Shown here one piece after another: positions 1-64,000 of a stretch of 64,000 bases of DNA. Within the stretch, counting starts at the first letter, position 1; every line of letters starts with the position of its first letter. Both the position numbers and the translations under genes were made by a program. The notes beneath the pieces were generated by a model. That model ran no database searches. It was not told the origin of the DNA and worked only from the letters and a program-made list of their open reading frames with translations. The DNA comes from Catenulispora sp. EB89 (lineage in GTDB: Bacteria > Actinomycetota > Actinomycetes > Streptomycetales > Catenulisporaceae). The DNA lies in the NCBI RefSeq assembly GCF_041261445.1, contig NZ_JBGCCU010000011.1, positions 186,001-250,000 of the forward strand. The letters run 5' to 3'.

Positions 1-110
1 TGCACCACGCCTCGCAGCTGGCCGCCGGCGCCGATCCTGCGACGCGCCGGTACCTGTCCGCGTTGTGGACGTGGCTCGGCGGGCACCGTACCTGGCACGC
101 CGTGACCTGA
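1..110 (+). CDS. C-terminal end of a class I terpene cyclase (partial)
   Basis: Only the last 35 codons of this gene lie in the window, in the frame that starts at base 3 and stops at TGA 108-110. The tail RYLSALWTWLGGHRTWHAVT has the spacing of the C-terminal helix of bacterial terpene cyclases, in which an aromatic W-(I/L)-x-G-x3-W-x3-(S/T) pattern ends the protein. The same pattern (RFVLGARAWLGGCLEWHDSS) ends the 2-methylisoborneol synthase at 1204-2409, so the two proteins appear homologous at their ends. The gene points the same way as the methyltransferase that follows after a 185-bp gap. This suggests, but does not prove, a second cyclase in the same terpenoid locus. The catalytic motifs lie outside the window. 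Confidence 0.45.
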   Translation, partial: HHASQLAAGADPATRRYLSALWTWLGGHRTWHAVT

Positions 111-207
111 CGTCCTCACCCGGCCCCCGGGCCGTTCGTGGCTGCGTCGGCGCGCGCCGAGGCAGCAGCCGGCAGTCGGCCGATGCGGGCCGGTGCGGGG
201 GCGATTC

Positions 208-236
208 TTGAGCTTTCTGTCTGCTGTAGCTGTATC
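208..236 (+). promoter_or_regulatory. possible housekeeping promoter for the 2-MIB genes
   Basis: TTGAGC at 208-213 is followed after 17 bases by TGTATC at 231-236, a fair match to a sigma-70 type promoter, about 60 bases upstream of the methyltransferase start. The surrounding 111-295 gap contains no other gene. A GAAGGGTGG ribosome-binding site precedes the ATG at 296. The promoter call is by eye only. Confidence 0.3.
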
Positions 237-295
237 CGTCCCTGTCCCTACGACGTAGCTGACCTCGCAGTGCCTCTACGAAGGGTGGTTTCGCC

Positions 296-1144
296 ATGGG
301 TTCGCAGTCCGCTGTCACCAGCCGCTATCAGGAGTCTGTCGCCGACTATTGGGACCGGGAGAAGAACCCGGTGAACATCCGCTTAGGCGAGGTGGACGGC
401 ATCTACCACCACCACTACGGTATCGGGGATGTCGACTGGTCGGTGCTGCAGGCCCCGGCCGACGACCGCGAGGGGCGCATCATCGCCGAGATGCACCGGC
501 TGGAGACGGCGCAGGCCGAGTTCCTGCTGGACCAGCTGGGGCCGGTCAGCGCCGAGCAGCGGCTGCTGGACGCCGGGTCGGGCCGGGGCGGGACGTCGCT
601 GATGGCGTCGCTGCGGTTCGGGTGCCGGGTGGACGGGTTGTCGATCTCCGGCAAGCAGGTGGACTTCGCGAACAACCGCGCGGAGCAGATGGGCCTGGCC
701 GGGAAGGTGAACTACCACCTGCGGAACATGCTGGACAACGGGTTCGACGACGGCACGTTCCAGGGGATCTGGAACAACGAGTCCACGATGTACGTCGATC
801 TGGACACGCTGTTCGCCGAGCATGCGCGGTCGCTGGCGCCGGGCGGCCGGTACGTCACCATCACCGGCTGCTTCAACGACGCCTACGGGGCGCTGCCGTC
901 GCGGTCGGTGAGCCAGATCAACGCGCACTACATCTGCGACATCCACCCGCGCTCGGGGTACTTCGCGGCGATGGTCGCCAACGGGCTGGTGCCGATCAGC
1001 GTGGTGGATCTGACGGCGGCGACGATCCCGTACTGGGAGCTGCGGCAGCAGTCGAACGTGACCACCGGGATCGAGGAGGCGTTCCTGACCGCGTACAAGG
1101 AGGGCAGCTTCCACTACCTGATGATCGCCGCCGACAAGGTCTGA
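296..1144 (+). CDS. geranyl diphosphate 2-C-methyltransferase
   Basis: SAM-dependent enzyme that methylates C2 of geranyl diphosphate to give 2-methyl-GPP, the C11 precursor of the earthy odorant 2-methylisoborneol. The 282-residue length is normal for the family. The N-terminal stretch EKNPVNIRLGEVDGIYHHHY and the glycine-rich SAM loop LLDAGSGRGG near residue 97 are as expected for GPP C-methyltransferases, which resemble the sterol/cyclopropane methyltransferases. The ATG at 296 has a good upstream GAAGGGTGG. It is followed 59 bases later by the 2-MIB synthase gene, the standard two-gene arrangement for 2-MIB in actinomycetes. The cyclic-nucleotide-binding protein gene often found with 2-MIB genes is not visible here; a terpene-cyclase tail lies upstream instead. 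Confidence 0.93.
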   Translation: MGSQSAVTSRYQESVADYWDREKNPVNIRLGEVDGIYHHHYGIGDVDWSVLQAPADDREGRIIAEMHRLETAQAEFLLDQLGPVSAEQRLLDAGSGRGGTSLMASLRFGCRVDGLSISGKQVDFANNRAEQMGLAGKVNYHLRNMLDNGFDDGTFQGIWNNESTMYVDLDTLFAEHARSLAPGGRYVTITGCFNDAYGALPSRSVSQINAHYICDIHPRSGYFAAMVANGLVPISVVDLTAATIPYWELRQQSNVTTGIEEAFLTAYKEGSFHYLMIAADKV

Positions 1145-1203
1145 TCCCGTCTGATCCCGACTGGTCTGATCCGCCGATCCTCGAGCACGCGGGGAGTTAC
1201 GCC

Positions 1204-2409
1204 ATGACCCTGATCGCCGACACCGGGTTGGTTTCCGGCGGTGTGCTGCCGGGCCTGGCCGCGCTGGCCGGGCCGCCTCCGGCGCGGCCGCCGTGGGAGG
1301 CCGGGCTGCCCGGCGCCGGCGGTGTGCCCGGCGCCGAGGGCGTCTCGGAGCACTGGCACCGGGACGACGTGGACCCGGGGCCGGAGAGCCTGCTGCGTCC
1401 GCCGCAGCATCCCGAGCGGCTGGCGCCCGCGCCGATTCCGCTGCGGCCCTGGGGCGACGGCTCGCACTCCCCGCTGTACTGCCCGGCGACGGCCCGCATC
1501 GACGAGGCCCTGGCCACCGACGTCAACAACCGTCTGGTGGCCTGGGCCGAGCGGATCGGGCTGCACGCCGGGCACCTGGAGGAGTTCGCCAAGACCGGCT
1601 TCGGCCGGCTGATCACCCTGGCGCACCCGGAGTGCGACGACCCGGACCTGCTGCTGGTCTCCGCGCAGATGAACGCCGCCTGGTGGGCCTCCGACGACTA
1701 CTACGCCGACGAGACCGACCTCGGCGCGGTGGCCGAAGCACTGCCGGGGCGCCTGGCACTGGTGTCCTCGGCCCTGGACCCGCCGCCGCCGGCCGGGGAG
1801 TTCAGCGCCCCGCTGCGCGAGGCGGTGGTGTCCGACCCGGTGCTGGTGTCGCTGCGCTCGGCGCTGGCACACGTCACCCGCCACGCCTCGGCGGCGCAGG
1901 TGATGCGGGTCCGGCACACCACGCACCAGATGTACGTGTCCTGGAACGCCTACAACGCCTGGCGGCACGCAGGCCTCACGCCGGAGGCGTGGCGGTACCT
2001 GGCCGCGCGCCAGCACGACAGCTTCTACACCTCGATGATCCTCATCGACGTCGTCGGCGGCTACGAACTGCCCGCCGAGCTGTTCGCCAACCCGCTGTTC
2101 CACCGCGCCCTGACCCAGGCCGGCACCGCCGCGGTACTGGTGAACGACCTGGCCTCGGCCGAACGCGAAGCCGGCGAGGACCCGGACTGCAACCTGGTAC
2201 TGCTGCTGGCCGCCGAACGCGACATCTCCATCGCCGAGGCCACCGAAGAAGTGGTGGCGCTGCACAACGACATCGTCCGCGGCTTCGAGGCGAGCCGTGC
2301 GGCACTGGCGGCGCTGCCGTCGCCGGAGCTGCAGCGGTTCGTGCTCGGGGCGCGGGCTTGGCTGGGCGGGTGTCTGGAGTGGCACGACAGTTCTTCGCGG
2401 TACAAGTAG
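1204..2409 (+). CDS. 2-methylisoborneol synthase
   Basis: Class I terpene cyclase of 401 residues that ionises 2-methyl-GPP and cyclises it to 2-methylisoborneol. It has the long Pro/Gly/Ala-rich N-terminal extension (residues 1-95) characteristic of 2-MIB synthases. The Mg-binding aspartate motif DDYYADE is at residues 164-170 and the NSE/DTE-type motif NDLASAERE at 314-322, followed by the C-terminal RY. The ATG at 1204 is preceded by GGGGAG; longer open frames upstream overlap the methyltransferase and are not used. It is co-directional with the GPP methyltransferase and probably on one transcript, ended by the hairpin at 2503-2543. The aspartate motif has Ala where many homologues carry other residues, which should not affect metal binding. 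Confidence 0.93.
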   Translation: MTLIADTGLVSGGVLPGLAALAGPPPARPPWEAGLPGAGGVPGAEGVSEHWHRDDVDPGPESLLRPPQHPERLAPAPIPLRPWGDGSHSPLYCPATARIDEALATDVNNRLVAWAERIGLHAGHLEEFAKTGFGRLITLAHPECDDPDLLLVSAQMNAAWWASDDYYADETDLGAVAEALPGRLALVSSALDPPPPAGEFSAPLREAVVSDPVLVSLRSALAHVTRHASAAQVMRVRHTTHQMYVSWNAYNAWRHAGLTPEAWRYLAARQHDSFYTSMILIDVVGGYELPAELFANPLFHRALTQAGTAAVLVNDLASAEREAGEDPDCNLVLLLAAERDISIAEATEEVVALHNDIVRGFEASRAALAALPSPELQRFVLGARAWLGGCLEWHDSSSRYK

Positions 2410-2502
2410 GCGGTACGAGCGACGAGCGATACGAGCGGTACAAGCGGTCTGTGAAGCCCGCCGGGAGGTTCGGGAACGAGGAGGACCCCACTGGCAGGGA
2501 CG

Positions 2503-2543
2503 GTGTCCGGTCGGCGCGCGCCGACCGGACACCCCTGTTTTTT
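2503..2543. terminator. strong hairpin terminator between convergent genes
   Basis: A perfect 14-bp inverted repeat (2503-2516 with 2519-2532, arms GTGTCCGGTCGGCG) is followed by CCCTG and six T residues (2538-2543). This is an intrinsic terminator for the 2-MIB genes. The stem can also act on the convergent gene at 2572-3135. Confidence 0.85.
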
Positions 2544-2571
2544 GCTGGGCCCAGAGTTGCCACCAGAGTCG

Positions 2572-3135
2572 CTATGCGGCGGGCCACTGGTCGATGACAT
2601 ACAGCCGGATCAGTGCGGCGTGCGACAGGGCGCTGCTGGTGTCGGTGACGTCGCCGTTGACCGTGTAGTCCAGCAGCACGACGTCGCCCTCGCCGGTCGC
2701 GGCGCGTAGTTCGTCGACGAGGTCGGCGACGTTGTGCTCCAGTACCCAACGGTAGGCGGGCAGGAAGATGCGGCGCCGCGCCTGCTCATACGGCAGCAGT
2801 TCCTCGCCGTCGAGGCCGCCGAGTCCGGCGCGGTGGCCCAGTACGGGCCCGTATTTGCGGACGGTCCGCTTCAGCCCGGTCATCGACACCACGTCCAGCT
2901 TCCGGGCGTCGACGTCGTGGTCCTGGAACACTTTCAGCGCCTGCCAGATCCCCTCCACCGACTGTGCGACGGTGCCGCCGCTGAGCGGCACCGGGATGTC
3001 GCCGTGCGGGTAGAACGGGCTCATCCGGACCCACGGCTGCGGCCCTTTCGACGTGACGTCGATGATGCGGGCGCCCGGGTGGGCCGTGGCCAGGGATGTG
3101 GCGGAGCGGCGGCGGCTGGCGACATGGATCGGCAT
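2572..3135 (-). CDS. uncharacterised conserved actinobacterial protein
   Basis: A 187-residue soluble protein with no signal peptide or membrane segment. I recognise it only as an uncharacterised family widespread in actinomycetes (I believe the one catalogued as DUF6939). Typical conserved blocks are MPIHVASRRRS at the N-terminus, SPFYPHGDIPVP near residue 40, SVEGIWQALKVF near 60 and VVLLDYTVNGD near the C-terminus. An in-frame start eight codons upstream is possible, but the family normally begins at MPIH. It faces the 2-MIB operon tail to tail and is the last gene of a minus-strand series whose next member upstream is the phosphatase at 3202-4419. No function can be assigned. Confidence 0.75.
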   Translation of the reverse strand: MPIHVASRRRSATSLATAHPGARIIDVTSKGPQPWVRMSPFYPHGDIPVPLSGGTVAQSVEGIWQALKVFQDHDVDARKLDVVSMTGLKRTVRKYGPVLGHRAGLGGLDGEELLPYEQARRRIFLPAYRWVLEHNVADLVDELRAATGEGDVVLLDYTVNGDVTDTSSALSHAALIRLYVIDQWPAA

Positions 3136-3201
3136 GCGTCCCAGCCTCGCCGACGCCACTGACAGCCGCGGTCCCCCGCCGCTGTCTTGCCGCGCCCGCC
3201 C

Positions 3202-4419
3202 CTAAAGCTCCGCGGCCGGACCCGGCACGTACGGCTTGCGCCGCACCACCAGCAGCGCCACGTCGTCGTCCAGGCGCGCGCCGGCGTGGGCGGCCAGGCC
3301 GGTGAGGATCTGCCGGGTCAGCTCCGCCGGGCTCGTGGCGGGGCGTCCGGTGAGGAAGCCGGGCAGGTCGAAGAAGGTGCCGTTGCGGTCGCGGGCTTCG
3401 GTGGTGCCGTCGGTGTACAGCAGCAGGGTGTCGCCGGGGGCGAAGCGGGCCCATGCCGGTGCCGAGGCGCTGCCGGGCGGGGACGCCAGGTCGAACAGGC
3501 CCAGGGGCGGGCCGGGTTCGGCCGGGGCGAGGGCGGCGACGTGGCCGTCGCGCATCAGCAGCGGCGGCGGGTGGCCGCAGTTCACCACTTCCACGGTGGG
3601 CCGCTCGGGGTCCACCGACAGCAGGACGGCGGTGACGAACTCCTCGGTGCCGGCGGGGCGGCGGGCCAGCATGGCGTGCATGCGGTCGGCGACCCGGGAC
3701 AGGTCCGGTTCGGTGTAGGCGGCTTCGCGGAACACGCCGAGCACGTCGGCGGCGGCTTCGACGGCGGGCAGGCCTTTGCCGCGGACGTCGCCGATGAGCA
3801 GCCGGTCGCCGAAGCGGGTGGACAGCGCCTCGTACAGGTCGCCGCCGATGCGGGCTTCGGCCGCCGCGGCGCGGTAGGCGACAGCGGTGCGGACCTGCGC
3901 CAGCTCCGGCGGCACTTCCCGCAGGACGACGTGCTGCGCGGTCTCGGCGACGCTGCGCACGTTCGCCAGCATCCGCGACTGCCGGCCGACCAGGCCCAGG
4001 CTGACGCAGCTGACCACGGTCACCGCGACGATCGCGCCGCACGCGGCGACCTCCACCTCCCCGGCGACGTGCAGCGAGTACCCGTACAACACCGCGGAGA
4101 CGACGGTGGCGGTGACGGCGGCGGCGATGGTCTGCCACAGCGAGCGGGTCAGCAGCGCCGACAGCGCCGGGGCGACCGACAGCGTGGAGGAGAAGGTGAC
4201 GTCTTTGGGGGTGGCGATGTCGGCCATGACGATGATGGCGATCAGCAGGTACGGCAGCAGCCGCTGCGGCCACGTGGAGTGCGAGGGGGTGACCGTCACC
4301 GGGATGGCGTCGGCGGCCGGGTCGCCGGGCAGGCTGCCCGGTGCCACGGCGATGTCACGCCGGGCAGGCGGGCGGCGGAGCCAAACCATCGTCACGTGTC
4401 CAAGGTGGGTCGGCGGCAC
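3202..4419 (-). CDS. membrane-anchored SpoIIE-type PP2C serine phosphatase
   Basis: Probable Mn/Mg-dependent protein serine/threonine phosphatase of the SpoIIE/RsbU class, which in actinomycetes usually dephosphorylates anti-sigma-factor antagonists. The N-terminal half (about residues 48-145) carries several hydrophobic helices, such as LLPYLLIAIIVMADIA and VTVVSCVSLGLVG. The C-terminal half has the PP2C metal motifs: RIGGDLYEA, IGDVRGKGLPA, NCGHPPPLL, LLLYTDGTTEARD and DDDVALLVV. There is no PAS, GAF or anti-sigma kinase domain, so sensing is probably through the membrane part. The start is uncertain: GTG at 4419 gives 405 residues, and ATG at 4389 is an alternative. No anti-sigma partner is encoded next to it. 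Confidence 0.88.
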   Translation of the reverse strand: MPPTHLGHVTMVWLRRPPARRDIAVAPGSLPGDPAADAIPVTVTPSHSTWPQRLLPYLLIAIIVMADIATPKDVTFSSTLSVAPALSALLTRSLWQTIAAAVTATVVSAVLYGYSLHVAGEVEVAACGAIVAVTVVSCVSLGLVGRQSRMLANVRSVAETAQHVVLREVPPELAQVRTAVAYRAAAAEARIGGDLYEALSTRFGDRLLIGDVRGKGLPAVEAAADVLGVFREAAYTEPDLSRVADRMHAMLARRPAGTEEFVTAVLLSVDPERPTVEVVNCGHPPPLLMRDGHVAALAPAEPGPPLGLFDLASPPGSASAPAWARFAPGDTLLLYTDGTTEARDRNGTFFDLPGFLTGRPATSPAELTRQILTGLAAHAGARLDDDVALLVVRRKPYVPGPAAEL

Positions 4420-4695
4420 GGCGTCGGGCGCGGGTGCCGCGGTGGGGTCGGCGGTCGGATTCGTCGGATCGGGTCAGGTCGGGGGCGCGGTTGGGGGTGC
4501 GGTCGGGAGCGGTGTCGGGAGTGGGGCAGGCGGTTCGGTCAGGGCCGCTGTCGGGGCTGCGGTCGGTGCGATCAGCGGATCACGGCCCGGGCCGGCGCGG
4601 CCTGCTGAGCTGCGCCGAACGCGCGACCCGGGCGGTCCGGGCGGCGCAGGCGGTCCGGGCTTCCCGGGCGGCCGTGCCGGTGTCATCCGGCGGCC
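4420..4695. repeat. low-complexity G/C-rich imperfect repeat spacer
   Basis: This gap between two minus-strand genes consists largely of imperfect short repeats of the type GGTGCGGTCGGGAGC and GGTCGGGGCTGCGGTC. The minus strand can be read as Pro-Thr-Ala repeats (PTAAPTA), but start context, length and codon pattern do not support a gene. I see no promoter that stands out. Confidence 0.5.
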
Positions 4696-5502
4696 TCACA
4701 GGTCGAGGTCCACCACCACCGGCGCGTGGTCCGAGGCTCCCTTGCCTTTGCGTTCCTCCCGGTCGACGAAGGAGTCGGTGACTTTCCCGACGAACGCCGG
4801 GTTGCCGAACACCAGGTCGATGCGCATGCCGTTGTTCTTCGGGAACGCCAGCTGCCGGTAGTCCCAGTACGTGTACGGCTTGTCGTACTTCAACGCCCGC
4901 GGCAGCACCTCGGCTAGGCCTTGGGCCTGCAGGTCGGCGAGCTTGGCGCGCTCGGCGGGGGTAACGTGCGTGGATTCGGTGAACAGCGACATGTCCCACA
5001 CGTCGGCATCGGTCGGGGCGATGTTGAAGTCGCCCAGGACCGCGTAGGGCTGCTCGGCGCGCGCCGGTTCGGCCACGGCGGCGGTGAGGGAGTCCAGCCA
5101 GGCGAGTTTGTAGTCGAAATGCGGGTGGCCGAGCTCGCGGCCGTTGGGCACGTAGACGCTGGTGACGCGGACGCCGCCGCAGGTCGCGGTCAGGGCGCGC
5201 GGCTCCAGGCCGCCTTCGAACTCCGGCAGGCCCGGCCAGCCGCGCTGCACGTCGCTGATCTCGGCCTTCGACAGGATCGCCACGCCGTTCCAGCGGCCGG
5301 TGCCCCAGGTCGCGGCGTGGTAGCCGAGGTCGGCGACCTGCGCGGTGGGGAACGCCTCGTCGGTGCTTTTCAACTCCTGCAGACACAGCACGTCCGGTTT
5401 GGCCGTACCCAGCCAGCCGGTCAGACGGTCCACCCGAGCCGTCACCGAGTTCACGTTCCACGTCGCCACCCGCAGCACCATGCCGGACAGCTTATGGGTC
5501 AC
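4696..5502 (-). CDS. xth: exodeoxyribonuclease III
   Basis: Exonuclease III / AP endonuclease of the EEP (exonuclease-endonuclease-phosphatase) fold, acting in base-excision repair of abasic and 3'-blocked DNA ends. Family motifs are in order: ATWNVNSV at the N-terminus, LQELKSTDEAFP (metal-binding Glu), GDFNIAPTDADVWD (catalytic Asp/Asn), RIDLVFGN, and the C-terminal SDHAPVVVDLDL (catalytic Asp-His). The 268-residue length is normal. The GTG at 5502 overlaps the TGA of the upstream DinB-like gene (GTGA), implying translational coupling; the ATG at 5481, seven codons in, is an alternative start that directly precedes the conserved N-terminus. Confidence 0.93.
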   Translation of the reverse strand: MTHKLSGMVLRVATWNVNSVTARVDRLTGWLGTAKPDVLCLQELKSTDEAFPTAQVADLGYHAATWGTGRWNGVAILSKAEISDVQRGWPGLPEFEGGLEPRALTATCGGVRVTSVYVPNGRELGHPHFDYKLAWLDSLTAAVAEPARAEQPYAVLGDFNIAPTDADVWDMSLFTESTHVTPAERAKLADLQAQGLAEVLPRALKYDKPYTYWDYRQLAFPKNNGMRIDLVFGNPAFVGKVTDSFVDREERKGKGASDHAPVVVDLDL

Positions 5503-6131
5503 AGCCCGAACTTCGCGCTCCGCACTGCCGCGACGGCATGTTCGGGGCCGTCCATCTCCACCACCGAGTGCGCCTGCCGCCCCGACATGAACATCACCAG
5601 CTCGCCGGGCTCACCGGTGACGGTGACCACCGGCGCGCCCTTGTGCGCGACCGCGGTCTGCCCGTCGGGCCGGCGCAGCACCAGCCCGGCCGGCGCCCGC
5701 CGCCCGGACAGCCGCGCCATGCCGGCGGCGCGTTTCCACAGCACTTCGGTGAGGTCCGCCTCGATCCGGCGCGGCTCCCATCCGGGCTTGGCGCGGCGCA
5801 CGTCTTCACAGTGCACGAAGAACTCCACGACGTTCGCGGCCTCGTCGACCGGCGCCAGCCCGAACAGCGAGCGCCGCGAAGGTCCTTCGGCGACCATCTG
5901 GAGCAGCTCGGTCCAGGGCCGCGCGGCGAACTCGGCCTGGACCCGGGCCAGGCGCGGCGCGAGAGCTTTGACCATGATGCCGCCGGCGGCGTCGACCCGC
6001 CGCTCCCGCACCACGACGTGCGCCGCCAGGTCCCGCGTGGTCCAGCCTTCGCACAGCGTGGGGGCCTCGGGGCCGGCTTCGGTGAGGGCTTGGGCGAGGT
6101 GGGCGCGTTCGGCGCGTGCGTGGGTTGCCAT
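5499..6131 (-). CDS. TIGR03085-type metal-binding protein (DinB/mycothiol isomerase fold)
   Basis: A 210-residue protein of the DinB / mycothiol-dependent maleylpyruvate isomerase superfamily, four-helix-bundle proteins that usually bind a divalent metal through three His residues. The N-terminal ERAHLAQALTEAGPEAPTLC and EGWTTRDLAAHVVVRERR are the family signature, with His in AAHVV and in FFVHCEDVRR. It matches the actinobacterial subfamily TIGR03085. The specific substrate is unknown; members are thought to act with mycothiol. It is the first gene of a coupled pair with exonuclease III. ATG at 6131 is the likely start. Confidence 0.85.
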   Translation of the reverse strand: MATHARAERAHLAQALTEAGPEAPTLCEGWTTRDLAAHVVVRERRVDAAGGIMVKALAPRLARVQAEFAARPWTELLQMVAEGPSRRSLFGLAPVDEAANVVEFFVHCEDVRRAKPGWEPRRIEADLTEVLWKRAAGMARLSGRRAPAGLVLRRPDGQTAVAHKGAPVVTVTGEPGELVMFMSGRQAHSVVEMDGPEHAVAAVRSAKFGL

Positions 6132-6229
6132 GAGGCCAGGGTAGGCGGCTTTGGCGCTTGGGCGGAGGGCTGCGGGCAGGCCGCACGGTGCCGGCCGGTG
6201 ACGGGGGACCTGCAGTGTCGTGATCCGCT

Positions 6230-7336
6230 GTGGTAGAACGAATCAGAACTCGGACACAGGCGGGGGACGATCAGCCCGGCATCGCCACCGCCGCGCAGTG
6301 TGCCCGCTGGCTCGAGAAACACGCCGCGCCGGTACGGCATCAGATCGAACACCGCTGGGCCCTGGGCAACGGCTTCGTCACCCGCAGTAGCGTCGAATCC
6401 CCTGCCGAACTGGCCGAAGCCACCGCGGTGCTGCTTGCCGCCCCCGCCGCCCCCGCCACCAGCGAAACCGTCGCGCTGTTCGCGGCGCTCTACCACGCGG
6501 GCAAACTGCGGGCCAACCGTGCCTTCGACGCGCTGCGCATGTTCCTGGACGCCTCGCCGCTGTTGGAAGCCGCCGGCGCGCGTCGCGACGATCCGGCGGT
6601 GATCGCGCTGCGGTCGCTGGCGGCGTTCGGCAGCCGTGCCATGACCACTGATTACGCGATCCGGCTGCTGGATGTGGCGTGGAGCGCGCCGGAGCGGACT
6701 CGTGAAGTGGTGGACGTGTGTGTGCAGGGCATATCGGATGCCGTGCCGTTCGCGGGTCAGGGCGTGTTGTTGACCGAACGTGCGTCGGAGGCCGTCGCCG
6801 CCTATCAGGCCGAGCGTGATCACATTTTCCGCTATCGCCTGGCGTGCGGGCTTCATCTGTGTCATCGCCCCGACGAGGCGCTGGTCGCGATCGATGAGGC
6901 CCTGAGCCTGCTGCCGGCGATCGGTGGCCGGGTCAGTCACGAGCTGCTTCAGCAGCAGTACCTCACCAAACGCGAGGCCATCTTGGAAGGCCGGCTGCGT
7001 GCGCAGTGGTCGGCTGAGCAGCGAAGCCGGTGGGAGGATCAGGAGCGGGCCAACGCCGCGATCCAGAGCACGTTGCAGTCCTCGACGGTGCGGGCGGTGG
7101 AACTGGTCGCGATCTTCACCGCCGCCATCGCCTTCGCTGTCGGTTCGTTGCAGGTCACGCTCAACGGCAATCTCCATTTGCGGGACCGGATCTGGCTGGT
7201 CGTCGCGCTCGGTGTCGGTCTTGCGGTGTTCGCGCTGCTCACCATCGGCGGCACGTGGTTTCTCACGAGTCGGCCGTCTGGTTCGTCACACCGTGATCTC
7301 TCACGCCGTGCTCACGGCCCTGATGTCGGCCAGTAG
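6230..7336 (+). CDS. unknown protein: helical N-terminal domain plus two C-terminal membrane helices
   Basis: I do not recognise this 368-residue protein. Residues 1-270 are Ala/Leu/Glu-rich and predicted helical, with TPR-like helix pairs (for example ACGLHLCHRPDEALVAIDEA near 207-226). They are followed by a charged helix (QWSAEQRSRWEDQERANAAI) and two hydrophobic segments near residues 287-305 and 319-345. This arrangement would place a large cytosolic helical domain on the membrane through a C-terminal hairpin. The start is weak: GTG at 6230 has no ribosome-binding site, and the true start could lie some codons downstream. Codon choice is slightly less G/C-biased than its neighbours, hinting at transfer. 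It stands alone between a divergent DinB-like gene and the CFA-like gene. Confidence 0.6.
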   Translation: MVERIRTRTQAGDDQPGIATAAQCARWLEKHAAPVRHQIEHRWALGNGFVTRSSVESPAELAEATAVLLAAPAAPATSETVALFAALYHAGKLRANRAFDALRMFLDASPLLEAAGARRDDPAVIALRSLAAFGSRAMTTDYAIRLLDVAWSAPERTREVVDVCVQGISDAVPFAGQGVLLTERASEAVAAYQAERDHIFRYRLACGLHLCHRPDEALVAIDEALSLLPAIGGRVSHELLQQQYLTKREAILEGRLRAQWSAEQRSRWEDQERANAAIQSTLQSSTVRAVELVAIFTAAIAFAVGSLQVTLNGNLHLRDRIWLVVALGVGLAVFALLTIGGTWFLTSRPSGSSHRDLSRRAHGPDVGQ

Positions 7337-7390
7337 CCGACGAGATTCCGCAAAGGGTGGCGCGGCTGTAGCGCTTTGGCGGGTATTACG

Positions 7391-7407
7391 ATGCAAAATA
7401 GTTGCAT
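7391..7407. promoter_or_regulatory. palindromic operator over the start codon of the CFA-like gene
   Basis: ATGCAA-AATAG-TTGCAT is a perfect 6-bp inverted repeat with a 5-bp spacer; its right arm overlaps the start codon at 7406. The spacing and composition resemble MarR-family operators. A nearby TATTAC at 7384-7389 could be a -10 box. No MarR gene is adjacent, so the regulator is unknown. Confidence 0.45.
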
Positions 7408-8719
7408 GGGTACCAAGACCACTGTCGCATCCGTGTTCAGGCCCCTGTTGAGCGTCGTGTTCGCGGCGACGCCGCCGCCGGTGCGGTTCGAGTTCTGGGA
7501 TGGCAGTTCGTTGGCTCCGCGCGATGGGCGCGTTGTCGGTTCTGTCGTCGTGCGGTCGAAGGACGCGCTGGGTCATCTGGTGTGGGCGCCGGGTGAGCTG
7601 GGGTTGGTGCGGGCTTTCGTGTCCGGGGAGTTGGATTTCACCGGGGACCTGTTCACGGTGTTGCGTTCGCTTCAGCAGTCGACGCCGCATGATGCGGCCC
7701 TGGGTGCGGAGGCCGCGGCCAAGGCGTTGAGTGTGGCGGCGCGGGTGGGTGCTTTGCGTCGGCGGCCGGAGCCGCCGGAGCAGGAGGCGCACCCGCACGG
7801 CCGGCTGCACAGCAAACGCCGTGACTCCGAGGCGATCACCCACCACTACGACGTCGGCAACGAGTTCTACGAGCTGGTGCTCGGGGAGTCGATGACGTAC
7901 TCGTGCGCGCGGTTCGTCTCCCCTTCCGATGACGGCCGGCAGCCTCCGGACGCCTCGATGGCGCTGGTCGACGCCCAGGCCGCCAAGCACGACCTGATCT
8001 GCCGCAAGCTGGGCCTGGACCGGGGCCCGGGCATGCGGCTGCTGGATGTGGGCTGCGGCTGGGGTTCGATGGCGATCCACGCCGCCACGCACTACGACGC
8101 CCGCGTCGTGGGCATCACCATCAGCTCCGCGCAGGCCGATCTGGCGCGCAAGCGGGTCGCGGCGGCCGGGGTCAGCGACCAGGTGGAGATCCGGTTGCAG
8201 GACTACCGCGACCTGGGCGGCGAGCAGTTCGACGCCATCTCCTCCGTCGGCATGTTCGAGCACGTCGGCGGGGAGCGGACCGCGCAGTACTTCGACACGC
8301 TGCGCTCGCTGCTGGGCCCGGGCGGGCGGCTGCTGAACCACGCGATCTCCAGTCCCGGCGGTTCCCGGATCAGTGCCCGCAGCTTCATCGGCCGGTACGT
8401 GTTCCCCGACGGGGAGCTGCTGGACGTCGGCGTCACCGGCGCGGCGATGCAGCAGGCCGGGTTCGAGCTGCGGGATGTGGAGGCGCTGCGGGAGCACTAC
8501 GCGCTGACGCTGCGGGCGTGGGTGGCGAACCTGCAGAGCGACTGGGATCGGGCGGTGGACCTGGTCGGTGTGGGGCGGGCCCGGGTGTGGCTGCTGTACA
8601 TGACGGCCTCGGCGCTGGGTTTCGAGGACGGCGGCATCGGGATCCACCAGGTGCTCGGCGTGGTCCCGGACGACACCGGGGCGGCGCGGATGCCGGCGTC
8701 GCGGCGCGGCTGGATGTGA
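7406..8719 (+). CDS. cyclopropane-fatty-acyl-phospholipid synthase family methyltransferase
   Basis: SAM-dependent methyltransferase of the CFA synthase / mycolic-acid cyclopropane synthase family, which adds a methylene group to double bonds of membrane acyl chains. Residues 1-120 form the CFA N-terminal domain. The catalytic domain begins with the signature ITHHYDVGNEFYELVLG, followed by MTYSCARF and the SAM loop LLDVGCGWGSMAIH. EHVGG (catalytic Glu) and LLNHAIS follow. The 437-residue length fits. ATG at 7406 (MGTKTTV) is chosen because the palindrome and -10-like element lie directly upstream; ATG 7391 is an alternative. Gene order gives no pathway, but membrane lipid modification under control of a small-molecule-responsive repressor is plausible. 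Confidence 0.88.
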   Translation: MGTKTTVASVFRPLLSVVFAATPPPVRFEFWDGSSLAPRDGRVVGSVVVRSKDALGHLVWAPGELGLVRAFVSGELDFTGDLFTVLRSLQQSTPHDAALGAEAAAKALSVAARVGALRRRPEPPEQEAHPHGRLHSKRRDSEAITHHYDVGNEFYELVLGESMTYSCARFVSPSDDGRQPPDASMALVDAQAAKHDLICRKLGLDRGPGMRLLDVGCGWGSMAIHAATHYDARVVGITISSAQADLARKRVAAAGVSDQVEIRLQDYRDLGGEQFDAISSVGMFEHVGGERTAQYFDTLRSLLGPGGRLLNHAISSPGGSRISARSFIGRYVFPDGELLDVGVTGAAMQQAGFELRDVEALREHYALTLRAWVANLQSDWDRAVDLVGVGRARVWLLYMTASALGFEDGGIGIHQVLGVVPDDTGAARMPASRRGWM

Positions 8720-8757
8720 GCGGACGCCGCTGGCGGGTACCGGTGGGCACCGGTGGC

Positions 8758-8763
8758 TACAGT
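8758..8763 (+). promoter_or_regulatory. -10 box of a near-leaderless promoter
   Basis: TACAGT lies 8 bases before the ATG at 8772, and no ribosome-binding site is present in the gap. This suggests transcription starting at or just before the start codon. Confidence 0.35.
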
Positions 8764-8771
8764 GGCGTGCC

Positions 8772-9305
8772 ATGACGGAACCGACGGACACTGCGGCTAC
8801 TGCGGACACGGATCTGGCGGGCATCGCCACAGGGATCATCGACGCGAACGTGTACGTGACCATCGCCTGCGTCGACGAACACGGCTCCCCGTGGGCGAGC
8901 CCGGTGTTCTACGCCACCGCCGACGCCGTCGACTTCTACTGGATGTCCTCGCCGCTCACCCGCCATTCGCGGGCGTTGGCCGTCCGGCCGGAGGTCAGCC
9001 TGCTGATCTTCGACTCGACGGCCGCGCCGCTGACCGGCGACGCCCTGGTCATGACCGCCGACGCGGCGCAGATCGCCGACGGCGACGAGGCCGCGCTGGC
9101 GCGCGCCTTGGCGGTCTTCCCCGGGCCTGCTGGGCGTGGCGGCCGGCCGGTGCGGGTGGAGCAGGTCAGCGGGGATTCGCCGTACCGGATGTATCGGGCC
9201 AGGGCGCGGGAGTGGTTCGTGCAGTGCCCGTGGGGCGACGGCGGGTGTGCGGCGCACGGGTTGACGTACGACCACCGGATCGCCGTGGACCTGGCCGCGT
9301 CGTGA
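8772..9305 (+). CDS. pyridoxamine 5'-phosphate oxidase-like flavin-binding protein
   Basis: A 177-residue protein of the FMN-binding split-barrel (PNPOx-like) superfamily. The N-terminal core has the expected pattern of strands: VYVTIACVDEHGSPWASPVF, then FYWMSSPLTRHSRALAVRPE, in which SPLTRHSR is the usual flavin-phosphate contact region, then VSLLIFDSTA. The C-terminal WFVQCPWGDGGC is less typical. Actinobacterial homologues include F420- and FMN-dependent reductases and inactive relatives; nothing here decides which. It is probably expressed from its own promoter and ends in the terminator region shared with the convergent pirin gene. Confidence 0.75.
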   Translation: MTEPTDTAATADTDLAGIATGIIDANVYVTIACVDEHGSPWASPVFYATADAVDFYWMSSPLTRHSRALAVRPEVSLLIFDSTAAPLTGDALVMTADAAQIADGDEAALARALAVFPGPAGRGGRPVRVEQVSGDSPYRMYRARAREWFVQCPWGDGGCAAHGLTYDHRIAVDLAAS

Positions 9306-9320
9306 CGCCGTGATCGCAAC

Positions 9321-9365
9321 GCCGCGGACCATGGTGCCGTGGACCGTAGCGCCGTGGACCGTAGC
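9321..9365. repeat. three 15-bp tandem repeats
   Basis: The unit GCCGTGGACCGTAGC occurs at 9336-9350 and 9351-9365, with a degenerate copy (GCCGCGGACCATGGT) at 9321-9335 and a partial fourth from 9366. It lies between the stop codon of the flavin-binding protein and the large hairpin at 9376-9418. Confidence 0.8.
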
Positions 9366-9375
9366 GCCGTGCGGA

Positions 9376-9418
9376 AACGTTTGAGGGAGCCCGCGCCCGC
9401 GTGGCTCCCTCAAACGTT
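9376..9418. terminator. 16-bp perfect hairpin between convergent genes
   Basis: AACGTTTGAGGGAGCC (9376-9391) and its exact reverse complement (9403-9418) flank an 11-base loop. With no T-run, it is of the T-less actinobacterial type and should act on both the flavin-binding gene and the pirin gene. Confidence 0.8.
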
Positions 9419-9434
9419 CGTGCCCGGATCCTGC

Positions 9435-10478
9435 TTACTCGGCCGGCGGCGTGTCGCCGGGCTGGATGTGCGGGATCGGGTCGGTCGGCTCCACACCCAT
9501 CTTGCCGGAGCGGAAGTCCAGCAGCGCCTGCCGGATCTCGTCCTCGGTGTTCATCACGAACGGGCCGTAGTGCACGACCGGCTCGCGGATCGGCTCGCCG
9601 CCCAGGGCGATCACGTCCATGGTCGGGTGGCGGGAGTCCTGCTGGGAGTCGGCGGCGATGACGACGGAGTCGCCGGGGCCGAACACGGCGGCCTGCGCGG
9701 AGTGCACGGGGCGGTTCTCGGCGCCGACGGTGCCGCGGCCGTTGAGGACGTACACCAGGGCGTTGAAGTCCTTGCGCCACGGCAGCTCCACGCGCGCGCC
9801 GGGGGTGATGGACAGGTGCGCCAGGGTGATCGGGGTGTGGGTGACGCCGGGGCCTTCGACGCCCTCGATGCCGCCGGCGATGACCCGGACCAGCGCGCCG
9901 CCGTCCGGGGAGGAGGCCAGGCCGACCTGGCCGCTGCGGATGTCCTGGTAGCGCGGCGGGGACCACTTCTTGGCCGCGGGCAGGTTCACCCACAGCTGGA
10001 TGCCGTGGAACCAGCCGCCGGACTGCACCAGCTTCTCCGGCGGGGTCTCGATGTGCAGCAGGCCCGAGCCCGCGGTCATCCACTGGGTGTCGCCGTCGGT
10101 GATGACGCCGCCGCCGCCGTGGCTGTCCTGGTGGATGAACGTGCCGTCGATGATGTAGGTGACGGTCTCGAAGCCGCGGTGCGGATGCCACGGCGTGCCC
10201 TTCGGCTCCCCGGCGGCGTACTCCACCTCGCCCATCTGATCCATCATGATGAACGGGTCCAGGTACTCGGTGCGGATGCCGGCGAACGCCCGGTTCACCG
10301 GGAAGCCCTCGCCCTCGAAGCCGCTGGGGGCGGTGGCCACCGCCAGCACGGGACGGGGCACGGCGTCGATCGCGGGGGCGGCGATGCGGGGCAGCGCCAG
10401 CGGGTTCTCTACGGTCACAGCAGGCACGGCAGCCTCCAGGTGTTCGGTCGGGGCGGAGTCGCGGTCACTGGTCTCCAA
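9435..10478 (-). CDS. pirin family protein (cupin)
   Basis: Bicupin of the pirin family, 347 residues, some members of which are quercetin 2,3-dioxygenases and others redox-responsive regulators. The metal-binding cupin 1 signature is WHPHRGFETVTYIIDG, with His-x-His and a later His/Glu (SGLLHIETP). The second cupin contains LPWRKDFNALVYVLNGRGTV. The N-terminal 40 residues are longer than usual and Ala/Pro/Val-rich. The gene is monocistronic, ending at the shared terminator, with an unusually A+T-rich promoter carrying a direct repeat (10482-10495). Pirins next to such sequences are often stress-inducible. Confidence 0.9.
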   Translation of the reverse strand: METSDRDSAPTEHLEAAVPAVTVENPLALPRIAAPAIDAVPRPVLAVATAPSGFEGEGFPVNRAFAGIRTEYLDPFIMMDQMGEVEYAAGEPKGTPWHPHRGFETVTYIIDGTFIHQDSHGGGGVITDGDTQWMTAGSGLLHIETPPEKLVQSGGWFHGIQLWVNLPAAKKWSPPRYQDIRSGQVGLASSPDGGALVRVIAGGIEGVEGPGVTHTPITLAHLSITPGARVELPWRKDFNALVYVLNGRGTVGAENRPVHSAQAAVFGPGDSVVIAADSQQDSRHPTMDVIALGGEPIREPVVHYGPFVMNTEDEIRQALLDFRSGKMGVEPTDPIPHIQPGDTPPAE

Positions 10479-10481
10479 CGT

Positions 10482-10495
10482 AGTTGAAAGTTAAA
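10482..10495 (-). promoter_or_regulatory. A+T-rich promoter/operator of the pirin gene
   Basis: Directly upstream of the pirin start lies AGTTGAA-AGTTAAA, two abutting 7-bp direct repeats, within the only A+T-rich patch of the neighbourhood. It could be a repressor site or part of the promoter. The rest of 10500-10726 shows no gene and no clear signal. Confidence 0.35.
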
Positions 10496-10726
10496 TATTC
10501 CAGCCACGGGGAGCGTGCGCCCTACCTGCGAAAGCCTAGTCCGGAGGGGGCGGATCGCATGTCGCTCGGGGGGCGGGGCGGAGAAGCCGGGCGCGAGAGC
10601 CAGACAAAGCGGAAACGTTGAAAAACAGGAATTCAGGACAGGAAATTGTCCATGTGAGCCCCCAGCCCCTTGGCTGAGGCCTCCCGCACCAGGTGAGTCG
10701 GGCGCCGGCCGCGAGGCGCGTGTGCG

Positions 10727-11482
10727 CTACCGGTCCGGCGCTCCGCTGCCGTGCACGGCCTGGATCGTGGCCTGGATCCCGGCCAGGATCAGATCCACGC
10801 CGGCGGCGAACTGCTCGCGGTCGTCGTGCTCGCGCAGCTGCGTCCTGGCCCGGTGCATCGACGGGTATCTGGCCGGATCCAGCTGGGCCCAGCGCTGCGC
10901 CACCGAGGCCAGGAACTGCTCGCGGTCCATGTTGCTGGCCGCCAGCGCCCGGGCGTTCGCCGCGTTCTGGCCCGCGACGCCCCAGATGTAGTTCATCAGC
11001 GCGCCCGCGCAGTCCGACAGCTTGTCCTCGGGCACGCCGAGCGCCTGCAGCTGCGTGCTGACGCACTCGTAGACGTCCAGCAGCGCCGGGCGCCACGGCT
11101 CGCGCGTGAGCTGCGCGCCGACCCAGGGATGGGCCTGGACCGCGTCGAACAGGCCGAGGGCGAGCGCGCGCAGGGTGTCCTGCGGCCCGGCGGCGGCGGC
11201 GGGGGTCGGGGCCGCGGCTGGGTCCAGGGCCGGGGCGGACACGGCGGCCACGACCGCGGCGATGACGTCGTCGGTGGCGGCGGCCAGCAGATCGTCCCGG
11301 TCGGCGACGTGGTGGTAGATCGCGCCGTACCCGGTGGACAGCCGCAGCGTCAGCGCGCGCAGCGTGAGTGCGTCCTCGCCGTCGGCGTCCAGGATCTCCG
11401 TCGCCGCCTGCACGATCACATCCCTGGTCAGCGCATCGGTACGGCGCGGGGCACGGCGGGTCCTGGTCGGCATGACCGCCAT
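10727..11482 (-). CDS. TetR family repressor
   Basis: A 251-residue TetR-type repressor. The N-terminal helix-turn-helix is clear: DALTRDVIVQAATEILDADG, then LTLRALTLRLSTGYGAIYHH, followed by the linker helix VADRDDLLAAATDDV. The C-terminal ligand-binding domain (residues 95-250) has the layout of TetR C-terminal-like families, with an Ala/Pro-rich insertion near residues 85-102. ATG at 11482 has AAAGGTGG just upstream; ATG at 11473 is an alternative, and longer frames would run through the operator. It is divergent from the FAD monooxygenase with two near-identical palindromes between them, so it most likely represses both itself and the oxygenase. Confidence 0.88.
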   Translation of the reverse strand: MAVMPTRTRRAPRRTDALTRDVIVQAATEILDADGEDALTLRALTLRLSTGYGAIYHHVADRDDLLAAATDDVIAAVVAAVSAPALDPAAAPTPAAAAGPQDTLRALALGLFDAVQAHPWVGAQLTREPWRPALLDVYECVSTQLQALGVPEDKLSDCAGALMNYIWGVAGQNAANARALAASNMDREQFLASVAQRWAQLDPARYPSMHRARTQLREHDDREQFAAGVDLILAGIQATIQAVHGSGAPDR

Positions 11483-11491
11483 TCTGCCACC

Positions 11492-11510
11492 TTTGGATCG
11501 CCGCTCCAAA
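11492..11510. promoter_or_regulatory. TetR operator 1
   Basis: TTTGGATCGCCGCTCCAAA is a 19-bp near-perfect palindrome with 6-bp arms TTTGGA/TCCAAA; inner CG/CG pairs extend the symmetry. It sits just upstream of the TetR start codon. The same arms with the same 7-bp spacing recur at 11537-11555. Confidence 0.75.
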
Positions 11511-11536
11511 CCTGTGCTAGCGTCGTGAACGTCTTC

Positions 11537-11555
11537 TTTGGAGCGCCAATCCAAA
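11537..11555. promoter_or_regulatory. TetR operator 2 with adjoining half-site
   Basis: TTTGGAGCGCCAATCCAAA repeats the arms and spacing of operator 1; an additional half-site GCGCTCCAAA follows at 11558-11567. It lies between the putative promoter of the FAD monooxygenase and its start at 11587, which has GGAGGGAAACCC as ribosome-binding site. Occupancy would block transcription of the oxygenase. Confidence 0.75.
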
Positions 11556-11586
11556 CAGCGCTCCAAACGCCTTCGGAGGGAAACCC

Positions 11587-12741
11587 ATGACCCCCGTCAC
11601 CATCATCGGAGCCGGACTAGGCGGCCTCCTGCTCGCCCGCGTCCTCCACACCCACGGCATACCCGCCACCATCCACGAAGCCGACCCCACCCCCACCACA
11701 CGCACCCAAGGCGGCCTCCTCGACATCCACCCCTGGAACGGCCAACCGGCGCTCGCCGCAGCCGGCCTGATCGAGGAGTTCCAGCGTCTCGTCCTCCCCG
11801 GCCGCGAGACCTACCGCGTCCTGGACCACCACGGCACCGTCCTGCTCGACCTCCCCGACCGCGGCACCGGCGAACGCCCCGAAGTCTCCCGCGCCGAACT
11901 GCGCCAGACACTCCTGCAATCACTGCCCGACCACACCGTCCACTGGGGACACAAAGCCGCCGCCGCCCGAACCCTGCCCGACGGACGCCACGAAGTACGG
12001 TTCACCGACGGCACCACCATCACCACCAGCCTGCTCATCGGCGCCGACGGAGCATGGTCACGCATCCGACCCCTGCTGTCCCCGGCCACCCCGCACTACG
12101 TCGGCTACACCTCGATCGAGTACTTCCTCCACGACGCCGACCACCGCCACCCCGCCACCGCCCAAGCCGTCGGCACCGGATCGATGTTCGCCCTCGCACC
12201 CGGCCAGGGACTGCTCGCGCACCGCGAACGCGCCGGCACCCTGCACGCGTACGTGCAGCTCAAAGTGCCCCAGGACTGGATGGCAGACAGCGACGCCGAC
12301 ACCGCCGATACCGCCGACCTTGCCGACCCGGCAGGTCCCGAAGCGATCACGGCGCGCGTCGCCGCCGCGTTCGACGGCTGGGCCCCGCAGCTCACCGCCC
12401 TGATCACCGACGCCGACACCCCGCCGGTCGTCCGACGCCTGCACGCCCTGCCCGCCGACCACCGCTGGACACGCGTCCCCGGCGTCACCCTCATCGGCGA
12501 CGCCGCGCACCTGGCAGCCCCCAACGGCGAAGGCGCCAACACCGCCATGCAGGACGCCGCCGACCTCGGCCAGGCCATCGCCGAGCACCCCGACGACGTG
12601 GAAGCCGCGCTGGCCCAGTACGAACACGCCATGTTCGAACGCGCCGCCGCGCACGCCGCCGACGAAGACACCTACGAACTCATGCTCGGCGACGCCGCAC
12701 CCCACAGCTGGATCGCGATGATGACCGGCGCCGAGGGATGA
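11587..12741 (+). CDS. FAD-dependent monooxygenase, TetX-like
   Basis: Class A flavoprotein monooxygenase of 384 residues that would use NAD(P)H, FAD and O2 to hydroxylate an aromatic or polyketide substrate. It has the Rossmann loop IIGAGLGGLLLARVL at residues 6-20, the NADPH-associated DG motif in LLIGADGAWSRIRP, and the FAD-ribityl GD motif in LIGDAAHLAAPNGEGANT. The block GGLLDIHPWNGQPAL is characteristic of TetX-type tetracycline-inactivating enzymes and close relatives. Family membership does not establish tetracycline as substrate. Control by the divergent TetR repressor suggests induction by the substrate itself, as in detoxification systems. ATG at 11587 has a strong GGAGGG. Confidence 0.88.
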   Translation: MTPVTIIGAGLGGLLLARVLHTHGIPATIHEADPTPTTRTQGGLLDIHPWNGQPALAAAGLIEEFQRLVLPGRETYRVLDHHGTVLLDLPDRGTGERPEVSRAELRQTLLQSLPDHTVHWGHKAAAARTLPDGRHEVRFTDGTTITTSLLIGADGAWSRIRPLLSPATPHYVGYTSIEYFLHDADHRHPATAQAVGTGSMFALAPGQGLLAHRERAGTLHAYVQLKVPQDWMADSDADTADTADLADPAGPEAITARVAAAFDGWAPQLTALITDADTPPVVRRLHALPADHRWTRVPGVTLIGDAAHLAAPNGEGANTAMQDAADLGQAIAEHPDDVEAALAQYEHAMFERAAAHAADEDTYELMLGDAAPHSWIAMMTGAEG

Positions 12742-12821
12742 CCAGGAATAGCCACGGATGACCTGTGCCACGTGTGGCCGAGGCCGGCCGGGCGCGTGAG
12801 CGTACGCTGCGGGAAAGTCGG

Positions 12822-12851
12822 GTGCATCAATGCACTGCCAGCCCCTAGCAT
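12822..12851 (+). promoter_or_regulatory. palindrome and -10 box upstream of the kinase pair
   Basis: GTGCAT-CA-ATGCAC (12822-12835) is a perfect inverted repeat lying where the -35 region would be. TAGCAT at 12846-12851 is a good -10 box and ends 6 bases before the GTG at 12858. The mRNA therefore probably starts at the start codon (leaderless), and a repressor on the palindrome would block the promoter. Confidence 0.5.
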
Positions 12852-12857
12852 GCGCAG

Positions 12858-13787
12858 GTGGATCTTTCCCAGCTGGGCGTGCCGACCGGCCCGATGACCC
12901 GCATCCACGGCGGGTTCGCCAACCGCATGTACCGCCTCGACACCGACCAGGGGTCGTTCGCGGTGAAGGAACTGAACCTCGTCGACCGCCGCTGGACGTA
13001 CCACGTCGAGGACGTGTTCCGGTTCGAGCAGGCAGCCTTCGACGCCGGGATCCCCATGCCGGAGCCGATCGCGGCCAGCCACGACACGCTCGTTCACCGC
13101 TGGGTCGAAGGGGAAACCGTCCCGGAAGAACCGGTGTCGGCGGAGTTCGCCTTCGAGATCGGGGAGATCCTGGCACGCCTCCACACGCTCGACGTCGCAT
13201 GGCCGCAGGGGCCGACCGAGGAACGGGAACCGACGTCCCACGACTGGGCCGAACTCGCCGCGCAGGCAATCGCGACCAGGCAGCCGTGGGCCGACGAACT
13301 CACGTCCCGCGTCGAGACGTTCCTGGCGATCGCCGACTTCGTCGAGACCTGCGAACGACCCGGTCCCGTCGTACTCACCCACAGGGACATCCAGCCATGG
13401 AACCTGCTCGCGCGGCACGGGCGGCCGGTGGTACTCGACTGGGAACTGGCCGGGATGCTCGACCTGTCCGGCGAGCTCGGCTCGACCGCACTGAGCCTGG
13501 CGAAAGGGCCCGGCTTCGACGCGATCAAGCCCGCTGTCTTCCGCGCGCTCCTCGACGGCTACGTCACGGGCGGCGGAACGCTGCCGCCGGCCGGTCCGAG
13601 CTGGTTCGCGTACATGATCGGCGGCTGGCTGGGACACACGCGGTGGAACATCCTGCGATGCCTCGCCGACGTCGAGGCCCGCACCGGCCCTGACCTCGCG
13701 CTGTCGCAGGAGTCTGCGCGCAACGGCGTGCGCGGCCTGCCCGACCTGTTCGGGCGGCTTGCGCAGCTTGAGGCACTGCTCCTGTGA
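12858..13787 (+). CDS. APH/choline-kinase-fold phosphotransferase
   Basis: Aminoglycoside-phosphotransferase-fold kinase, 309 residues. The N-lobe has FAVKELNL with the ATP-binding Lys. The catalytic loop is VVLTHRDIQPWNLLA (His-x-Asp-x4-Asn, with the D and N that position metal and substrate), and the metal-binding Asp is in PVVLDWELAG. Such enzymes phosphorylate hydroxyls of antibiotics, sugars, homoserine or amino alcohols; the substrate cannot be predicted. GTG at 12858 lacks a ribosome-binding site and appears leaderless. The stop codon is separated by only 11 bases from the start of a second, diverged kinase of the same fold, so the two form an operon. Confidence 0.82.
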   Translation: MDLSQLGVPTGPMTRIHGGFANRMYRLDTDQGSFAVKELNLVDRRWTYHVEDVFRFEQAAFDAGIPMPEPIAASHDTLVHRWVEGETVPEEPVSAEFAFEIGEILARLHTLDVAWPQGPTEEREPTSHDWAELAAQAIATRQPWADELTSRVETFLAIADFVETCERPGPVVLTHRDIQPWNLLARHGRPVVLDWELAGMLDLSGELGSTALSLAKGPGFDAIKPAVFRALLDGYVTGGGTLPPAGPSWFAYMIGGWLGHTRWNILRCLADVEARTGPDLALSQESARNGVRGLPDLFGRLAQLEALLL

Positions 13788-13798
13788 GAGGTGATGAG

Positions 13799-14734
13799 GT
13801 GACGGGCATTCGACCGTTGACGCTGGCCTGGGTACAGCAGCATCTGCCGGACGGCGAACGGATCGTCGGATCCGACGTGCTGCACGGCGGCATCACCGCG
13901 CAGATGCGGAAGCTGACCATCGGCGCACGGGACGGGAGCACTCGTGAGCTGGTGCTGCGCTCGTACGTCGACCCGTTCTACGTCGAACACGCCGAGGACT
14001 CGCTGACCAGGGAGGCCAACGCTCTGACGGCGCTCGCCGCCAGCGGCGTGACAGCTCCCGGCCTGGTCGCCGTTGATCCGACCGCTGCGCACTGCGAGTA
14101 TCCCTCGCTCCTGATGACCCATCTGTCGGGCCGGACGGTCCTCGACGATGACGGGGTGGAGGCGCGCGTGCCTCTGCTGGCGCGGCAGTTGGTGGCGATC
14201 CACGCGGTGCGGCCCGCCGAGCGGCCCCGGGCGTACGTGGCGCTGACGACCGCCGACACGGTCGTGACCCCGAAGGGTGCCGACGCGGCAGCATGGGCTG
14301 CGGCCATCGACGTGATCCGTGAGCCCGCGCCGGCTTATGAGGGGCGATTCCTGCACCGGGACTTCCAACCGGGCAACGTACTGTTCGACGTGGCGGCGGG
14401 CGCTGCCCGCATCACCGGCGTCGTCGACTGGGCCGGAACCTCCTGGGGCCCGGCAGACCTCGACGTCGCGCACTGCGCGGCCAACCTCGCGCTGCTGCAC
14501 GGCCCCGACTGGGGCCTGCGATTCGCCGAAGCGTATGAGCAGGCTGGCGGGGCGCTCGCTGCGAGCAGGAGCGAACGGCTGTACTGGCTGGTACGGGACG
14601 CGCTGGCGCTTTCCGAAGAAGTGAGCGCGGTGTCGCAACCGTGGCGTGAGGCCGGCAGGACGGACCTGAGCCCACGAGCCGTCGAGGAGCGACTGAACAC
14701 CTACGTCATCGCCCTGATCGACACATTGGGCTGA
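13799..14734 (+). CDS. second APH-fold phosphotransferase of the pair
   Basis: A 311-residue kinase-like protein of the APH superfamily, only distantly similar to the preceding one. The catalytic loop is RFLHRDFQPGNVLFD and the metal-binding Asp is in ITGVVDWAGTSWGP; the GPADLDVAHCAANL segment is typical of APH-family proteins acting on small hydroxylated substrates. The N-lobe LVLRSYVDPF carries no clear ATP-binding Lys at the usual place, although Arg may substitute. GTG at 13799 is preceded by GAGGTGATGAG; a GTG at 13784 overlapping the previous TGA is possible. Two adjacent APH-fold kinases suggest sequential or redundant resistance or metabolite-phosphorylation functions. Confidence 0.8.
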   Translation: MTGIRPLTLAWVQQHLPDGERIVGSDVLHGGITAQMRKLTIGARDGSTRELVLRSYVDPFYVEHAEDSLTREANALTALAASGVTAPGLVAVDPTAAHCEYPSLLMTHLSGRTVLDDDGVEARVPLLARQLVAIHAVRPAERPRAYVALTTADTVVTPKGADAAAWAAAIDVIREPAPAYEGRFLHRDFQPGNVLFDVAAGAARITGVVDWAGTSWGPADLDVAHCAANLALLHGPDWGLRFAEAYEQAGGALAASRSERLYWLVRDALALSEEVSAVSQPWREAGRTDLSPRAVEERLNTYVIALIDTLG

Positions 14735-14771
14735 CACAATCGGCATTCTACGGCCTCTTCCAGAGGCAGAT

Positions 14772-16235
14772 ATGGTCGGAATCATGGAATGGAAATACCA
14801 GACGGCCGAAAAACTCCTGACCGCGTTGCACGCCGGCGAAGTGACCTCCGTCGAACTGACCGAAGACGCAATCGCCCGCATCGAGCAGGACGACAAAACG
14901 ATCAACGCAATCTGCGTACCCGACTTCGACCACGCACGCGCCGCCGCCCAAGACGCCGACCAGGCGCGCGCTCGCGGCGAAGACCGGCCGCTGCTCGGCA
15001 TTCCAGTGACCGTCAAAGAGTCCTACAACATTGCCGGACTGCCCACGACATGGGGCATGCCGCAACACCGGAAATATATTCCAGCCGAGGACGCGGTACA
15101 GGTCTCGCGGCTCAAGGCTGCCGGCGCGGTGGTGCTCGGGAAGACCAACGTCCCGCTGGGGCTGCAAGATATCCAGACCTTCAACGACATTTACGGGACC
15201 ACCAACAACCCGTGGGATCATCAGCGCACGTCCGGCGGATCCTCGGGCGGATCGGCCGCGGCGTTGGCGTCCGGATTCGGCGCCCTGTCCATCGGCTCCG
15301 ACCTCGCCGGCTCGCTGCGCACCCCCGCGCACTTCTGCGGCGTCTACGCACACAAGCCGACCCTCGGGCTGGCGGCGAACCGCGGCATGATCCCGCCTCC
15401 CGCACCGGCACTACCGACCGAAACCGACCTCTCCGTCGTCGGGCCCATGGCACGCAGCGCCCGCGACCTCACCCTCCTGCTCGACGTCATGGCCGGACCG
15501 GATCCGCTGACGTTCGGCGTCGCGCACCACCTGGCGCTGTCGGCCGCACGGCACCAGGAGCTCGGCGACTTCCGCGTCCTGATCGTCGACGACCACCCGA
15601 TCATCCCGACCGGCTCCGCGGTGCACGCCGGTCTGAACCGGGTGGCCGGCGCGCTCCTCGACGGCGGCGCTCGCGTCGAACGACACAGCCCACTACTGCC
15701 CGACCCGACCGAATCCGCAGTGCTCTACATGCAGCTGCTGTTCTCGGGCTCCGCCGCACGCCTCCCCGCCGAAAGATACGAGCAACTGCGAACCTTCGCC
15801 GCCGCACTGGACGCCGACGACCAGAGCCTCGACGCGACACGGCTGCGCGCGATGGCGTTCAGCCACCGCGACTGGATCGAGGCCAACAACCGTCGCGAAC
15901 TGCACCGCCACCGCTGGCGGGAGCTGTTCGCCGAGTTCGACGCCGTGGTCTGCCCGATCACACCCACACCCGCGTTCCCCCACGACCACAACCCCGACGC
16001 GCTGGCACGCCGCGTCGACATCGACGGCGCGGAGTACCCGTATTTCGACCAGCTCGTCTGGGCCGGGACGGCCACCATGCCCGGCCTACCTGCAACTGCC
16101 ATCCCGACGGGGCTGTCCGCCGAAGGGCTGCCGGTCGGAGTGCAGCTCATCGGCCCGATGTTCGAAGACCGGACACCGCTGCGGCTCGCTGAGCTGCTTG
16201 AGGAGAGGATCGGCGGCTTTCAAACGCCGCGGTAG
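14772..16235 (+). CDS. amidase (amidase signature family)
   Basis: Serine amidase of 487 residues that hydrolyses carboxamides. The Ser-cisSer-Lys triad is visible: Lys82 in VTVKESYN, cis-Ser157 in TSGGSSGGSAAA and nucleophile Ser181 in GSDLAGSLRTPA, with the 24-residue Ser-Ser spacing of the family. The nucleophile loop has Ala in place of the more usual Gly (GSDLAGS), a known variant. C-terminal VCPITPTPAFPH is also typical. No signal peptide is present, so it is cytoplasmic. ATG at 14772 has AGAGGC upstream; ATG at 14784 is a near alternative. It is co-directional with the kinases after a 37-bp gap, but a functional link is unproven. Confidence 0.9.
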   Translation: MVGIMEWKYQTAEKLLTALHAGEVTSVELTEDAIARIEQDDKTINAICVPDFDHARAAAQDADQARARGEDRPLLGIPVTVKESYNIAGLPTTWGMPQHRKYIPAEDAVQVSRLKAAGAVVLGKTNVPLGLQDIQTFNDIYGTTNNPWDHQRTSGGSSGGSAAALASGFGALSIGSDLAGSLRTPAHFCGVYAHKPTLGLAANRGMIPPPAPALPTETDLSVVGPMARSARDLTLLLDVMAGPDPLTFGVAHHLALSAARHQELGDFRVLIVDDHPIIPTGSAVHAGLNRVAGALLDGGARVERHSPLLPDPTESAVLYMQLLFSGSAARLPAERYEQLRTFAAALDADDQSLDATRLRAMAFSHRDWIEANNRRELHRHRWRELFAEFDAVVCPITPTPAFPHDHNPDALARRVDIDGAEYPYFDQLVWAGTATMPGLPATAIPTGLSAEGLPVGVQLIGPMFEDRTPLRLAELLEERIGGFQTPR

Positions 16236-16280
16236 GGCGGTCCCACCGGCCGGCCGCTACCGAACCAGCTACCGCACCAC

Positions 16281-17681
16281 CTACCGAGGCAGCGCCGGCA
16301 AAGCCCCGACATACAACCAACCATCGAAGAACTCACTCAAATCCCGCCCCACCACCGACGAAACCACCTCCACGAACTCCGCCGTCGACACCGTCGAATG
16401 CCGGAACCGCGCCGTCCACTCCCGCAGCGCCCCGAAGAACGCCTCGTCGCCGACCGTCACCCGCAGCGCGTGCAACGTCAGCGCGCCGCGCTTGTACACC
16501 CGGTCGTCGAACAAGTCGGCGGGGCCCGGGTCGGCCAGCACCAGGTCCTGCGGCAGCCGCGCCAGACGGCCGTGCCACATCCGGGCGTGCTCCGCCGCCG
16601 AACGGCCGCCGGAGCCCTCCGACCACAGCCACTCCGCGTAGCAGGCGAAGCCCTCGTGCAGCCAGATGTCGCGCCAATCGCCCAACGTCAGGCTGTTCCC
16701 GAACCACTGGTGCGCCAGCTCGTGCGGGATCAGGCGCTCGCCGTCGCCATCGCCGTCGCCCTCCATGTGGTTGCTGCCGAACATCGACACGCCCTGGGCC
16801 TCCACCGGGATCTCCAGGCGGTCCTCCGTCACCACCACCGTGTACGCCCCGAACGGATACGGGCCGAACAGCCGGCCGAACAGCGCGATCATCGCGTCCT
16901 GCGCCGCCAACGCCTCCACCGCCGCCGCCATCCGCCGCGCCGGGGCCACCACCAGCAGCGGCACGCCGCCGGCCGTGCCCGGTAAGTCCGCGCGCTGATA
17001 CTGGCCGATCTGCACCGTCGCCAGATACGTCGCCATCGGCACGTCCTGCACGAACGTCCACGTCGACGACGACCCGCTGTGCGCCACACCCGCCAGCCGG
17101 CCGTTCGCCACCACCCGGTACTGCGACGCCGTCGTCACCTGGATCCGGTACGTCGCCTTGTCATCCGGCCGGTCGTTGCACGGAAACCACGACGGGGCCC
17201 CCGTCGGCTGCGACGCCACCAACACCCCGTCCGCCAACTGCTCCCAGCCCAGCCCCCCGTACCGGGACGACGTCGGACGCGGCGCACCCCGGTACACCAC
17301 CTCCACCACCACCTGCTCCCCGGCCGCCACCGGCGCCGGAAGCACCACCTTCAACTTCTCCTTGCGGTGCTCGAACCGCAGCCGCCGACCGTCCTGCAGT
17401 ATGACCCGGTCCACCCGCAGCTCCGCGAAATCGAACACCAGCGACGACAGCGACGCCGTCGCCCACACCGTCACCACCGCCACCCCCGTCAACCGGTTCG
17501 ACCCCACCCGGTAATCGAGCGTCAGCTCGTAGTGCTCGACCACGTAGCCTTCGTTGCCGCGCCGCGGGAAATACGGCGCCGCAGCCGCCGACCGCGCGCC
17601 AGCGTCGGCGCGTGCGCGCGCACCAGTACCCGCCGCCGCACCAGAACCAGAACCAGTACCAGCCACCAGATCCCCGCTCAT
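16281..17681 (-). CDS. M1 family zinc aminopeptidase, coupled to the Pls-like synthetase
   Basis: Zinc aminopeptidase of the M1 (gluzincin) family, 466 residues. The zinc site HELAHQWFG is at His320-Glu321-His324, with the third ligand Glu343 in WLHEGFACYAEW, exactly the HExxH-x18-E spacing. It has the N-terminal beta-saddle and catalytic domains but lacks the long C-terminal domain of PepN-type enzymes. A Gly/Ser/Ala/Arg-rich N-terminal 35 residues shows no signal peptide. Its ATG (17681) overlaps the TGA of the upstream Pls/PosA-type synthetase by 4 bases, so the two are translated together. Published epsilon-poly-lysine-degrading enzymes of Streptomyces are zinc exo-aminopeptidases; by analogy this one may trim or detoxify the synthetase product. 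Substrate is inference. Confidence 0.9.
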   Translation of the reverse strand: MSGDLVAGTGSGSGAAAGTGARARADAGARSAAAAPYFPRRGNEGYVVEHYELTLDYRVGSNRLTGVAVVTVWATASLSSLVFDFAELRVDRVILQDGRRLRFEHRKEKLKVVLPAPVAAGEQVVVEVVYRGAPRPTSSRYGGLGWEQLADGVLVASQPTGAPSWFPCNDRPDDKATYRIQVTTASQYRVVANGRLAGVAHSGSSSTWTFVQDVPMATYLATVQIGQYQRADLPGTAGGVPLLVVAPARRMAAAVEALAAQDAMIALFGRLFGPYPFGAYTVVVTEDRLEIPVEAQGVSMFGSNHMEGDGDGDGERLIPHELAHQWFGNSLTLGDWRDIWLHEGFACYAEWLWSEGSGGRSAAEHARMWHGRLARLPQDLVLADPGPADLFDDRVYKRGALTLHALRVTVGDEAFFGALREWTARFRHSTVSTAEFVEVVSSVVGRDLSEFFDGWLYVGALPALPR

Positions 17682-20600
17682 GCCCGACCCGGCCACGGCG
17701 CGATCGGATTCCCCTGCCACCGCGTATGCGCCGGCACCGACTCACCCCGCATCACCAACGACGCCGGACCCACCGTCGCCTGCGCCCCGATCTCCGCCGC
17801 CGGCAGAATCACCCCCTGCGGACCCAACGTCGCCCCCGCGTCCAACCGCACCACATCCATACTCATCACCCGGTCATGGAACAGATGCGTCTGCACCACA
17901 CAGCCCCGATTCACCGTCGAGGCATCGCCCAACACGATCAAATCCGCCTCCGGCAGCCAGTACGTCTCACACCACACGCCACGACCCACCCGCGACCCCA
18001 TCGCCCGATGCCACACGTTCAACGGCGCCGTCCCCAACCACGTCTCCGCGAACCACGGAGCCGCCACCAACTCCACGAAGTTGTCCGCCAGCTCATTGCG
18101 CCACACGAACGAACTCCACAACGGCTGATCCGATACCCGGATCCGCCCGACCAAAGCCCACTTCGCCACCACCGCGATCACACCGGCCAACACCCCCGCG
18201 GCCAAAAACACCACACCGCCCAAAAGCACCGCCGCGGCGACACCCCAAGACCGCGCCACCTCCGTCACCACCGCCACCGACAACAACGCCACCCCGGCCG
18301 TCACCATCATCGGCACCAGACGACACAACTCGATCGCGGCGCGCGCGGCCATCAGACGGCGCGGCGGGTTGTACGTCAGCGAGTCGTCGACGTCCTGGCC
18401 CGGACGCCGCAACCGCTCCGGAGGCATCCCCAGATACGACTTGCCCCGCTTCGCCTTGTGCGGAGCCGCCGACAACACCCCGACCAGGCTCTCCTTCGGC
18501 AGCTTGCGGCCCGGCGCCACCATCCCGGAGTTGCCCACGAACACCCGCTTGCCGATCCGCGCGTGCCCCACGCGCAACCAGCCGCCGGCCATCTCGTACG
18601 GCGCGATCATCGTGTCGTCGGCCAGGAACGCGCCGTCGTTGACGGTCGTCATCGCCGGGACTGCCAACACCGTCGACATCTCCACGCCGCGCCCGACCCG
18701 CATCCCCAGCACCCGCAGCCACGACGGCGTCAGGATGCTCGCATACAGCGGATACAGCCACACCCGCGCCATCGCCATCAGCTGCAACGTCGCCCAGGTC
18801 TGCCACGCGCGACGGCTGTGCAGGGGATGGTCGCCGGCGCTCATGCCCACGCTCAGCGCCCGCACGCACGCCAACGTCAGCAGCGCGTAGCAGATCACGA
18901 ACACCGGCGTCGCAGGCACCAGACCCACCAGCGCCCAGCCGAAGCCCTGCCACACCGTCGACGTGTCCTGCACGAACGCCGCCACGATCAGCAGCGCCGG
19001 AAGCGCCGCGATCAGCGGGAACAGCGCCAGCCCGACCGCCGTCGACCCGTACACCCAGGTCCACAGCCGCGAACGCCGCGCCACACCCGGAGGACGCTCA
19101 GCCTTGCGCAACCGCACCGCCGGCGACCCCGCCCACTCCTGACCGGCCGGCACCACACCGGCCACCGACGAACCCGGCGCGATCCGCGCCCGCTCACCGA
19201 TCCGCGCACCCGGCAACAGCAACGACCGCGCACCCACCGAAGCGTTCGCGCCGATCCGCAGCTCACCCACGCGAACCCGGGCCCCGTCCACCCAGAAACC
19301 GGTCAGGTCGACCTCCGGCTCCACCGACGAGCCCTGATCCATCCGCAGCATGCCGGTCACCGGCGGCGGCGAATGCAGATCCACGTCCGGGCCAAGCCGG
19401 GCCCCCAACGCCCGCGCGTACAGCGTGTTCCACGGCCCGGTCACCGTCGTCAACACCCCGATACGCCACGCCAACTGCTCCGCCGCCCACAACCGCAGAT
19501 GCACCGACCCGCCGCGCGGATAGTCACCCGGCCGCACGCCCCGCACCAGCAGCCGCACGCCTCCCGCCGCCAACGCGATTCGGCCGGGAGGAGAGACGAA
19601 CAGCACGAACCCGGCCGCCACCAGCCACCACGACACGCGCGGCGCCCACGGCACGTCGACCAGATTCCCCAGCCCCGCCAACAACGTCAGCCAGCGCACC
19701 GCGCCCAGCGTCGCCAACGGCACCATCACCGCCACCTGCACCGCCTGCGCGCCGCGGCTCACCGGCGCCACCTCCGGCACCGACTCCGCGACCTCGCCGT
19801 CCACGGCTTCCGGAGCCAGCGCCATCAACCGGGCCGCCAGCTCGCCCAACGTCGGATTGTCGTACACGTCGCGGACCGTCACGGTCGGATACCGCGACCG
19901 CAGAATCGACACGAACCGCGCCGCCACCAGCGAACTGCCGCCCACATCGAAGAAATCGACCTCGGGGCGCACCGGGCGCTCACCGAGCAGCGTCGCCCAG
20001 CGTTCGGCGAGCCAGTCCTCGGCGACGGTCAGTTCTGCCGCCTCCACCGGCTCCTCGACGCCCGGCAACGGCCACGGCAGCGCGTTGCGATCCACCTTGC
20101 CCGACGTGCGCACCGGCAGATCGTCGACCACCGCGATCCGCGGCACCAGCGCCGCCGGCAGTTGCTCGGCCAGCGCGGCGCGCGCGGTCGCCGGGTCGAA
20201 GCCCGCGGCGTTGGGCACCACGTAGCCGACCAGGATCTCCGCGCCGCCGGCGGTCTTCTTCACCGCAGCCGCAGCACCGGCCACCCCGGGCAGCGCCTGC
20301 AACGCCGCGTCGACTTCGCCCAGCTCGATCCTGCGGCCGCCGAGCTTGACCTGCTCATCGGCGCGGCCCAGGAACACCAGGCCCTCCGGATCGGCGCGGA
20401 CCAGGTCACCGCTGCGATAGGCGCGATCCCAGTCCATCGACTTGAGCGGCGCGTACTTCTCGGCGTCCTTCTCCGGGTCCAGATACCGCGCCAGGCCCAC
20501 GCCGCCGATCACCAGCTGGCCCGAGCCGCCCATCGGCACCGGCTCCTCCAGCTCGTCGACGACCACCAGCTCCCAACCGTCCAGCGGCAGCCCGATGCGC

Positions 20601-21628
20601 ACCGGGCTCTGCCCGGTCAGCTGCGCGGCGGTCGCCACCACCGTCGCCTCGGTCGGGCCGTAGGTGTTCCACACCTCCCGGCCCGCCACCGCCAAGCGCT
20701 CGGCCAGCTCCGGCGGGCACGCCTCGCCGCCGAAGATCAACAGCCTGACGTCGGACAGCGCCTCCACCGGCCACAGCGAGGCCAGCGTCGGGACCGTCGA
20801 GACCACGGTGATGCCGTTCTCCACCAGCCACGGACCCAGGTCCACACCGCTGCGCACCAGCGCCCGCGGCGCCGGGACCAGGCAGGCGCCGTTGCGCCAG
20901 GCCAGCCACATCTCCTCACAGGAGGCGTCGAAGGCCACGGAAAGGCCCGCCAGCACACGGTCCGAGGTGCCGATCGGCGCGCCGCGCAGGAACAGGCCGG
21001 CCTCGGCGTCGACGAACGCCGCCGCGTTGCGGTGGGTGACGGCGACGCCCTTGGGCTTGCCGGTCGAGCCGGAGGTGAAGATGATCCAGGCGTCGTTGGC
21101 GAGGGTGGGCGGGGCTGGCTGATGAGCTGGCTGGGCCAACTGGGCCGGCTGTGCTGCGGGCTGGGCTTCGGCCTCCGGTGTGTTCTCCGCGGAGACTTGG
21201 TTCTGCACGGAAACCTGGTTCTGCACGGTGATGCGCAGCCCCTCGCCGATCACCGCCCGGACCTCGGCCTCGCCGAAGACCAGGCGCGCACGCTCGTCCG
21301 GGTCGTCGGCGTCCACCGGGACGTACGCGGCCCCGGCCGTCAGGACACCGAGAATCCCGATGTAGAGATCGACGGTCCCGGAAGGAACCCGCACCCCCAC
21401 CCGATCCCCGGCCCCCACGCCGGCCCGGCCCAGCCGCGCGGCCATCGCCGCCGCCTCCACGAGCAGAGCGGAGTAGTCCAGCGCCCGGCGACCGTCGTCC
21501 AACGCCGTGGCGTCAGGATGCGCACGCGCCGTGGCGTGCAGAATGTCAATGAGCGTACGGGGCGCTGGCGCCGACGCCGACGCGTCGTACACCGCGGGGG
21601 CGTCCTGACCGGACACCGGCTGATCCAT
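17678..21628 (-). CDS. Pls/PosA-family NRPS-like synthetase (epsilon-poly-lysine synthetase type)
   Basis: A 1,316-residue membrane synthetase with A-PCP-TM architecture; length and layout match epsilon-poly-L-lysine synthetase (about 1,319 residues). The A domain has A3 IIFTSGSTGKPKG (182-194), A4 FDAS (233), A5 NTYGPTEAT (321), A7 YRSGDL (404) and A10 RTSGKVDRN with Lys511. The carrier domain has FFDVGGSSL, with Ser566 as phosphopantetheine site. From about residue 640 come roughly six membrane helices separating three related soluble domains with hexapeptide-like repeats (GANASVGARSLLLPGARIGE). No condensation or thioesterase domain is present. Aligning by eye to GrsA, the pocket reads D-A-E-S-I-G-T-V-V-K, close to published lysine codes. 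A low-complexity Gln/Pro insert (134-174) lies before A3. ATG 21628 is the start; the M1 peptidase follows with ATGA overlap. Confidence 0.9.
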   Translation of the reverse strand: MDQPVSGQDAPAVYDASASAPAPRTLIDILHATARAHPDATALDDGRRALDYSALLVEAAAMAARLGRAGVGAGDRVGVRVPSGTVDLYIGILGVLTAGAAYVPVDADDPDERARLVFGEAEVRAVIGEGLRITVQNQVSVQNQVSAENTPEAEAQPAAQPAQLAQPAHQPAPPTLANDAWIIFTSGSTGKPKGVAVTHRNAAAFVDAEAGLFLRGAPIGTSDRVLAGLSVAFDASCEEMWLAWRNGACLVPAPRALVRSGVDLGPWLVENGITVVSTVPTLASLWPVEALSDVRLLIFGGEACPPELAERLAVAGREVWNTYGPTEATVVATAAQLTGQSPVRIGLPLDGWELVVVDELEEPVPMGGSGQLVIGGVGLARYLDPEKDAEKYAPLKSMDWDRAYRSGDLVRADPEGLVFLGRADEQVKLGGRRIELGEVDAALQALPGVAGAAAAVKKTAGGAEILVGYVVPNAAGFDPATARAALAEQLPAALVPRIAVVDDLPVRTSGKVDRNALPWPLPGVEEPVEAAELTVAEDWLAERWATLLGERPVRPEVDFFDVGGSSLVAARFVSILRSRYPTVTVRDVYDNPTLGELAARLMALAPEAVDGEVAESVPEVAPVSRGAQAVQVAVMVPLATLGAVRWLTLLAGLGNLVDVPWAPRVSWWLVAAGFVLFVSPPGRIALAAGGVRLLVRGVRPGDYPRGGSVHLRLWAAEQLAWRIGVLTTVTGPWNTLYARALGARLGPDVDLHSPPPVTGMLRMDQGSSVEPEVDLTGFWVDGARVRVGELRIGANASVGARSLLLPGARIGERARIAPGSSVAGVVPAGQEWAGSPAVRLRKAERPPGVARRSRLWTWVYGSTAVGLALFPLIAALPALLIVAAFVQDTSTVWQGFGWALVGLVPATPVFVICYALLTLACVRALSVGMSAGDHPLHSRRAWQTWATLQLMAMARVWLYPLYASILTPSWLRVLGMRVGRGVEMSTVLAVPAMTTVNDGAFLADDTMIAPYEMAGGWLRVGHARIGKRVFVGNSGMVAPGRKLPKESLVGVLSAAPHKAKRGKSYLGMPPERLRRPGQDVDDSLTYNPPRRLMAARAAIELCRLVPMMVTAGVALLSVAVVTEVARSWGVAAAVLLGGVVFLAAGVLAGVIAVVAKWALVGRIRVSDQPLWSSFVWRNELADNFVELVAAPWFAETWLGTAPLNVWHRAMGSRVGRGVWCETYWLPEADLIVLGDASTVNRGCVVQTHLFHDRVMSMDVVRLDAGATLGPQGVILPAAEIGAQATVGPASLVMRGESVPAHTRWQGNPIAPWPGRA

Positions 21629-21984
21629 TCGGGTTTCCTCGCGTCGGCGGGACGGCGCGCGTGGTTCGCGGGCCTGGCCGATGTCAGGATATCAACAGAG
21701 ATGATCACGCGAATTCCAGCGGCGCCCCGGGAATGACAGTCGGTGGGCGGGCGAACTGTGGTGCCAGCACAGCGAACCGAAGCGTCGGCGGCATGGCGCG
21801 GGCGTGGTGTGGGGATGGCCGACAGGTGTCTGGCTGGCTCGGGGCCGAGGAGAGCATATCGGTGGGTGGGGGTGTTCTGGCGCCGCCGGCCACTCCCCCA
21901 AGATCACGAAGAGCCGTTCTTTTAGATGAGTGCCGCCGAAGGCGGCTCCTTGCAAGGTCGTGTGGGCGTGAAGGTGAGCTGGAT
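21629..21984. other. intergenic region between divergent genes
   Basis: No convincing gene here: open frames are Arg/Pro/Ala-rich with poor codon bias. It must hold the promoters of the synthetase (minus) and the DUF2625 gene (plus). A small hairpin GCCGCC-GAA-GGCGGC lies at 21932-21946, shortly upstream of the DUF2625 start, in a locally less G+C-rich patch (TTCTTTTAGATGAG at 21917-21930). I cannot assign -10/-35 boxes with confidence. Confidence 0.5.
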
Positions 21985-22728
21985 ATGAGGAGAGGATTGG
22001 GGCCCGTTATCTATCTACATACTCTTGACTTCGTTACCGATCTCGGACGCCGTGGTGGGCAGGTTCGAGCGAGGCTGCCGGAGCTCCAGGAGTTGTTCAC
22101 GGCCGGTGCGGTGCCATTGACCGTCCTGCCGACCGATGTCGACGAGGGTCGCCGTGGACTGCTCCAGTTGCAGATCACCGTGCGGTCGGTCCTCGGGTCC
22201 CTGGTGCTGAACAGCGGCGGCCTGGTCGTGGACGGCGACTGGGTCCGGGTGTTCGCGGGCCGCTCGGGACGCGGGAGCGACGGCTTGCCGAGCTTGGCGG
22301 CGATCAATGCGTTCCCGGAGGTCTACGACCCTGCGTGGCGGTTGGGCGGGGTCTTCGCGTTGAACAGCTACGACCCGGCAGCCTCAGGCCGTCCCGGTGA
22401 AGCGGGACAGATGACGTACTTCGCTCCGGACACGCTGGAGTGGGAGACGATGGCGATGGGCCACTCGGCATGGGTGTCCTGGCTGTTGTCGGGTCGGCTG
22501 GAGACGTTCTACGAAGGGCTGCGCTGGCAGGGCTGGCGCGAGGAAGCCTCGGCGCTGTCCTTCTCCCAGGGAATCAACGTGTTCCCTCCGCTGTGGTCGA
22601 AGGAAGGGCGGGCCGACCTTGCGGCCGCGAGCCGTCGGGCCGTGCCGATGCGCGAGGTTCTCGGCGTGGCTGTCGATACCGCCAGGCAACTGGGCACGGC
22701 CGATCCCGGGTTCCTCGGGCAGGCATAG
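21985..22728 (+). CDS. DUF2625 family protein
   Basis: A 247-residue cytosolic protein matching the DUF2625 family (E. coli YbbC type). The recognisable core is LQLQITVRSVLGSLVLNSGG (residues 55-74), GDWVRVFAGRSGRGS, a LGGVFALNSYDPA block near 120 and the conserved MTYFAPDTLEWETM followed by AWVSWLLSGRLETFYEGLRW. The family has no established function; E. coli YbbC is encoded inside an Rhs element, which suggests a possible immunity-like role. No toxin gene is adjacent here. ATG at 21985 is preceded by AAGGTGAG at a suitable distance, and the conserved domain starts shortly after, so longer frames from 21661 are rejected. Confidence 0.75.
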   Translation: MRRGLGPVIYLHTLDFVTDLGRRGGQVRARLPELQELFTAGAVPLTVLPTDVDEGRRGLLQLQITVRSVLGSLVLNSGGLVVDGDWVRVFAGRSGRGSDGLPSLAAINAFPEVYDPAWRLGGVFALNSYDPAASGRPGEAGQMTYFAPDTLEWETMAMGHSAWVSWLLSGRLETFYEGLRWQGWREEASALSFSQGINVFPPLWSKEGRADLAAASRRAVPMREVLGVAVDTARQLGTADPGFLGQA

Positions 22729-22889
22729 GTTCTCCGCACCTGACCTTGGATCGCTCGCGGACGCTTCGCGCACAGCCAGGACATCGGACCCCGGGAGTCG
22801 CCGCAGACCGGTTCTGGTTGCGGAGTCAAGCTCCCCCGACGCAGGCACCCGCGCACTGTCCCAGAGTCTTGGGGCCTGTTATCCCCATC

Positions 22890-22931
22890 AAAAAGCCCGG
22901 CCCCGCCGACCCCGAGCCGGCAGAACCGGGC
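22890..22931 (-). terminator. intrinsic terminator of the LLM oxidoreductase gene
   Basis: Read on the minus strand, GCCCGG (22931-22926) pairs with CCGGGC (22900-22895) and is followed by a run of five T (AAAAA on the plus strand at 22890-22894). It lies about 40 bases beyond the LLM oxidoreductase stop codon. Nothing else is evident in the 22729-22969 gap. Confidence 0.65.
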
Positions 22932-22969
22932 ACCACCTCAACGCGTCACGAACGCGCTAGAGCCGAGCC

Positions 22970-23836
22970 TCACAGCTCCGCCATCGCCGGAATCAACTCC
23001 CGCCCGATCAGCTCCAGCCGTTCCGTCTCCGACACGTTCGGCACCGACACGTGCACCTCGCTGACGCCCAGCGCCGCGAAGTCGCGTATCTGCTCCAGCA
23101 GGGCCGGGATGTTCTCGCCCTTGTCGCCGATGTTCAGGGGCATCATCACCGTCTTCTCGATGGCGTCGTAGTCCGTTCCCTCGGTCTCGCAGTGGCCGCG
23201 CAGTACCTGCAGCTTGTGCTCCAGCTCCGGGCTCGCGAACAGGTTGCAGGCCTGTGCGTACTTCGCGACCAGGCGCAGCGTCTTCTTCTCGCCGCCGCCG
23301 CCGATCAGGATCGGCGGGGTGCGCAGCGGCTGCGGGGAGTTCAGGGTGCGGCCCAGGTGGTAGTGCTTGCCTTCGTAGGGGCCTTCGTTGTCGCTCCACA
23401 TCTGGAGGGTGATCTGCAGCGCCTCCTCCAGGCGCTCGAAGCGCTCGGCGGTGCTGGGGAAGAACAGTCCGAGGCCTGCCGCCTCCTCGCCGTTCCAGGC
23501 GGCGCCGATGCCGAGCCAGGCGCGGCCCTTCGACAGCACGTCCAGGGTCGTCACGGCCTTCGCCAGCAGCCCCGGGTCCCGGTACGTCACCGCCGTCACC
23601 CACGCCAGCAGCTGCACCTTCTCGGTGCGCGCCGCCAGGAAGCCCAAGGTCGTGTAGGCCTCCAGCATGTCCATCTCGACGGGGCCGATGGGCCCGATCT
23701 GGAACAGGTGGTCCATCACGCTCACGCGCGCGAACCCGACCTCTTCGGCCGTGACGGCCACCCGGGTCAGGTCGTCGGCCAGCGTGGCGGGGCCGCCGGG
23801 GTACGTGAAGTTGGGGATGTGCAGCCCGAGATCCAT
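22970..23836 (-). CDS. LLM-class F420-dependent oxidoreductase
   Basis: TIM-barrel flavin/F420-dependent oxidoreductase of the luciferase-like monooxygenase superfamily, 288 residues. Typical features are MDLGLHIPNFTYPGG at the N-terminus, the VSVMDHLFQI block (residues 39-48), LLAKAVTTLDVLSKGRAWLG with the family-wide D-x-L-S-x-GR segment, GIGAAWNGEE, and the PPILIGGGGEKKTLRLVAKY motif. This form belongs to the TIGR03560-like F420 group common in actinobacteria. The physiological substrate is unknown. GCGAGGAGC lies just upstream of ATG 23836. The gene stands alone with its own terminator. Confidence 0.9.
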   Translation of the reverse strand: MDLGLHIPNFTYPGGPATLADDLTRVAVTAEEVGFARVSVMDHLFQIGPIGPVEMDMLEAYTTLGFLAARTEKVQLLAWVTAVTYRDPGLLAKAVTTLDVLSKGRAWLGIGAAWNGEEAAGLGLFFPSTAERFERLEEALQITLQMWSDNEGPYEGKHYHLGRTLNSPQPLRTPPILIGGGGEKKTLRLVAKYAQACNLFASPELEHKLQVLRGHCETEGTDYDAIEKTVMMPLNIGDKGENIPALLEQIRDFAALGVSEVHVSVPNVSETERLELIGRELIPAMAEL

Positions 23837-23983
23837 GGTCTAGCTCCTCGCGGGGGGACATGGGTATGTCAGAAGCGGACCGGCCGGCGGCAATCCCGTC
23901 GGCCGTCCTCCCCGAAAACTACTCCCGCCGCGCCCCAGATGTCAGTCTCCGACATCAACTCGCCACGGCACCGCCGGACGCTG

Positions 23984-24208
23984 TCAGGACCTTGGCACGT
24001 GCACCGGCCCCGGCGACTCGTGCTCGCCGCGAGGAGCACCGCCATCCCAGGGCAGCACCACCGCCCACCCGGCGATGACGAACCCGAGTACCAGCACCAC
24101 GGCGAACAACGCCACCACGCCGCCGGAGTTGGCGTTGATCCCGGCGATGCCCAGCGCCAGCAGGTAGCCGCCGACGATCAGCGCGGTCAAGCCCCACTTG
24201 GTGTTCAT
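23984..24208 (-). CDS. small two-helix membrane protein next to bioB
   Basis: A 74-residue protein beginning MNTKWGLTALIVGGYLLALG. Two hydrophobic segments (about residues 6-24 and 30-50) are separated by INANSGG, with a short acidic/Pro tail. I have no function for it; similar small membrane proteins sit after bioB in several actinomycetes. A longer frame upstream to 24304 has no start context. AAAGG lies directly before the ATG and TACCGT upstream could be a -10 box, so it may have its own promoter in the gap after bioB. The 147-bp region downstream to 23837 has no further gene. Confidence 0.6.
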   Translation of the reverse strand: MNTKWGLTALIVGGYLLALGIAGINANSGGVVALFAVVLVLGFVIAGWAVVLPWDGGAPRGEHESPGPVHVPRS

Positions 24209-24304
24209 ACCTTTACGGTAGGCGTGCCCTCCGATCCCGCCACTCCCCCGGCCCGATCGGAGGTCCCGGTTCCCCCGCTCGCTCCCACTAGCAGGCCCGT
24301 TCAC

Positions 24305-25423
24305 TCACGTGTTCGCCGGCACCTCCGTCCCGGCCCCGCGCCGCCGCACAGCGACCTGCTCGGCGCGCGCCGCCGGCAGCGTCGCCTCCTTCCGCCCCTC
24401 GACGACGAACCCGGCATCGGCGATCATCGCCAGGTCGTCCGAACCCGCCGCGCCCTCGCTGGTCAGGTAGTCGCCGAGGAAGATCGCGTTGGCCAGGTGC
24501 AGCGCGAGCGGCTGCATCGTGCGCAGGTGGATCTCCCGGCCGCCGGCCAGCCGCACCTCGACGTCCGGGAACACGAAGCGGAACAACGCCAGGATCCACA
24601 GGCACCGCGCCGGCGTGAGGTCCCACCGCCCGCCGAGGGGAGTGCCCTCGAACGGGATGAGGAAGTTGACCGGCACCGAGTCCGGATCCAGCTCCCGCAG
24701 CGCGAAGGCGACGGACACCACGTCCTCGTCGCTCTCCCCCATCCCGAAGATGGCGCCCGAGCACGGCGACAGCCCGGCGGCGGTGGCGTCCCGCAGCGTG
24801 CTGACGCGGTCGGCGAAGGTGTGCGTGGTGCAGATGTCCGCGTACTTCTCCTCGGCGGTGTTCAGGTTGTGGCTGTAGGCGTCGGCTCCGGCGGCGGCCA
24901 GCCGCGCGGCCTGACCGTCCTTGAGCAGCCCGAGGCAGACGCAGACCTCGACGTCGGGCGTGCCGTCCTTGATGGCGGCCACGGTGTCGGCCACTCGTTC
25001 GACATCGCGATCCGAGGGCCCGCGTCCGGAGGCGACCAGGCACACGCGCTTGGCCCCGGCGCCGACGGCCTTCGCGGCCAGCTCCGTCGCCTCATCGGTC
25101 TTGATCCAGGAGTACTTCAGGATCTCCGCCTCGCTGCCCAGCCGCTGCGAGCAGTAGAAACAGTCCTCCGGACACAGCCCGGACTTCATGTTGACCAGGT
25201 AGTTGAGCTTCACTCGGCGCCCGAAGAAGGCCCGCCGCACGCGCCCGGCGGCCACGACGACGTCCAGCAGGTCCTCATCGGAGCTGTCCAGAAGCGCCAG
25301 CGCCTGCTCGCGCGTCGGTGGCCGGCGCTCCAGGGCCGCCGCGACCAGGTCGGAGAGCAGGTCGGAGAGCGGCTCGGGAAGCAGGGTGTCGAGGGGAAGG
25401 TGCACACCAGAGGGGTCGGTCAT
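24305..25423 (-). CDS. bioB: biotin synthase
   Basis: Radical-SAM sulfurtransferase that converts dethiobiotin to biotin. The [4Fe-4S]-SAM motif is C84-x3-C88-x2-C91 in [14 protein letters not shown]. The auxiliary-cluster and substrate residues lie in the conserved [39 protein letters not shown] and IPFEGTPL blocks. The 372-residue length is slightly longer than E. coli BioB through a Leu-rich N-terminal extension and a C-terminal tail ([20 protein letters not shown]). It is not clustered with bioF, bioA or bioD here. I searched the upstream gap for a BioQ- or BirA-type operator and found none that is convincing. Confidence 0.97.
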
Positions 25424-25542
25424 GGTTCCCCATCGTGGCGTGGCGCCTGCGGGCCGGGTGATCGGTGGCTAACACAGGATCACGCGGTAGACGTTGTGGG
25501 GTTCCTTCTGGTGCGGCGGGCGCGCATGGCATGCTGCTCGAA

Positions 25543-26250
25543 ATGAACACCTCTGATTCGAGCCACCTGATCGGTATACGGCTGGGCACGGCGCTGGCCG
25601 CCTGCCTCGCTGCGGTGACGCTGACAGCCGGGTGCAGCAGTTCGACGTCCTCCGGGGCCAAGAACGCCGCCGGTTCGGCGACGACCACGTCGGCGGCGTC
25701 AGCGGTCTCCCCCACGGCCTCCTCCTCGTCGGGCTCCGTGGACGGCGGCGCGAGCCCGTCGACGGCCGCTCCCGGCACCGCCTCCGGGTCGCCGAAGCCG
25801 ACCTCCGTCGGGGCCGGCGGGCCGCGCGACTGTTCGACCGACATGCTGCACTTCTCGATCGACCCGGTCCGCGAGCCGATCAACCACGTGCTGATCTCGG
25901 CGACCAACACCGCCCAGGTCCCGTGCCACCTGAACAAGTACCCGCTGCTCAGCACCTTCCAGGCCGACAAGTCGACGATCGGCGTGGCCCAGATGGACAA
26001 GCCGGCCGCCGCGATCCTGCTGGCCCCGGGCGCCATCGCGTACGCGGGGGTGATGACCAACGCCGCGGACGGTTCGGGCACGAACCGCAAGACCATCCCG
26101 GCGCTGTTCCTGCAGTTGCAGCCCGGCGACGCCGGCGCCGGCGGGACCGGCCGGCCGGTGTCGGTGGCGATGCCGCCGAGCGCGCAGTACATCGACAGCT
26201 CCGCGTACGTCTCCTATTGGGAGAGCGACATGCAGAGCGCGCTCTACTAG
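25543..26250 (+). CDS. DUF4232-type secreted lipoprotein
   Basis: A 235-residue predicted lipoprotein. A signal peptide (GTALAACLAAVTLTAGC) ends in the lipobox LTAGC, so the mature protein would be lipid-anchored at Cys. A Ser/Thr/Ala/Gly-rich spacer of about 60 residues follows. The C-terminal domain (DCSTDMLHFSIDP onward, with a central VPCHLNKYP and a terminal SAYVSYWES) matches DUF4232, an extracytoplasmic beta-sandwich-like domain of unknown function common in actinomycetes. Two cysteines in the domain (PRDCS and VPCHL) could form a disulfide. ATG at 25543 is the best of several in-frame starts because it sits just before the signal peptide. Confidence 0.78.
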   Translation: MNTSDSSHLIGIRLGTALAACLAAVTLTAGCSSSTSSGAKNAAGSATTTSAASAVSPTASSSSGSVDGGASPSTAAPGTASGSPKPTSVGAGGPRDCSTDMLHFSIDPVREPINHVLISATNTAQVPCHLNKYPLLSTFQADKSTIGVAQMDKPAAAILLAPGAIAYAGVMTNAADGSGTNRKTIPALFLQLQPGDAGAGGTGRPVSVAMPPSAQYIDSSAYVSYWESDMQSALY

Positions 26251-26369
26251 CGGCCGGCGACCGCAGAGGACCCCTGAGGATCATCAGCGACCTCTCGACG
26301 GGCGGGCGCATCGGGCGCCTGTTACGGTCGGGAGGGTTGCGACGCCCGAGCCGCGAGGAGACCCGCCCG

Positions 26370-27443
26370 ATGACCGACCTTTCCCCCGCCGACGCCGCCC
26401 AGCCGGTGGTCAGTCCCCTGACCTCGGCGGCGATGTTCCTGGTGCTGACCGTCGAGGACGGCGGCGAGGACGCGGTCCGGGAGGTCGTCCCGGATCTGAG
26501 CGCGTACGCGCGCGCCGTGGGCTTCGGGCATCCGGAGGCGGAGCTGGCGTGCGTCACCGGGTTCGGCTCGGCGGTGTGGGACCGGCTGTTCGGCGGGGCC
26601 CGGCCAGCCGAGCTGCATCCGTTCGTCGCGCTGGACGGCCCGCAGCACGAGGCGCCGTCCACGCCCGGCGACATCCTGCTGCACCTGCGGGGCCAGCACC
26701 TGGACGTCTGCTACGACTTCGCGGCGAACATCCTGACGCGCCTGGGCGGTGCGGTGAAGGTCGTGGACGAGGTGCACGGCTTCCGCTACTACGACCGGCG
26801 CGACCTGCTGGGCTTCGTCGACGGCACGGAGAACCCGGAGGGCTCGGAGGCTGTCGACGCGGCGCTGGTGGACGCCGAGCGGGATCCGGAGTTCGTCGGC
26901 GGCAGCTACGTGATCGTGCAGAAATACCTGCACGACATGTCCGCGTGGAACACGCTGTCGGACCAGGAGCAGGCGCTGGTGATCGGCCGCACGAAGGCCG
27001 GCAACGTGCAGCTGCCGGACGCGGCGCTGCCGAAGACCTCGCACGTGGCGCTCAACACGATCGTCGGCGCGGACGGCCGGGAGCAGGACATCCTGCGGGC
27101 GAACATGCCGTTCGGCTCGTTCCGGGAGGGCGAGGTCGGCACGTACTTCATCGGGTACTGCGCGACGCCGACCACCACCGAGCAGATGCTGCGGAACATG
27201 TTCCTCGGCGACGGCGAGGGCAACCGGGACCGGATCCTGGACTTCTCCACGGCAGTGACCGGCGGGCTGTTCTTCGTGCCGCCGACCTCGTTCCTGGACG
27301 ACCCGCCGCCGGCCCCGGGCCAGGACGCGCCTGCCGCAGACGCCGCACCCGCCGAATCACCGCGCCCCACTGATTCATCCCGTCCCACCGCATCACCCCG
27401 TCCCGCAGATGGATCGCTGGGCATCGGAAGCCTTAGGAGCTGA
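26370..27443 (+). CDS. DyP-type peroxidase, encapsulin cargo
   Basis: Haem dye-decolorising peroxidase, 357 residues. The catalytic GFVDGTENP motif is at 148-156 (distal Asp151), the proximal haem ligand is probably His225 in PKTSHVALN, and the distal Arg is in ILRANMPFGS (Arg243). It is a bacterial B-type DyP. After the peroxidase fold comes a Pro/Ala/Ser-rich linker (about residues 311-347) and the C-terminal tag DGSLGIGSLRS, which matches published encapsulin targeting peptides of DyP cargo (GSLGIGSLK type). The encapsulin gene starts 5 bases downstream. ATG at 26370 has GCGAGGAG upstream; the open frame extending back into the lipoprotein gene is not used. The pair presumably sequesters peroxidase inside a protein shell against oxidative stress. 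Confidence 0.95.
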   Translation: MTDLSPADAAQPVVSPLTSAAMFLVLTVEDGGEDAVREVVPDLSAYARAVGFGHPEAELACVTGFGSAVWDRLFGGARPAELHPFVALDGPQHEAPSTPGDILLHLRGQHLDVCYDFAANILTRLGGAVKVVDEVHGFRYYDRRDLLGFVDGTENPEGSEAVDAALVDAERDPEFVGGSYVIVQKYLHDMSAWNTLSDQEQALVIGRTKAGNVQLPDAALPKTSHVALNTIVGADGREQDILRANMPFGSFREGEVGTYFIGYCATPTTTEQMLRNMFLGDGEGNRDRILDFSTAVTGGLFFVPPTSFLDDPPPAPGQDAPAADAAPAESPRPTDSSRPTASPRPADGSLGIGSLRS

Positions 27444-27448
27444 CTGAC

Positions 27449-28306
27449 ATGAACAACCTGCACCGCGACCTCGCCCCGGTCAGCGACGCCGCCTGGGAGC
27501 AGATCGAGGAGGAGGCGCGCCGCACGGTGCTGCGGTACCTGGCCTTCCGGCGCGTCGTGGACGTCTCGGGCCCGGACGGCCTGGAACTCGGCGCGGTCGG
27601 CAACGGCCACACCTCGGCGATCGTCGCCCCGCACGACGGCGTCCAGGCCCGGCTGCGCAGCGCCCAGCCGCTGGTGGAGGTGCGGATCCCGTTCGAGCTG
27701 GACCGTTCCGCCATCGACGACGTGGAGCGCGGCGCGCAGGACAGCGACTGGCAGCCGGTGAAGGACGCGGCGAAGATCGCGGCGTTCACCGAGGACCGTG
27801 CGATCGCCGACGGCTACGCGGCGGCCGGCATCACCGGGCTGCGGCCGTTCGCCAGCAACGCGGCGATGGCGCTGCCCGAGGACCCGGTCGACTTCCCGAC
27901 GACCGTGGCGCGGATGGCCACGCAGCTGAAGCTGGCCGGCGTCGAAGGGCCCTACCACCTGGTGCTGGGCGCGGACGCCTACCAGGCGCTGTCGGACGCG
28001 GTGGACCACGGGTACCCGGTCGCCGAGCACGTGGCGCGGCTGATCGACGGCGAGGTGATCTGGGCGCCGGCGATCACCGGCGGCGTGCTGCTGTCCAGCC
28101 GCGGCGGGGACTACCGGCTGCAGCTGGGGCAGGATTTGTCGATCGGGTACGAGTCGCACACCGCGGAGAAGGTGCGGCTGTACTTCACGCAGTCGTTCAC
28201 GTTCCTGCCCTACACGGCTGAGGCGGCGGTGCCGCTGAGCGCGAAGCTTGTGGAGGCCGCAGAGGGGAAGGCGGGCAAGGAGACGAAGCCCGCCAAGCGG
28301 CGGTAG
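27449..28306 (+). CDS. family 1 encapsulin shell protein
   Basis: HK97-fold shell protein of 285 residues that self-assembles into an icosahedral nanocompartment around DyP. The N-terminal MNNLHRDLAPVSDAAWEQIE is the conserved cargo-binding region. It is followed by ARRTVLRYLAFRRVVDVSGP, the axial domain around YHLVLGADAYQAL, and the C-terminal strands DLSIGYESHTAEKVRLYFTQ. The body of the protein ends near residue 268. A Lys/Glu-rich tail (EAAEGKAGKETKPAKRR) follows that is not typical; because the encapsulin C-terminus points outwards, this would give the shell surface a charged fringe. Its ribosome-binding site TAGGAG lies inside the end of the DyP gene. The terminator overlaps its stop codon. 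Confidence 0.95.
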   Translation: MNNLHRDLAPVSDAAWEQIEEEARRTVLRYLAFRRVVDVSGPDGLELGAVGNGHTSAIVAPHDGVQARLRSAQPLVEVRIPFELDRSAIDDVERGAQDSDWQPVKDAAKIAAFTEDRAIADGYAAAGITGLRPFASNAAMALPEDPVDFPTTVARMATQLKLAGVEGPYHLVLGADAYQALSDAVDHGYPVAEHVARLIDGEVIWAPAITGGVLLSSRGGDYRLQLGQDLSIGYESHTAEKVRLYFTQSFTFLPYTAEAAVPLSAKLVEAAEGKAGKETKPAKRR

Positions 28307-28320
28307 GCGACTTGGCGGGC
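28288..28320. terminator. hairpin terminator overlapping the encapsulin stop codon
   Basis: GCCCGCCAAG (28288-28297) and CTTGGCGGGC (28311-28320) are exact reverse complements with a 13-base loop that contains the TAG stop (28304-28306). It ends the DyP-encapsulin operon and faces the convergent methyltransferase gene at 28376. No T-run follows. Confidence 0.75.
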
Positions 28321-28375
28321 GCTGCTGCGGCACTGTTGCGGTGCTGCTATGGCACTGCTTCGGCGTCGGGCAGCG

Positions 28376-29176
28376 CTAGGCGGTCGCGGTGACGACCACG
28401 TAGCCCTTCGGCTCGCGCCAGATCCCATCCGGCAGGGCGCGGAATCTGGCGCGAGCCGCTTTGTCGAGGTCGTCGATGATGGTCCGGTGCAGGTCGGGGT
28501 CGTCCGGCACGCCTTGCAGCGTCAGGATCGAGGCCAGGTAGGCCACGACCGGCTCGGGGCCGGGCAGGAGCAGGGCGTTTTCGCGCCGCAGGACATGGAC
28601 GGTGTCCGGGTCGAAGGCTTCGGCGACGAGGCCGGGGAGGTTGCCGCCGTGGACGTGCTCGTCGGGTGAGCGCGGCGGGGTGATGCCGTGGCCGGCCAGG
28701 ATCTCGCGCAGCAGGGCCATGAAGTGCGGGTAGGGCTTCTCGCGGTTGACGACGGCGGCGAAGCGTCCGCCGTCCCGGAGGACGCGGCGGGCTTCGCGGA
28801 TGGCTTCCACGGGCTCGTCGACGTGGTAGAGCATGTGACGGGCGGTGACGACGTCGAAGGCGGCGTCCGGGTAGGGCAGCTGCCGGGCGTCGCCACGAGC
28901 GGCGCGCACGCCGGGGATGCGCGCACAGGTGGCGACGGATTCGGCGGAGAAGTCGAGCGCGGCCAGCGGAGCGGTGTGTCCGGCGGCGGACAGCCGGGCC
29001 AGGAAGGTGCCGGTACCGGGGCCCACGTCGAGGAGGGTGTCCTCGGCGGTGATCGCCGCTGCGGTGAGGACGTCGGCTTCGACGTCGTGGGCTGCTTCGC
29101 TGTAGCGGCGGTGGGTCTGGATCCTGACGTCCAGGGGGCTCAGGTCGCGGTAGGCGCGGTCCACGGCTGTAGTCAT
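28376..29176 (-). CDS. class I SAM-dependent methyltransferase
   Basis: A 266-residue Rossmann-fold methyltransferase. The SAM-binding motif I is LLDVGPGTGTFLARL, motif II region LAALDFSAESV, and motif III DAAFDVVTARHMLYHVDEP. The family is the UbiE/COQ5-like group of small-molecule methyltransferases; no substrate can be assigned. An ATG nine bases further upstream (29185) is possible. It faces the encapsulin operon tail to tail and is not coupled to the NlpC/P60 gene upstream (94-bp gap). Confidence 0.85.
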   Translation of the reverse strand: MTTAVDRAYRDLSPLDVRIQTHRRYSEAAHDVEADVLTAAAITAEDTLLDVGPGTGTFLARLSAAGHTAPLAALDFSAESVATCARIPGVRAARGDARQLPYPDAAFDVVTARHMLYHVDEPVEAIREARRVLRDGGRFAAVVNREKPYPHFMALLREILAGHGITPPRSPDEHVHGGNLPGLVAEAFDPDTVHVLRRENALLLPGPEPVVAYLASILTLQGVPDDPDLHRTIIDDLDKAARARFRALPDGIWREPKGYVVVTATA

Positions 29177-29270
29177 GCGAGCCATTGTGGCGCCTGATGC
29201 GGCGGCGGGGCTTTCTCGGCGGCCGCGACCGCCGCCGAGAACGGCCCCGTGCGCCGCCGTCCGCGTCCGC

Positions 29271-30053
29271 TCAGGCGTGCACCCGCACCACGACCGAGAC
29301 CGGCATGGAGCGCACCGGATCGGGCCGTACCCAGGAGCCGGAGTGCGGGGAGTCGATCACCAGGCCGTTGCCGACGTAGATGCCGACGTGGTGCTGCGTC
29401 GGGTAGAAGACCACGAGATCGCCCGGTTCTACCTTGCTCAACGGGATCTGCGTTCCGGCGCGCGCCTGGGCACGCACGGTGCGCGGGATCTTCACGCCGG
29501 CCACCGCCCAGACGTGCTGGGTGAAGCCGGAGCAGTCGAAGCCGCCGGCGCGGGTGGTGCCGCCCCAGCGGTAGGGGACGCCGAGGAGGGACAGCGCCTC
29601 GTGGACCGCGGCGGCCGCCTTCTTGTTCTTCGCCGGGGGCAGGTGGGCCAGCAGGGAGGAGTTGGAGTGCCGGTCCGGGGCCGGGCGGCGCGTGGCCGGG
29701 CGGGACTGCGCCGCGCTCTGATGCCGGGCGGGGGCCTTGGTCTTGGTCTTAGTCTTGGCCTTGGCGGCGCGGCGCGCGGGACGTGCCGGCTGCGAGTGCC
29801 GGGCCTCGGGCTGCGGCCCTGACGGATCAGCCTCCGCGGGGGCCGGTCGCACCGGAGCACCGGTGCCGTTCAGCGCGTCGGGCAGCGGCGCGGGATCCGG
29901 CGCCGAGGGCACATCGAGCGCCGCGGTCTGGACCGCGGGCCGCACCACGGTGCCCCCGAGGTGGTCGACAGCGGCAGCCAGCAGCGCGCTCGCGGCCAGC
30001 AGTGCGGAAACGCACCGTGCGGAGGCACGGTGCCCGGGTTTATGACATTGCAT
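29271..30053 (-). CDS. secreted NlpC/P60 cell-wall endopeptidase
   Basis: Peptidoglycan hydrolase of the C40 (NlpC/P60) family, 260 residues, acting on stem peptides in the wall. An N-terminal hydrophobic segment (CVSALLAASALLAAAV) serves as signal peptide or anchor. A long Pro/Ala/Lys-rich linker (KAKTKTKTKAPARHQ) follows. The catalytic domain at the C-terminus has the nucleophile Cys in FDCSGFTQHVW, the catalytic His in QHHVGIYVGNG and the third residue near VIDSPHSG. ATG 30053 is preferred over GTG 30062 because GAGGGAA lies at proper distance from the ATG. Its leader resembles a c-di-AMP riboswitch, a known control of such hydrolases in actinobacteria. Confidence 0.9.
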   Translation of the reverse strand: MQCHKPGHRASARCVSALLAASALLAAAVDHLGGTVVRPAVQTAALDVPSAPDPAPLPDALNGTGAPVRPAPAEADPSGPQPEARHSQPARPARRAAKAKTKTKTKAPARHQSAAQSRPATRRPAPDRHSNSSLLAHLPPAKNKKAAAAVHEALSLLGVPYRWGGTTRAGGFDCSGFTQHVWAVAGVKIPRTVRAQARAGTQIPLSKVEPGDLVVFYPTQHHVGIYVGNGLVIDSPHSGSWVRPDPVRSMPVSVVVRVHA

Positions 30054-30074
30054 CCCGTTCACTTCCCTCGGTCT

Positions 30075-30182
30075 GGAGCAGGACAGATTCCTGCGATGAT
30101 CCGAAGGTCGTCCTACCGTCGGGAATCAGGCTCCATGCCAGGTCACCCCCGGACGGCGCAGCGGTGAGCGGCGCGACCTGGC
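30075..30182 (-). ncRNA. candidate c-di-AMP (ydaO/yuaA-type) riboswitch
   Basis: The leader of the NlpC/P60 gene, read on the minus strand, contains in order GGTCGCGCCGCTCACC, CCGTCCGGGGGTGACCTGGC, ATGGAGCCTGATTCCC and later GGAATCTGTCC, ending close to the ribosome-binding site. The GGGGGTGACC/GGAGCC blocks and their order resemble ydaO riboswitches that precede rpfA- and NlpC-type wall hydrolase genes of streptomycetes. This is recognition by eye; limits are approximate and the P1 stem was not established. Confidence 0.5.
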
Positions 30183-30397
30183 CGGGGCGCGGAAGGAAGG
30201 GTGACCAAAGTCGAGGGCTGTCAAACAGAACAAGGATACGAATCGGTGCTGTCGGCGCGGCTCCCGCTCGCCGACGAGCCGGCGCGCCCGCGCCACGCCG
30301 AAAATGCCGCGAGACGCACCGGAGCCCCGGCTCGCCCGCAACCGCGGCTCCCACGCCGGGAGGTGCCCCGACACGCAACAACGCCGCCCCGCCGCAC

Positions 30398-30853
30398 GGC
30401 CCCGTGACCGTCGGAGAGGCGGCGTGTCTCGCTGCCCTGGTTCAGGCCGACCTTCCGGTCGGCCCGTCCCCCGCGCCTCGCCGACCGGCCCCGAGTCCGG
30501 CGGTGAGGCATCCCCCTGCGCTGCTGTCCTACTGCTTGCTGCCCTGCCGCCGACCAACTCGCCGGCCGCCGCGAGCCGAGCGGCCAGCCTTGTCACCGGC
30601 GGTAAGGCATCCCCCTGTCCTGCTCCCGTCCCGACCCGCCACGGACCGACCCCCCGGCCCCCGCCGGCCGAGCGGCCGGCCCCGCCTCGCCGACCGGCCC
30701 CGTGACCGACGGCGAGGCAGTCCCCCAGCCCCCACCCCCTCGCCGGCACCGGTGGCGTCGCCGCCGGCTCCGGCCCGACCGCCCCGCCGGCCCCCGCCGC
30801 GGGGCAGTCGCCCCTTCCGTCACGCCGGCCGGCCCCGTGACCGTCGGTGTGGC
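30398..30853. repeat. degenerate tandem array with five copies of a ~23-bp core
   Basis: Cores related to GGCCCCGTGACCGTCGG-nG-AGGC occur at 30398-30420, 30487-30509, 30582-30608, 30696-30718 and 30831-30853, with spacings of 89, 95, 114 and 135 bases. Copies two and three share further sequence (AGGCATCCCCCTG). Read on the plus strand the cores give V-T-x-G-E-A or similar, but no continuous frame joins them. This stretch, with its flanks (30183-30907), has no gene I can support. Confidence 0.6.
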
Positions 30854-30907
30854 GGAAACTCGTGTGCTTGTTCGGATGCGGGGCCCCTCGCTCCCCGCGT
30901 CACCGAG

Positions 30908-31030
30908 TCATCGGTGCTCTCGGCGGATGCTCACGCCGGCTCGCAGCCGGCTGCTCTGGCCCAGTCCGAAGGTCCGGTAGGGCGCCTCGTTGTCGACGTC
31001 GTCGTCCTGGAAGTAGTCCGTGTTCACCAT
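30908..31030 (-). CDS. 40-residue small ORF
   Basis: An ORF from ATG 31030 to TGA 30908-30910, too short for standard calling. The product begins MVNTDYFQDDDVDNEAPYRT, continues with FGLGQSSRLRAG and ends VSIRREHR. Its N-terminal half is strongly acidic and its C-terminal half basic, unlike the Arg/Pro/Ala-rich chance translations around it. About nine in ten codons end in G or C, the pattern of real genes here. No Shine-Dalgarno is at the right distance; TATTGC just before the ATG could mean a leaderless message. It is divergent from the FHA-domain gene at 31190. I do not recognise a family; a ribosomally made peptide precursor or small regulatory protein are both possible. Confidence 0.45.
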   Translation of the reverse strand: MVNTDYFQDDDVDNEAPYRTFGLGQSSRLRAGVSIRREHR

Positions 31031-31189
31031 GGGCAATATCGGACCACGCAGCAGGCGGGACCCCTCCCCGGCGATCCGAAGTACGCTGCTGCTCGGGCTT
31101 CATTCACGCCCTGAGATCGCCACTGTCCGACCGAACAGCCGCCGCCGCCCAGCCATCCGGGCCGGGCCGCGCCGAGGAAATGGGCCACG

Positions 31190-31990
31190 ATGCAGATACG
31201 GGACTTCATCCCGCAGGTCCTGCCGCAGAACCTGCCGAGCCTGGCCGGCGGGGTGCCGCCCGCGCCGGCCGGCACGATCTTCGTGAAGGCGGGCCCCAGC
31301 GGCTTCGCGGTCCCGCCGCGCAAGTTCACGCTGCACTTCGGGCGCGCCGAGCTCGACGTGCATGTGGTCATCGGCGGCGACGACGAGTTCGTCAGCCGCC
31401 TGGCCGGCGTCTTCACCTGCGACGGCGACGAGTGGTGGCTGCGCAACGAGGGCCGCCGGCCGATCCTGATGCCGGGTACCGAGCCGGTCCTGCGGCACCA
31501 CGAGGTCTCCGTCGGCCCCGGCTACACCCCGCTGACCATCGAGACCCCGAACCGCCGCACCCACCTGCTGGAGGTGCACATCGTCGGCAACCCCAGCCAG
31601 CAGCACCGCGACGTCGGCCAGGCCCGCACCCTGACCTCCGACGTCACCGACCTGTCACCGGTCGAGCGCATGATGCTGATCGCCCTGGGCCAGCGCTACC
31701 TGCGCCGCGAGCCCTACCCGGCCCCGGTGACCTGGAAGCAGGCGGCCGACGACCTGAACGAGGCCCAGCCCAACCCGGTCCACCCCTGGACGGCCAAGGC
31801 CGTCGAGCGCCGCATCGCCGAACTGCGCGCCCGGTTGTCGACGGGCGCCGGGGCGATCCGCGGCGTCGTGAAGGAGCCCGGCATGGTCGAGCCGCTCGGC
31901 AACACGCTGAACGACAACCTGATCCGGGCCCTGCTGCGCAACGCGACGCTGGTGCCGGAGGACCTGTACGTGCTCGGCGAGAACGTCTGA
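31190..31990 (+). CDS. FHA-domain protein with C-terminal winged-helix-like domain
   Basis: A 266-residue protein of a family common in actinomycetes. Residues 25-130 form a forkhead-associated (phosphothreonine-binding) domain, with FTLHFGRAELDVHVVIGGDD and FVSRLAGVFTCDGDEWWLRN in place of the usual GR...S-R-H...N pattern; Arg replaces the HG-type dipeptide. Residues 155-235 (LTSDVTDLSPVERMMLIALG onward, with VTWKQAADDLNE and WTAKAVERRIAELRARLS) resemble a winged helix-turn-helix. It would link Ser/Thr-kinase signalling to DNA or protein binding; no kinase gene is adjacent. ATG 31190 is preceded by GAGGAAATGGGCC. Target genes are unknown. Confidence 0.78.
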   Translation: MQIRDFIPQVLPQNLPSLAGGVPPAPAGTIFVKAGPSGFAVPPRKFTLHFGRAELDVHVVIGGDDEFVSRLAGVFTCDGDEWWLRNEGRRPILMPGTEPVLRHHEVSVGPGYTPLTIETPNRRTHLLEVHIVGNPSQQHRDVGQARTLTSDVTDLSPVERMMLIALGQRYLRREPYPAPVTWKQAADDLNEAQPNPVHPWTAKAVERRIAELRARLSTGAGAIRGVVKEPGMVEPLGNTLNDNLIRALLRNATLVPEDLYVLGENV

Positions 31991-32051
31991 GGGCGGACGG
32001 GGGCGCCACTCGGGCGAGAACGTCCAGGCGCCTCCACACTCCCCATGTCAC

Positions 32052-33131
32052 TCACACGTGCGCGGCGTACCCGTCCGCCTTGAGCCCGTCCACGACCTGC
32101 TTCACCTCGTGCGCCCGGTCCCGGGGACACACCAGCAGCGCGTCCTCGGTGTCCACGACCACGACGTCGCGCAGCCCCACCACCGCGACCACCCGGCCGG
32201 TCGTGGACACCACCACCGAGTCCTCGACCCCGCGCAGCGTCGCGAACGCGTCGTCGGTCAGCACCACGTTCCCGTCGGCGTCGCCGTCCAGCGACTCCCC
32301 GAGCGAGTGGAAGTCCCCGATGTCGCTCCACGGGAAGTCGGCCGGGACGGTCACCACCTTCCCGGCCGCCGCGGCACCCTCCATCACCCCGTAGTCCACC
32401 GAGATCCGCTCCAGCCCGTCCCAGACGGCGCCGAAGACGGTCTCGTGGTCCGGCCCGTCCCAGGCCTCGATGATGGCGGCGACCCCCGCGTACAGCTGCG
32501 GACGCTGCCGCACCAGCTCCCCCAGGAAAGCTCGGGCTTGGAACACGAACATGCCCGCGTTCCACAGGTACTCGCCGGAAGCCAGATATGCCGCGGCGAC
32601 ATCCGCCGACGGCTTCTCCCGGAACTCCGCGATCCGATGCACCCCCGGCGAGATCTCCTCGGCGCGGTGCAGATACCCGAACCCGGTCTCCGGCCGCGTC
32701 GGCCGGATCCCGACGGTCACCAGCGCCCCGGTCCCCGCAGCGTCGGCGGCCAGCCGGATCAGCTCCTCGAACCGTTCCTGCCGTCCTATCAGATGGTCCG
32801 CGGAGTACACCGCCACCACCGCCGTCGGATCCCGGCGCGCGATCACCGCCGCCGCCAGCGCGATGGCCGCCAGCGAGTCCCGGGGCGCCGGCTCGACCAG
32901 GATGTTCTCCTCGGGCACCTGCGGCAGCTGGCGCGCCACGGCCGCGGCGTGCGCGACGCCGGTCACCACGTACACCTGGTTCGGATGCGACAGCGCGTCG
33001 ACGCGGGCCGCCGTGGCCTGCAGCAGTGTTTGGTCGGTACCGCCGAGGCGGTGTAGAAACTTCGGGTTGGCGGCCCGCGACAGGGGCCACAAACGGGTTC
33101 CGCTACCACCGGCCAGGATCATCGAGTACAC
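32052..33131 (-). CDS. mannose-1-phosphate guanylyltransferase
   Basis: Nucleotidyltransferase that makes GDP-mannose from mannose-1-phosphate and GTP, feeding glycolipids, polysaccharides and glycoprotein mannosylation. The 359-residue protein has the pyrophosphorylase signature LAGGSGTRLWPLSR near the N-terminus, the metal/nucleotide block VYSADHLIG, and the sugar-binding IAEFREKPS and LWNAGMFVFQ motifs. It lacks the C-terminal isomerase domain of bifunctional ManC/AlgA enzymes. GTG 33131 has AGGAAGG upstream. It stands alone between the convergent FHA gene and a frameshifted DUF952 gene; the 33132-33287 gap contains nothing evident. Confidence 0.93.
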   Translation of the reverse strand: MYSMILAGGSGTRLWPLSRAANPKFLHRLGGTDQTLLQATAARVDALSHPNQVYVVTGVAHAAAVARQLPQVPEENILVEPAPRDSLAAIALAAAVIARRDPTAVVAVYSADHLIGRQERFEELIRLAADAAGTGALVTVGIRPTRPETGFGYLHRAEEISPGVHRIAEFREKPSADVAAAYLASGEYLWNAGMFVFQARAFLGELVRQRPQLYAGVAAIIEAWDGPDHETVFGAVWDGLERISVDYGVMEGAAAAGKVVTVPADFPWSDIGDFHSLGESLDGDADGNVVLTDDAFATLRGVEDSVVVSTTGRVVAVVGLRDVVVVDTEDALLVCPRDRAHEVKQVVDGLKADGYAAHV

Positions 33132-33287
33132 GCGGTGACACCTTCCTGGAGAGGGACGGACCGAGTCCTCACCCGGTCCTTTCCCTTATCTGCCGATCGC
33201 CGCACCCGACACGGCCCGCGCCACCGTCGGCGTGGCTGGATCAGGTTGCTGAGACCGCTCGGCCCGCCGCCGCGCGCGCCCGGTGTC

Positions 33288-33631
33288 TCAGCCCTCGAAC
33301 GCGTACCGTCCGTCCGCGTCCCGTCGCAGCTCAGCGGTGCCGGTGACGGCGTCGACGTTCAGCGGCCCGTAGATGTGCGGGAACGGCGCGTCGGCCCCGG
33401 CACCGGGTCGTACCGCAGCGGCGCGGTCAGCTTCTCCGGGTCGATGACCAGCACCAGGAGGTCCTCGGCGTCGGCGTAGAAGGCGTTCGCCACGCCGGCG
33501 ACCTGCGCGGCCGTGGAGGCGTGGATGAAGCCCTGCTCCTCGACCGTCTTGCCGCGGGTGGAGACGTGGTATTCCCCCGCCGCGACGGCGTCGGCCCAGT
33601 CGGTCCGGAAGGCGATGTGGTAGATCGTCAT
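33288..33631 (-). pseudogene. DUF952 family gene with a single-base frameshift
   Basis: Codons from ATG 33631 encode MTIYHIAFRTDWADAVAAGE and continue through GFIHASTAAQVAGVANAFYA and LVLVIDPEKLTAPLRYDPVP, a normal DUF952 protein. At about 33401-33410 the frame changes. The expected continuation (GADAPFPHIYGPLNVDAVTG and on to the stop at 33288-33290) is in another frame, one base away, within a CCGGGGCC run. An intact gene would give about 114 residues, the usual family length. Either one G or C was lost in the organism or the run was miscounted in sequencing. The unshifted frame ends in an unrelated TRRSRTSTGR tail at 33359. Function of the family is unknown. Confidence 0.8.
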
Positions 33632-33661
33632 GCCCCAGTCTCGCCCGCGGACCCGGTCCCG

Positions 33662-34486
33662 TCACAAATCCCTCCTTCGCAGTCCCAGCATCGCCACACC
33701 GACCGCCGCCAGCGGCCACACGGCCAGCCACACCCAGGACTGCGCGACCGTCGGCGGTTGCAGTGGCCGGAAACCGTTGTCCGGCATCTGGCCGATCAGC
33801 GTGCCCCACGCGTGGTACGGCATCGCGTTGCTGACGTCGGCCTGGAACCCCCGGCCCTGGGTCCGCAGCAGGTTCGGCAGTCCCGCGAGGAACGCGACCG
33901 CCGCCAGACAGGCCCCGGCCGGGTGCCGGACCACCGCCCCGAACGCCAGCCCGATCACCGCCGCGACCGGCAGTGCGAACACCGCGGCCAGCAGGGTCCG
34001 GATCAGCGTCGGGGTCGGCAGCCCGGCGTGTACACCCGAACCCGACAGCTCGACGTACCCGATGCCGTAGGTCACGGCGGTGACCACCGCGCCGACGATG
34101 CCCGCCGCCACGACGAGCGCCGCCGCCTTCGCGGCCACGACCCGTTTTCGGTCCGGGACCGCGACGAGCGTGGCCCGGATCAGGCCGCTGCCGTACTCGC
34201 CGGTCATCGCCACGGCGCCGACGCAGGCCGCGCCGAGCATCAGCGCGCTCCACACGCCGGAGTTGAACTCGATGTTGGCGGGGTCGAAAGTGGCCTTGCC
34301 CAGCGGCGTCAGGAACACGTGCCCGGCCAGGAACACGGTGCTGGACGCGGCGACGAACAACGCGCCGAGCACCATGACGGCCGTGGAACGCAGCGACCAC
34401 AGCTTGATCCACTCGGCGGCGGCCACGTCTCGCAGAAGCGCCCGGCGGAACCGGATGTCGGTGTGGATTTCGGTGACGGTGTTCAT
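33662..34486 (-). CDS. ABC-2 type transporter permease B
   Basis: A 274-residue integral membrane protein, the second permease of a three-gene ABC exporter. It begins with a short charged segment and the conserved EWIKLWSLRSTAVMVLGALF, which is nearly the same as the start of the preceding permease. About six membrane helices follow, including the typical GEYGSGLIRATLVAVPDRKR cytoplasmic block, and the C-terminal LLGLRRRDL end. The ATG (34486) overlaps the TGA of permease A by 4 bases. The two permeases are paralogues from a tandem duplication and probably form a heterodimer with two copies of the ATPase. Substrate unknown; such exporters in actinomycetes are often antibiotic or lantibiotic efflux systems. 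Confidence 0.88.
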   Translation of the reverse strand: MNTVTEIHTDIRFRRALLRDVAAAEWIKLWSLRSTAVMVLGALFVAASSTVFLAGHVFLTPLGKATFDPANIEFNSGVWSALMLGAACVGAVAMTGEYGSGLIRATLVAVPDRKRVVAAKAAALVVAAGIVGAVVTAVTYGIGYVELSGSGVHAGLPTPTLIRTLLAAVFALPVAAVIGLAFGAVVRHPAGACLAAVAFLAGLPNLLRTQGRGFQADVSNAMPYHAWGTLIGQMPDNGFRPLQPPTVAQSWVWLAVWPLAAVGVAMLGLRRRDL

Positions 34487-35325
34487 ACGTCCCTCCGGTT
34501 CAGTACGACGGCGACGACTGCCGCCGAAACGAGCGGCCACAGTACGAAGGCGGCCAGGGCTCCGGTGAAGGTCTCGCCGCCGACGACCTTCCCGTGCCCG
34601 AGGAAGCCCAGGCGGGCCCAGGCGTAGCAGGGCAGCGCGTTGCCGACGTCGATCGCCCAACGCGTGGTCGGGCTCTTGAACAGCTGCGGCACCATGAGGA
34701 AGAACACGCACACCGCGACCATCGACGCCGCGACGTTGCGGATCAGCGTGCCGAACGCCATCCCGACCAGCGCGCACAGCGGCATCAGCACGACCGTCGA
34801 GACGAACAGCGCGGGCACGCCGGGATCGCTCGGGGCGAAGGAGAGGCGATGGCCGGCCAGGACCGCGCGGTCGAAGGCGTAGACCTCGGCGGTCACCGCC
34901 ACTCCGAGCCCTGACATCACCGCCGTCAGCACCGCCACCTTGGCCGCGACCACGCGCAGCCGGTCGGGGACTGCGGTGAAGGTGGTGCGGATCAGGCCGC
35001 TGGCGTGCTCGGAGACCACGATCAGGGCGCCGAGCGCACCGGCCGCCACCATGATCGGGAGCCATTCGACGCCGGAGCCGAACAGGCCGCTGTCGGTGAA
35101 GCCGGTGCGCTGCGCCGGGGAGAAGGCCAGGTATCGGCGGTAGGTGTCGTGCGCGCCCTGCCAACCGCGGTAGCCGTACCAGGCGGTCAGGCCGAGCACC
35201 ACCAGCGGTGTCGAGCGCAGCGACCAGAACTTGATCCACTCGGCGGCGACCAGGTCCCGCAGGCGCGCGGACCGAAGTGCCGTCGGTGTCGATGCCCTGG
35301 TCGGGGCCAACCCCGCGGCGTTCAC
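34483..35325 (-). CDS. ABC-2 type transporter permease A
   Basis: First permease of the exporter, 280 residues. It shares EWIKFWSLRSTPLVVLGL at its start and the SEHASGLIRTTFTAVPDRLR block with its downstream paralogue, and ends with VVAVVLNRRDV. About six predicted helices. GTG 35325 overlaps the TGA of the ATPase gene (GTGA), and its own stop overlaps the start of permease B, so all three genes are translationally coupled. Much longer open frames through this region are chance extensions antisense to the histidine kinase. Confidence 0.88.
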   Translation of the reverse strand: MNAAGLAPTRASTPTALRSARLRDLVAAEWIKFWSLRSTPLVVLGLTAWYGYRGWQGAHDTYRRYLAFSPAQRTGFTDSGLFGSGVEWLPIMVAAGALGALIVVSEHASGLIRTTFTAVPDRLRVVAAKVAVLTAVMSGLGVAVTAEVYAFDRAVLAGHRLSFAPSDPGVPALFVSTVVLMPLCALVGMAFGTLIRNVAASMVAVCVFFLMVPQLFKSPTTRWAIDVGNALPCYAWARLGFLGHGKVVGGETFTGALAAFVLWPLVSAAVVAVVLNRRDV

Positions 35326-36050
35326 CGCGCGCTCCCGGCCCGGTACTCGACGCTGGCCGAGGTCAGCGCCATGAACGCGTCCTCCAACGTGCCGGTGGAG
35401 CGCGCCGAGAACTCCGCCAGGGTCTCGTCGGCGATGAGCCGGCCGTTGCCGATCACCACCACGCGCTCGGCGGTGTGCTCCATCTCGCTCATCATGTGGC
35501 TGCTGACGAACACCGTCCGGCCCTCGGCCGCCAGCCCCCGGAACAGCCCGCGCACCCAGCGCACGCCCTCCGGGTCCAGGCCGTTCAACGGTTCGTCGAA
35601 GATCAGCACCGGGGGATCCCCGAGCAGCGCCGCCGCGATGCCCAGCCGCTGTTTCATGCCCAGGGAGAACCCGCCGACCCGGCGCCGCGCGGCCTTGGCC
35701 AGGCCCACCTCCTCCAGCACCTCCCCGACCCGTCGGGGCGGCAGGCCGTTGCTGCGGGCCAGGGCCCGCAGATGCGCCGAGGCGCTGCGGCCCTTGTGCA
35801 CGTCGTCGGCCGACAGCAGGGCACCGACGTGCCGCAGCCCGGTGCCGAACTCGCGGAAGCGGCGGCCGGCGACCGTGGCCGTGCCGGAGGTCGGCGTGTT
35901 CAGGCCGAGCAGCAGGCGCAGCGTCGTGGTCTTGCCGGCGCCGTTCGGGCCCAGGAACCCGGTGACCACGCCGGGCCGCACGGTGAACGTCAGGTCCTCG
36001 ACGGCTGTCACGCCGCCGAACCTCTTGGTGAGTTGGTTGACTTCGATCAT
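35322..36050 (-). CDS. ABC transporter ATP-binding protein
   Basis: Nucleotide-binding subunit of the exporter, 242 residues. Walker A is GPNGAGKTTTLRLLLGL (about residues 33-49), the signature motif is GGFSLGMKQRLGIAAALLGD, Walker B is VLIFDEPLNGLDPEGV, and the H-loop is VFVSSHMMSEMEH. It belongs to the DrrA/NatA-like class that pairs with ABC-2 permeases. ATG 36050 starts the conserved MIEVNQLTKRFGG; the GTG two codons upstream is less likely. The short divergent gap (36051-36184) to the histidine kinase suggests coordinated control, the classic arrangement in which a two-component system induces an adjacent ABC exporter. Confidence 0.93.
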   Translation of the reverse strand: MIEVNQLTKRFGGVTAVEDLTFTVRPGVVTGFLGPNGAGKTTTLRLLLGLNTPTSGTATVAGRRFREFGTGLRHVGALLSADDVHKGRSASAHLRALARSNGLPPRRVGEVLEEVGLAKAARRRVGGFSLGMKQRLGIAAALLGDPPVLIFDEPLNGLDPEGVRWVRGLFRGLAAEGRTVFVSSHMMSEMEHTAERVVVIGNGRLIADETLAEFSARSTGTLEDAFMALTSASVEYRAGSAR

Positions 36051-36171
36051 GACCACTACGGTGCCGCTCTCCCCCGGCGCGCCGGATCGGGCTGGCGACC
36101 GGTCTTGGCGCCGGCGGACCGGCCGCGCGAACTAGTTCTGGCGACCGATGTGTCGCAGGGCCGGTGATCGC

Positions 36172-36177
36172 TAGCCT
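36172..36177 (+). promoter_or_regulatory. -10 box of a leaderless promoter for the two-component operon
   Basis: TAGCCT ends 7 bases before GTG 36185, which lacks a ribosome-binding site, so the transcript probably begins at the start codon. Confidence 0.45.
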
Positions 36178-36184
36178 GGCCGGT

Positions 36185-37372
36185 GTGAACGCTCCTGTGT
36201 GGCTGGTGAACCGGCTCCGACGTCTGGCCCGGCGGCGCACGCCGACCGGGTGGTTCGACGCGTTCGCGGTGGGCGGGATGCTGCTGCTGGCCTGGCTGGT
36301 GTTCGACACGATGCCGGCCGGCCCGCATCCGCTGGTGGTCGGCCCCGGCACCGTGGACTTCCAGGGCGCGCAGCGGCTGGAGCTCGCCGTGGTGTCGGCC
36401 GCGCCGGTGGTGATGTGCCGGCGCCGTCCGGTGACCGCGCTGGCCGGGCTGCTGGTGGGGGCGGCGTGGCTGACGGCGCTCGGCGAGGGCAGCACGATGT
36501 CGCTGGTCGGGGCCGGCGCGCTGGTGTCGGTGGTGGCCGCCAGCCGGCCGCGGTGGATCGGGCTGGCCGCGACGATCACGACGTTCGCGGCCTGGACGGT
36601 GCTGGAGTTCGCCGCCACGCCCGGCGGCCCGACCCCGTACGGCCGGCTCAGCAACGCCGTCCTGCTGCTGGCCGTGGCGTTCATCGGCGGCGTGCTGATC
36701 CGCGAGCGGCGCGAGCACGGCCGGGCGCTGCGCGAGCAGGTCGCGGCCAGCGCGGTGACCGCCGAGCGGCTGCGGATAGCCCGCGAGCTGCACGACATGG
36801 TCGCGCACAGCATCGGGATCGTCGCGATCCAGGCCGGGGCGGCCAAGCGCTGCATCAGCACGCAGCCGGTGCTGGCCGCCGAGGCGCTGGAGGTCATCGA
36901 GACCACCAGCCGGGAGACCCTGACCGGGCTGCGGCACATGCTGGTCGCGCTGCGCAGGGCCGAGAACGACCGGGACAGCGGCGCGCCGATGCCGGGGCTG
37001 GACAGCCTGCCGGCGCTGGCCGACAACGCGGCCAGGGCCGGGGTCGCGGTACGGGTGCGGTTCGACGGCGAGCGCCGGGAGCTGCCGGCGGAGGTGGACC
37101 TGTCGGCGTACCGGATCGTGCAGGAGTCGGTGACGAACGTGGTGCGGCACGCGGACACGGGGCAGTGCTCGGTGGCGATCGCGTTCCGGCCTCGGGAGGT
37201 GGTGATAGAAGTGCTCGACGACGGTCGTGGCGGCCTCGCCGACGCCCCGCGCGCGGGCGGCGGGTTCGGGCTGGCCGGGATGCGGGAGCGGGTGTCGCTG
37301 TTGCACGGGTCTTTCGACGCCGGTCCGCGCCCCGAGGGCGGGTTCCGGGTGGCAGCGCGGATCCCGGCATGA
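36185..37372 (+). CDS. sensor histidine kinase (NarL/LiaS-type, HisKA_3)
   Basis: A 395-residue membrane sensor kinase. The N-terminal part has four to five predicted helices (from WFDAFAVGGMLLLAWLVFDT to LSNAVLLLAVAFIGGVLIRE). A short linker leads to the HisKA_3 dimerisation domain with the phospho-accepting His in RIARELHDMVAHSIGIVAIQ. The ATPase domain has VQESVTNVVRHA (N box), EVLDDGRGGLA (G1) and GGFGLAGMRERV (G2). GTG 36185 is chosen over the open frame from 36164 because a -10 box sits 7 bases upstream. It overlaps the response regulator gene (ATGA) and is divergent from the ABC exporter, its likely target or signal provider. Confidence 0.9.
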   Translation: MNAPVWLVNRLRRLARRRTPTGWFDAFAVGGMLLLAWLVFDTMPAGPHPLVVGPGTVDFQGAQRLELAVVSAAPVVMCRRRPVTALAGLLVGAAWLTALGEGSTMSLVGAGALVSVVAASRPRWIGLAATITTFAAWTVLEFAATPGGPTPYGRLSNAVLLLAVAFIGGVLIRERREHGRALREQVAASAVTAERLRIARELHDMVAHSIGIVAIQAGAAKRCISTQPVLAAEALEVIETTSRETLTGLRHMLVALRRAENDRDSGAPMPGLDSLPALADNAARAGVAVRVRFDGERRELPAEVDLSAYRIVQESVTNVVRHADTGQCSVAIAFRPREVVIEVLDDGRGGLADAPRAGGGFGLAGMRERVSLLHGSFDAGPRPEGGFRVAARIPA

Positions 37373-38151
37373 GCGGCATGAACGGCATGAACGGCATAGG
37401 CAGCGCGAACGCGACGAGCGGCACGCCGCCGATCCGGGTCCTGCTGGCCGACGACCAGCCGCTGATCCGGGCCGGGCTGGTGATGGTGATCACCGACGCC
37501 CCGGACATCGAGGTGGCCGGGCAGGCCGGCACCGGCGCCGAGGCCCTGCGACAGGTCCACGACCTGCACCCGGACGTGGTGGTGATGGACATCCGGATGC
37601 CGGGGCTGGACGGGATCGAGGCCACCCGCCGGATCAAGGCCGAGGCACCGGCGACCAAGGTGCTGATGCTGACCACGTTCGACGACGACGAGAACGTGTA
37701 CGGCTCGCTGCGGGCCGGGGCGAGCGGGTTCCTGCTCAAGGACATGGCGCTGGACGACATCCTGGCCGCGGTGCGCGTCGTCGCGGCCGGGGACGCGCTG
37801 ATCGCGCCGAGCGTCACGCGCCGGCTCATCGCCGACTTCACCGATCAGGGCTCCGCCGCCGACCGGGCGCAGCGCGCCGAGCGGGACCAGCGGGACATCG
37901 CGGGCGGCGACGCACGGGGCAATGGCAACGGCAACGGCGGCGCACGCGGCAAGCTGGCGGGCGTCACAGAGCGCGAACACGAAGTCCTGACCCTGGTCGC
38001 GCGCGGCCTGGCCAACAGCGAGATCGCCGCCGAGCTGGTGATCAGCCTGGCCACGGCGAAGACCCACGTGGCGAACCTGCTGACCAAACTGGACGCCCGG
38101 GACCGGATCCAGCTGGTGATCCTCGCCTACGAGGCCGGGATCATGAGCTGA
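37369..38151 (+). CDS. NarL/LuxR-type response regulator
   Basis: Partner of the histidine kinase, 260 residues. The receiver domain begins at IRVLLADDQPLIRAGL; the phospho-accepting Asp is in DVVVMDIRMPGLDGIEA, the switch Thr in VLMLTTFDDDENV, and Lys in GFLLKDMALDDI. The LuxR-type helix-turn-helix is LAGVTEREHEVLTLVARG followed by NSEIAAELVISLATAKTHVA. The linker is unusually long and low-complexity (GGDARGNGNGNGGARG). The N-terminus begins with repeated M-x-G-M-N-G triplets, so several ATGs (37369, 37378, 37387) could serve as start; the first overlaps the kinase stop codon. Confidence 0.92.
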   Translation: MSGMNGMNGIGSANATSGTPPIRVLLADDQPLIRAGLVMVITDAPDIEVAGQAGTGAEALRQVHDLHPDVVVMDIRMPGLDGIEATRRIKAEAPATKVLMLTTFDDDENVYGSLRAGASGFLLKDMALDDILAAVRVVAAGDALIAPSVTRRLIADFTDQGSAADRAQRAERDQRDIAGGDARGNGNGNGGARGKLAGVTEREHEVLTLVARGLANSEIAAELVISLATAKTHVANLLTKLDARDRIQLVILAYEAGIMS

Positions 38152-38240
38152 GTGTGGCCGGGGACAGAACTCTTAGGCGCCCTGCACAAACATGCCGCAA
38201 CGGCTTGTCGCGCGAGCGGACACCTGAAAGCATTCCGCGC

Positions 38241-39131
38241 ATGGAGATCAGTGAGTCACCGCTGGCCGAGGCCGGCCGGCGTTTCTTCAGCCCGGAGAAC
38301 GCCAAGAAGTGGATCGAGCTGCTGCGCCCGGGCTTCCACCTGCGCGAGCAGAACGAGGGCGAGCCGCTGGTGGGCTACCTCGGCGGGGAGCCCCTGCTGC
38401 CGGCGGACGTGCCGTGGCCGGAGTGGGAGGGGCACGGGCCGCTGTCGTTCATCGCGGCGGTCGACTGCGGTGAGATCCCGGTGCAGGAGCTGGACATCCC
38501 CGTGCCGAGCGACGGGATGCTGTTGTTCTTCTACTTCAACGGCGTCGGCGACGACGCGGTGCAGTACCTGGACCCGGACACCATCACCGGCGGCACGCGC
38601 GTCGTCTACGTCCCCGAAGGCACCGAGAACGTGGCCCAGCGGCCCGCGCCGGAGGGCCTGGAGGCGTTCCCGCGCATCATGCTGACCGGGGAACTGATAG
38701 CGACCGCCCCGGACAACGAGAACGCGGCGCTGGTCGCGGCGTTCGGCGAGGCGGGCGACGACCCGGCCGCCGACGACGACTACACCGAGTACCCGACGGT
38801 CGGCGACGCCGACGGCGACGGCTTCTACGACGCCCTCACCTCGTTCCGCCGCGACCACTCCCCGCACCACCGGGTCGGCGGCTACGCCCTGCCCAAGGCC
38901 GGCTCGGTCACCAAGGAGGCCTCGCACGCCGTGGCCCCCGGCGACGACGACGCGGCCAAGGCGCAGCGCCGCGAGCTGCTCGACGAGCTGGTGATGCTTC
39001 TGCAGGTCGACAGCGACGGCCGCGCCGCGATGGAGTGGGGCGACACCGGGCGGCTGTACTGGCTCATCAGGCGCGAGGACCTGGCCGCCGGCGACTTCGC
39101 CAAGGCCACCTTCACCTGGCAAAGCGAGTAA
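38241..39131 (+). CDS. DUF1963 (YwqG-like) protein
   Basis: A 296-residue soluble acidic protein of the DUF1963/YwqG family. Recognisable blocks are the N-terminal LLRPGFHLREQNEGEPLVGY, GGEPLLPADVPWPEWEGHGP, LSFIAAVDCGEIP and MLLFFYFNG; the C-terminal block is ELVMLLQVDSDGRAAMEWGD with GRLYWLIRREDLAAGDFAKA. Function is unknown; related proteins occur near polymorphic toxin immunity clusters. The insert DDPAADDDYTEYPTVGDADG is very acidic. ATG 38241 lies 89 bases after the response regulator. Its TAA overlaps the ATG of a broken gene (TAATG), suggesting that the downstream gene was once coupled to it. Confidence 0.8.
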   Translation: MEISESPLAEAGRRFFSPENAKKWIELLRPGFHLREQNEGEPLVGYLGGEPLLPADVPWPEWEGHGPLSFIAAVDCGEIPVQELDIPVPSDGMLLFFYFNGVGDDAVQYLDPDTITGGTRVVYVPEGTENVAQRPAPEGLEAFPRIMLTGELIATAPDNENAALVAAFGEAGDDPAADDDYTEYPTVGDADGDGFYDALTSFRRDHSPHHRVGGYALPKAGSVTKEASHAVAPGDDDAAKAQRRELLDELVMLLQVDSDGRAAMEWGDTGRLYWLIRREDLAAGDFAKATFTWQSE

Positions 39132-39410
39132 TGGCTGAAGGCGGACCTTCGCAGCCCCCGGAGTCCTCCCCGTCGGCCACCTCGGACGACTCGACAGACT
39201 CGCCTGCCTGGGCCGCGTGGGCCGCCTCCCAACTGCCGAGACTGATCGACCAGGCCTGCGGCGGTCCGTCACCGAGAACCTACGCTTCCTGATCACCGCG
39301 ATCACCCAGGACCCGGCCGAACCGCTGGACCTGGCGGCGCCGTCCGAAACCGGACGGCGCCGCGCGCACCAAGGCGCACCGCTGCCGGAGGCACACCAGC
39401 GGCGCGCACG
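39131..39410 (+). pseudogene. truncated, frameshifted PucR-type regulator remnant
   Basis: Starting with ATG 39131 (overlapping the DUF1963 stop), one frame encodes WAAWAASQLPRLIDQA and then ends at 39292. A second frame (from about 39256) continues as LRRSVTENLRFLITAIT and LDLAAPSETGRRRAHQGAPL. These blocks match the N-terminal helical domain of actinobacterial PucR-family (RsbRD-like) regulators, where they occur in one reading frame. The middle part is deleted and nothing of the rest, including the C-terminal HTH, remains. It is therefore a decayed gene. Confidence 0.6.
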
Positions 39411-39518
39411 GCCACCGCGACTCCCTTCGGCGATGGCATCGTCAGTGGCGACCGACATCATGGGGCTCAGCTCCGACCCGGGTCGAGGGAGATCGGTAGA
39501 GAAAGCAGGGCGAAAGCA

Positions 39519-40150
39519 GTGGGTGCCAAGACCGAAATACTCGCCTTCGCAGAGGGCGACATCGTCGAGGCGCTGCGCCGGGGCGAGACCTCCGATCCGG
39601 TCGCCGCCGAAGGGCTCGTGCGGCGCCTTGCGCCGGGCTGGCAGGTCGAGCCCACCGGAGGCGAGGCTCTCGCCGAGGCGACCTATCCGCCGGCAGACAC
39701 TGTCTATGTACTCAGCGTTCCCGGCCTGGACCTCATCTGCGTGCTGGACTTCCTGCGCTGTAACGGCCCTGCGTTGCCTGAGCGCGTCCTCGCTGAAGGC
39801 GCTGACCGCGCGATTGGAGCGAAGGAGCCCTCCTGCGCGCCATCGAAATCGATGGCGTGAACGGCGTCGTGGAGAACGTCGGGGAAGCGCTGCCGTTCGA
39901 AGCACCGTTCTGGACCGACCAACATCCGCACGAACCCGAGAAGCACATCGTCGATGCGGGACCGAGCCCTTTCCCCATGCCGTTCCACCCGCTCGGCTTC
40001 GCCATAGTTCGCCATAGAAGGCCGGCGCGCGGCCGATGACGCGATACGTTGGCCGTAGGTCTTTGCGGCTTCAACGTGACTGACCCCGACGCCCCGAGCC
40101 CGGCCGAACGGCAGGCTCAGCTGCGGGAGGCCAACGAAACCGGGCCAAGC
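39519..40150 (+). pseudogene. decayed gene of an uncharacterised actinobacterial family
   Basis: The first frame (ATG 39519 to about 39800) encodes MGAKTEILAFAEGDIVEALR, LVRRLAPGWQVEP and TVYVLSVPGLDLICVLDFL, the N-terminus of a family I believe is DUF6928. After a frameshift and apparent deletion near 39800-39830, a second frame gives LLRAIEIDGVNGVVENVGEA, LPFEAPFW and PFPMPFHPLGF. A TGA at 40037 interrupts it, and the C-terminal LCGFNVTDPDAPSPAERQAQ follows from about 40060. All pieces are in the order of the intact family, so the gene has at least two inactivating changes. Function of the family is unknown. Confidence 0.65.
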
Positions 40151-40151
40151 G

Positions 40152-41495
40152 CTAGTCCCCCGCCTCCCGCACCAGCCGCTCGTGCAGCGCCGCCAGCGCG
40201 TCATAGACGCCCACCACGTCCGCTAGATCCCGTGCCTCCGGAATCGACGCCGCTGCCGCAACCTTGATCATGTCCGCCTGCTCCATCAGCACCGCGTACT
40301 GCTCCGCCCGCGGCGCCTGCGCCATGATCTCCTTCAGCGCCTGCAACTCGCGGATCATCACCGAGGGCATCCCCCGGCTGTTCTGCCGCACCTTCTCGAA
40401 CCCGCGCCGCACCAGACGGTCGTACGAGGCCTGCGTCCGGATCAGCCGCACATGCCCCGCCCGGTCCCGGTGCACCACCTGGGGATGCCAGCGCAGCGCC
40501 ACCTGACGCAGGCAGTCGCCGATCCAGTCGATGCAGCTCAGCGCCGTGAACGGGTCGTTCACCGCGGTCGACAGGGCCCGCACTGCGATCTCCACCAGCT
40601 GGTCGATCCCGAACGAGATGTCCTGCGACAGCGAGCGGTGCGGGCCGGACAGGTGCGCCATCCGCAGCGCCTCCTTGACGCGCGGGGCGGCCTCTGGCGG
40701 CGTGACCGTTGCCAGCAGCCGGCCCGCGACGATGAAGTGCCCCGGCCGGTACAGCAGGTGGATCACCGCGTCGGCCTCGGTCGCGATGCGGACCAGCTTG
40801 GAGTGCGAGACGTACTGCAGGTATCCGCTCTCCGAGGCCGTGACCACGCCGTGCTCGGCGTCCATCGCCGCCAGGATCTCCTGCGGGGAGGGCCCCAGCC
40901 GCGGGCCTCCTGGCGGCGGTGCGGCCTCCTCGTCGATGGCCTTCACCACGTCGGCGGCGATGGAGGCGATGACGTACGGCAGCTGGATCTGCACCGCGAT
41001 GTGGTGGATGAAGTAGATCAGGACGCCGACGTCCAGCAGGGACAGCGCCAGCACGGTGCTGATCGAGGCGTGCGGGACGAAGTCGCCGTGTTTGCCCGGC
41101 CCGATCGAGATCAGCACCAGGATCGCGTAGGTGAACGTCCCGACGAACGTGCCCAGCGTCCACTGCGTGCCCCGGTCCCGCAGGAAGTTCCGCAGCATCC
41201 GCGGCCCGAGCTGGGTGGAGGCCAGCGTCAGCGCCACCAGGATCACCGAGAACACCACGCCGACCACGGTGATGTAGGCGGCGGCCAGCGCGGTCAGGAT
41301 CTGCCGGGAGGCGTCGGCGGTCCCGCTGATCACCCACGACGGCAGCTTCACCGACCCGTTGTAGGCCGCCCGGTCCAGCAGGTAGCCGGCCCAGAACAGC
41401 AGCACCGCCGCCCCGACTTCCAGCGTCGGCACCCACCACAAGCTGGTGCGCAGCGCCTCCCGGCGCCAGCCGGGCCGCAGCTGGACGTGCGTCAT
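40152..41495 (-). CDS. DUF2254 family membrane protein
   Basis: A 447-residue integral membrane protein of the DUF2254 family. Four predicted helices lie in residues 1-170: WVPTLEVGAAVLLFWAGYLL, ILTALAAAYITVVGVVFSVI, FVGTFTYAILVLISIG and SLLDVGVLIYFIHHIAVQIQ. The conserved LASTQLGPRMLRNFLRDRGT segment is between helices 2 and 3. The C-terminal cytosolic half includes ALRMAHLSGPHRSLSQDISF, GIDQLVEIAVRALSTAVNDP (the strongest family signature) and a helical tail. No function is established. ATG at 41495 is the natural start; it is divergent from the molybdopterin oxidoreductase gene with 155 bp between them. Confidence 0.88.
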   Translation of the reverse strand: MTHVQLRPGWRREALRTSLWWVPTLEVGAAVLLFWAGYLLDRAAYNGSVKLPSWVISGTADASRQILTALAAAYITVVGVVFSVILVALTLASTQLGPRMLRNFLRDRGTQWTLGTFVGTFTYAILVLISIGPGKHGDFVPHASISTVLALSLLDVGVLIYFIHHIAVQIQLPYVIASIAADVVKAIDEEAAPPPGGPRLGPSPQEILAAMDAEHGVVTASESGYLQYVSHSKLVRIATEADAVIHLLYRPGHFIVAGRLLATVTPPEAAPRVKEALRMAHLSGPHRSLSQDISFGIDQLVEIAVRALSTAVNDPFTALSCIDWIGDCLRQVALRWHPQVVHRDRAGHVRLIRTQASYDRLVRRGFEKVRQNSRGMPSVMIRELQALKEIMAQAPRAEQYAVLMEQADMIKVAAAASIPEARDLADVVGVYDALAALHERLVREAGD

Positions 41496-41650
41496 GCTGG
41501 GGATGTCCCCGGGGCGCGGATCCGGACGCGCGCAATAGGCCGTCCGGGTGGCCGATCGCGCACCGGTTCCGGCATGCGACCGGCGCGCCGCAGGCCTAGG
41601 GTGGCGGACGATCCCGCATGCGCGCTGCCGACCGGTGGAAGGTGGTCACC

Positions 41651-44041
41651 GTGAACCCCTCCGAAGACGCCGACAAGCTGCCCGAACCGCCCCTGGAACC
41701 GTCGGTCGGCGCCACCCCGGACGCCCCGCCGAGCTCGCGCCCCTACCACCACCCCTCCGCCGGCTGGGGCGCGGCCAAGAGCGTCACGCACGTGCTCCTG
41801 GCGCAGGGCGAACTCCGCGAGGGCACCCGCGCCATCCTGAAGATGAACCACGAGAACGGCGGCTTCGACTGCCCCGGATGCGCCTGGCCGGACTCCCTCA
41901 AGGGCATCCACCTGGACATCTGCGAGAACGGCATCAAGCACGTCACCTGGGAGATGACCCGCAAGCGCGCCGGCCGCGAGTTCTTCGCCGCGCACACCGT
42001 CTCCGAGCTCGAACAGTGGACCGACTTCGCCCTCGAGGACCAGGGCCGCCTAACCGAGCCCATGGTCTACGACGCCGAGACCGACCACTATGTGCCGATC
42101 GGCTGGGAGGACGCCTTCGAGCTGATCGGCAGCACCCTGCGCGCCCTGGACGACCCGAACCAGGCCGCCTTCTACACCTCCGGCCGCCTCGGCAACGAGG
42201 CCACGTTCCTGTACCAGCTGCTGGCCCGCGAGCTGGGCACCAACAACCTCCCGGACTGCTCCAACATGTGCCACGAGGCCAGCGGCCGGGCCCTGACCGC
42301 GGCGCTCGGCACCGGCAAGGGCACCTGCGACCTCAAGGACTGGGAGAGCACCGACGCGCTGTTCGTCCTGGGCGTCAACGCCGCCTCCAACGCCCCGCGC
42401 ATGCTGACCTCGCTGGCCGAGGCCTACCGCCGCGGCGCGCAGATCGTGCACATCAACCCGCTGGTCGAGGCGGCGGCGACGCGCACGATCGTGCCGCACG
42501 AGTTCGTGCAGATGGCGCTGAACAAGGCCACGAAGACCAGCACCCTGAACATCCAGCCGCGCATCGGCGGCGACATGGCCCTGATCCGGGGCATGGCCAA
42601 GGCCGTGCTGGAGTGGTCGGAGGCCGACCCGAAGGCGCTGGACGAGGAGTTCATCGCCCGGCACACGCAGGACTTCGAGGTGTACCGCACCCTGGTCCAG
42701 GACACCTCCTGGGACGAGATCGAGCGGCAGTCGGCGGTCAGCCGCCAGGACATCCGCAAGGCCGCGCAGGTGTACCGGACGGCCGACCGGAGCGTCATCA
42801 GCTGGTGCCTGGGCATCACGCAGCACGAACACGGCGTCGACACCATCCGCGAGATCGTCAACCTCCTGCTGCTGCGCGGCAACATCGGCCGCGAGGGCGC
42901 CGGGCCGTCGCCGGTGCGCGGACACAGCAACGTCCAGGGCAACCGCACCTGCGGCATCGACCACCGGCCCAAGCCGGAGTTCCTGGACCGGCTGGCGGAG
43001 GTGTGCCAGATCGACCCGCCCCGGGAGTTCGGCAAGGACACGGTCACCACGATCGAGGCCATGCACCGCGGCGAGGTGAAGGTGTTCTGCGGCATGGGAG
43101 GCAACTTCGCCCTCGCCGCCCCGGACACCCGCTACACCTACGACGCGCTGCGCGAGTGCGAGCTGACCTTCCACGTCAGCACCAAGCTGAACCGCAGCCA
43201 CCTGGTGCACGGCCGGAAGGCGCTGATCCTGCCGTGCCTGGGCCGCACCGAGAAGGACCACCAGCGCGGCGGCGTGCAGCACCTTTCGGTCGAGGACTCG
43301 ATGAGCATGGTGCACCTGTCGGTCGGGATGAAGAAGCCGGCGTCGCCGTACCTGCTGTCGGAGCCGGCGATCATCGCCGGGATCGCCAAGGCCGCGCTGC
43401 CGAGGACGAAGACGCCGTGGGAGTGGTACGTCGAGGACTACGACCGCATCCGCGACACCATGGCGAAGGTGCTGGACGGCTTCGAGGACTTCAACCGCCG
43501 CGTGCGGCTCCCGCTCGGCTTCCGGATCAAGCAGCCGGCGCGCGAGCTGGTGTTCCTGACACCGTCGGGCAAGGCCGAGTTCTCCGCCGCACCGCTGCCC
43601 GACGCGGTCCCGGCCCCCGGCACCCTTTCACTGGGCACGATGCGTTCACACGACCAGTGGAACACGACCATCTACAGCGACGACGACCGCTACCGCGGGA
43701 TCAAGAACCTGCGGACGCTGGTGTTCATGAACAAGGACGACATGCGGGAGCGGGGCGTCGCGCAGTTCGAGCCGGTGGACATCACGGCGACGTCAAAGGA
43801 CGGCTCGAAGCGCACGCTGCGCGGATTCCTGGCCGTCGAGTACGCGATTCCACGGGGGTGCGCGGCCGGGTACATGCCGGAGATGAACGTGCTGGTCGGC
43901 ATCAAGGACTACAGCGCGCAGAGCGACCAGCCGCTGATGAAGAACCTGAAGGTGCGCATCGAGCGCTCGAGGCAGGAGGCCGCGGAGTCTTCGAACACGG
44001 TGACGGCGCGCGCGCCGGAGGCCACGGTCACGGCACAATAG
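41651..44041 (+). CDS. FdhF/YdeP family molybdopterin oxidoreductase
   Basis: A 796-residue cytoplasmic bis-MGD (molybdopterin guanine dinucleotide) oxidoreductase of the YdeP subfamily, related to formate dehydrogenase H. Near the N-terminus is GGFDCPGCAWPDSLKG, where the Cys pair belongs to the presumed iron-sulfur region. Cofactor-binding blocks include NLPDCSNMCHEASGRALTAA, ITQHEHGVDTIREIVNLLLL, LRGNIGREGAGPSPVRGHSN and GNRTCGIDHRPKP; the C-terminal domain has MNKDDMRERGVAQFEPVDI. E. coli YdeP contributes to acid resistance; the electron donor of the family is not defined. GTG 41651 has GGAAGGTGG upstream and is preferred to the in-frame start at 41618. No fdhD or maturation gene is adjacent. 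A 13-bp hairpin ends the gene. Confidence 0.93.
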   Translation: MNPSEDADKLPEPPLEPSVGATPDAPPSSRPYHHPSAGWGAAKSVTHVLLAQGELREGTRAILKMNHENGGFDCPGCAWPDSLKGIHLDICENGIKHVTWEMTRKRAGREFFAAHTVSELEQWTDFALEDQGRLTEPMVYDAETDHYVPIGWEDAFELIGSTLRALDDPNQAAFYTSGRLGNEATFLYQLLARELGTNNLPDCSNMCHEASGRALTAALGTGKGTCDLKDWESTDALFVLGVNAASNAPRMLTSLAEAYRRGAQIVHINPLVEAAATRTIVPHEFVQMALNKATKTSTLNIQPRIGGDMALIRGMAKAVLEWSEADPKALDEEFIARHTQDFEVYRTLVQDTSWDEIERQSAVSRQDIRKAAQVYRTADRSVISWCLGITQHEHGVDTIREIVNLLLLRGNIGREGAGPSPVRGHSNVQGNRTCGIDHRPKPEFLDRLAEVCQIDPPREFGKDTVTTIEAMHRGEVKVFCGMGGNFALAAPDTRYTYDALRECELTFHVSTKLNRSHLVHGRKALILPCLGRTEKDHQRGGVQHLSVEDSMSMVHLSVGMKKPASPYLLSEPAIIAGIAKAALPRTKTPWEWYVEDYDRIRDTMAKVLDGFEDFNRRVRLPLGFRIKQPARELVFLTPSGKAEFSAAPLPDAVPAPGTLSLGTMRSHDQWNTTIYSDDDRYRGIKNLRTLVFMNKDDMRERGVAQFEPVDITATSKDGSKRTLRGFLAVEYAIPRGCAAGYMPEMNVLVGIKDYSAQSDQPLMKNLKVRIERSRQEAAESSNTVTARAPEATVTAQ

Positions 44042-44046
44042 GGAGG

Positions 44047-44081
44047 GTACGGCGACCAGGCTGTGAGGCTGGTCGCCGTAC
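44047..44081 (+). terminator. 13-bp hairpin terminator
   Basis: GTACGGCGACCAG (44047-44059) and its exact reverse complement (44069-44081) flank a 9-base loop six bases after the oxidoreductase stop codon. No T-run follows. Confidence 0.8.
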
Positions 44082-44124
44082 GCGTGCTGTACGACATCCC
44101 CCTGTGTGCCGAGGCCGACTGACA

Positions 44125-44559
44125 TCAGACGTCGAGGAACGCCGCGATACGGGTGCTGAGGTCCTTGAGCGATTCGCCGGGGTCAACATGGAGGTGGACT
44201 GTCAACTCCCAGTCCGGTGACTGCTCAACCGGTTCTGGGAAGCGCAGGGTCCAGTCCAGTTGGATCGCCTTGCCGACATGACGTGCCCGGACTTCAAGGT
44301 CACCTCGTGACGAGGTCCAGACCCGTTCGCCGCTCCACCCCCGGAAGTCGTTGTCGAGCGTCTGGACGAAGGCGTCGAGCCCGTCGCCGTTGAGTGTCTC
44401 GATCCCCATCGACGCCGACAACCCGTGGGCATCGACTCGGACGCCGAAAACGACCAGAGCATCGTTGTGGGGACGGCGGCATTCGTGGAGCGTGACGACA
44501 TCGCCGGCGCACCGGTGCGGGATCGCCACCTCGTCGAAGGTCTCAGTCTCACGGTTCAC
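44125..44559 (-). CDS. small uncharacterised protein (DUF6228-like)
   Basis: A 144-residue soluble protein without signal or membrane segments. The pattern of a V-x-F-x-V-R-V-D-A strand, FVQTLDNDFRGWSGERVWTS near residues 64-83, DLEVRARHVGKAIQLDWTLR near 87-106 and a C-terminal PGESLKDLSTRIAAFL resembles a family I recall as DUF6228, encoded mostly in actinomycetes and probably related to immunity or accessory proteins. Function is unknown. The start is GTG 44559, with no good ribosome-binding site. It is convergent with the oxidoreductase gene and divergent from the next membrane protein gene. Confidence 0.6.
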   Translation of the reverse strand: MNRETETFDEVAIPHRCAGDVVTLHECRRPHNDALVVFGVRVDAHGLSASMGIETLNGDGLDAFVQTLDNDFRGWSGERVWTSSRGDLEVRARHVGKAIQLDWTLRFPEPVEQSPDWELTVHLHVDPGESLKDLSTRIAAFLDV

Positions 44560-44715
44560 GGAGACATGGTCTCAAGCCCGCCGACTCCGGCTCGGCCTGG
44601 ACCACCCGCGGCTGTGCGGCCGCGCCCGGACTGGGGGAGCTAACCTTGTCGGGGCCGGTGACCAGGGTTCCTCCAGCTGGGGAACCGCGGCCTATCGTAG
44701 GGGGGAAACAGAGGC

Positions 44716-45297
44716 ATGCGCCCGTTTCTGCAGGCGCTACCGGCGCTGCTCGGCGTGTTGTTCGGCGCGGCGGCCACGTACCTCAGCACGACTGCGACGG
44801 AGCGCTCGCGGTGGCGGCGGGCGCAATCAGTGCGCTGGGACGAGCGGCGGATCGCCGCCTACACCGACTACGCGCATTCGTTGAAGCACCTCATCACCGT
44901 CATCGTGCGGATCGCGGCCTTCAACGGCGTGCACCCCGAGGATGATCCGCTCGATCCCGCCGAGGGGCTGCCGCTGCTGGCGGCGGCCGGGGAGGACCGG
45001 ACGGTGAAGTGGGAGGCGGTCCTCATGCTCGGAGGCCCCGACGTGATCAAGGCGGCCCGGTCCTGGCATCAGATGGCCTCGGAGCTTCAAGCTCTCGCCC
45101 TCGGCCGGTCCTCCAGCATGACCTGGATCGAGACCATCGAGGCCACGAGCCAGGCCCGGCGTGGGTTCTACGAGGCCGTTCGGCGCGAGTTGGAGATACC
45201 GATCTCGGGACCCACCGATGTGTTCGAGTGGCAGATGACCAAGTACTTGGAGAGCACAACCACTCCCGCCCCGCCGCTCGCCGCCGACCCCGACTGA
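44716..45297 (+). CDS. uncharacterised membrane-anchored protein
   Basis: A 193-residue protein with one N-terminal membrane helix (LQALPALLGVLFGAAATYLS) followed by the block ERSRWRRAQSVRWDERRIAA and helical cytosolic sequence. Proteins with this N-terminal helix plus RWD-RR-AY-(E/D)YA layout are common and uncharacterised in actinomycetes. The C-terminal half (SWHQMASELQALALG and RRGFYEAVRRELEIP) is helical, and the tail is Pro/Ala-rich. AGGGGGGAAACAGAGG lies upstream of ATG 44716. No partner is obvious. Confidence 0.7.
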   Translation: MRPFLQALPALLGVLFGAAATYLSTTATERSRWRRAQSVRWDERRIAAYTDYAHSLKHLITVIVRIAAFNGVHPEDDPLDPAEGLPLLAAAGEDRTVKWEAVLMLGGPDVIKAARSWHQMASELQALALGRSSSMTWIETIEATSQARRGFYEAVRRELEIPISGPTDVFEWQMTKYLESTTTPAPPLAADPD

Positions 45298-45410
45298 GGC
45301 CTCGGCCGATACCCGGGCTGAGCCCCGTCTGAGCCCGCCACCGACCCCGCTGACCACACGAATGGATTCGACCGCAGGTCATCGGCGTCCACCGGCGCGA
45401 CAGTGGCCAG

Positions 45411-46586
45411 GTGGACATCTCCGAACTGACGCCCGAAACCCTGGTCACGCTGCGCGCCTCGCGTCCTTATCCGGCGGTCACCATGGTGATGCCGGTCGAT
45501 CCGAAGGCGCCCTTCAGCGAGAAGGACCGCATCCTGCTGCGCGGGCTGTGCACCGAGGCGCAGCGGCAGCTGGCTGAGGACCAGGACGTCGAGCGGGATG
45601 TGCGGCTCGCGCTGCGGGATGGCAAGATCTCGCCGGATGCCATCGCCGAGCTCGTTGATCCCGGTGTGCCCGCCGGTGAGCTGGTCGTCTACCTCAGTGC
45701 GGCGGAGCCGACGCAGGTCTGGCAGGTGCCGACGGACGCCGAGGTGCGGCCGCGGGTGGAGTTCGCCGACCGGTACCTGACGCGGTATCTGGCCGCGGCC
45801 GAACAGCGGTCGTGGCCGTACCTGGTGCTGGTGCTGGACCAGGAGATGTGCCGGCTGTTCCGGGGCGCGGCCTCGCGGCTGCGGGAGGTGAAGGAGCACG
45901 GCTTTCCCGACGCGCCGGCGATCCCGTCGCCGGAGGACGCGGTGCCGGGGCCGATCCCGCGCGCGCAGCCGTACGAGGCGCACGAGGAGTACGTCAAGCA
46001 GTACTTGCGCACCGTCGACAAGAACCTCGGCCGGGCGCTGAAGGCGCACAACGGGCTGCCGCTGTTCGTCATCGGCGGCGACAAGATCCTCGCGGCCTTC
46101 CTGGAGCTCACCATCTACCGTGACCTGGTCGCCGGGACCCTGCCGCTGACCGGTATGGACAAGGAAACCCCGGCTGACCTGGCCAAGCGGATCGCGCCGA
46201 CGATCGAGGCGTACCGCGGCGAGCAGGTCGAGCGCGCGGTGGGCGAGCTGGGCGACGCGCGGTCGCAGAACAAGTACGTCGGCGGCCCGGCGGAGGTCTG
46301 GACGGCCGTGGCCGACAAGCGCGTCTACCGCCTGCTGGTCGAGGAGGGCCTGCTGATCGCCGGCAAGGTCGGCGGCGACGGCCGCGAGCTGACGACCGTG
46401 CCCTTCCCGGAGCCGGTCACGCTGCCGCAGCCGAAGGAGGACTTCGAGCCGCCGGAGCCCGGAGTGGCCACCGACATCGTCGAGCTGCTGGTCGAGAACG
46501 CGGTGGAGGGCGGCGCGCTGGTGGTGTTCGTGCCGGACGAGACGTTGGCTGACGCGGCCGGGGTGGCGGCGGTGCTGCGGTACTGA
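45411..46586 (+). CDS. BaeRF-family protein (eRF1/Vms1-like fold)
   Basis: A 391-residue protein of the bacterial archaeo-eukaryotic release-factor-like (BaeRF) families, related to eRF1/Pelota and Vms1 and thought to act on ribosome-bound or stalled peptidyl-tRNA or in stress translation. The N-terminal domain contains SRPYPAVTMVMPVDPKAPFS and ELVVYLSAAEPTQVWQVP. The central domain begins PYLVLVLDQEMCRLFRGAAS and has LREVKEHGFP and PLFVIGGDKILAAFLE. The C-terminal domain ends VVFVPDETLADAAGVAAVLR. No canonical GGQ is visible. GTG 45411 is the start. Its last 26 bases, including the stop codon, are duplicated immediately downstream. Confidence 0.72.
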   Translation: MDISELTPETLVTLRASRPYPAVTMVMPVDPKAPFSEKDRILLRGLCTEAQRQLAEDQDVERDVRLALRDGKISPDAIAELVDPGVPAGELVVYLSAAEPTQVWQVPTDAEVRPRVEFADRYLTRYLAAAEQRSWPYLVLVLDQEMCRLFRGAASRLREVKEHGFPDAPAIPSPEDAVPGPIPRAQPYEAHEEYVKQYLRTVDKNLGRALKAHNGLPLFVIGGDKILAAFLELTIYRDLVAGTLPLTGMDKETPADLAKRIAPTIEAYRGEQVERAVGELGDARSQNKYVGGPAEVWTAVADKRVYRLLVEEGLLIAGKVGGDGRELTTVPFPEPVTLPQPKEDFEPPEPGVATDIVELLVENAVEGGALVVFVPDETLADAAGVAAVLRY

Positions 46587-46612
46587 GGGTGGCGGCGGTG
46601 CTGGGGTACTGA
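46561..46612. repeat. 26-bp direct duplication of the gene end
   Basis: Bases 46561-46586 (GGGTGGCGGCGGTGCTGCGG then TACTGA, including the TGA) are repeated at 46587-46612 with a single mismatch. Confidence 0.9.
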
Positions 46613-46660
46613 GGGCAGCCGGGAGCTGGCTCAGCACATCGACTTCAGCACCTCGGCTCG

Positions 46661-46787
46661 GAGGTACTCGGAGGTACACCGACACAGAGGTACCTCGACA
46701 CCGAGGTACACCGACACCGAAGTACATCGACACCGAGATACCTCGACGCGGAGGTATCTCGGTGTCGAGGTACCTCGATTCGAGGTA
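46661..46787. repeat. array of about nine GAGGTAC-centred repeats
   Basis: The segment carries about nine copies of (G/A)AGGTAC-type heptamers, most within a ~16-bp unit of the form CCGACACCGAGGTACA. Spacing becomes regular from 46675. The final copies run in inverted orientation and form the hairpin at 46727-46768. It fills the gap between two convergent genes. Confidence 0.75.
46727..46768. terminator. 18-bp perfect hairpin within the repeat array
   Basis: TCGACACCGAGATACCTC (46727-46744) is followed by a 6-base loop and its exact reverse complement (46751-46768). It is placed between the convergent BaeRF and DJ-1/PfpI genes and probably terminates both. Confidence 0.75.
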
Positions 46788-46788
46788 C

Positions 46789-47484
46789 TTACTTCCCGAG
46801 CGCCTCCAGCATGTCCGCGGCGATCTGCGCCGAAGACTGCGGGTTCTGCCCCGTGTGCAGGTTCCGGTCGGTCTCGGTGTGCGGCTGGTACGCCGGCCCC
46901 TCGACGAAGTCGGCGCCGCGCTCGACCAGCTCGTCCTCCAGCAGGTAGCGCATGTTGTCGGCGAGGCCGCCCTGGCGCTCCTCCTCGTCGGTGAAGCCGG
47001 TGAGGCGGTAGCCGGCGATCGTCGGGGTGCCGTCGTCGCGGCGGGCGGCGAGCAGGGCGGCCGCGCCGTGGCAGACCGTGCCGACCGGTATGCCCGCCGC
47101 CAGTGCCTCGGTGAGCAGGCGGCCGGAGACCTCGTCGGTGGCCAGGTCCTCCATCGGGGCGTGGCCGCCGGGGACGTAGACCGCCTCGTAGCCGTCGAGT
47201 TCGACGTCGTCCAGGACCAGCGGGGTGCGCAGGTCCGGGAGGTGGTCCAGCTCGGCGCCGTCCTGGGCGTTCAGGCTGCGCGGGTCCGGCTGCGGGACCA
47301 GGCCGGCCGGGGTGGTGAACTTGACGTCGAAGCCGGCCTCGGTGAACGCCTTGTACGGCACGAGCAGTTCCTCGGCCCAGAAGCCGGTGGTGCGCAGGGT
47401 GGCGTCCTTCATCGTCAACTGGTGCGCGGCGCTGACGATGAACAGGACCCGGGGGCGGCCTGCGGCCGGAGGTTGTTCAGACAT
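46789..47484 (-). CDS. DJ-1/PfpI family protein (Hsp31-like)
   Basis: A 231-residue class I glutamine-amidotransferase-like protein of the DJ-1/PfpI superfamily. The nucleophile elbow is GTVCHGAAALLAA, with the reactive Cys and following His. The upstream Glu of the acid-base triad lies in DLATDEVSG or the YVPGGHAPMEDL loop, and the family-typical ATLRTTGFWAEELLVPYKAF is near the N-terminus. Homologues include glyoxalase-III/chaperone-like Hsp31 proteins that handle methylglyoxal. ATG 47484 is used; the open frame upstream to 47631 is Arg-rich and overlaps the GH18 gene. Confidence 0.88.
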   Translation of the reverse strand: MSEQPPAAGRPRVLFIVSAAHQLTMKDATLRTTGFWAEELLVPYKAFTEAGFDVKFTTPAGLVPQPDPRSLNAQDGAELDHLPDLRTPLVLDDVELDGYEAVYVPGGHAPMEDLATDEVSGRLLTEALAAGIPVGTVCHGAAALLAARRDDGTPTIAGYRLTGFTDEEERQGGLADNMRYLLEDELVERGADFVEGPAYQPHTETDRNLHTGQNPQSSAQIAADMLEALGK

Positions 47485-47557
47485 GTGTCCAGACTCGCAG
47501 GCGGGGCGCCGCAGGCAACCGCACGGCGCCCGTCCGCGTGAGTCGAAGCCGACCGCG

Positions 47558-48595
47558 CTACCGCTTCGTGAAGGCCTCGAACGTGTTGCTGAACTGCCAC
47601 GTGTTCTGCGCGACGCCTGAGCAGCCGTCACTGCCGGCGGTCCCGACGCAGCCGCCGTTGTCGCGCTCCAGCGCCCAGAACGAGAGCTCCGCGAGCCCCT
47701 TCTTCGCGGCCCACTTCTCGATGGCGACGGCGTCGGCGGGGGTGGTGACCTCCGGCGGCCCGAAGTCGTCGATGCCGATCATCTCGGTGACGCCGAGGTG
47801 GTGGTAGAGCTCGGAGTCGGACTCGTGCGGGTACACCGCGCGCAGCTGCTGCACCACCGCGGCGGCGGCCGTGGCCGTGTCGGCGGCCATCTCGTGCGGC
47901 TGGTTGTCGTAGTAGTCGAACGTCATGATGTTGACGATGTCGATGCGCGCGTGGTTCGCGACCGCGTTCTGGATCACGTTCACGCCGGTGGGCACGTTCA
48001 GCCCGGTCATGTTCGTGCCGACCGTGTAGACGAACTGCACGCGCCGCCCGGTCCGCTCGGCCCAGTCCTCGACGATCTTGATCGCCTTGTTCCGCCGGTC
48101 CACGCCGGCCGCGTTGGACTCGGAGAAGTCCTCGACGTCGAAGTCCAGCCGCGTGACGCCATAGGTGGTGACCACGGACTCGTAGTCCTGCGCGATCTTG
48201 TTCACGTCGGTGCAGCTGTCGGCGATCTCCTCCTGGCCGTGGTCGGCGGCGTACCCGCCGAAGGAGGGCACGACGTCGCCGCCGGCCGCCCGGATCTTCG
48301 CGATGTCCGCGCCGTAGTGCGACCAGGCGATCGGCGCGGCCGGGTTCCCGTTCCAGTCGATGTCGCAGGAGCCCGGCGCCGGGGTCTGGATGAACGCCAG
48401 TGTCAGGTACTTGTTGCCGGAGGCGGCGGCCAGCGCGGCCGGGCTGTCGGTGGTGTAGCCCTCGAAGTAGGGCGCGAAGATGTGCTTCGGCAGCTGCCGG
48501 CAGTCGGCGGACGCCGTGGCGCCGGACAGCGACGCGGCGGCCGCCAGCGCGGCCACGGCGGCCACCAGGGTGGTTCGGGTTCGGGTGCGCTTCAC
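47558..48595 (-). CDS. secreted GH18 chitinase-like glycoside hydrolase
   Basis: A 345-residue extracellular protein. The N-terminal KRTRTRTTLVAAVAALAAAA is a twin-Arg-poor Sec signal ending near SGATASA. The mature part is a GH18 TIM barrel: FAPYFEGYTTDSPAALAAA, GGDVVPSFGGYAADHGQEEI, the catalytic strand VTRLDFDVEDFSES carrying the D-x-D-x-E motif (Glu as acid), VQFVYTVGTNMTGL, and a Trp in LSFWALERDNGG. It resembles the small chitinases of streptomycetes without a carbohydrate-binding module. GTG 48595 has GGGAGG upstream. The promoter region carries the 48620-48640 inverted repeat. Confidence 0.9.
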   Translation of the reverse strand: MKRTRTRTTLVAAVAALAAAASLSGATASADCRQLPKHIFAPYFEGYTTDSPAALAAASGNKYLTLAFIQTPAPGSCDIDWNGNPAAPIAWSHYGADIAKIRAAGGDVVPSFGGYAADHGQEEIADSCTDVNKIAQDYESVVTTYGVTRLDFDVEDFSESNAAGVDRRNKAIKIVEDWAERTGRRVQFVYTVGTNMTGLNVPTGVNVIQNAVANHARIDIVNIMTFDYYDNQPHEMAADTATAAAAVVQQLRAVYPHESDSELYHHLGVTEMIGIDDFGPPEVTTPADAVAIEKWAAKKGLAELSFWALERDNGGCVGTAGSDGCSGVAQNTWQFSNTFEAFTKR

Positions 48596-48619
48596 GGGCC
48601 CTCCCGGCTCGACTTTTCG

Positions 48620-48640
48620 TCAGTAAGGATTACTAACTGA
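48620..48640. promoter_or_regulatory. inverted repeat in the GH18 promoter
   Basis: TCAGTAAGGATTACTAACTGA: inner AGTAA-GGA-TTACT and outer TCAGT/ACTGA arms are both symmetrical. It overlaps a TAGTAAT -10-like element on the minus strand 25 bases before the GH18 start. It is likely a repressor site. The remainder of 48641-48837 shows nothing else. Confidence 0.45.
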
Positions 48641-48837
48641 TGCGCGACAGTAGGGGGACGGCAGCCGCAGGTCAAGACCCTGGTTCAAGATCGGGTTCAG
48701 GGTTGGCGCGGCCCGACGTTCAACCTCAGGTCGAGGGTTCGGCGTTCAAGCTCAGGCGCAGCTTCAGGACATCCGGCCCGCCGTTGGTCATATGGTGGGA
48801 CGGCGCGCCAGCGCATCGACCCCGGGAGGCCACCGCG

Positions 48838-49083
48838 ATGGAGACCCTGGACCTGCACGGCGTCTTCCGCGACGACCGCGCCATCTACCGCACCGTCCAG
48901 CAGGCCCTGTTCCGCTGCTCCGCGACCGGCGTCGACGTCCTGGAGATCATCCCGGGCCGCGGCGCGGGCACGCTGAAGCGGCGGGTGATGGCGTTCCTCG
49001 GACAGCAGCAACTCCGGCGGCTCTATGCGCGGGTCGAGGAGGACCCGAACAACGCGGGGCGGATTCTGGTGCACTTCCGGTAA
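48838..49083 (+). CDS. small Smr-domain protein
   Basis: An 81-residue stand-alone Smr (small MutS-related) domain. It has the LDLHG motif at residues 4-8, which in active Smr nucleases carries the catalytic His-Gly, and the GRGAGTLKRRVMAFL motif (residues 42-56) that contacts nucleic acid. Smr domains are DNA/RNA endonucleases acting in recombination control or ribosome rescue. This domain-only form lacks any MutS2 ATPase. GGGAGG precedes ATG 48838; TATGGT at 48792 could be its -10 box. Confidence 0.85.
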   Translation: METLDLHGVFRDDRAIYRTVQQALFRCSATGVDVLEIIPGRGAGTLKRRVMAFLGQQQLRRLYARVEEDPNNAGRILVHFR

Positions 49084-49141
49084 CTGCGGTTGTTACACGA
49101 CAACCCGAACCGTTCCGCGATCAAAAGTCGTCTGACCTGAT

Positions 49142-49834
49142 GTGACGGACTCCCGGGACCACGCCTACTGGAACCACAACGTCGCGCACCACGACCGCAT
49201 CGTGCGCGCCATGCCGCCGTACTGCCGCACGGCGCTGGACGTCGGCTGCGGCGACGGCCTGCTCGCGCAGAAGATGGCCGCGCGCGCCACGTGGGTCGTG
49301 GCCCTGGACGCGTCGCCGGAGATGGCCGAGCAGGCCCGCCGCCGCACCGCCGGCCTGGACGTCGAGGTCGTCGAGGCCGACTTCCTGGCCGCGGTCCGCG
49401 ACGGCGTGCTCCCCCGCCACTCCTTCAGCTTCGTCACCTCCGTCGCCGCGCTGCACCACATGGACCCCGGGCCCGCGCTCCAAGCCATGGCCTCGCTCCT
49501 GGAGCCCGGCGGCCGGCTGGCGGTGGCCGGCCTGGCGATGAGCCGGTCGGCGCTGGACTGGCTGATCGCGGCAGCGCAGATCCCGCTGATGCACACCATC
49601 CGCCTCGCGCACGGCGGCACGTCGGGCCCGGACGGCATGCCGGTGAGCTTCGACGCCATCCCGTCCTGGGCGGAGTCGAAGAAGACGGCGCTGGAGGCGC
49701 TGCCCGGGGCCCGCTGGCACCGGACGTTGCAGATGCGGTACTTGATCGAGTGGACGGCACCGGGGCGGGCGCCGATGGGGCTGCGGCCGACGCCTGCGGC
49801 CAGGCCGACAAACGATCACCAGCCGCTGGTCTGA
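49142..49834 (+). CDS. class I SAM-dependent methyltransferase
   Basis: A 230-residue Rossmann-fold methyltransferase. Motif I is ALDVGCGDGLLAQ; the acidic loop is VVALDASPEMA and motif IV region SFVTSVAALHHMDPGPALQ. The N-terminal HAYWNHNVAHHDRIVRAMPP is characteristic of a widespread actinobacterial group of unknown substrate. The start GTG 49142 has no ribosome-binding site, and the mRNA may be leaderless. It follows the Smr gene by 58 bases, but a link is not evident. Confidence 0.85.
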   Translation: MTDSRDHAYWNHNVAHHDRIVRAMPPYCRTALDVGCGDGLLAQKMAARATWVVALDASPEMAEQARRRTAGLDVEVVEADFLAAVRDGVLPRHSFSFVTSVAALHHMDPGPALQAMASLLEPGGRLAVAGLAMSRSALDWLIAAAQIPLMHTIRLAHGGTSGPDGMPVSFDAIPSWAESKKTALEALPGARWHRTLQMRYLIEWTAPGRAPMGLRPTPAARPTNDHQPLV

Positions 49835-49889
49835 GGCGCACGGGGAAAGCGCTGTGACCGCGTGTACAGCAGCCGGCGAGCGCGCCAGG

Positions 49890-50426
49890 TCAGCCCGGCC
49901 CGACGGTGCCGGTCTGGGTCAGCCGCCCCTCGGTGATCTGACCATTGCTGACCAGGTAGAAGCCGTCGTAGACCTTGGCCGAGCCGTCGTCCTGCAAGGC
50001 TTCGAGGTGTATGTCGACCGTGTTGCCCTGTTCGCCGGTGATGGTCAGCACGTCGTGGGCCGTACCGGCGAAACCTGCTGCGAACGCGCTGTACGTGAAG
50101 CCGAGGTTGTCGCCTCCCAAGTTCCATGCGGTGGCGTAGTCCTGTGCGTTGATCGCTGCGTAGAACGCCGAGACCACCGCCGCCGGGTCCTGGGCCGTCG
50201 GCGTCGGTGTCGGTGTCGGCGTGACCACAGGAACAGCGGGAGTCGGCGTGGCCGAGGGAGTCACCGTGACGGTGCTCGTCGAGGGAGGTGCCTGCGTTGA
50301 GGTCGGAGAGGTTGAGGTCGGGGAGGGTGAATTGCTCGGCGGAGTCGCCGGACTGGCCGTCGCCGAAGCACACCCTCCGGCAGCGCACCCCACCGCCACC
50401 ACCAGTGCGATGGCCCGGGCTCGCAT
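49890..50426 (-). CDS. secreted lipoprotein with NTF2-like domain
   Basis: A 178-residue predicted lipoprotein. The signal peptide MRARAIALVVAVGCAAGGC ends in the lipobox AAGGC. A Thr/Pro/Ser-rich spacer of about 55 residues follows (TPTPTPTPT). The C-terminal part (AVVSAFYAAINAQDYATAWN, DVLTITGEQGNTVDIHLEAL, VYDGFYLVSNGQITEGRLTQ) looks like a small NTF2/SnoaL-like extracytoplasmic domain. Function unknown. It is convergent with the methyltransferase (55-bp gap) and divergent from the TetR gene. Confidence 0.75.
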   Translation of the reverse strand: MRARAIALVVAVGCAAGGCASATASPATPPSNSPSPTSTSPTSTQAPPSTSTVTVTPSATPTPAVPVVTPTPTPTPTAQDPAAVVSAFYAAINAQDYATAWNLGGDNLGFTYSAFAAGFAGTAHDVLTITGEQGNTVDIHLEALQDDGSAKVYDGFYLVSNGQITEGRLTQTGTVGPG

Positions 50427-50493
50427 AGCGTCGCCACCTCTTGTCGTCTCCCTCCATCCTCCGCCCGCGAGCGGCTGTGCGCACCCCGACGTA

Positions 50494-50516
50494 GTTACTT
50501 GTTAGTGAGTAGTAAC
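50494..50516. promoter_or_regulatory. inverted repeat upstream of the TetR gene
   Basis: GTTACT and AGTAAC flank an 11-base spacer (TGTTAGTGAGT) just before ATG 50525, in a local A+T-rich patch. This is a likely TetR autoregulatory operator controlling the TetR-MFS pair. Confidence 0.55.
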
Positions 50517-50524
50517 ATGCCTGC

Positions 50525-51105
50525 ATGGCACCCCCATCACCGCCGAAGATGACCGCCGATGAGCGCCGCGCGCAGATCCTCGGCATCGCCGCCGAGGAGT
50601 TCGCGCTCGGTGGGTTGCACGGCACTTCGACCGAGACCATCGCGCGTCGGGCCGGGATCACGCAGGCCTATGTGTTCCGGTTGTTCGGGTCGAAGAAGAA
50701 CCTCTTCATCCAGGTGGTGCGATCAGCGTTCGAACAGCTCACCGGGGCCATGCGCGAGGCGGCCGGGGACCGCGGCGGGCTGGAGGCGCTGTCGGCGATG
50801 GGTGAGACGTACAACGGGCTGCTCGCCGACCGGACCGCGCTCCTGCTCCAGTTGCAGGGCTTCGCGGCCGCGAGCGAGCCGGAGGTGCGGGACGCCGTGC
50901 GCGAGAGCTTCGGCGGGATGTGGCGGCTGGTCGCCGACACCACGGGGCTGGATCCGGTGACGGTCAAGACGTTCCTGGCGTTCGGCATGCTGCTCAACAA
51001 CGGTGCGGCGCTGGAGGTGCGCGAGGTCGAGGAGCCGTGGGCGCTCGGGGTGCGGACCCGGATCCAGCCGGGACTGTTCACGCACATCACCAGCGAGACC
51101 AACCG

Positions 51106-51109
<4 letters not shown>
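50525..51109 (+). CDS. TetR family repressor of the MFS exporter
   Basis: A 194-residue TetR-type regulator. The N-terminal DNA-binding domain is clear: ERRAQILGIAAEEFALGGLH, then TSTETIARRAGITQAYVFRL and FGSKKNLFIQVVRSAF. The ligand domain (residues 75-194) is of the TetR C-terminal family typical of drug-efflux repressors. The TGA overlaps the ATG of the MFS gene (ATGA at 51106), so the two are co-translated. An inverted repeat 9 bases upstream of its start is its probable operator. Induction by the exporter's substrate is the expected mode. Confidence 0.9.
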
Positions 51110-52601
<1,492 letters not shown>

Positions 52602-52620
52602 GTCAGTTCGTCCGACAAGC

Positions 52621-52654
52621 GGAGGCTAAGCAGACTGCTTAAGCAGTCGCCTCC
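52621..52654. terminator. nested hairpin between two convergent MFS genes
   Basis: GGAGGC (52621-52626) pairs with GCCTCC (52649-52654), enclosing the perfect 14-bp palindrome ACTGCTTAAGCAGT (52634-52647). The right side overlaps the end of the minus-strand MFS gene. It is a probable bidirectional terminator. Confidence 0.6.
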
Positions 52655-54267
52655 GCAACCCCCTGCGTCGGTCCGCCGTCCGGAACCTCGACAGCGTCAG
52701 CCGCCGCAACCGCCTCCGGCGCGACGCCACGCTTCAGCCCGACAAAGGCCACGATCGCGGCCGCCGCCATGATCCCGGCCATCGCGTAGAAGATCGTCGC
52801 GGTCGACTGCGCGAAGGCCACCTTGTAGAAGTGCGGGATCTGCGACAGGTCCGGCGCGCCGTTGCCCGACGAGCCACTGCCCGAAGACCCGCTGGAAGAT
52901 CCGCTGTTCTGCATCTGCGCCAGCCCGGCCGCCAGGTGGTCGGCGACGCCGCGTGGCGTGCCCTGCGCGACCAGCTGGTTACTGACGTTGGTCCGCATTC
53001 GCGACACCAACGTCGTCCCCAGCACCGCCAGCCCCAGGCTCGCCGCGTAGTTCCGGATCGTCTGGGTGATACCGGTGGCCTCGCCGTAGGAGTAGCGCCC
53101 GGCCTGGTTCACCGCGTCGGTGCTGGCCGGGGAGAGCATGAAGCCCATGCCGGCGCCGGCCAGGACGATGAACCACTGCTGCTTGCCGAAGTCCAGCGTG
53201 GTGACCTTCTGGGCCCACAGGAAGAAGCCCACGGCGGCCAGCACACAGCCCATGGTGACCGGCCGCTTGGCGCCGACCCGGTCGAGCATGCGGCCGCCGA
53301 TCTGGGTGGCGATGGCGAAGCCGATGAAGAAGTAGAGCAGGAACACGCCGGCGTCCTTGGCCTGCTTGCCGAGCGAGATCTGCGCGTACTCGCTGGAGAA
53401 CAGGAACAGCGGGACGAACACCAGCATCGAGATGCCCAGGACCAGGTTCTCGACCAGGAAGGTCCGGTTGCGGAAGATGTCCATGTCGATCAGCGGCGAG
53501 TCGGTCTTGCGCTGGACCCGGTAGAACACCAGCAGCAGAGCCAGGCCGGCGGCGATGCAGATCCCGATCGCCGGGTTGCTCCACCCCCACAGCGGGGCCT
53601 GCTGGAAGCCGAAGACGCCCAGCACGATGCCGCCGGTGATCAGCGCCAGCCCGCGGTAGTCCATCTTGGCCGGGCGGAAGTCGGTGACCGGCTTGGACAG
53701 CGCGATCAGCAGGATCGCCACGGCCGCGACCGGCAGGTTGACCCAGAAGATCGCGCGCCAGGTCCACTGCGTCAGGAAGCCGCCCATGATCGGGCCGATC
53801 GCGGTCAGCGCGCCGGAGATGCCGAAGAAGGTGGCCAGGGCCTTGCCGCGCTCGCGCACCTCGTAGGTCTGCACGACGATGGCCAGCGCCGCCGGGAACA
53901 TGATCGCGCCGCCCAGCCCCTGCAGCGCGCGGAAGGTGATGAGCCAGGCCTCGGCCAGCGAGCCCTTGGGCGTGGCGCCGCACATCGCCGAGGCGGCGGC
54001 GAAGATGATGACGCCGAGCGTCACCATGCGGCGGTGGCCCAGCGTGTCGGCCAGCCGGCCGCCGAACGCGAACAGCGAGGCCAGGGCCAGCAGGTAGGCG
54101 TTGACCGCCCACTGCACGCCGGTCGCGGAGAGCCCGAGCTTGGTCTGGATCTCCGGCACCGCGATGGACACGATCGTCTGGTCGATGAACGTCATGGCGA
54201 CCGCGAAGATCATCGCTGCCAGGACCAGATTCTTCGATCTGCCGTGGACTGGTACGGCTTCGGACAT
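52639..54267 (-). CDS. DHA2 family MFS multidrug exporter
   Basis: A 542-residue, 14-helix proton antiporter of the DHA2 (EmrB/QacA) family. It begins with SKNLVLAAMIFAVAMTFIDQ and the family motif FIDQTIVSIAVPEI in helix 1. GGRLADTLGHRRMVTLG is motif A, and RALQGLGGAIMFPAALAIVV motif B. The helix-5 motif is FFGISGALTAIGPIMGGFLT, typical of antiporters. A long extracytoplasmic Ser/Gly loop (NSGSSSGSSGSGSSGNGA) lies before the last helix, near residue 465. ATG 54267 has AGGGGAGGGG upstream; the frame upstream to 54366 is rejected. No regulator is adjacent on its strand. It is convergent with the TetR-MFS pair. Confidence 0.93.
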   Translation of the reverse strand: MSEAVPVHGRSKNLVLAAMIFAVAMTFIDQTIVSIAVPEIQTKLGLSATGVQWAVNAYLLALASLFAFGGRLADTLGHRRMVTLGVIIFAAASAMCGATPKGSLAEAWLITFRALQGLGGAIMFPAALAIVVQTYEVRERGKALATFFGISGALTAIGPIMGGFLTQWTWRAIFWVNLPVAAVAILLIALSKPVTDFRPAKMDYRGLALITGGIVLGVFGFQQAPLWGWSNPAIGICIAAGLALLLVFYRVQRKTDSPLIDMDIFRNRTFLVENLVLGISMLVFVPLFLFSSEYAQISLGKQAKDAGVFLLYFFIGFAIATQIGGRMLDRVGAKRPVTMGCVLAAVGFFLWAQKVTTLDFGKQQWFIVLAGAGMGFMLSPASTDAVNQAGRYSYGEATGITQTIRNYAASLGLAVLGTTLVSRMRTNVSNQLVAQGTPRGVADHLAAGLAQMQNSGSSSGSSGSGSSGNGAPDLSQIPHFYKVAFAQSTATIFYAMAGIMAAAAIVAFVGLKRGVAPEAVAAADAVEVPDGGPTQGVAEATA

Positions 54268-54375
54268 AATCCCCTCCCCTGTGAACCACTGATGACATGC
54301 CCGAACATCGATTTCCGCCACTGATATGTCCCCCGGGCGGGCAACCGCGACGCCATCATGGTGCACAGCCGCCGG

Positions 54376-55698
54376 TCACGCCAAGAGCGCGTCCCGCCGG
54401 GACAGCAGGAAGGTCCGCTCGCTGGCGTTGCCGGCCCGCTCCGCGGCGAGCTCGTACTCGGCGACGGCCTCCGCGGCGCGGCCGGCCCGGCGCAGCAGGT
54501 CGGCGCGGACCGCGTGGTAGGGCCCGTATTCGGCCAGCGGCTCGGCGAGGTCGTCGACTACGTCCAGAGCTGCGGCGACGCTGTCGGCCTCGGCCAGCGC
54601 GACGGCCCGGTTGAGGGCGACGACCGGGGTCGGTTCGACGGCCAGGAGGGTGCCGTAGAGAGCGAGGATCTGGCCCCAGTCGGTGTGTTCGGCGTCGGGG
54701 GCGTCGCTGTGCACTGCGTTGATCGCGGCCTGGAGCTGGTAGGGGCCGGGCTGTCCGCGGCGCAGGCAGACCCGGACCAGGTCCTGGCCCTCGGCGATCA
54801 GGTCCCGGTTCCAGAGCGCGCGATCCTGGTCGGCGAGCAGCACCAGTTCGCCGTCGGGGCCGACCCGCGCCGGGCGGCGGGCCTCGGTGAGCAGGAGCAG
54901 CGCGAGCAGGCCGACGGCCTCGGGCTCGTCCGGCATCAGCTCGGTGAGCAGCCGGGCCAGGCGGATCGCCTCGGCGCACAGGTCGGCGCGGACCAGGTTC
55001 TCGCCGGAGGTGGCCGAGTGGCCCTCGGTGAAGATCAGGTAGACGACCGAGAGGACGGCGCGCAGCCGGTCCGGCAGCTCGGCCTCCGACGGGATCCGGT
55101 ACGGGATGTGCGCGGCGCGGATCTTGCCTTTGGCGCGGACCAGGCGCTGGGACATGGTCTGCTCGCTGACCAGGAAGGCGCGGGCGATCTCGGCGGTGGT
55201 CAGGCCGCCGAGCAGGCGCAGGGTCAGGGCCACCCGGGCCGGGGCGGACAGGGCCGGGTGGCAGCAGGTGAAGATGAGGCGAAGGCGGTCGTCGCGCACC
55301 GGGTCCTCCGGTTCGGCGTCGGTTTCGCGGTGGGTTTCGAGATCGGTGGTGCCGGCGGCGGCGTCGAGGCCGGCGGCGTGCAGGAGCGCCGCCTGGGCGT
55401 AGTGGTCGGCGCGGCGGGCCTCGCGGCGCAGGCGGTCGATGGCGCGGTTGCGGGCGGTGGTGATGATCCAGCCGGCCGGGGACGCGGGCAGGCCGTCTTC
55501 CGGCCAGCGTTGCAGTGCGGTGGTGAAGGCCTCCTGGACCGCTTCCTCGGCGAGGTCGATGTCGCCGAGGGAGCGGACCAGGACGGCCACCGCGCGGCCG
55601 TACTCGGCGCGGAAGACGGCTTCGATGCCGGCCTTGTCGGTGTTGTTCACGCTGTCTGTGCCATCCGTGCTGTTCACGTTGTCCGTGCCCCGTGTCAC
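54376..55698 (-). CDS. ECF42-type RNA polymerase sigma factor
   Basis: A 440-residue extracytoplasmic-function sigma factor with a long C-terminal extension in place of an anti-sigma factor. Sigma region 2 is in [19 protein letters not shown] to [16 protein letters not shown]; region 4 is in [20 protein letters not shown] and [19 protein letters not shown]. The C-terminal ~200 residues contain the TPR-like helices typical of ECF42 (DUF6596 region; [20 protein letters not shown]). ECF42 sigma factors are encoded beside DGPF (YCII-like) proteins, as here, and act on the neighbouring genes. The GTG at 55698 begins 1 base after the YCII stop codon. An N-terminal repeat ([20 protein letters not shown]) lies before region 2. 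Confidence 0.92.
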
Positions 55699-55699
55699 G

Positions 55700-56041
55700 T
55701 CAACCCAGGAACGGCCGGACTTCGACCGGCAGCCCGACCGCACGCGTCAGCTTCGCGGCCCAGCCCAGCGCTTCGTCGAGGTCGGGAGCGTCGATGATCT
55801 TGATGCCGCCGAGGTGCTCCTTGCTGTCGACGAACGGCCCGTCGGTGATCATGACCTCGCCGGCCCCGGGCCGGAGCACGGTCGCCGTGCTCGCCGGATG
55901 CAGTCCCCCGTCGAACACCCAGGAGCCGACCGCCCGCAGCTCGACGTTCAGCGCTTCGAGATCGCGGTTGATCTCGGCCAGGCGTTCGGCGGAGGGCAGC
56001 GGGCCGTCGGGCTGGAAGATGGAGAGCAGGTAGCGGGTCAT
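55700..56041 (-). CDS. YCII-related DGPF-domain protein
   Basis: A 113-residue YCII-like protein with the hallmark DGPF motif in [20 protein letters not shown]. The N-terminal [14 protein letters not shown] is also typical. DGPF proteins are always found with ECF42 sigma factors and are the conserved targets of the sigma factor; their catalytic role is unresolved. The gene ends 1 base before the sigma factor start and starts 10 bases after the DHFR-like gene, so all three are one operon. Confidence 0.92.
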
Positions 56042-56051
56042 GGTCGCCTCC

Positions 56052-56660
56052 TCAGGCTTCGTGGGCCGGCTCGTGGGCCGGCTCGTAGTTCGCGATGATC
56101 ACACCGGTCCCGGTGCGGACCGAGTCCACGAGCCGCAGCTTGCCGAACTCGGCGCCGTCGAACAGGCGCAGGCCGGTGCCCAGCACCAGCGGATGGATCA
56201 GCAGGACGTAGCGGTCCACCAGGCCCGCGGCGGCCAGGGTGCGGACCAGCTGACCGCTGCCGAGGATCGCGATGGCACCGTCGACGGTGTCGCGCAGCTT
56301 CGCGACCGCCTTCGGGACGTCGCCGGCGCCGGGCACCAGGGTCGAGTTCACCCACGGCAGGGGTTCGGTGAGCGTGCTGGACACCACGTACTTCTGCACC
56401 TTGTTCAGCTTCTCGGTGAACGGGTTGCCGTCGGTCTGCTTCGGCCAGTGCGCGGCCAGGGCCTCGTAGGTGCGGCGCCCGAACAGCATCACTCCCGGCC
56501 GCGCCATGCCCTTGGCCATCTCCGCACCCATGATCTGGTCAGCGTAGGGGGCGGCCCAGCCTCCGTGCGGGAAGCCGCCGCGCGGGTCTTCGTCGGCGCG
56601 GCCCGGGGCCTGCATGACGCCGTCGAGGGTGAGGCTCTCGGTGACCACGATCTCGGCCAT
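56052..56660 (-). CDS. dihydrofolate-reductase-like (RibD C-terminal) protein
   Basis: A 202-residue protein of the DHFR/RibD-C superfamily, NADPH-dependent reductases of unknown specificity. Typical blocks are IVVTESLTLDGVMQAPG near the N-terminus, VMLFGRRTYEALAAHWP, KYVVSSTLTEPLPWVNST and the cofactor loop IAILGSGQLVRTLAAAGLVD, ending in VLLIHPLVLGTGLRLFD. It lacks the folate-binding features of housekeeping DHFR. The C-terminus has a short duplication (EPAHEPAHEA). It is the first gene of the operon with the DGPF protein and ECF42. ATG 56660 has AAGGAGAACGTC upstream. Confidence 0.9.
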   Translation of the reverse strand: MAEIVVTESLTLDGVMQAPGRADEDPRGGFPHGGWAAPYADQIMGAEMAKGMARPGVMLFGRRTYEALAAHWPKQTDGNPFTEKLNKVQKYVVSSTLTEPLPWVNSTLVPGAGDVPKAVAKLRDTVDGAIAILGSGQLVRTLAAAGLVDRYVLLIHPLVLGTGLRLFDGAEFGKLRLVDSVRTGTGVIIANYEPAHEPAHEA

Positions 56661-56758
56661 GACGTTCTCCTTCGTGCTTCGGGTGGATCGTTCTCACCCT
56701 CTACACGAACGGGGATGCCGGAAACAGACACGGTGCCGTGAAAAGATCGCGGCCCGAT

Positions 56759-56764
56759 TAGGCT
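56759..56764 (+). promoter_or_regulatory. -10 box of a leaderless promoter
   Basis: TAGGCT ends 6 bases before ATG 56771, which has no ribosome-binding site, matching the leaderless promoters seen at 12846 and 36172. Confidence 0.45.
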
Positions 56765-56770
56765 GGCGCC

Positions 56771-57241
56771 ATGATCCGCCCCGCCGCCCCCGCCGACGTC
56801 CCGACCATCCGCGCGCTGATCGCCGCCCTCGCCGACTACGAGCGCGAGCCGGAGGCCGCCAAGGCCACCGAGGAGCAGCTGTACGCGGCCCTGTTCGCCG
56901 AGCACCCGGCGGTGTTCGCGCTGATCGCCGAGGACGACGCCGGTACGGCGGTCGGCTTCGCGATGTACTTCCTGAACTTCTCCACCTGGAACGGCACCCA
57001 CGGCATCTACCTGGAGGACCTGTTCGTGCGTCCCGAGGCGCGCGGCGGCGGGTACGGGAGCGCGCTGCTGCGCGAGCTGGCGCGGATCGCGGTGGAACGC
57101 GGGTACAGCCGCGTGGAGTGGAGCGTGTTGGACTGGAACGAGCCGTCGATCGGGTTCTACAAGGCGCTCGGGGCGGTCGCCATGGACGAGTGGACCACGA
57201 TGCGGTTGACCGGGGACGCGCTGGTGGCTTTCGGGTCCTGA
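56771..57241 (+). CDS. GNAT family N-acetyltransferase
   Basis: A 156-residue acetyl-CoA-dependent N-acetyltransferase. The N-terminal IRPAAPADVPTIRALIAALA is a strand-helix start typical of GNATs. The cofactor-binding motif A is YLEDLFVRPEARGGGYGSAL, with the R-G-x-G-x-G/A pyrophosphate loop, and motif B is VEWSVLDWNEPSIGFYKALG. It resembles the spermidine/thialysine acetyltransferase subgroup (SSAT2-like). Its mRNA is probably leaderless. It is convergent, with only 3 bases between stop codons, with another GNAT gene. Confidence 0.9.
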   Translation: MIRPAAPADVPTIRALIAALADYEREPEAAKATEEQLYAALFAEHPAVFALIAEDDAGTAVGFAMYFLNFSTWNGTHGIYLEDLFVRPEARGGGYGSALLRELARIAVERGYSRVEWSVLDWNEPSIGFYKALGAVAMDEWTTMRLTGDALVAFGS

Positions 57242-57244
57242 GCG

Positions 57245-57742
57245 CTAGACCCGCAAGTCTTTGGCCATGATCGCGCACACCGTCTCGTAGCGCCGGATCG
57301 TGCCGTCGGGCGCCTCCTCGTCCCAGGAGTCGGGGCGGACGTCGAACACGACGTAGCCCAGCCGCTCGTAGAGCGCCCGCGCCCGCGGATTCTCCTGCTC
57401 GACGCCGAGTTCGGCACGGACCAGGCCACGCCGGCGGATGCGGTCCTCGGCGGCCTCGATCAGGGCGGTACCGAGGCCGCAGGACTGGAGCGCGGGCATC
57501 GTCGCGAGCTGATGGATCGAGCCGGCGCCGGGGGCGAGCTCGTAGTCGATACCGCCGATCGCCAGCGGGAGGTCGGACTTGGCGGCACACACCGCGAGGT
57601 AGTCGGCGACGCCCGCCGCCGCACGATCCAGCTCGTTCTCCACGACGAGCAGATGCAGCGCGGAGCCGGACCAAGCAATGTGCGGGAGGTCCGTGTGGGT
57701 CAGATCCCGGACATGGATGGGGATGTCAATTTCGGCAGACAT
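57245..57742 (-). CDS. GNAT family N-acetyltransferase
   Basis: A 165-residue GNAT acetyltransferase, distinct from the convergent one. The pyrophosphate-binding segment is QSCGLGTALIEAAEDRIRRR, preceded by the strand SIHQLATMPALQ; the motif B region is LGVEQENPRARALYERLGYV. Acceptor unknown. It shares its minus-strand direction with the TrmB/LuxR-type regulator, which ends 12 bases before its start, so they may be co-transcribed. Confidence 0.88.
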   Translation of the reverse strand: MSAEIDIPIHVRDLTHTDLPHIAWSGSALHLLVVENELDRAAAGVADYLAVCAAKSDLPLAIGGIDYELAPGAGSIHQLATMPALQSCGLGTALIEAAEDRIRRRGLVRAELGVEQENPRARALYERLGYVVFDVRPDSWDEEAPDGTIRRYETVCAIMAKDLRV

Positions 57743-57754
57743 CTGGGCAGTTCA

Positions 57755-58711
57755 TCACACCCACCCCCGCCCCCGCGCCTCCATTCCCGCCTGGAACCGC
57801 GTCGTGGCGTCCAGGCTCCGCATCAAGGCCTGCACCCGCCGCTGCGTGGTCCGGAAGCTCCAGCCCAGCGCGCGGGCGATGGCCTCGTCGGTCTGGCCGG
57901 AGGCCAGCAGCAGGAGCAAGGTGCGGGTGGCCTCGTCGGGGCCGGCGCCGGTGGTACCCGGTATCGGGAGCGCCAGGCGCCATTCGGCCTCGAACAGCGC
58001 GATCAGCGCGTCAAGGAGCGACGACGGGTGGATCACGTACGCCGTCGTCAGCGCCTCCTCCGGGTCCCGGATCGGGATCAGGGCCTGGCGGTCGTCGCTG
58101 ATCACCATCTTGATCGGCAGGGTCGGGCGGGTGCGGGCGTGCTCGCCGAAGGTCTGCGACGGCTTGATGTCCTCGGTGAGACGGCCGGGCCAGGCCAGGG
58201 CGGCGCGGGTGTAGATGACGCGGTAGTTCAGGCCGGAGCGGGCCCGGCGGGCGGCGTTGTCGTGGTTGGTGCCGGGGGCGTCGAGGTAGGGCGGGCGGTC
58301 GAAGCCGCGGATCTGGTGGCGGGCCTCGGTCTGCAGGTGGTCGAAGCGGCGGCTGATCTCCTCGTGGCCGCGGACCACCTCCACCGACAGGGAGGGGTCG
58401 GTGTAGCGGGCCGCCTCGCGGTAGCTGTCCATGAGCTCGTTCATCAAGGACCTGACGCGCACCAGTTCCTGCTCCGCGCGTCCCACCAGGGAGCCGATGG
58501 CGATGTCCGGGGCTGAGGCGAACCACACCGCCGCGCGGCCCGGGGCGCGACTGGCCAGTCCCTCGGCGGTCAATCGGTCCAGGGCGCCGCGGACTTTGGC
58601 CGGCGGCAGGCCGGTCAGCTCCGCCAGGCGCGCCGCCCCGGACTCCGGATGCTCAACGAGCGCTGAGTAGACGGTGCCGCACGGTTCCGGGAGGCCTACT
58701 GATTCCAGCAC
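57755..58711 (-). CDS. TrmB/LuxR-type dual-HTH regulator
   Basis: A 318-residue transcriptional regulator of a type common in actinomycetes. The N-terminus (GTVYSALVEHPESGAARLAE, then LTGLPPAKVRGALDRLTAEG) is a TrmB-like winged helix-turn-helix. A central coiled segment (GRAEQELVRVRSLMNELMDS) follows. The C-terminus (TRTLLLLLASGQTDEAIARA, then LGWSFRTTQRRVQALMRSLD) is a LuxR/GerE helix-turn-helix. The middle domain probably senses a ligand. The start is GTG 58711 with AAGGGGG upstream; the frame upstream to 58897 runs into the divergent promoter. It is divergent from the large secreted peptidase and may control it; a 10-bp direct repeat lies between them. Confidence 0.82.
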   Translation of the reverse strand: MLESVGLPEPCGTVYSALVEHPESGAARLAELTGLPPAKVRGALDRLTAEGLASRAPGRAAVWFASAPDIAIGSLVGRAEQELVRVRSLMNELMDSYREAARYTDPSLSVEVVRGHEEISRRFDHLQTEARHQIRGFDRPPYLDAPGTNHDNAARRARSGLNYRVIYTRAALAWPGRLTEDIKPSQTFGEHARTRPTLPIKMVISDDRQALIPIRDPEEALTTAYVIHPSSLLDALIALFEAEWRLALPIPGTTGAGPDEATRTLLLLLASGQTDEAIARALGWSFRTTQRRVQALMRSLDATTRFQAGMEARGRGWV

Positions 58712-58828
58712 GTCAGCCCCCTTGTCCGCGGCTCTGGCGTAATCACGCCAGGTGGCGAGAATACGCCCCGCTGGCCTTCTTGTGCCATGCCCCCGCGCGC
58801 TGCCAGTTTGTTCCCACCGTTCATTGAC

Positions 58829-58850
58829 TGAAGCGTGTACTGAAGCGTGT
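58829..58850. promoter_or_regulatory. 10-bp direct repeats in the peptidase/regulator intergenic region
   Basis: TGAAGCGTGT occurs at 58829-58838 and 58841-58850, 12 bases start to start, just upstream of the peptidase ribosome-binding site (GAGGAAC). It is a candidate binding site for the dual-HTH regulator. Confidence 0.4.
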
Positions 58851-58860
58851 GAGGAACCGA

Positions 58861-61800
58861 ATGCACAATCCCCGTTCACCCCGGCCCACCGCCGCAAGAA
58901 GTCGAATACGCCTGATCACGGCCCTGATCGCGGGCACCACGCTGGCCGCCGGCACCCTCGGCACCATCGGCACGGCGAGCGCCGACTCGTCCGCCCCGAC
59001 CGTGCCGGGGCGAACCCCCGCCGCCTTCGGCCCGCAGGGCTCCGTCACCTCCGCCGGGGCCTCAGCGTTCGGCGAAACCTGGAAGGCCTCGGACCATCCG
59101 GCGCCGGCCGGGAGCTCGGCCACCGCCGGCGGCCACGCCGTGAGCAGCATGATCAGCTCCAGCACGCCGATCCCGGCCGCGCTCGTCGCCGCCGCCAAGA
59201 CCGACGCCGCCGCGACCGGGCCCAAGCGGCTGGCCCTGGCGAACACCTCGGGCCTGCCGTCGAACTACGGCATCTCCTCCTCGCTGGAGAGCTGGATGAA
59301 CTCCGGCGGCGTGGACGCCCTCGGCGCCTACAGCGACCTGCAGACCCGCTACGGCAAGCTCCCCGGCCAGGGCGAGATCATCACCAACGTCTGCGTCGGC
59401 GACCTCACCGACGCCTCGATGGCCGCCGCCGGCGACGGCTACGTCAAGCAGTTCGGCCCGACCACCGTCGTCTCCGGCGGCCAGCGCTACCTGGATCTGC
59501 CGTCCATGCCGCTGATCCCCACCTACGTCAGCGACACCGCCGGGCACCTGGACCCGCTGGGCTCCACCGAGAACCAGGACCCGACCAACGGCGAGATCAT
59601 GTTGGACTTCAGCGTGATGGCCCCGCTGCCGCACCAGAACCAGCGTCCGGAGAACACCGGCAGCGGCTACACCGACCTGCTCGGCGTGGCGCCCGGCGCG
59701 AAGTACCGCCTGGTGGTGCCCGCCAGCCCGACCCCGGACCAGATCCGGGTGGCGCTGCTGGCCGCCGCGCGCCAGAGCCCGCGGCCGAACGTGATCAACG
59801 CCAGCCTCGGCTTCGGCACCGACAGCCAGGGCTTCCCCGGCCGTTACCTGGAGGACGACCCGGCGATCCAGGCCACGATCACGCAGATCGTGCACCAGTA
59901 CGGCATCACGGTCTCCATCGCCGCCAACGACGGCACCCGCCTGTTCACCCCGACCGCGGTCGGCCCGGACGGCGGCAGCACCCCCACCGACGTGGCGCAC
60001 TCGGCGCATCAGGCCACGACCATCGACGACGACTCGATGTCCACCACGCCGAGCGAGGTGCCGGACAGCGGCGCCATCGCGGCCGGCGGCAGCACCACCG
60101 ACGACACGCTGGCGGCCGGCACCGCGGGCCCGGCGACGGTGGCCGAGACCCGGATCACCGGCAGCGGCGACTTCTCCTCCGGCTTCGGCTCGCGCATCGA
60201 CCTGTCGGCGCCCAGCGACAACATCCCGGCGTTCTCGCACGCCGTGGGCCAGTCGGCGCAGAGCGTCGACGTGAGCCTGACCGGCGGCACCTCCGCCTCG
60301 GCCCCGGAGATCGCGGCCGCCGCGGCCGTGGTCGACGGCACCGCGAAGCTGACCGGCCGGACCCTGACGCCGCAGCAGATCAGGGATCTGCTGGTGGACA
60401 CCGCGCGCAAGGTGGCCACGCCGGCCCAGATCGACCGGACCCTGAACGTCGGCCCGCAGGTGGACCTCACCGCGGCGGTCGAGCGGCTGCTGCCGGGCTC
60501 GCACCGGGATGACGCCGGCTCCGCCGCGAGCGCCCCCGGCAACGGCACCACCGACGTCGCGGGCAGCAGCACGGATGCCGCCGGCGCCGTCGACGCCAAG
60601 CACGGCGCCACCCAGATCGTCCGGCTCGGCGTCCAGCACCACGTGCTGCTGGGCCAGGAGGGCGGCGAGTTCCTGGAGAGCACCGACCCCGGCTCGATCG
60701 ACCTGGCCGGACCGGCCGACATCCGCGGCCAGAACACCGGCGAGGGCCTGGTCGGCCCGCTCACGTTCGCCGCGGACGTGGTGAACGCCGGGCAGGGCGC
60801 GCGCTACCGTCTGACCGTCGGATCCCAGCACTTCGACTCCGACACCCCGGCCATCCGGATCACCCCGACCCAGCTGCTGACCGCCGCCGGGCTGCCCGTG
60901 GTCTCCACGACGCCGCGCACCGTCTCGGTCCGCTTCGACGTGCTCTCCCACGGCCGGACGACCGCGACGATCTCGCAGTCGCTGACGCTCAGCGCCACCG
61001 ACGGCACCTTCCTGGAAGCGCCCGCGCCGACCGCCCCGGCGACCGTCGCGGCGGGCCAGGACGTGACAGTGCACTACGACCTGACCGGCGTGCGCAACGT
61101 CAAGAACCCGACGCTGGCGGTCTCGACCGTCGGCCACTGGAGCCCGGTGCTCGCGCCGCTCTACAACAACGCGTGGACCACGCCGCTCACCGGCACCTCC
61201 GGCGACGTGAAGATCCCCGCCTCGGTGTTCGCCTCCGGCGGCGGCATCTACGGCGTCACGCTCATCCAGGACTACTCGAACGCGAACTACCCGATCTACG
61301 GCGAGTCCGCGCCGATCCGGGTCGCGGGCTTCACCGCCGACCGCCGTCCGGACGCGCCGACGCTGACCGCCGGCGGCCGCCACGGCGCCGCTGACGCGTC
61401 CCAGGCCACTGACGGATCCGACGCCAAGGCCGTCTTCGGCCACCAGGCGGAGGTCTCCCGCAAGGCCCCGACGTTCAGCCTGCGGTACTCGGTGGACTCG
61501 GTGCCCGGCGCGGCCGGGGCGATGCTGGAGATCTCCTCCGGCGCGCCGACGCTGTGGAACTCGCTCAACACCTTCACCGCGATGAACGGCACCGCCCGGG
61601 ACGGCGACGGCTTCGACGCCGGCTCGCTGGTCTACCAGCGGCTCCCCGGACGCTCCGGGACCGTGACGCTGGACGCGCTCAAGCTCGGCCTGGCCACGTC
61701 CTCGCAGTACAACGTGCGCGTGGTGCCGATCGGCTGGGACGGCAAGGCGGCCGGGCAGGCGTCGCCGTCCTCGAACCTGACCGTGGATGACGGGCTGCCG

Positions 61801-62880
61801 CCGGCCGGCGGGCAGGTCGTGGACTTCGCGGCCAAGGGCGCGGACTCGGTCGCCCTGGTGACCGACACCTCCGACGCCGGCGAGTCGGTGCGGCACTACA
61901 ACCCGGCGACCGGGACGTACGGATCGGTCATCACCTCGGACACCACCCAGGCCGGGCCCTACGCCATCATCGGCGTGGACGACTCGGCGCACCGCGTGGT
62001 CCTGATGCACATCCTGGGCCAGGACTCGTACCAGCTCGAAGTGCGCAACCTGGCCGACGGCTCGCTGGTCGGCACACCGCAGGTCGTGCAGAACACGCCG
62101 GGGCTGGTCATGGGCGGCCGGGTAGACTCCACGCTGCACCAGGCCTGGGTGCTGCAGTGGGCGAAGTCGGACTACCACGACGAGCTGCTGAGCGTGAACG
62201 TCGGCACCGGCGCGGCGGGCACCCCGATCGAGCCCGACGCCGCGGTCAAGGCGACCCGCGCGTACTACAACGGCATCGACGTCGACGCGAGCACCGGCAC
62301 CGTCCAGCTCGCGCACCTCGCCAACAGCGCCCTGTGCTTCGGCGGCGCGGCGAACGCGGTGATCAACGTCAGCGAGGCCACCGGAGCAGTCACCGCCGGC
62401 ACCGGCTTCACCCCGAAGTGCGGCACCAGCTTCGCCTCGGCGCAGGACGGTTCGAAGGCCACGCTGCTGAACTACGCCAGCTTCAGCGTCAACTTCCTGA
62501 GCCACACCACGCTGAACCAGGTCGACGAGAAGACCCTCGCCACCACCGGCGGCGGCACGCTGCGCCAGCAGATGGCCGGCCCGGTGGCCGTGGACAGCGC
62601 GCACCACGTGGCGCTGATCGCCTACGCCAGCCCGCAGCCGCTGTCGATCTTCGGACACCCGGGCGGGGTCCTGACCGACAGCAACTCGCGCAGCCAGATC
62701 GACGTGGTGGACACCGACACGGGCAAGGTGCTGAAGACCCTGTCCTCGTTCGAGTTCACGCACGGCTTCGGCGGCCCGCTGGCGTTCACCGCCGAGCCGA
62801 ACGTCCAGATCGATCCGGCGACGCGGACCGGGTTCACCTACGGGCCGGGATGGAGCCAGATCGAGCAGTTCAGCTACTGA
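58861..62880 (+). CDS. large secreted S8/S53-superfamily serine peptidase
   Basis: A 1,339-residue extracellular peptidase. A Sec signal (IRLITALIAGTTLAAG to GTASA) is followed by a propeptide-like region. The catalytic domain spans about residues 140-530 (numbered from GTG 58849). The nucleophile Ser482 is in GGTSASAPEIAAAAAVV. The expected subtilisin Asp and HGTxVA motifs are not present; instead NGEIMLDFSVMAPL gives Glu249-x3-Asp253, the S53 (sedolisin) E-x2-L-D motif, and AANDGT supplies Asn360-Asp361 near the oxyanion position. A long C-terminal half of beta-rich, fibronectin-like and propeller-like repeats follows. ATG 58861 has GAGGAAC and is preferred to GTG 58849. It probably acts extracellularly, possibly at acidic pH if S53-like. 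Confidence 0.85.
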   Translation: MHNPRSPRPTAARSRIRLITALIAGTTLAAGTLGTIGTASADSSAPTVPGRTPAAFGPQGSVTSAGASAFGETWKASDHPAPAGSSATAGGHAVSSMISSSTPIPAALVAAAKTDAAATGPKRLALANTSGLPSNYGISSSLESWMNSGGVDALGAYSDLQTRYGKLPGQGEIITNVCVGDLTDASMAAAGDGYVKQFGPTTVVSGGQRYLDLPSMPLIPTYVSDTAGHLDPLGSTENQDPTNGEIMLDFSVMAPLPHQNQRPENTGSGYTDLLGVAPGAKYRLVVPASPTPDQIRVALLAAARQSPRPNVINASLGFGTDSQGFPGRYLEDDPAIQATITQIVHQYGITVSIAANDGTRLFTPTAVGPDGGSTPTDVAHSAHQATTIDDDSMSTTPSEVPDSGAIAAGGSTTDDTLAAGTAGPATVAETRITGSGDFSSGFGSRIDLSAPSDNIPAFSHAVGQSAQSVDVSLTGGTSASAPEIAAAAAVVDGTAKLTGRTLTPQQIRDLLVDTARKVATPAQIDRTLNVGPQVDLTAAVERLLPGSHRDDAGSAASAPGNGTTDVAGSSTDAAGAVDAKHGATQIVRLGVQHHVLLGQEGGEFLESTDPGSIDLAGPADIRGQNTGEGLVGPLTFAADVVNAGQGARYRLTVGSQHFDSDTPAIRITPTQLLTAAGLPVVSTTPRTVSVRFDVLSHGRTTATISQSLTLSATDGTFLEAPAPTAPATVAAGQDVTVHYDLTGVRNVKNPTLAVSTVGHWSPVLAPLYNNAWTTPLTGTSGDVKIPASVFASGGGIYGVTLIQDYSNANYPIYGESAPIRVAGFTADRRPDAPTLTAGGRHGAADASQATDGSDAKAVFGHQAEVSRKAPTFSLRYSVDSVPGAAGAMLEISSGAPTLWNSLNTFTAMNGTARDGDGFDAGSLVYQRLPGRSGTVTLDALKLGLATSSQYNVRVVPIGWDGKAAGQASPSSNLTVDDGLPPAGGQVVDFAAKGADSVALVTDTSDAGESVRHYNPATGTYGSVITSDTTQAGPYAIIGVDDSAHRVVLMHILGQDSYQLEVRNLADGSLVGTPQVVQNTPGLVMGGRVDSTLHQAWVLQWAKSDYHDELLSVNVGTGAAGTPIEPDAAVKATRAYYNGIDVDASTGTVQLAHLANSALCFGGAANAVINVSEATGAVTAGTGFTPKCGTSFASAQDGSKATLLNYASFSVNFLSHTTLNQVDEKTLATTGGGTLRQQMAGPVAVDSAHHVALIAYASPQPLSIFGHPGGVLTDSNSRSQIDVVDTDTGKVLKTLSSFEFTHGFGGPLAFTAEPNVQIDPATRTGFTYGPGWSQIEQFSY

Positions 62881-62955
62881 TCGGGCGCTGATCGGGCGCT
62901 GATCGGGCGCTGATCGGGCGCTGATCGAATGGCGCAGATCGGGCGCTAATCGAAT
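62878..62955 (+). repeat. 11-bp tandem repeat overlapping the peptidase stop codon
   Basis: TGATCGGGCGC is repeated four times in perfect register (62878-62921), beginning with the TGA stop codon, followed by degenerate copies to about 62955 (AGATCGGGCGCTAATCGAA). Confidence 0.95.
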
Positions 62956-62968
62956 ACCGGTAACCCAC

Positions 62969-63014
62969 CGCCGCCTCGTCGGACTGCTCTCCGGAGCAGC
63001 TCGGCGGGGCGGCG
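62969..63014. terminator. nested hairpin between convergent genes
   Basis: CGCCGCC (62969-62975) pairs with GGCGGCG (63008-63014), enclosing CTGCTC-TCCG-GAGCAG (62984-62999). It lies between the peptidase and the oxidoreductase gene and may act in both directions. Confidence 0.55.
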
Positions 63015-63033
63015 TCTGCTTTGCCGCCCGCGA

Positions 63034-63966
63034 TCAGACCTTCAGCACGATCTTGCCCTGGGTGCGCCCGGACTCGATGAGCTCGTGCGCCTTGGCGGCG
63101 TCGTCCAGCGGCACCTCGTGTTCGACGTACGGCCGGAGCTTCCCGGCGTCCACGAGCGCCGCGAGGTGTTCCAGGCCCGGGTAGTCGGGCTCGACAGTCA
63201 CGCCCGCGAAGCGGCGGCCGGCCTCGATCGTCGCGGCGCGCAGCTCCATGTCGGTGCGGTCCACAATCGTCACCAGCAGGCCCCCGGGCCGCAGCACCTC
63301 GATGGACTGCCGTCCGACCGGCCCGCCGACGGTGTCCAGCACGACGTCCACGTCGCGCACGGCCCGGGTGACGTCGACCGCGCGGTAGTCCACGACCTCG
63401 TCGGCGCCGAGGCCGAGCACGAAGTCGCGCTTGGCGGCGCTGGCGGTGGCGAGCACGTACGCGCCGCGGGCCTTGGCGATCTGCACCGCCAGGTGCCCGA
63501 CCCCGCCGCCGCCGGCGTGGATCAGGACCCGGTCGCCGGCGGCGACGGCGGCGGTGTCGGCGAGCGCCTGCCAGGCGGTGAGGCCGGCCAGCGGGAGCGC
63601 GGCGGCGTGGACGTGGTCGAGGGCGGCGGGCTTGCGGGCCAGCTGGCGGGAGGGGACGGCGACGTACTCGGCGTAGCCGTTGCCGGCGCGCGGGAAGAAC
63701 GGCATGCCGTAGACCTCGTCGCCGACCGCGAAGCGGGTCACGCCGGGGACGGCTTCTTCCACGACGCCTGAGACGTCCCAGCCCAGGACGAACGGCGGCT
63801 GCCCGAGCATCGGGAAGGCTCCGGAGCGGACCATGGCGTCGACGGGGTTGACGCCGGAGGCGTGCACCCGCACCAGGACCTCGGAGGGCAGCGGGGTGGG
63901 CTTGGGCAGGTCGACGGTGTGCAGGACGCTCGGGTCGCCGAAGGAGTCCTGGGTGACAGCGCGCAT
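63034..63966 (-). CDS. quinone oxidoreductase-like zinc-independent MDR protein
   Basis: A 310-residue medium-chain dehydrogenase/reductase (MDR), quinone oxidoreductase subgroup, that reduces quinones or enones with NADPH. It has MRAVTQDSFGDPSVLHTVDL at the N-terminus, VHASGVNPVDAMVRSGAFP, the GWDVSGVVEEAVPGV block, and the NADPH-binding loop VLIHAGGGGVGHLAVQIAKA. There is no structural zinc Cys cluster. ATG 63966 has GGAAGGA upstream, and the open frame to 63981 is not needed. The 34 bases beyond its start to the window end hold nothing recognisable. Confidence 0.92.
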   Translation of the reverse strand: MRAVTQDSFGDPSVLHTVDLPKPTPLPSEVLVRVHASGVNPVDAMVRSGAFPMLGQPPFVLGWDVSGVVEEAVPGVTRFAVGDEVYGMPFFPRAGNGYAEYVAVPSRQLARKPAALDHVHAAALPLAGLTAWQALADTAAVAAGDRVLIHAGGGGVGHLAVQIAKARGAYVLATASAAKRDFVLGLGADEVVDYRAVDVTRAVRDVDVVLDTVGGPVGRQSIEVLRPGGLLVTIVDRTDMELRAATIEAGRRFAGVTVEPDYPGLEHLAALVDAGKLRPYVEHEVPLDDAAKAHELIESGRTQGKIVLKV

Positions 63967-64000
63967 GGGAAGTCCTTCCACGCTTTCTGTAGTGGTCGAT

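Follow-up and report, generated by a model that had tools for sequence, protein, structure and literature searches.

A pls-pldII-type gene pair in Catenulispora predicted to make and degrade epsilon-poly-L-lysine

Locus layout

The window, meaning the whole 64,000-nucleotide stretch of Catenulispora sp. EB89 DNA that we analyzed, comes from a genome of 11.9 Mb in 70 contigs and carries a synthetase gene directly followed by a peptidase gene. The features of the pair are listed below.

17678..21628, minus strand: pls-like synthetase gene, single-module NRPS-like; ORF of 1,316 aa with adenylation (A), peptidyl carrier (PCP) and membrane polymerization domains
20078..21538, minus strand: adenylation domain, residues 31-517 (Pfam and PDB 7wew match; pocket DAESIGTVVK)
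19826..20017, minus strand: peptidyl carrier domain, residues 538-601 (Pfam)
17681..19798, minus strand: C-terminal polymerization domain, residues 611-1316 (TIGR02353, structure model and weak, partial Foldseek matches)
17678..17681, minus strand: ATGA in which the synthetase stop and the peptidase start overlap (from the sequence; probable translational coupling)
16281..17681, minus strand: pldII-like gene, two-domain M1 metallo-aminopeptidase, ATG start at 17681
16653..16724, minus strand: peptidase zinc site HELAH-X18-E, motif intact

An earlier note on this DNA had given correct coordinates for the pair, both genes of which lie on the minus strand, and had reported that the peptidase start overlaps the synthetase stop as ATGA. 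We also found this overlap, between the peptidase ATG at 17681 and the synthetase TGA. Based on this overlap, expression of the peptidase is probably coupled to that of the synthetase. From an alternative GTG start at 17720, the peptidase ORF would be longer (16281-17720, minus strand, 479 aa). A plus-strand ORF lying over the synthetase (17612-21736, 1,374 aa) is probably no more than an antisense shadow. A Catenulispora rubra protein is 98% identical to the synthetase over residues 173-1316, in agreement with a Catenulispora origin, and within the genus 10/10 genomes (host included) have a match at 1e-150.

Synthetase architecture

Pfam matched AMP-binding (226 bits), PCP (48 bits) and Hexapep domains in the synthetase and no others, and the Pls/PosA family model TIGR02353 scored 697 bits over residues 630-1309, well above its curated cut-off of 423. 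Together with a structure model, these matches describe an A-PCP protein with three transmembrane pairs and three beta-helix segments and with no condensation or thioesterase domain, which bears out the 1,316-residue A-PCP-TM architecture of the Pls/PosA type that the earlier note had proposed. The closest PDB entry is the epsilon-poly-L-lysine synthase 7wew (634 bits), and full-length identity is 54% to a near-S. albulus Pls, which in its own A domain has 94% identity to 7wew.

Modeling of the membrane domain, a check that the earlier note had suggested, was done with AlphaFold2 on residues 611-1316 using 47 aligned sequences (pLDDT, 88.2; pTM, 0.89). The model contains three repeats, in each of which a pair of long helices precedes some shorter helices and several short strands in a row; we read these strand runs as left-handed beta-helices, three in all. 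With a threshold of E 0.001, Foldseek gave 52 matches. Most of them are hexapeptide acyltransferases (best, 4.2e-5), some complex I entries are among the rest, and the query TM-scores were low (0.15 at most among the matches listed) because most matches span one repeat. The three helix pairs and three beta-helices agree with the polymerization domain of PosA, the delta-poly-L-ornithine synthetase of Acinetobacter, whose model is described as six bent helices and three beta-helices in the accessible text of PMC10522769. PosA shares the domain layout of the window protein but differs from it in pocket (DMEHNGTVSK), in its ornithine substrate and in being encoded in a single-gene operon, as given for PosA in the same text.

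Lysine pocket and other synthetases of the host

Pocket residues were numbered by alignment anchored on GrsA, the GrsA stretch having been checked against PDB 1amu. This alignment to GrsA and Pls/PosA proteins gave a lysine-type pocket, DAESIGTVVK, exactly as had been read by eye in the earlier note. The note had put the pocket within two positions of a lysine code; the closeness held, but it was understated, since the window pocket is identical to that of S. albulus Pls (7wew) at 10/10 positions. The same ten residues occur in 101/103 alignment rows, the exceptions being GrsA (DAWTIAAICK) and a paralog on host contig C16 (DFECLSVVSK), and in 160/165 rows after 62 were added, with GrsA, the C16 protein twice, and loci L186 and L189 (both V at pocket position 5) as exceptions; some rows are one protein under two names.

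Published codes, as given in the accessible text of PMC10522769, are DMEHNGTVSK for PosA and DGESISVVNK for the poly-beta-lysine synthetase; lysine enzymes are noted there to have Ala at position 2, as against Met for PosA and Phe for PDAP/PDAB synthetases. The window synthetase thus carries the Pls code and has Ala and Ser where PosA has Met (position 2) and His (position 4). Because the pocket matches Pls and differs from the PosA and poly-beta-lysine codes, lysine is the strongly predicted substrate, and the synthetase would activate L-lysine. An identical pocket is still compatible with a modified lysine or another linkage.

The host genome encodes two further synthetases of this kind. On contig C33, the 1,345-aa protein P0004 also has the pocket DAESIGTVVK and is closer to the near-S. 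albulus Pls than is the window synthetase (58% versus 54% identity). There was no M1 match on C33, the five M1 matches of the genome being on C11 (two), C2, C3 and C34; likewise, M1 was alongside in 0/5 congener loci of the P0004 type (L206-L210), for which no more than 0.6 to 4.9 kb of downstream sequence was available, three of the contigs being short. On contig C16, the synthetase P0005 (DFECLSVVSK) is followed by genes for a diaminobutyrate transaminase, an aspartate kinase and an oligopeptidase B. The genes of a poly-diaminobutyrate locus are given as synthetase, dat and ask in the accessible text of PMC8117764, and the C16 cluster appears by its gene content to be of that type. Judged by these loci, the genome appears to code for two synthetases that use lysine and one that uses diaminobutyrate. 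The C16 oligopeptidase B was considered as a second peptidase-synthetase parallel and set aside, as it did not recur in relative G1132 (L245), the sole relative with enough flank, which has the synthetase, dat and ask and no oligopeptidase B; the C16-type contigs of two congeners held the synthetase only.

The presence of this cluster bears on whether the window synthetase might make another cationic homopolymer, such as poly-beta-lysine, poly-ornithine or poly-diaminobutyrate. The Pls/PosA family covers all of these activities, and this organism is apparently capable of producing more than one of these polymers. We nonetheless consider such a product very improbable for the window gene, since its pocket equals that of Pls at every position, differs from the PosA and poly-beta-lysine codes, and has Ala rather than the Phe of PDAP/PDAB synthetases at position 2.

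Conservation of the gene pair

We examined 80 relatives, the best 80 of at least 591, picked by similarity to the window protein. A same-strand M1 ORF lies downstream of the synthetase in 80/80 of these, and in 77/80 its frame is open by 20 bases past the pls stop at the latest; in the other three (L068, L072 and L081) it opens 270, 535 and 2,070 bases after the stop. The pairing of synthetase and peptidase is not chance, because the M1 gene is downstream in every one of these best 80 of at least 591 relatives. The stop context was ATGA in 15/80 and GTGA in 22/80 (37/80 together). Among 40 further loci (L166-L205), M1 was found in 37, with ATGA in 15 and GTGA in 17 (32/37), and was not found beside the synthetase in L179, L185 and L188. 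Third codon positions of the window pls are 60% G and 2% A, so that GTGA is weak and ATGA strong evidence; as ATGA alone says little when TGA stops are common and third positions are rich in G, we used only the ATGA excess.

Operons of this kind have already been described in Streptomyces and Corynebacterium (PMC8117764, PMC9223678), and pls homologs are listed from Nocardia (PMC4035055), in the accessible text of these papers. The S. albulus pls-pldII locus resembles the window pair in its A-PCP-membrane synthetase, its identical pocket and a translationally coupled peptidase adjoining pls (accessible text of PMC9223678). The Pls homolog of Corynebacterium variabile likewise lies in an operon with a peptidase (accessible text of PMC8117764); for both C. 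variabile Pls and PldII, the comparison is with published statements. The C. variabile protein is 51% identical to S. albulus Pls, a value similar to the 54% between the window synthetase and the near-S. albulus Pls, and both C. variabile Pls and S. albulus Pls are reported in that text to make epsilon-poly-lysine, the former yielding chains of 26 to 35 residues when expressed in S. coelicolor (PMC8117764). Because such operons are already described, the window pair adds little novelty: it is a Catenulispora example of a known operon type. A literature search on Catenulispora with poly-L-lysine yielded two papers with a single mention of Catenulispora apiece, and in its listing there was no Catenulispora product and no account of this pair.

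The M1 peptidase

The coupled enzyme is an M1 peptidase, as the earlier note had claimed, with Peptidase_M1 (96 bits) and Peptidase_M1_N (65 bits) domains and an intact HEXXH-X18-E zinc motif, here HELAH-X18-E. Its nearest solved structures are M1 zinc metalloproteases of similar length (PDB 6a8z and 6iff; E 5e-62), which we take to be from Deinococcus. It shares 43% identity with the M1 enzyme encoded beside the near-S. albulus Pls, an enzyme that we let stand in for PldII by position. Like that partner it is of M1 type, and it adjoins pls with an overlapping start.

S. albulus pldII is translationally coupled to pls, and PldII is described in the accessible text of PMC9223678 as an epsilon-poly-lysine degrading enzyme that lies outside the membrane and protects the producer. 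The same text calls PldII endo-type, with two zinc ions bound by residues that do not make up an HEXXH motif, a description that does not fit a plain M1 enzyme such as that of the window. Hydropathy of the window peptidase N-terminus revealed no Tat-like or other hydrophobic signal, so judged in this way the enzyme is not placed outside the cell, and its location, and perhaps its role, would differ from those of PldII. The missing signal suggests, with weak to moderate confidence, a cytosolic enzyme. With moderate confidence, homology (43%) and position indicate that it would hydrolyze poly-lysine.

A competing reading is that the peptidase is a generic cytosolic aminopeptidase, co-transcribed by chance or serving lysine recycling, that does not degrade the polymer. 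The lack of a recognizable signal peptide would fit such an enzyme, as would the best solved relatives, M1 enzymes without a known poly-lysine link. Against this, an M1 gene follows the synthetase in all 80 of the relatives examined (the best 80 of at least 591), with the frame open within 20 bases in 77, and the S. albulus neighbor PldII degrades epsilon-poly-lysine by the account in PMC9223678. We therefore regard a generic aminopeptidase as unlikely, and a peptidase acting on the polymer as the better reading.

Two groups of loci

We placed the synthetases in a FastTree phylogeny of 132 rows, in which the root is unsure because the outgroup is very distant. Loci beyond the first relatives were selected for their resemblance to the S. 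albulus A domain or for belonging to the same genus, and they cover part of the matches (20 + 20 + 7 + 20 stretches). Sampling on the S. albulus side took in a single genus and the Catenulispora orphan copies. Export signals were labeled by eye from 13-residue hydropathy and an RR motif, rather than by a trained predictor, and were re-measured.

One side of a branch with support 99 holds 100 loci, including the window. Among their partner peptidases, 99/100 have no hydrophobic N-terminal stretch (top 13-residue hydropathy 1.24, L068 excepted); the stretch in the L068 partner (2.01) lies far upstream of the likely start. On the S. albulus side, all 21 of 21 partners combine a Tat-like RR with a hydrophobic stretch (1.50 to 2.38). 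Many partners labeled as lacking a signal have an RR pair too, but no hydrophobic stretch goes with it. Twenty of the 21 Tat-like partners belong to a 24-row set (support 100) that also contains 7wew and three loci without M1; the other, L195, joins six Catenulispora orphan copies in a grouping that the tree program flags as doubtful. The window pair thus differs from S. albulus pls-pldII in lying across a supported branch and in having a peptidase without a Tat-like signal. No paper turned up in a literature search that combined poly-L-lysine, aminopeptidase, twin-arginine and Streptomyces.

Distribution was surveyed with a fragment of the 7wew A domain at E 1e-110, the pocket being read for fetched loci only. 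Strong matches were found in 22/396 phylum-wide genomes (host included), in 167/392 genomes of a genus taken to be Streptomyces, and in 273/301 genomes of a family denoted f4. Two f4 loci (L197 and L199) cluster with Mycobacterium and Mycolicibacterium loci in the tree, and partly on this basis we infer that f4 is a mycobacterial family. In a second sampling of 20 f4 loci, which stand outside the tree, M1 was found in 16, with a top N-terminal hydropathy of 1.27. One of these (L228; 260 bits) yielded no zinc motif. No M1 was present within about 2.2 kb in four (L222, L232, L233 and L234), where it may have been cut off, because the M1 genes of some relatives end about 2.2 kb away.

These patterns raise the question of whether there are two lysine-polymer systems: a secreted S. 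albulus type with a Tat-exported peptidase, and a widespread actinobacterial type, near-core in one family and including the window, in which a cytoplasmic coupled peptidase turns over epsilon-poly-lysine located inside the cell or at its envelope, the polymer serving for housekeeping or as a reserve. We put this forward as a speculative division. For the window side, it would mean a polymer kept in the cell or envelope for storage or housekeeping and not a secreted antibiotic, a reading favored by the lack of an export signal in all window-side partners but L068 and by the strong A-domain matches across most f4 genomes. It is doubtful, given that S. coelicolor culture extracts contained the C. 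variabile Pls polymer (accessible text of PMC8117764), that partners were scored as lacking a signal from hydropathy and by eye, and that four of the 20 f4 loci had no M1 within about 2.2 kb.

Proposed function and implications

Taken together, the lysine pocket, the conserved pairing and the characterized relatives support the operon reading of the earlier note, a predicted poly-lysine-type product encoded alongside its own degrading enzyme. We consider it likely that this is a pls-pldII type operon whose synthetase makes epsilon-poly-L-lysine and whose coupled M1 aminopeptidase hydrolyzes it; characterized relatives are the basis for predicting that lysine is activated and epsilon-linked, how long the polymer would be, and that the peptidase is active. 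In the proposed mechanism, the A domain would activate L-lysine and load the carrier domain, and the membrane domain, resembling beta-helix acyltransferases, would join lysines repeatedly via the epsilon-amino group, by homology to Pls, so that epsilon-poly-L-lysine is formed. The M1 aminopeptidase, coupled to the synthetase in translation, would cut the polymer, limiting its build-up and protecting the cell. In the window lineage, the missing export signal suggests that this would happen inside the cell and not outside as in S. albulus. The window gene may also be silent, since in the accessible text of PMC8117764 no polymer was detected from C. variabile itself or from its gene in C. glutamicum.

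With this analysis, Catenulispora joins the predicted producers of epsilon-poly-lysine. The polymer is in commercial use as a food preservative. The analysis also brings out a contrast that can be tested between two sets of synthetase loci, whose peptidases come with or without an export signal. The natural role of poly-lysine is called less well understood in the accessible text of PMC8117764; if it is true that the widespread group makes a non-secreted polymer, that role would be open to genetics.

Export signal of the partner peptidases

Judged by N-terminal hydropathy and the RR motif, the M1 peptidases partnered with lysine-pocket synthetases differ between the two sides of the synthetase tree. 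A Tat-like signal is present on all 21 partner peptidases of the S. albulus side (loci set against the window's peptidase gene, 16281-17681: L166-L178, L180-L184, and L194-L196); of the 100 partners that share the window's side, 99 lack such a signal and one is ambiguous. At three S. albulus-side loci from Streptomyces-like genomes (L179, L185, and L188), no M1 gene was found downstream of pls. Two of these genomes, G637 and G756, additionally carry a widespread-type pls-M1 pair (L187 and L189).

Other genes in the window and related loci in the genome

Two further genes and an open reading frame were recorded in the window:

24305-25423 (-), biotin-synthase-like protein with Radical SAM and BATS domains, encoded upstream of pls
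27449-28306 (+), encapsulin shell protein (PF04454, 300 bits)
58849-62880 (+), 1,343-aa open reading frame with no Pfam match at 1e-5 and a hydrophobic, by eye signal-like N-terminus

Other contigs of the same genome carry two related loci:

L110:8418-12455 (contig C33), P0004, a second Pls with a lysine pocket
L111:7641-16595 (contig C16), poly-diaminobutyrate-type cluster

P0004 is nearer to the S. albulus Pls than the window's copy is. Contig C33 contains no M1 match, nor does an M1 gene adjoin any of five congeneric P0004 copies within the short flanks at hand. The C16 cluster is of the poly-diaminobutyrate type: downstream of its Pls/PosA-family synthetase, which has the pocket DFECLSVVSK, come dat, an aspartate kinase gene, and an oligopeptidase B gene, the last missing from the single relative with sufficient flank.

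Distribution of Pls

The S. albulus Pls A domain found a match at an E value of 1e-110 in 273 of 301 genomes of the probably mycobacterial family f4, with the pocket read in the fetched loci only; the gene is therefore close to universal in the sample of this family.
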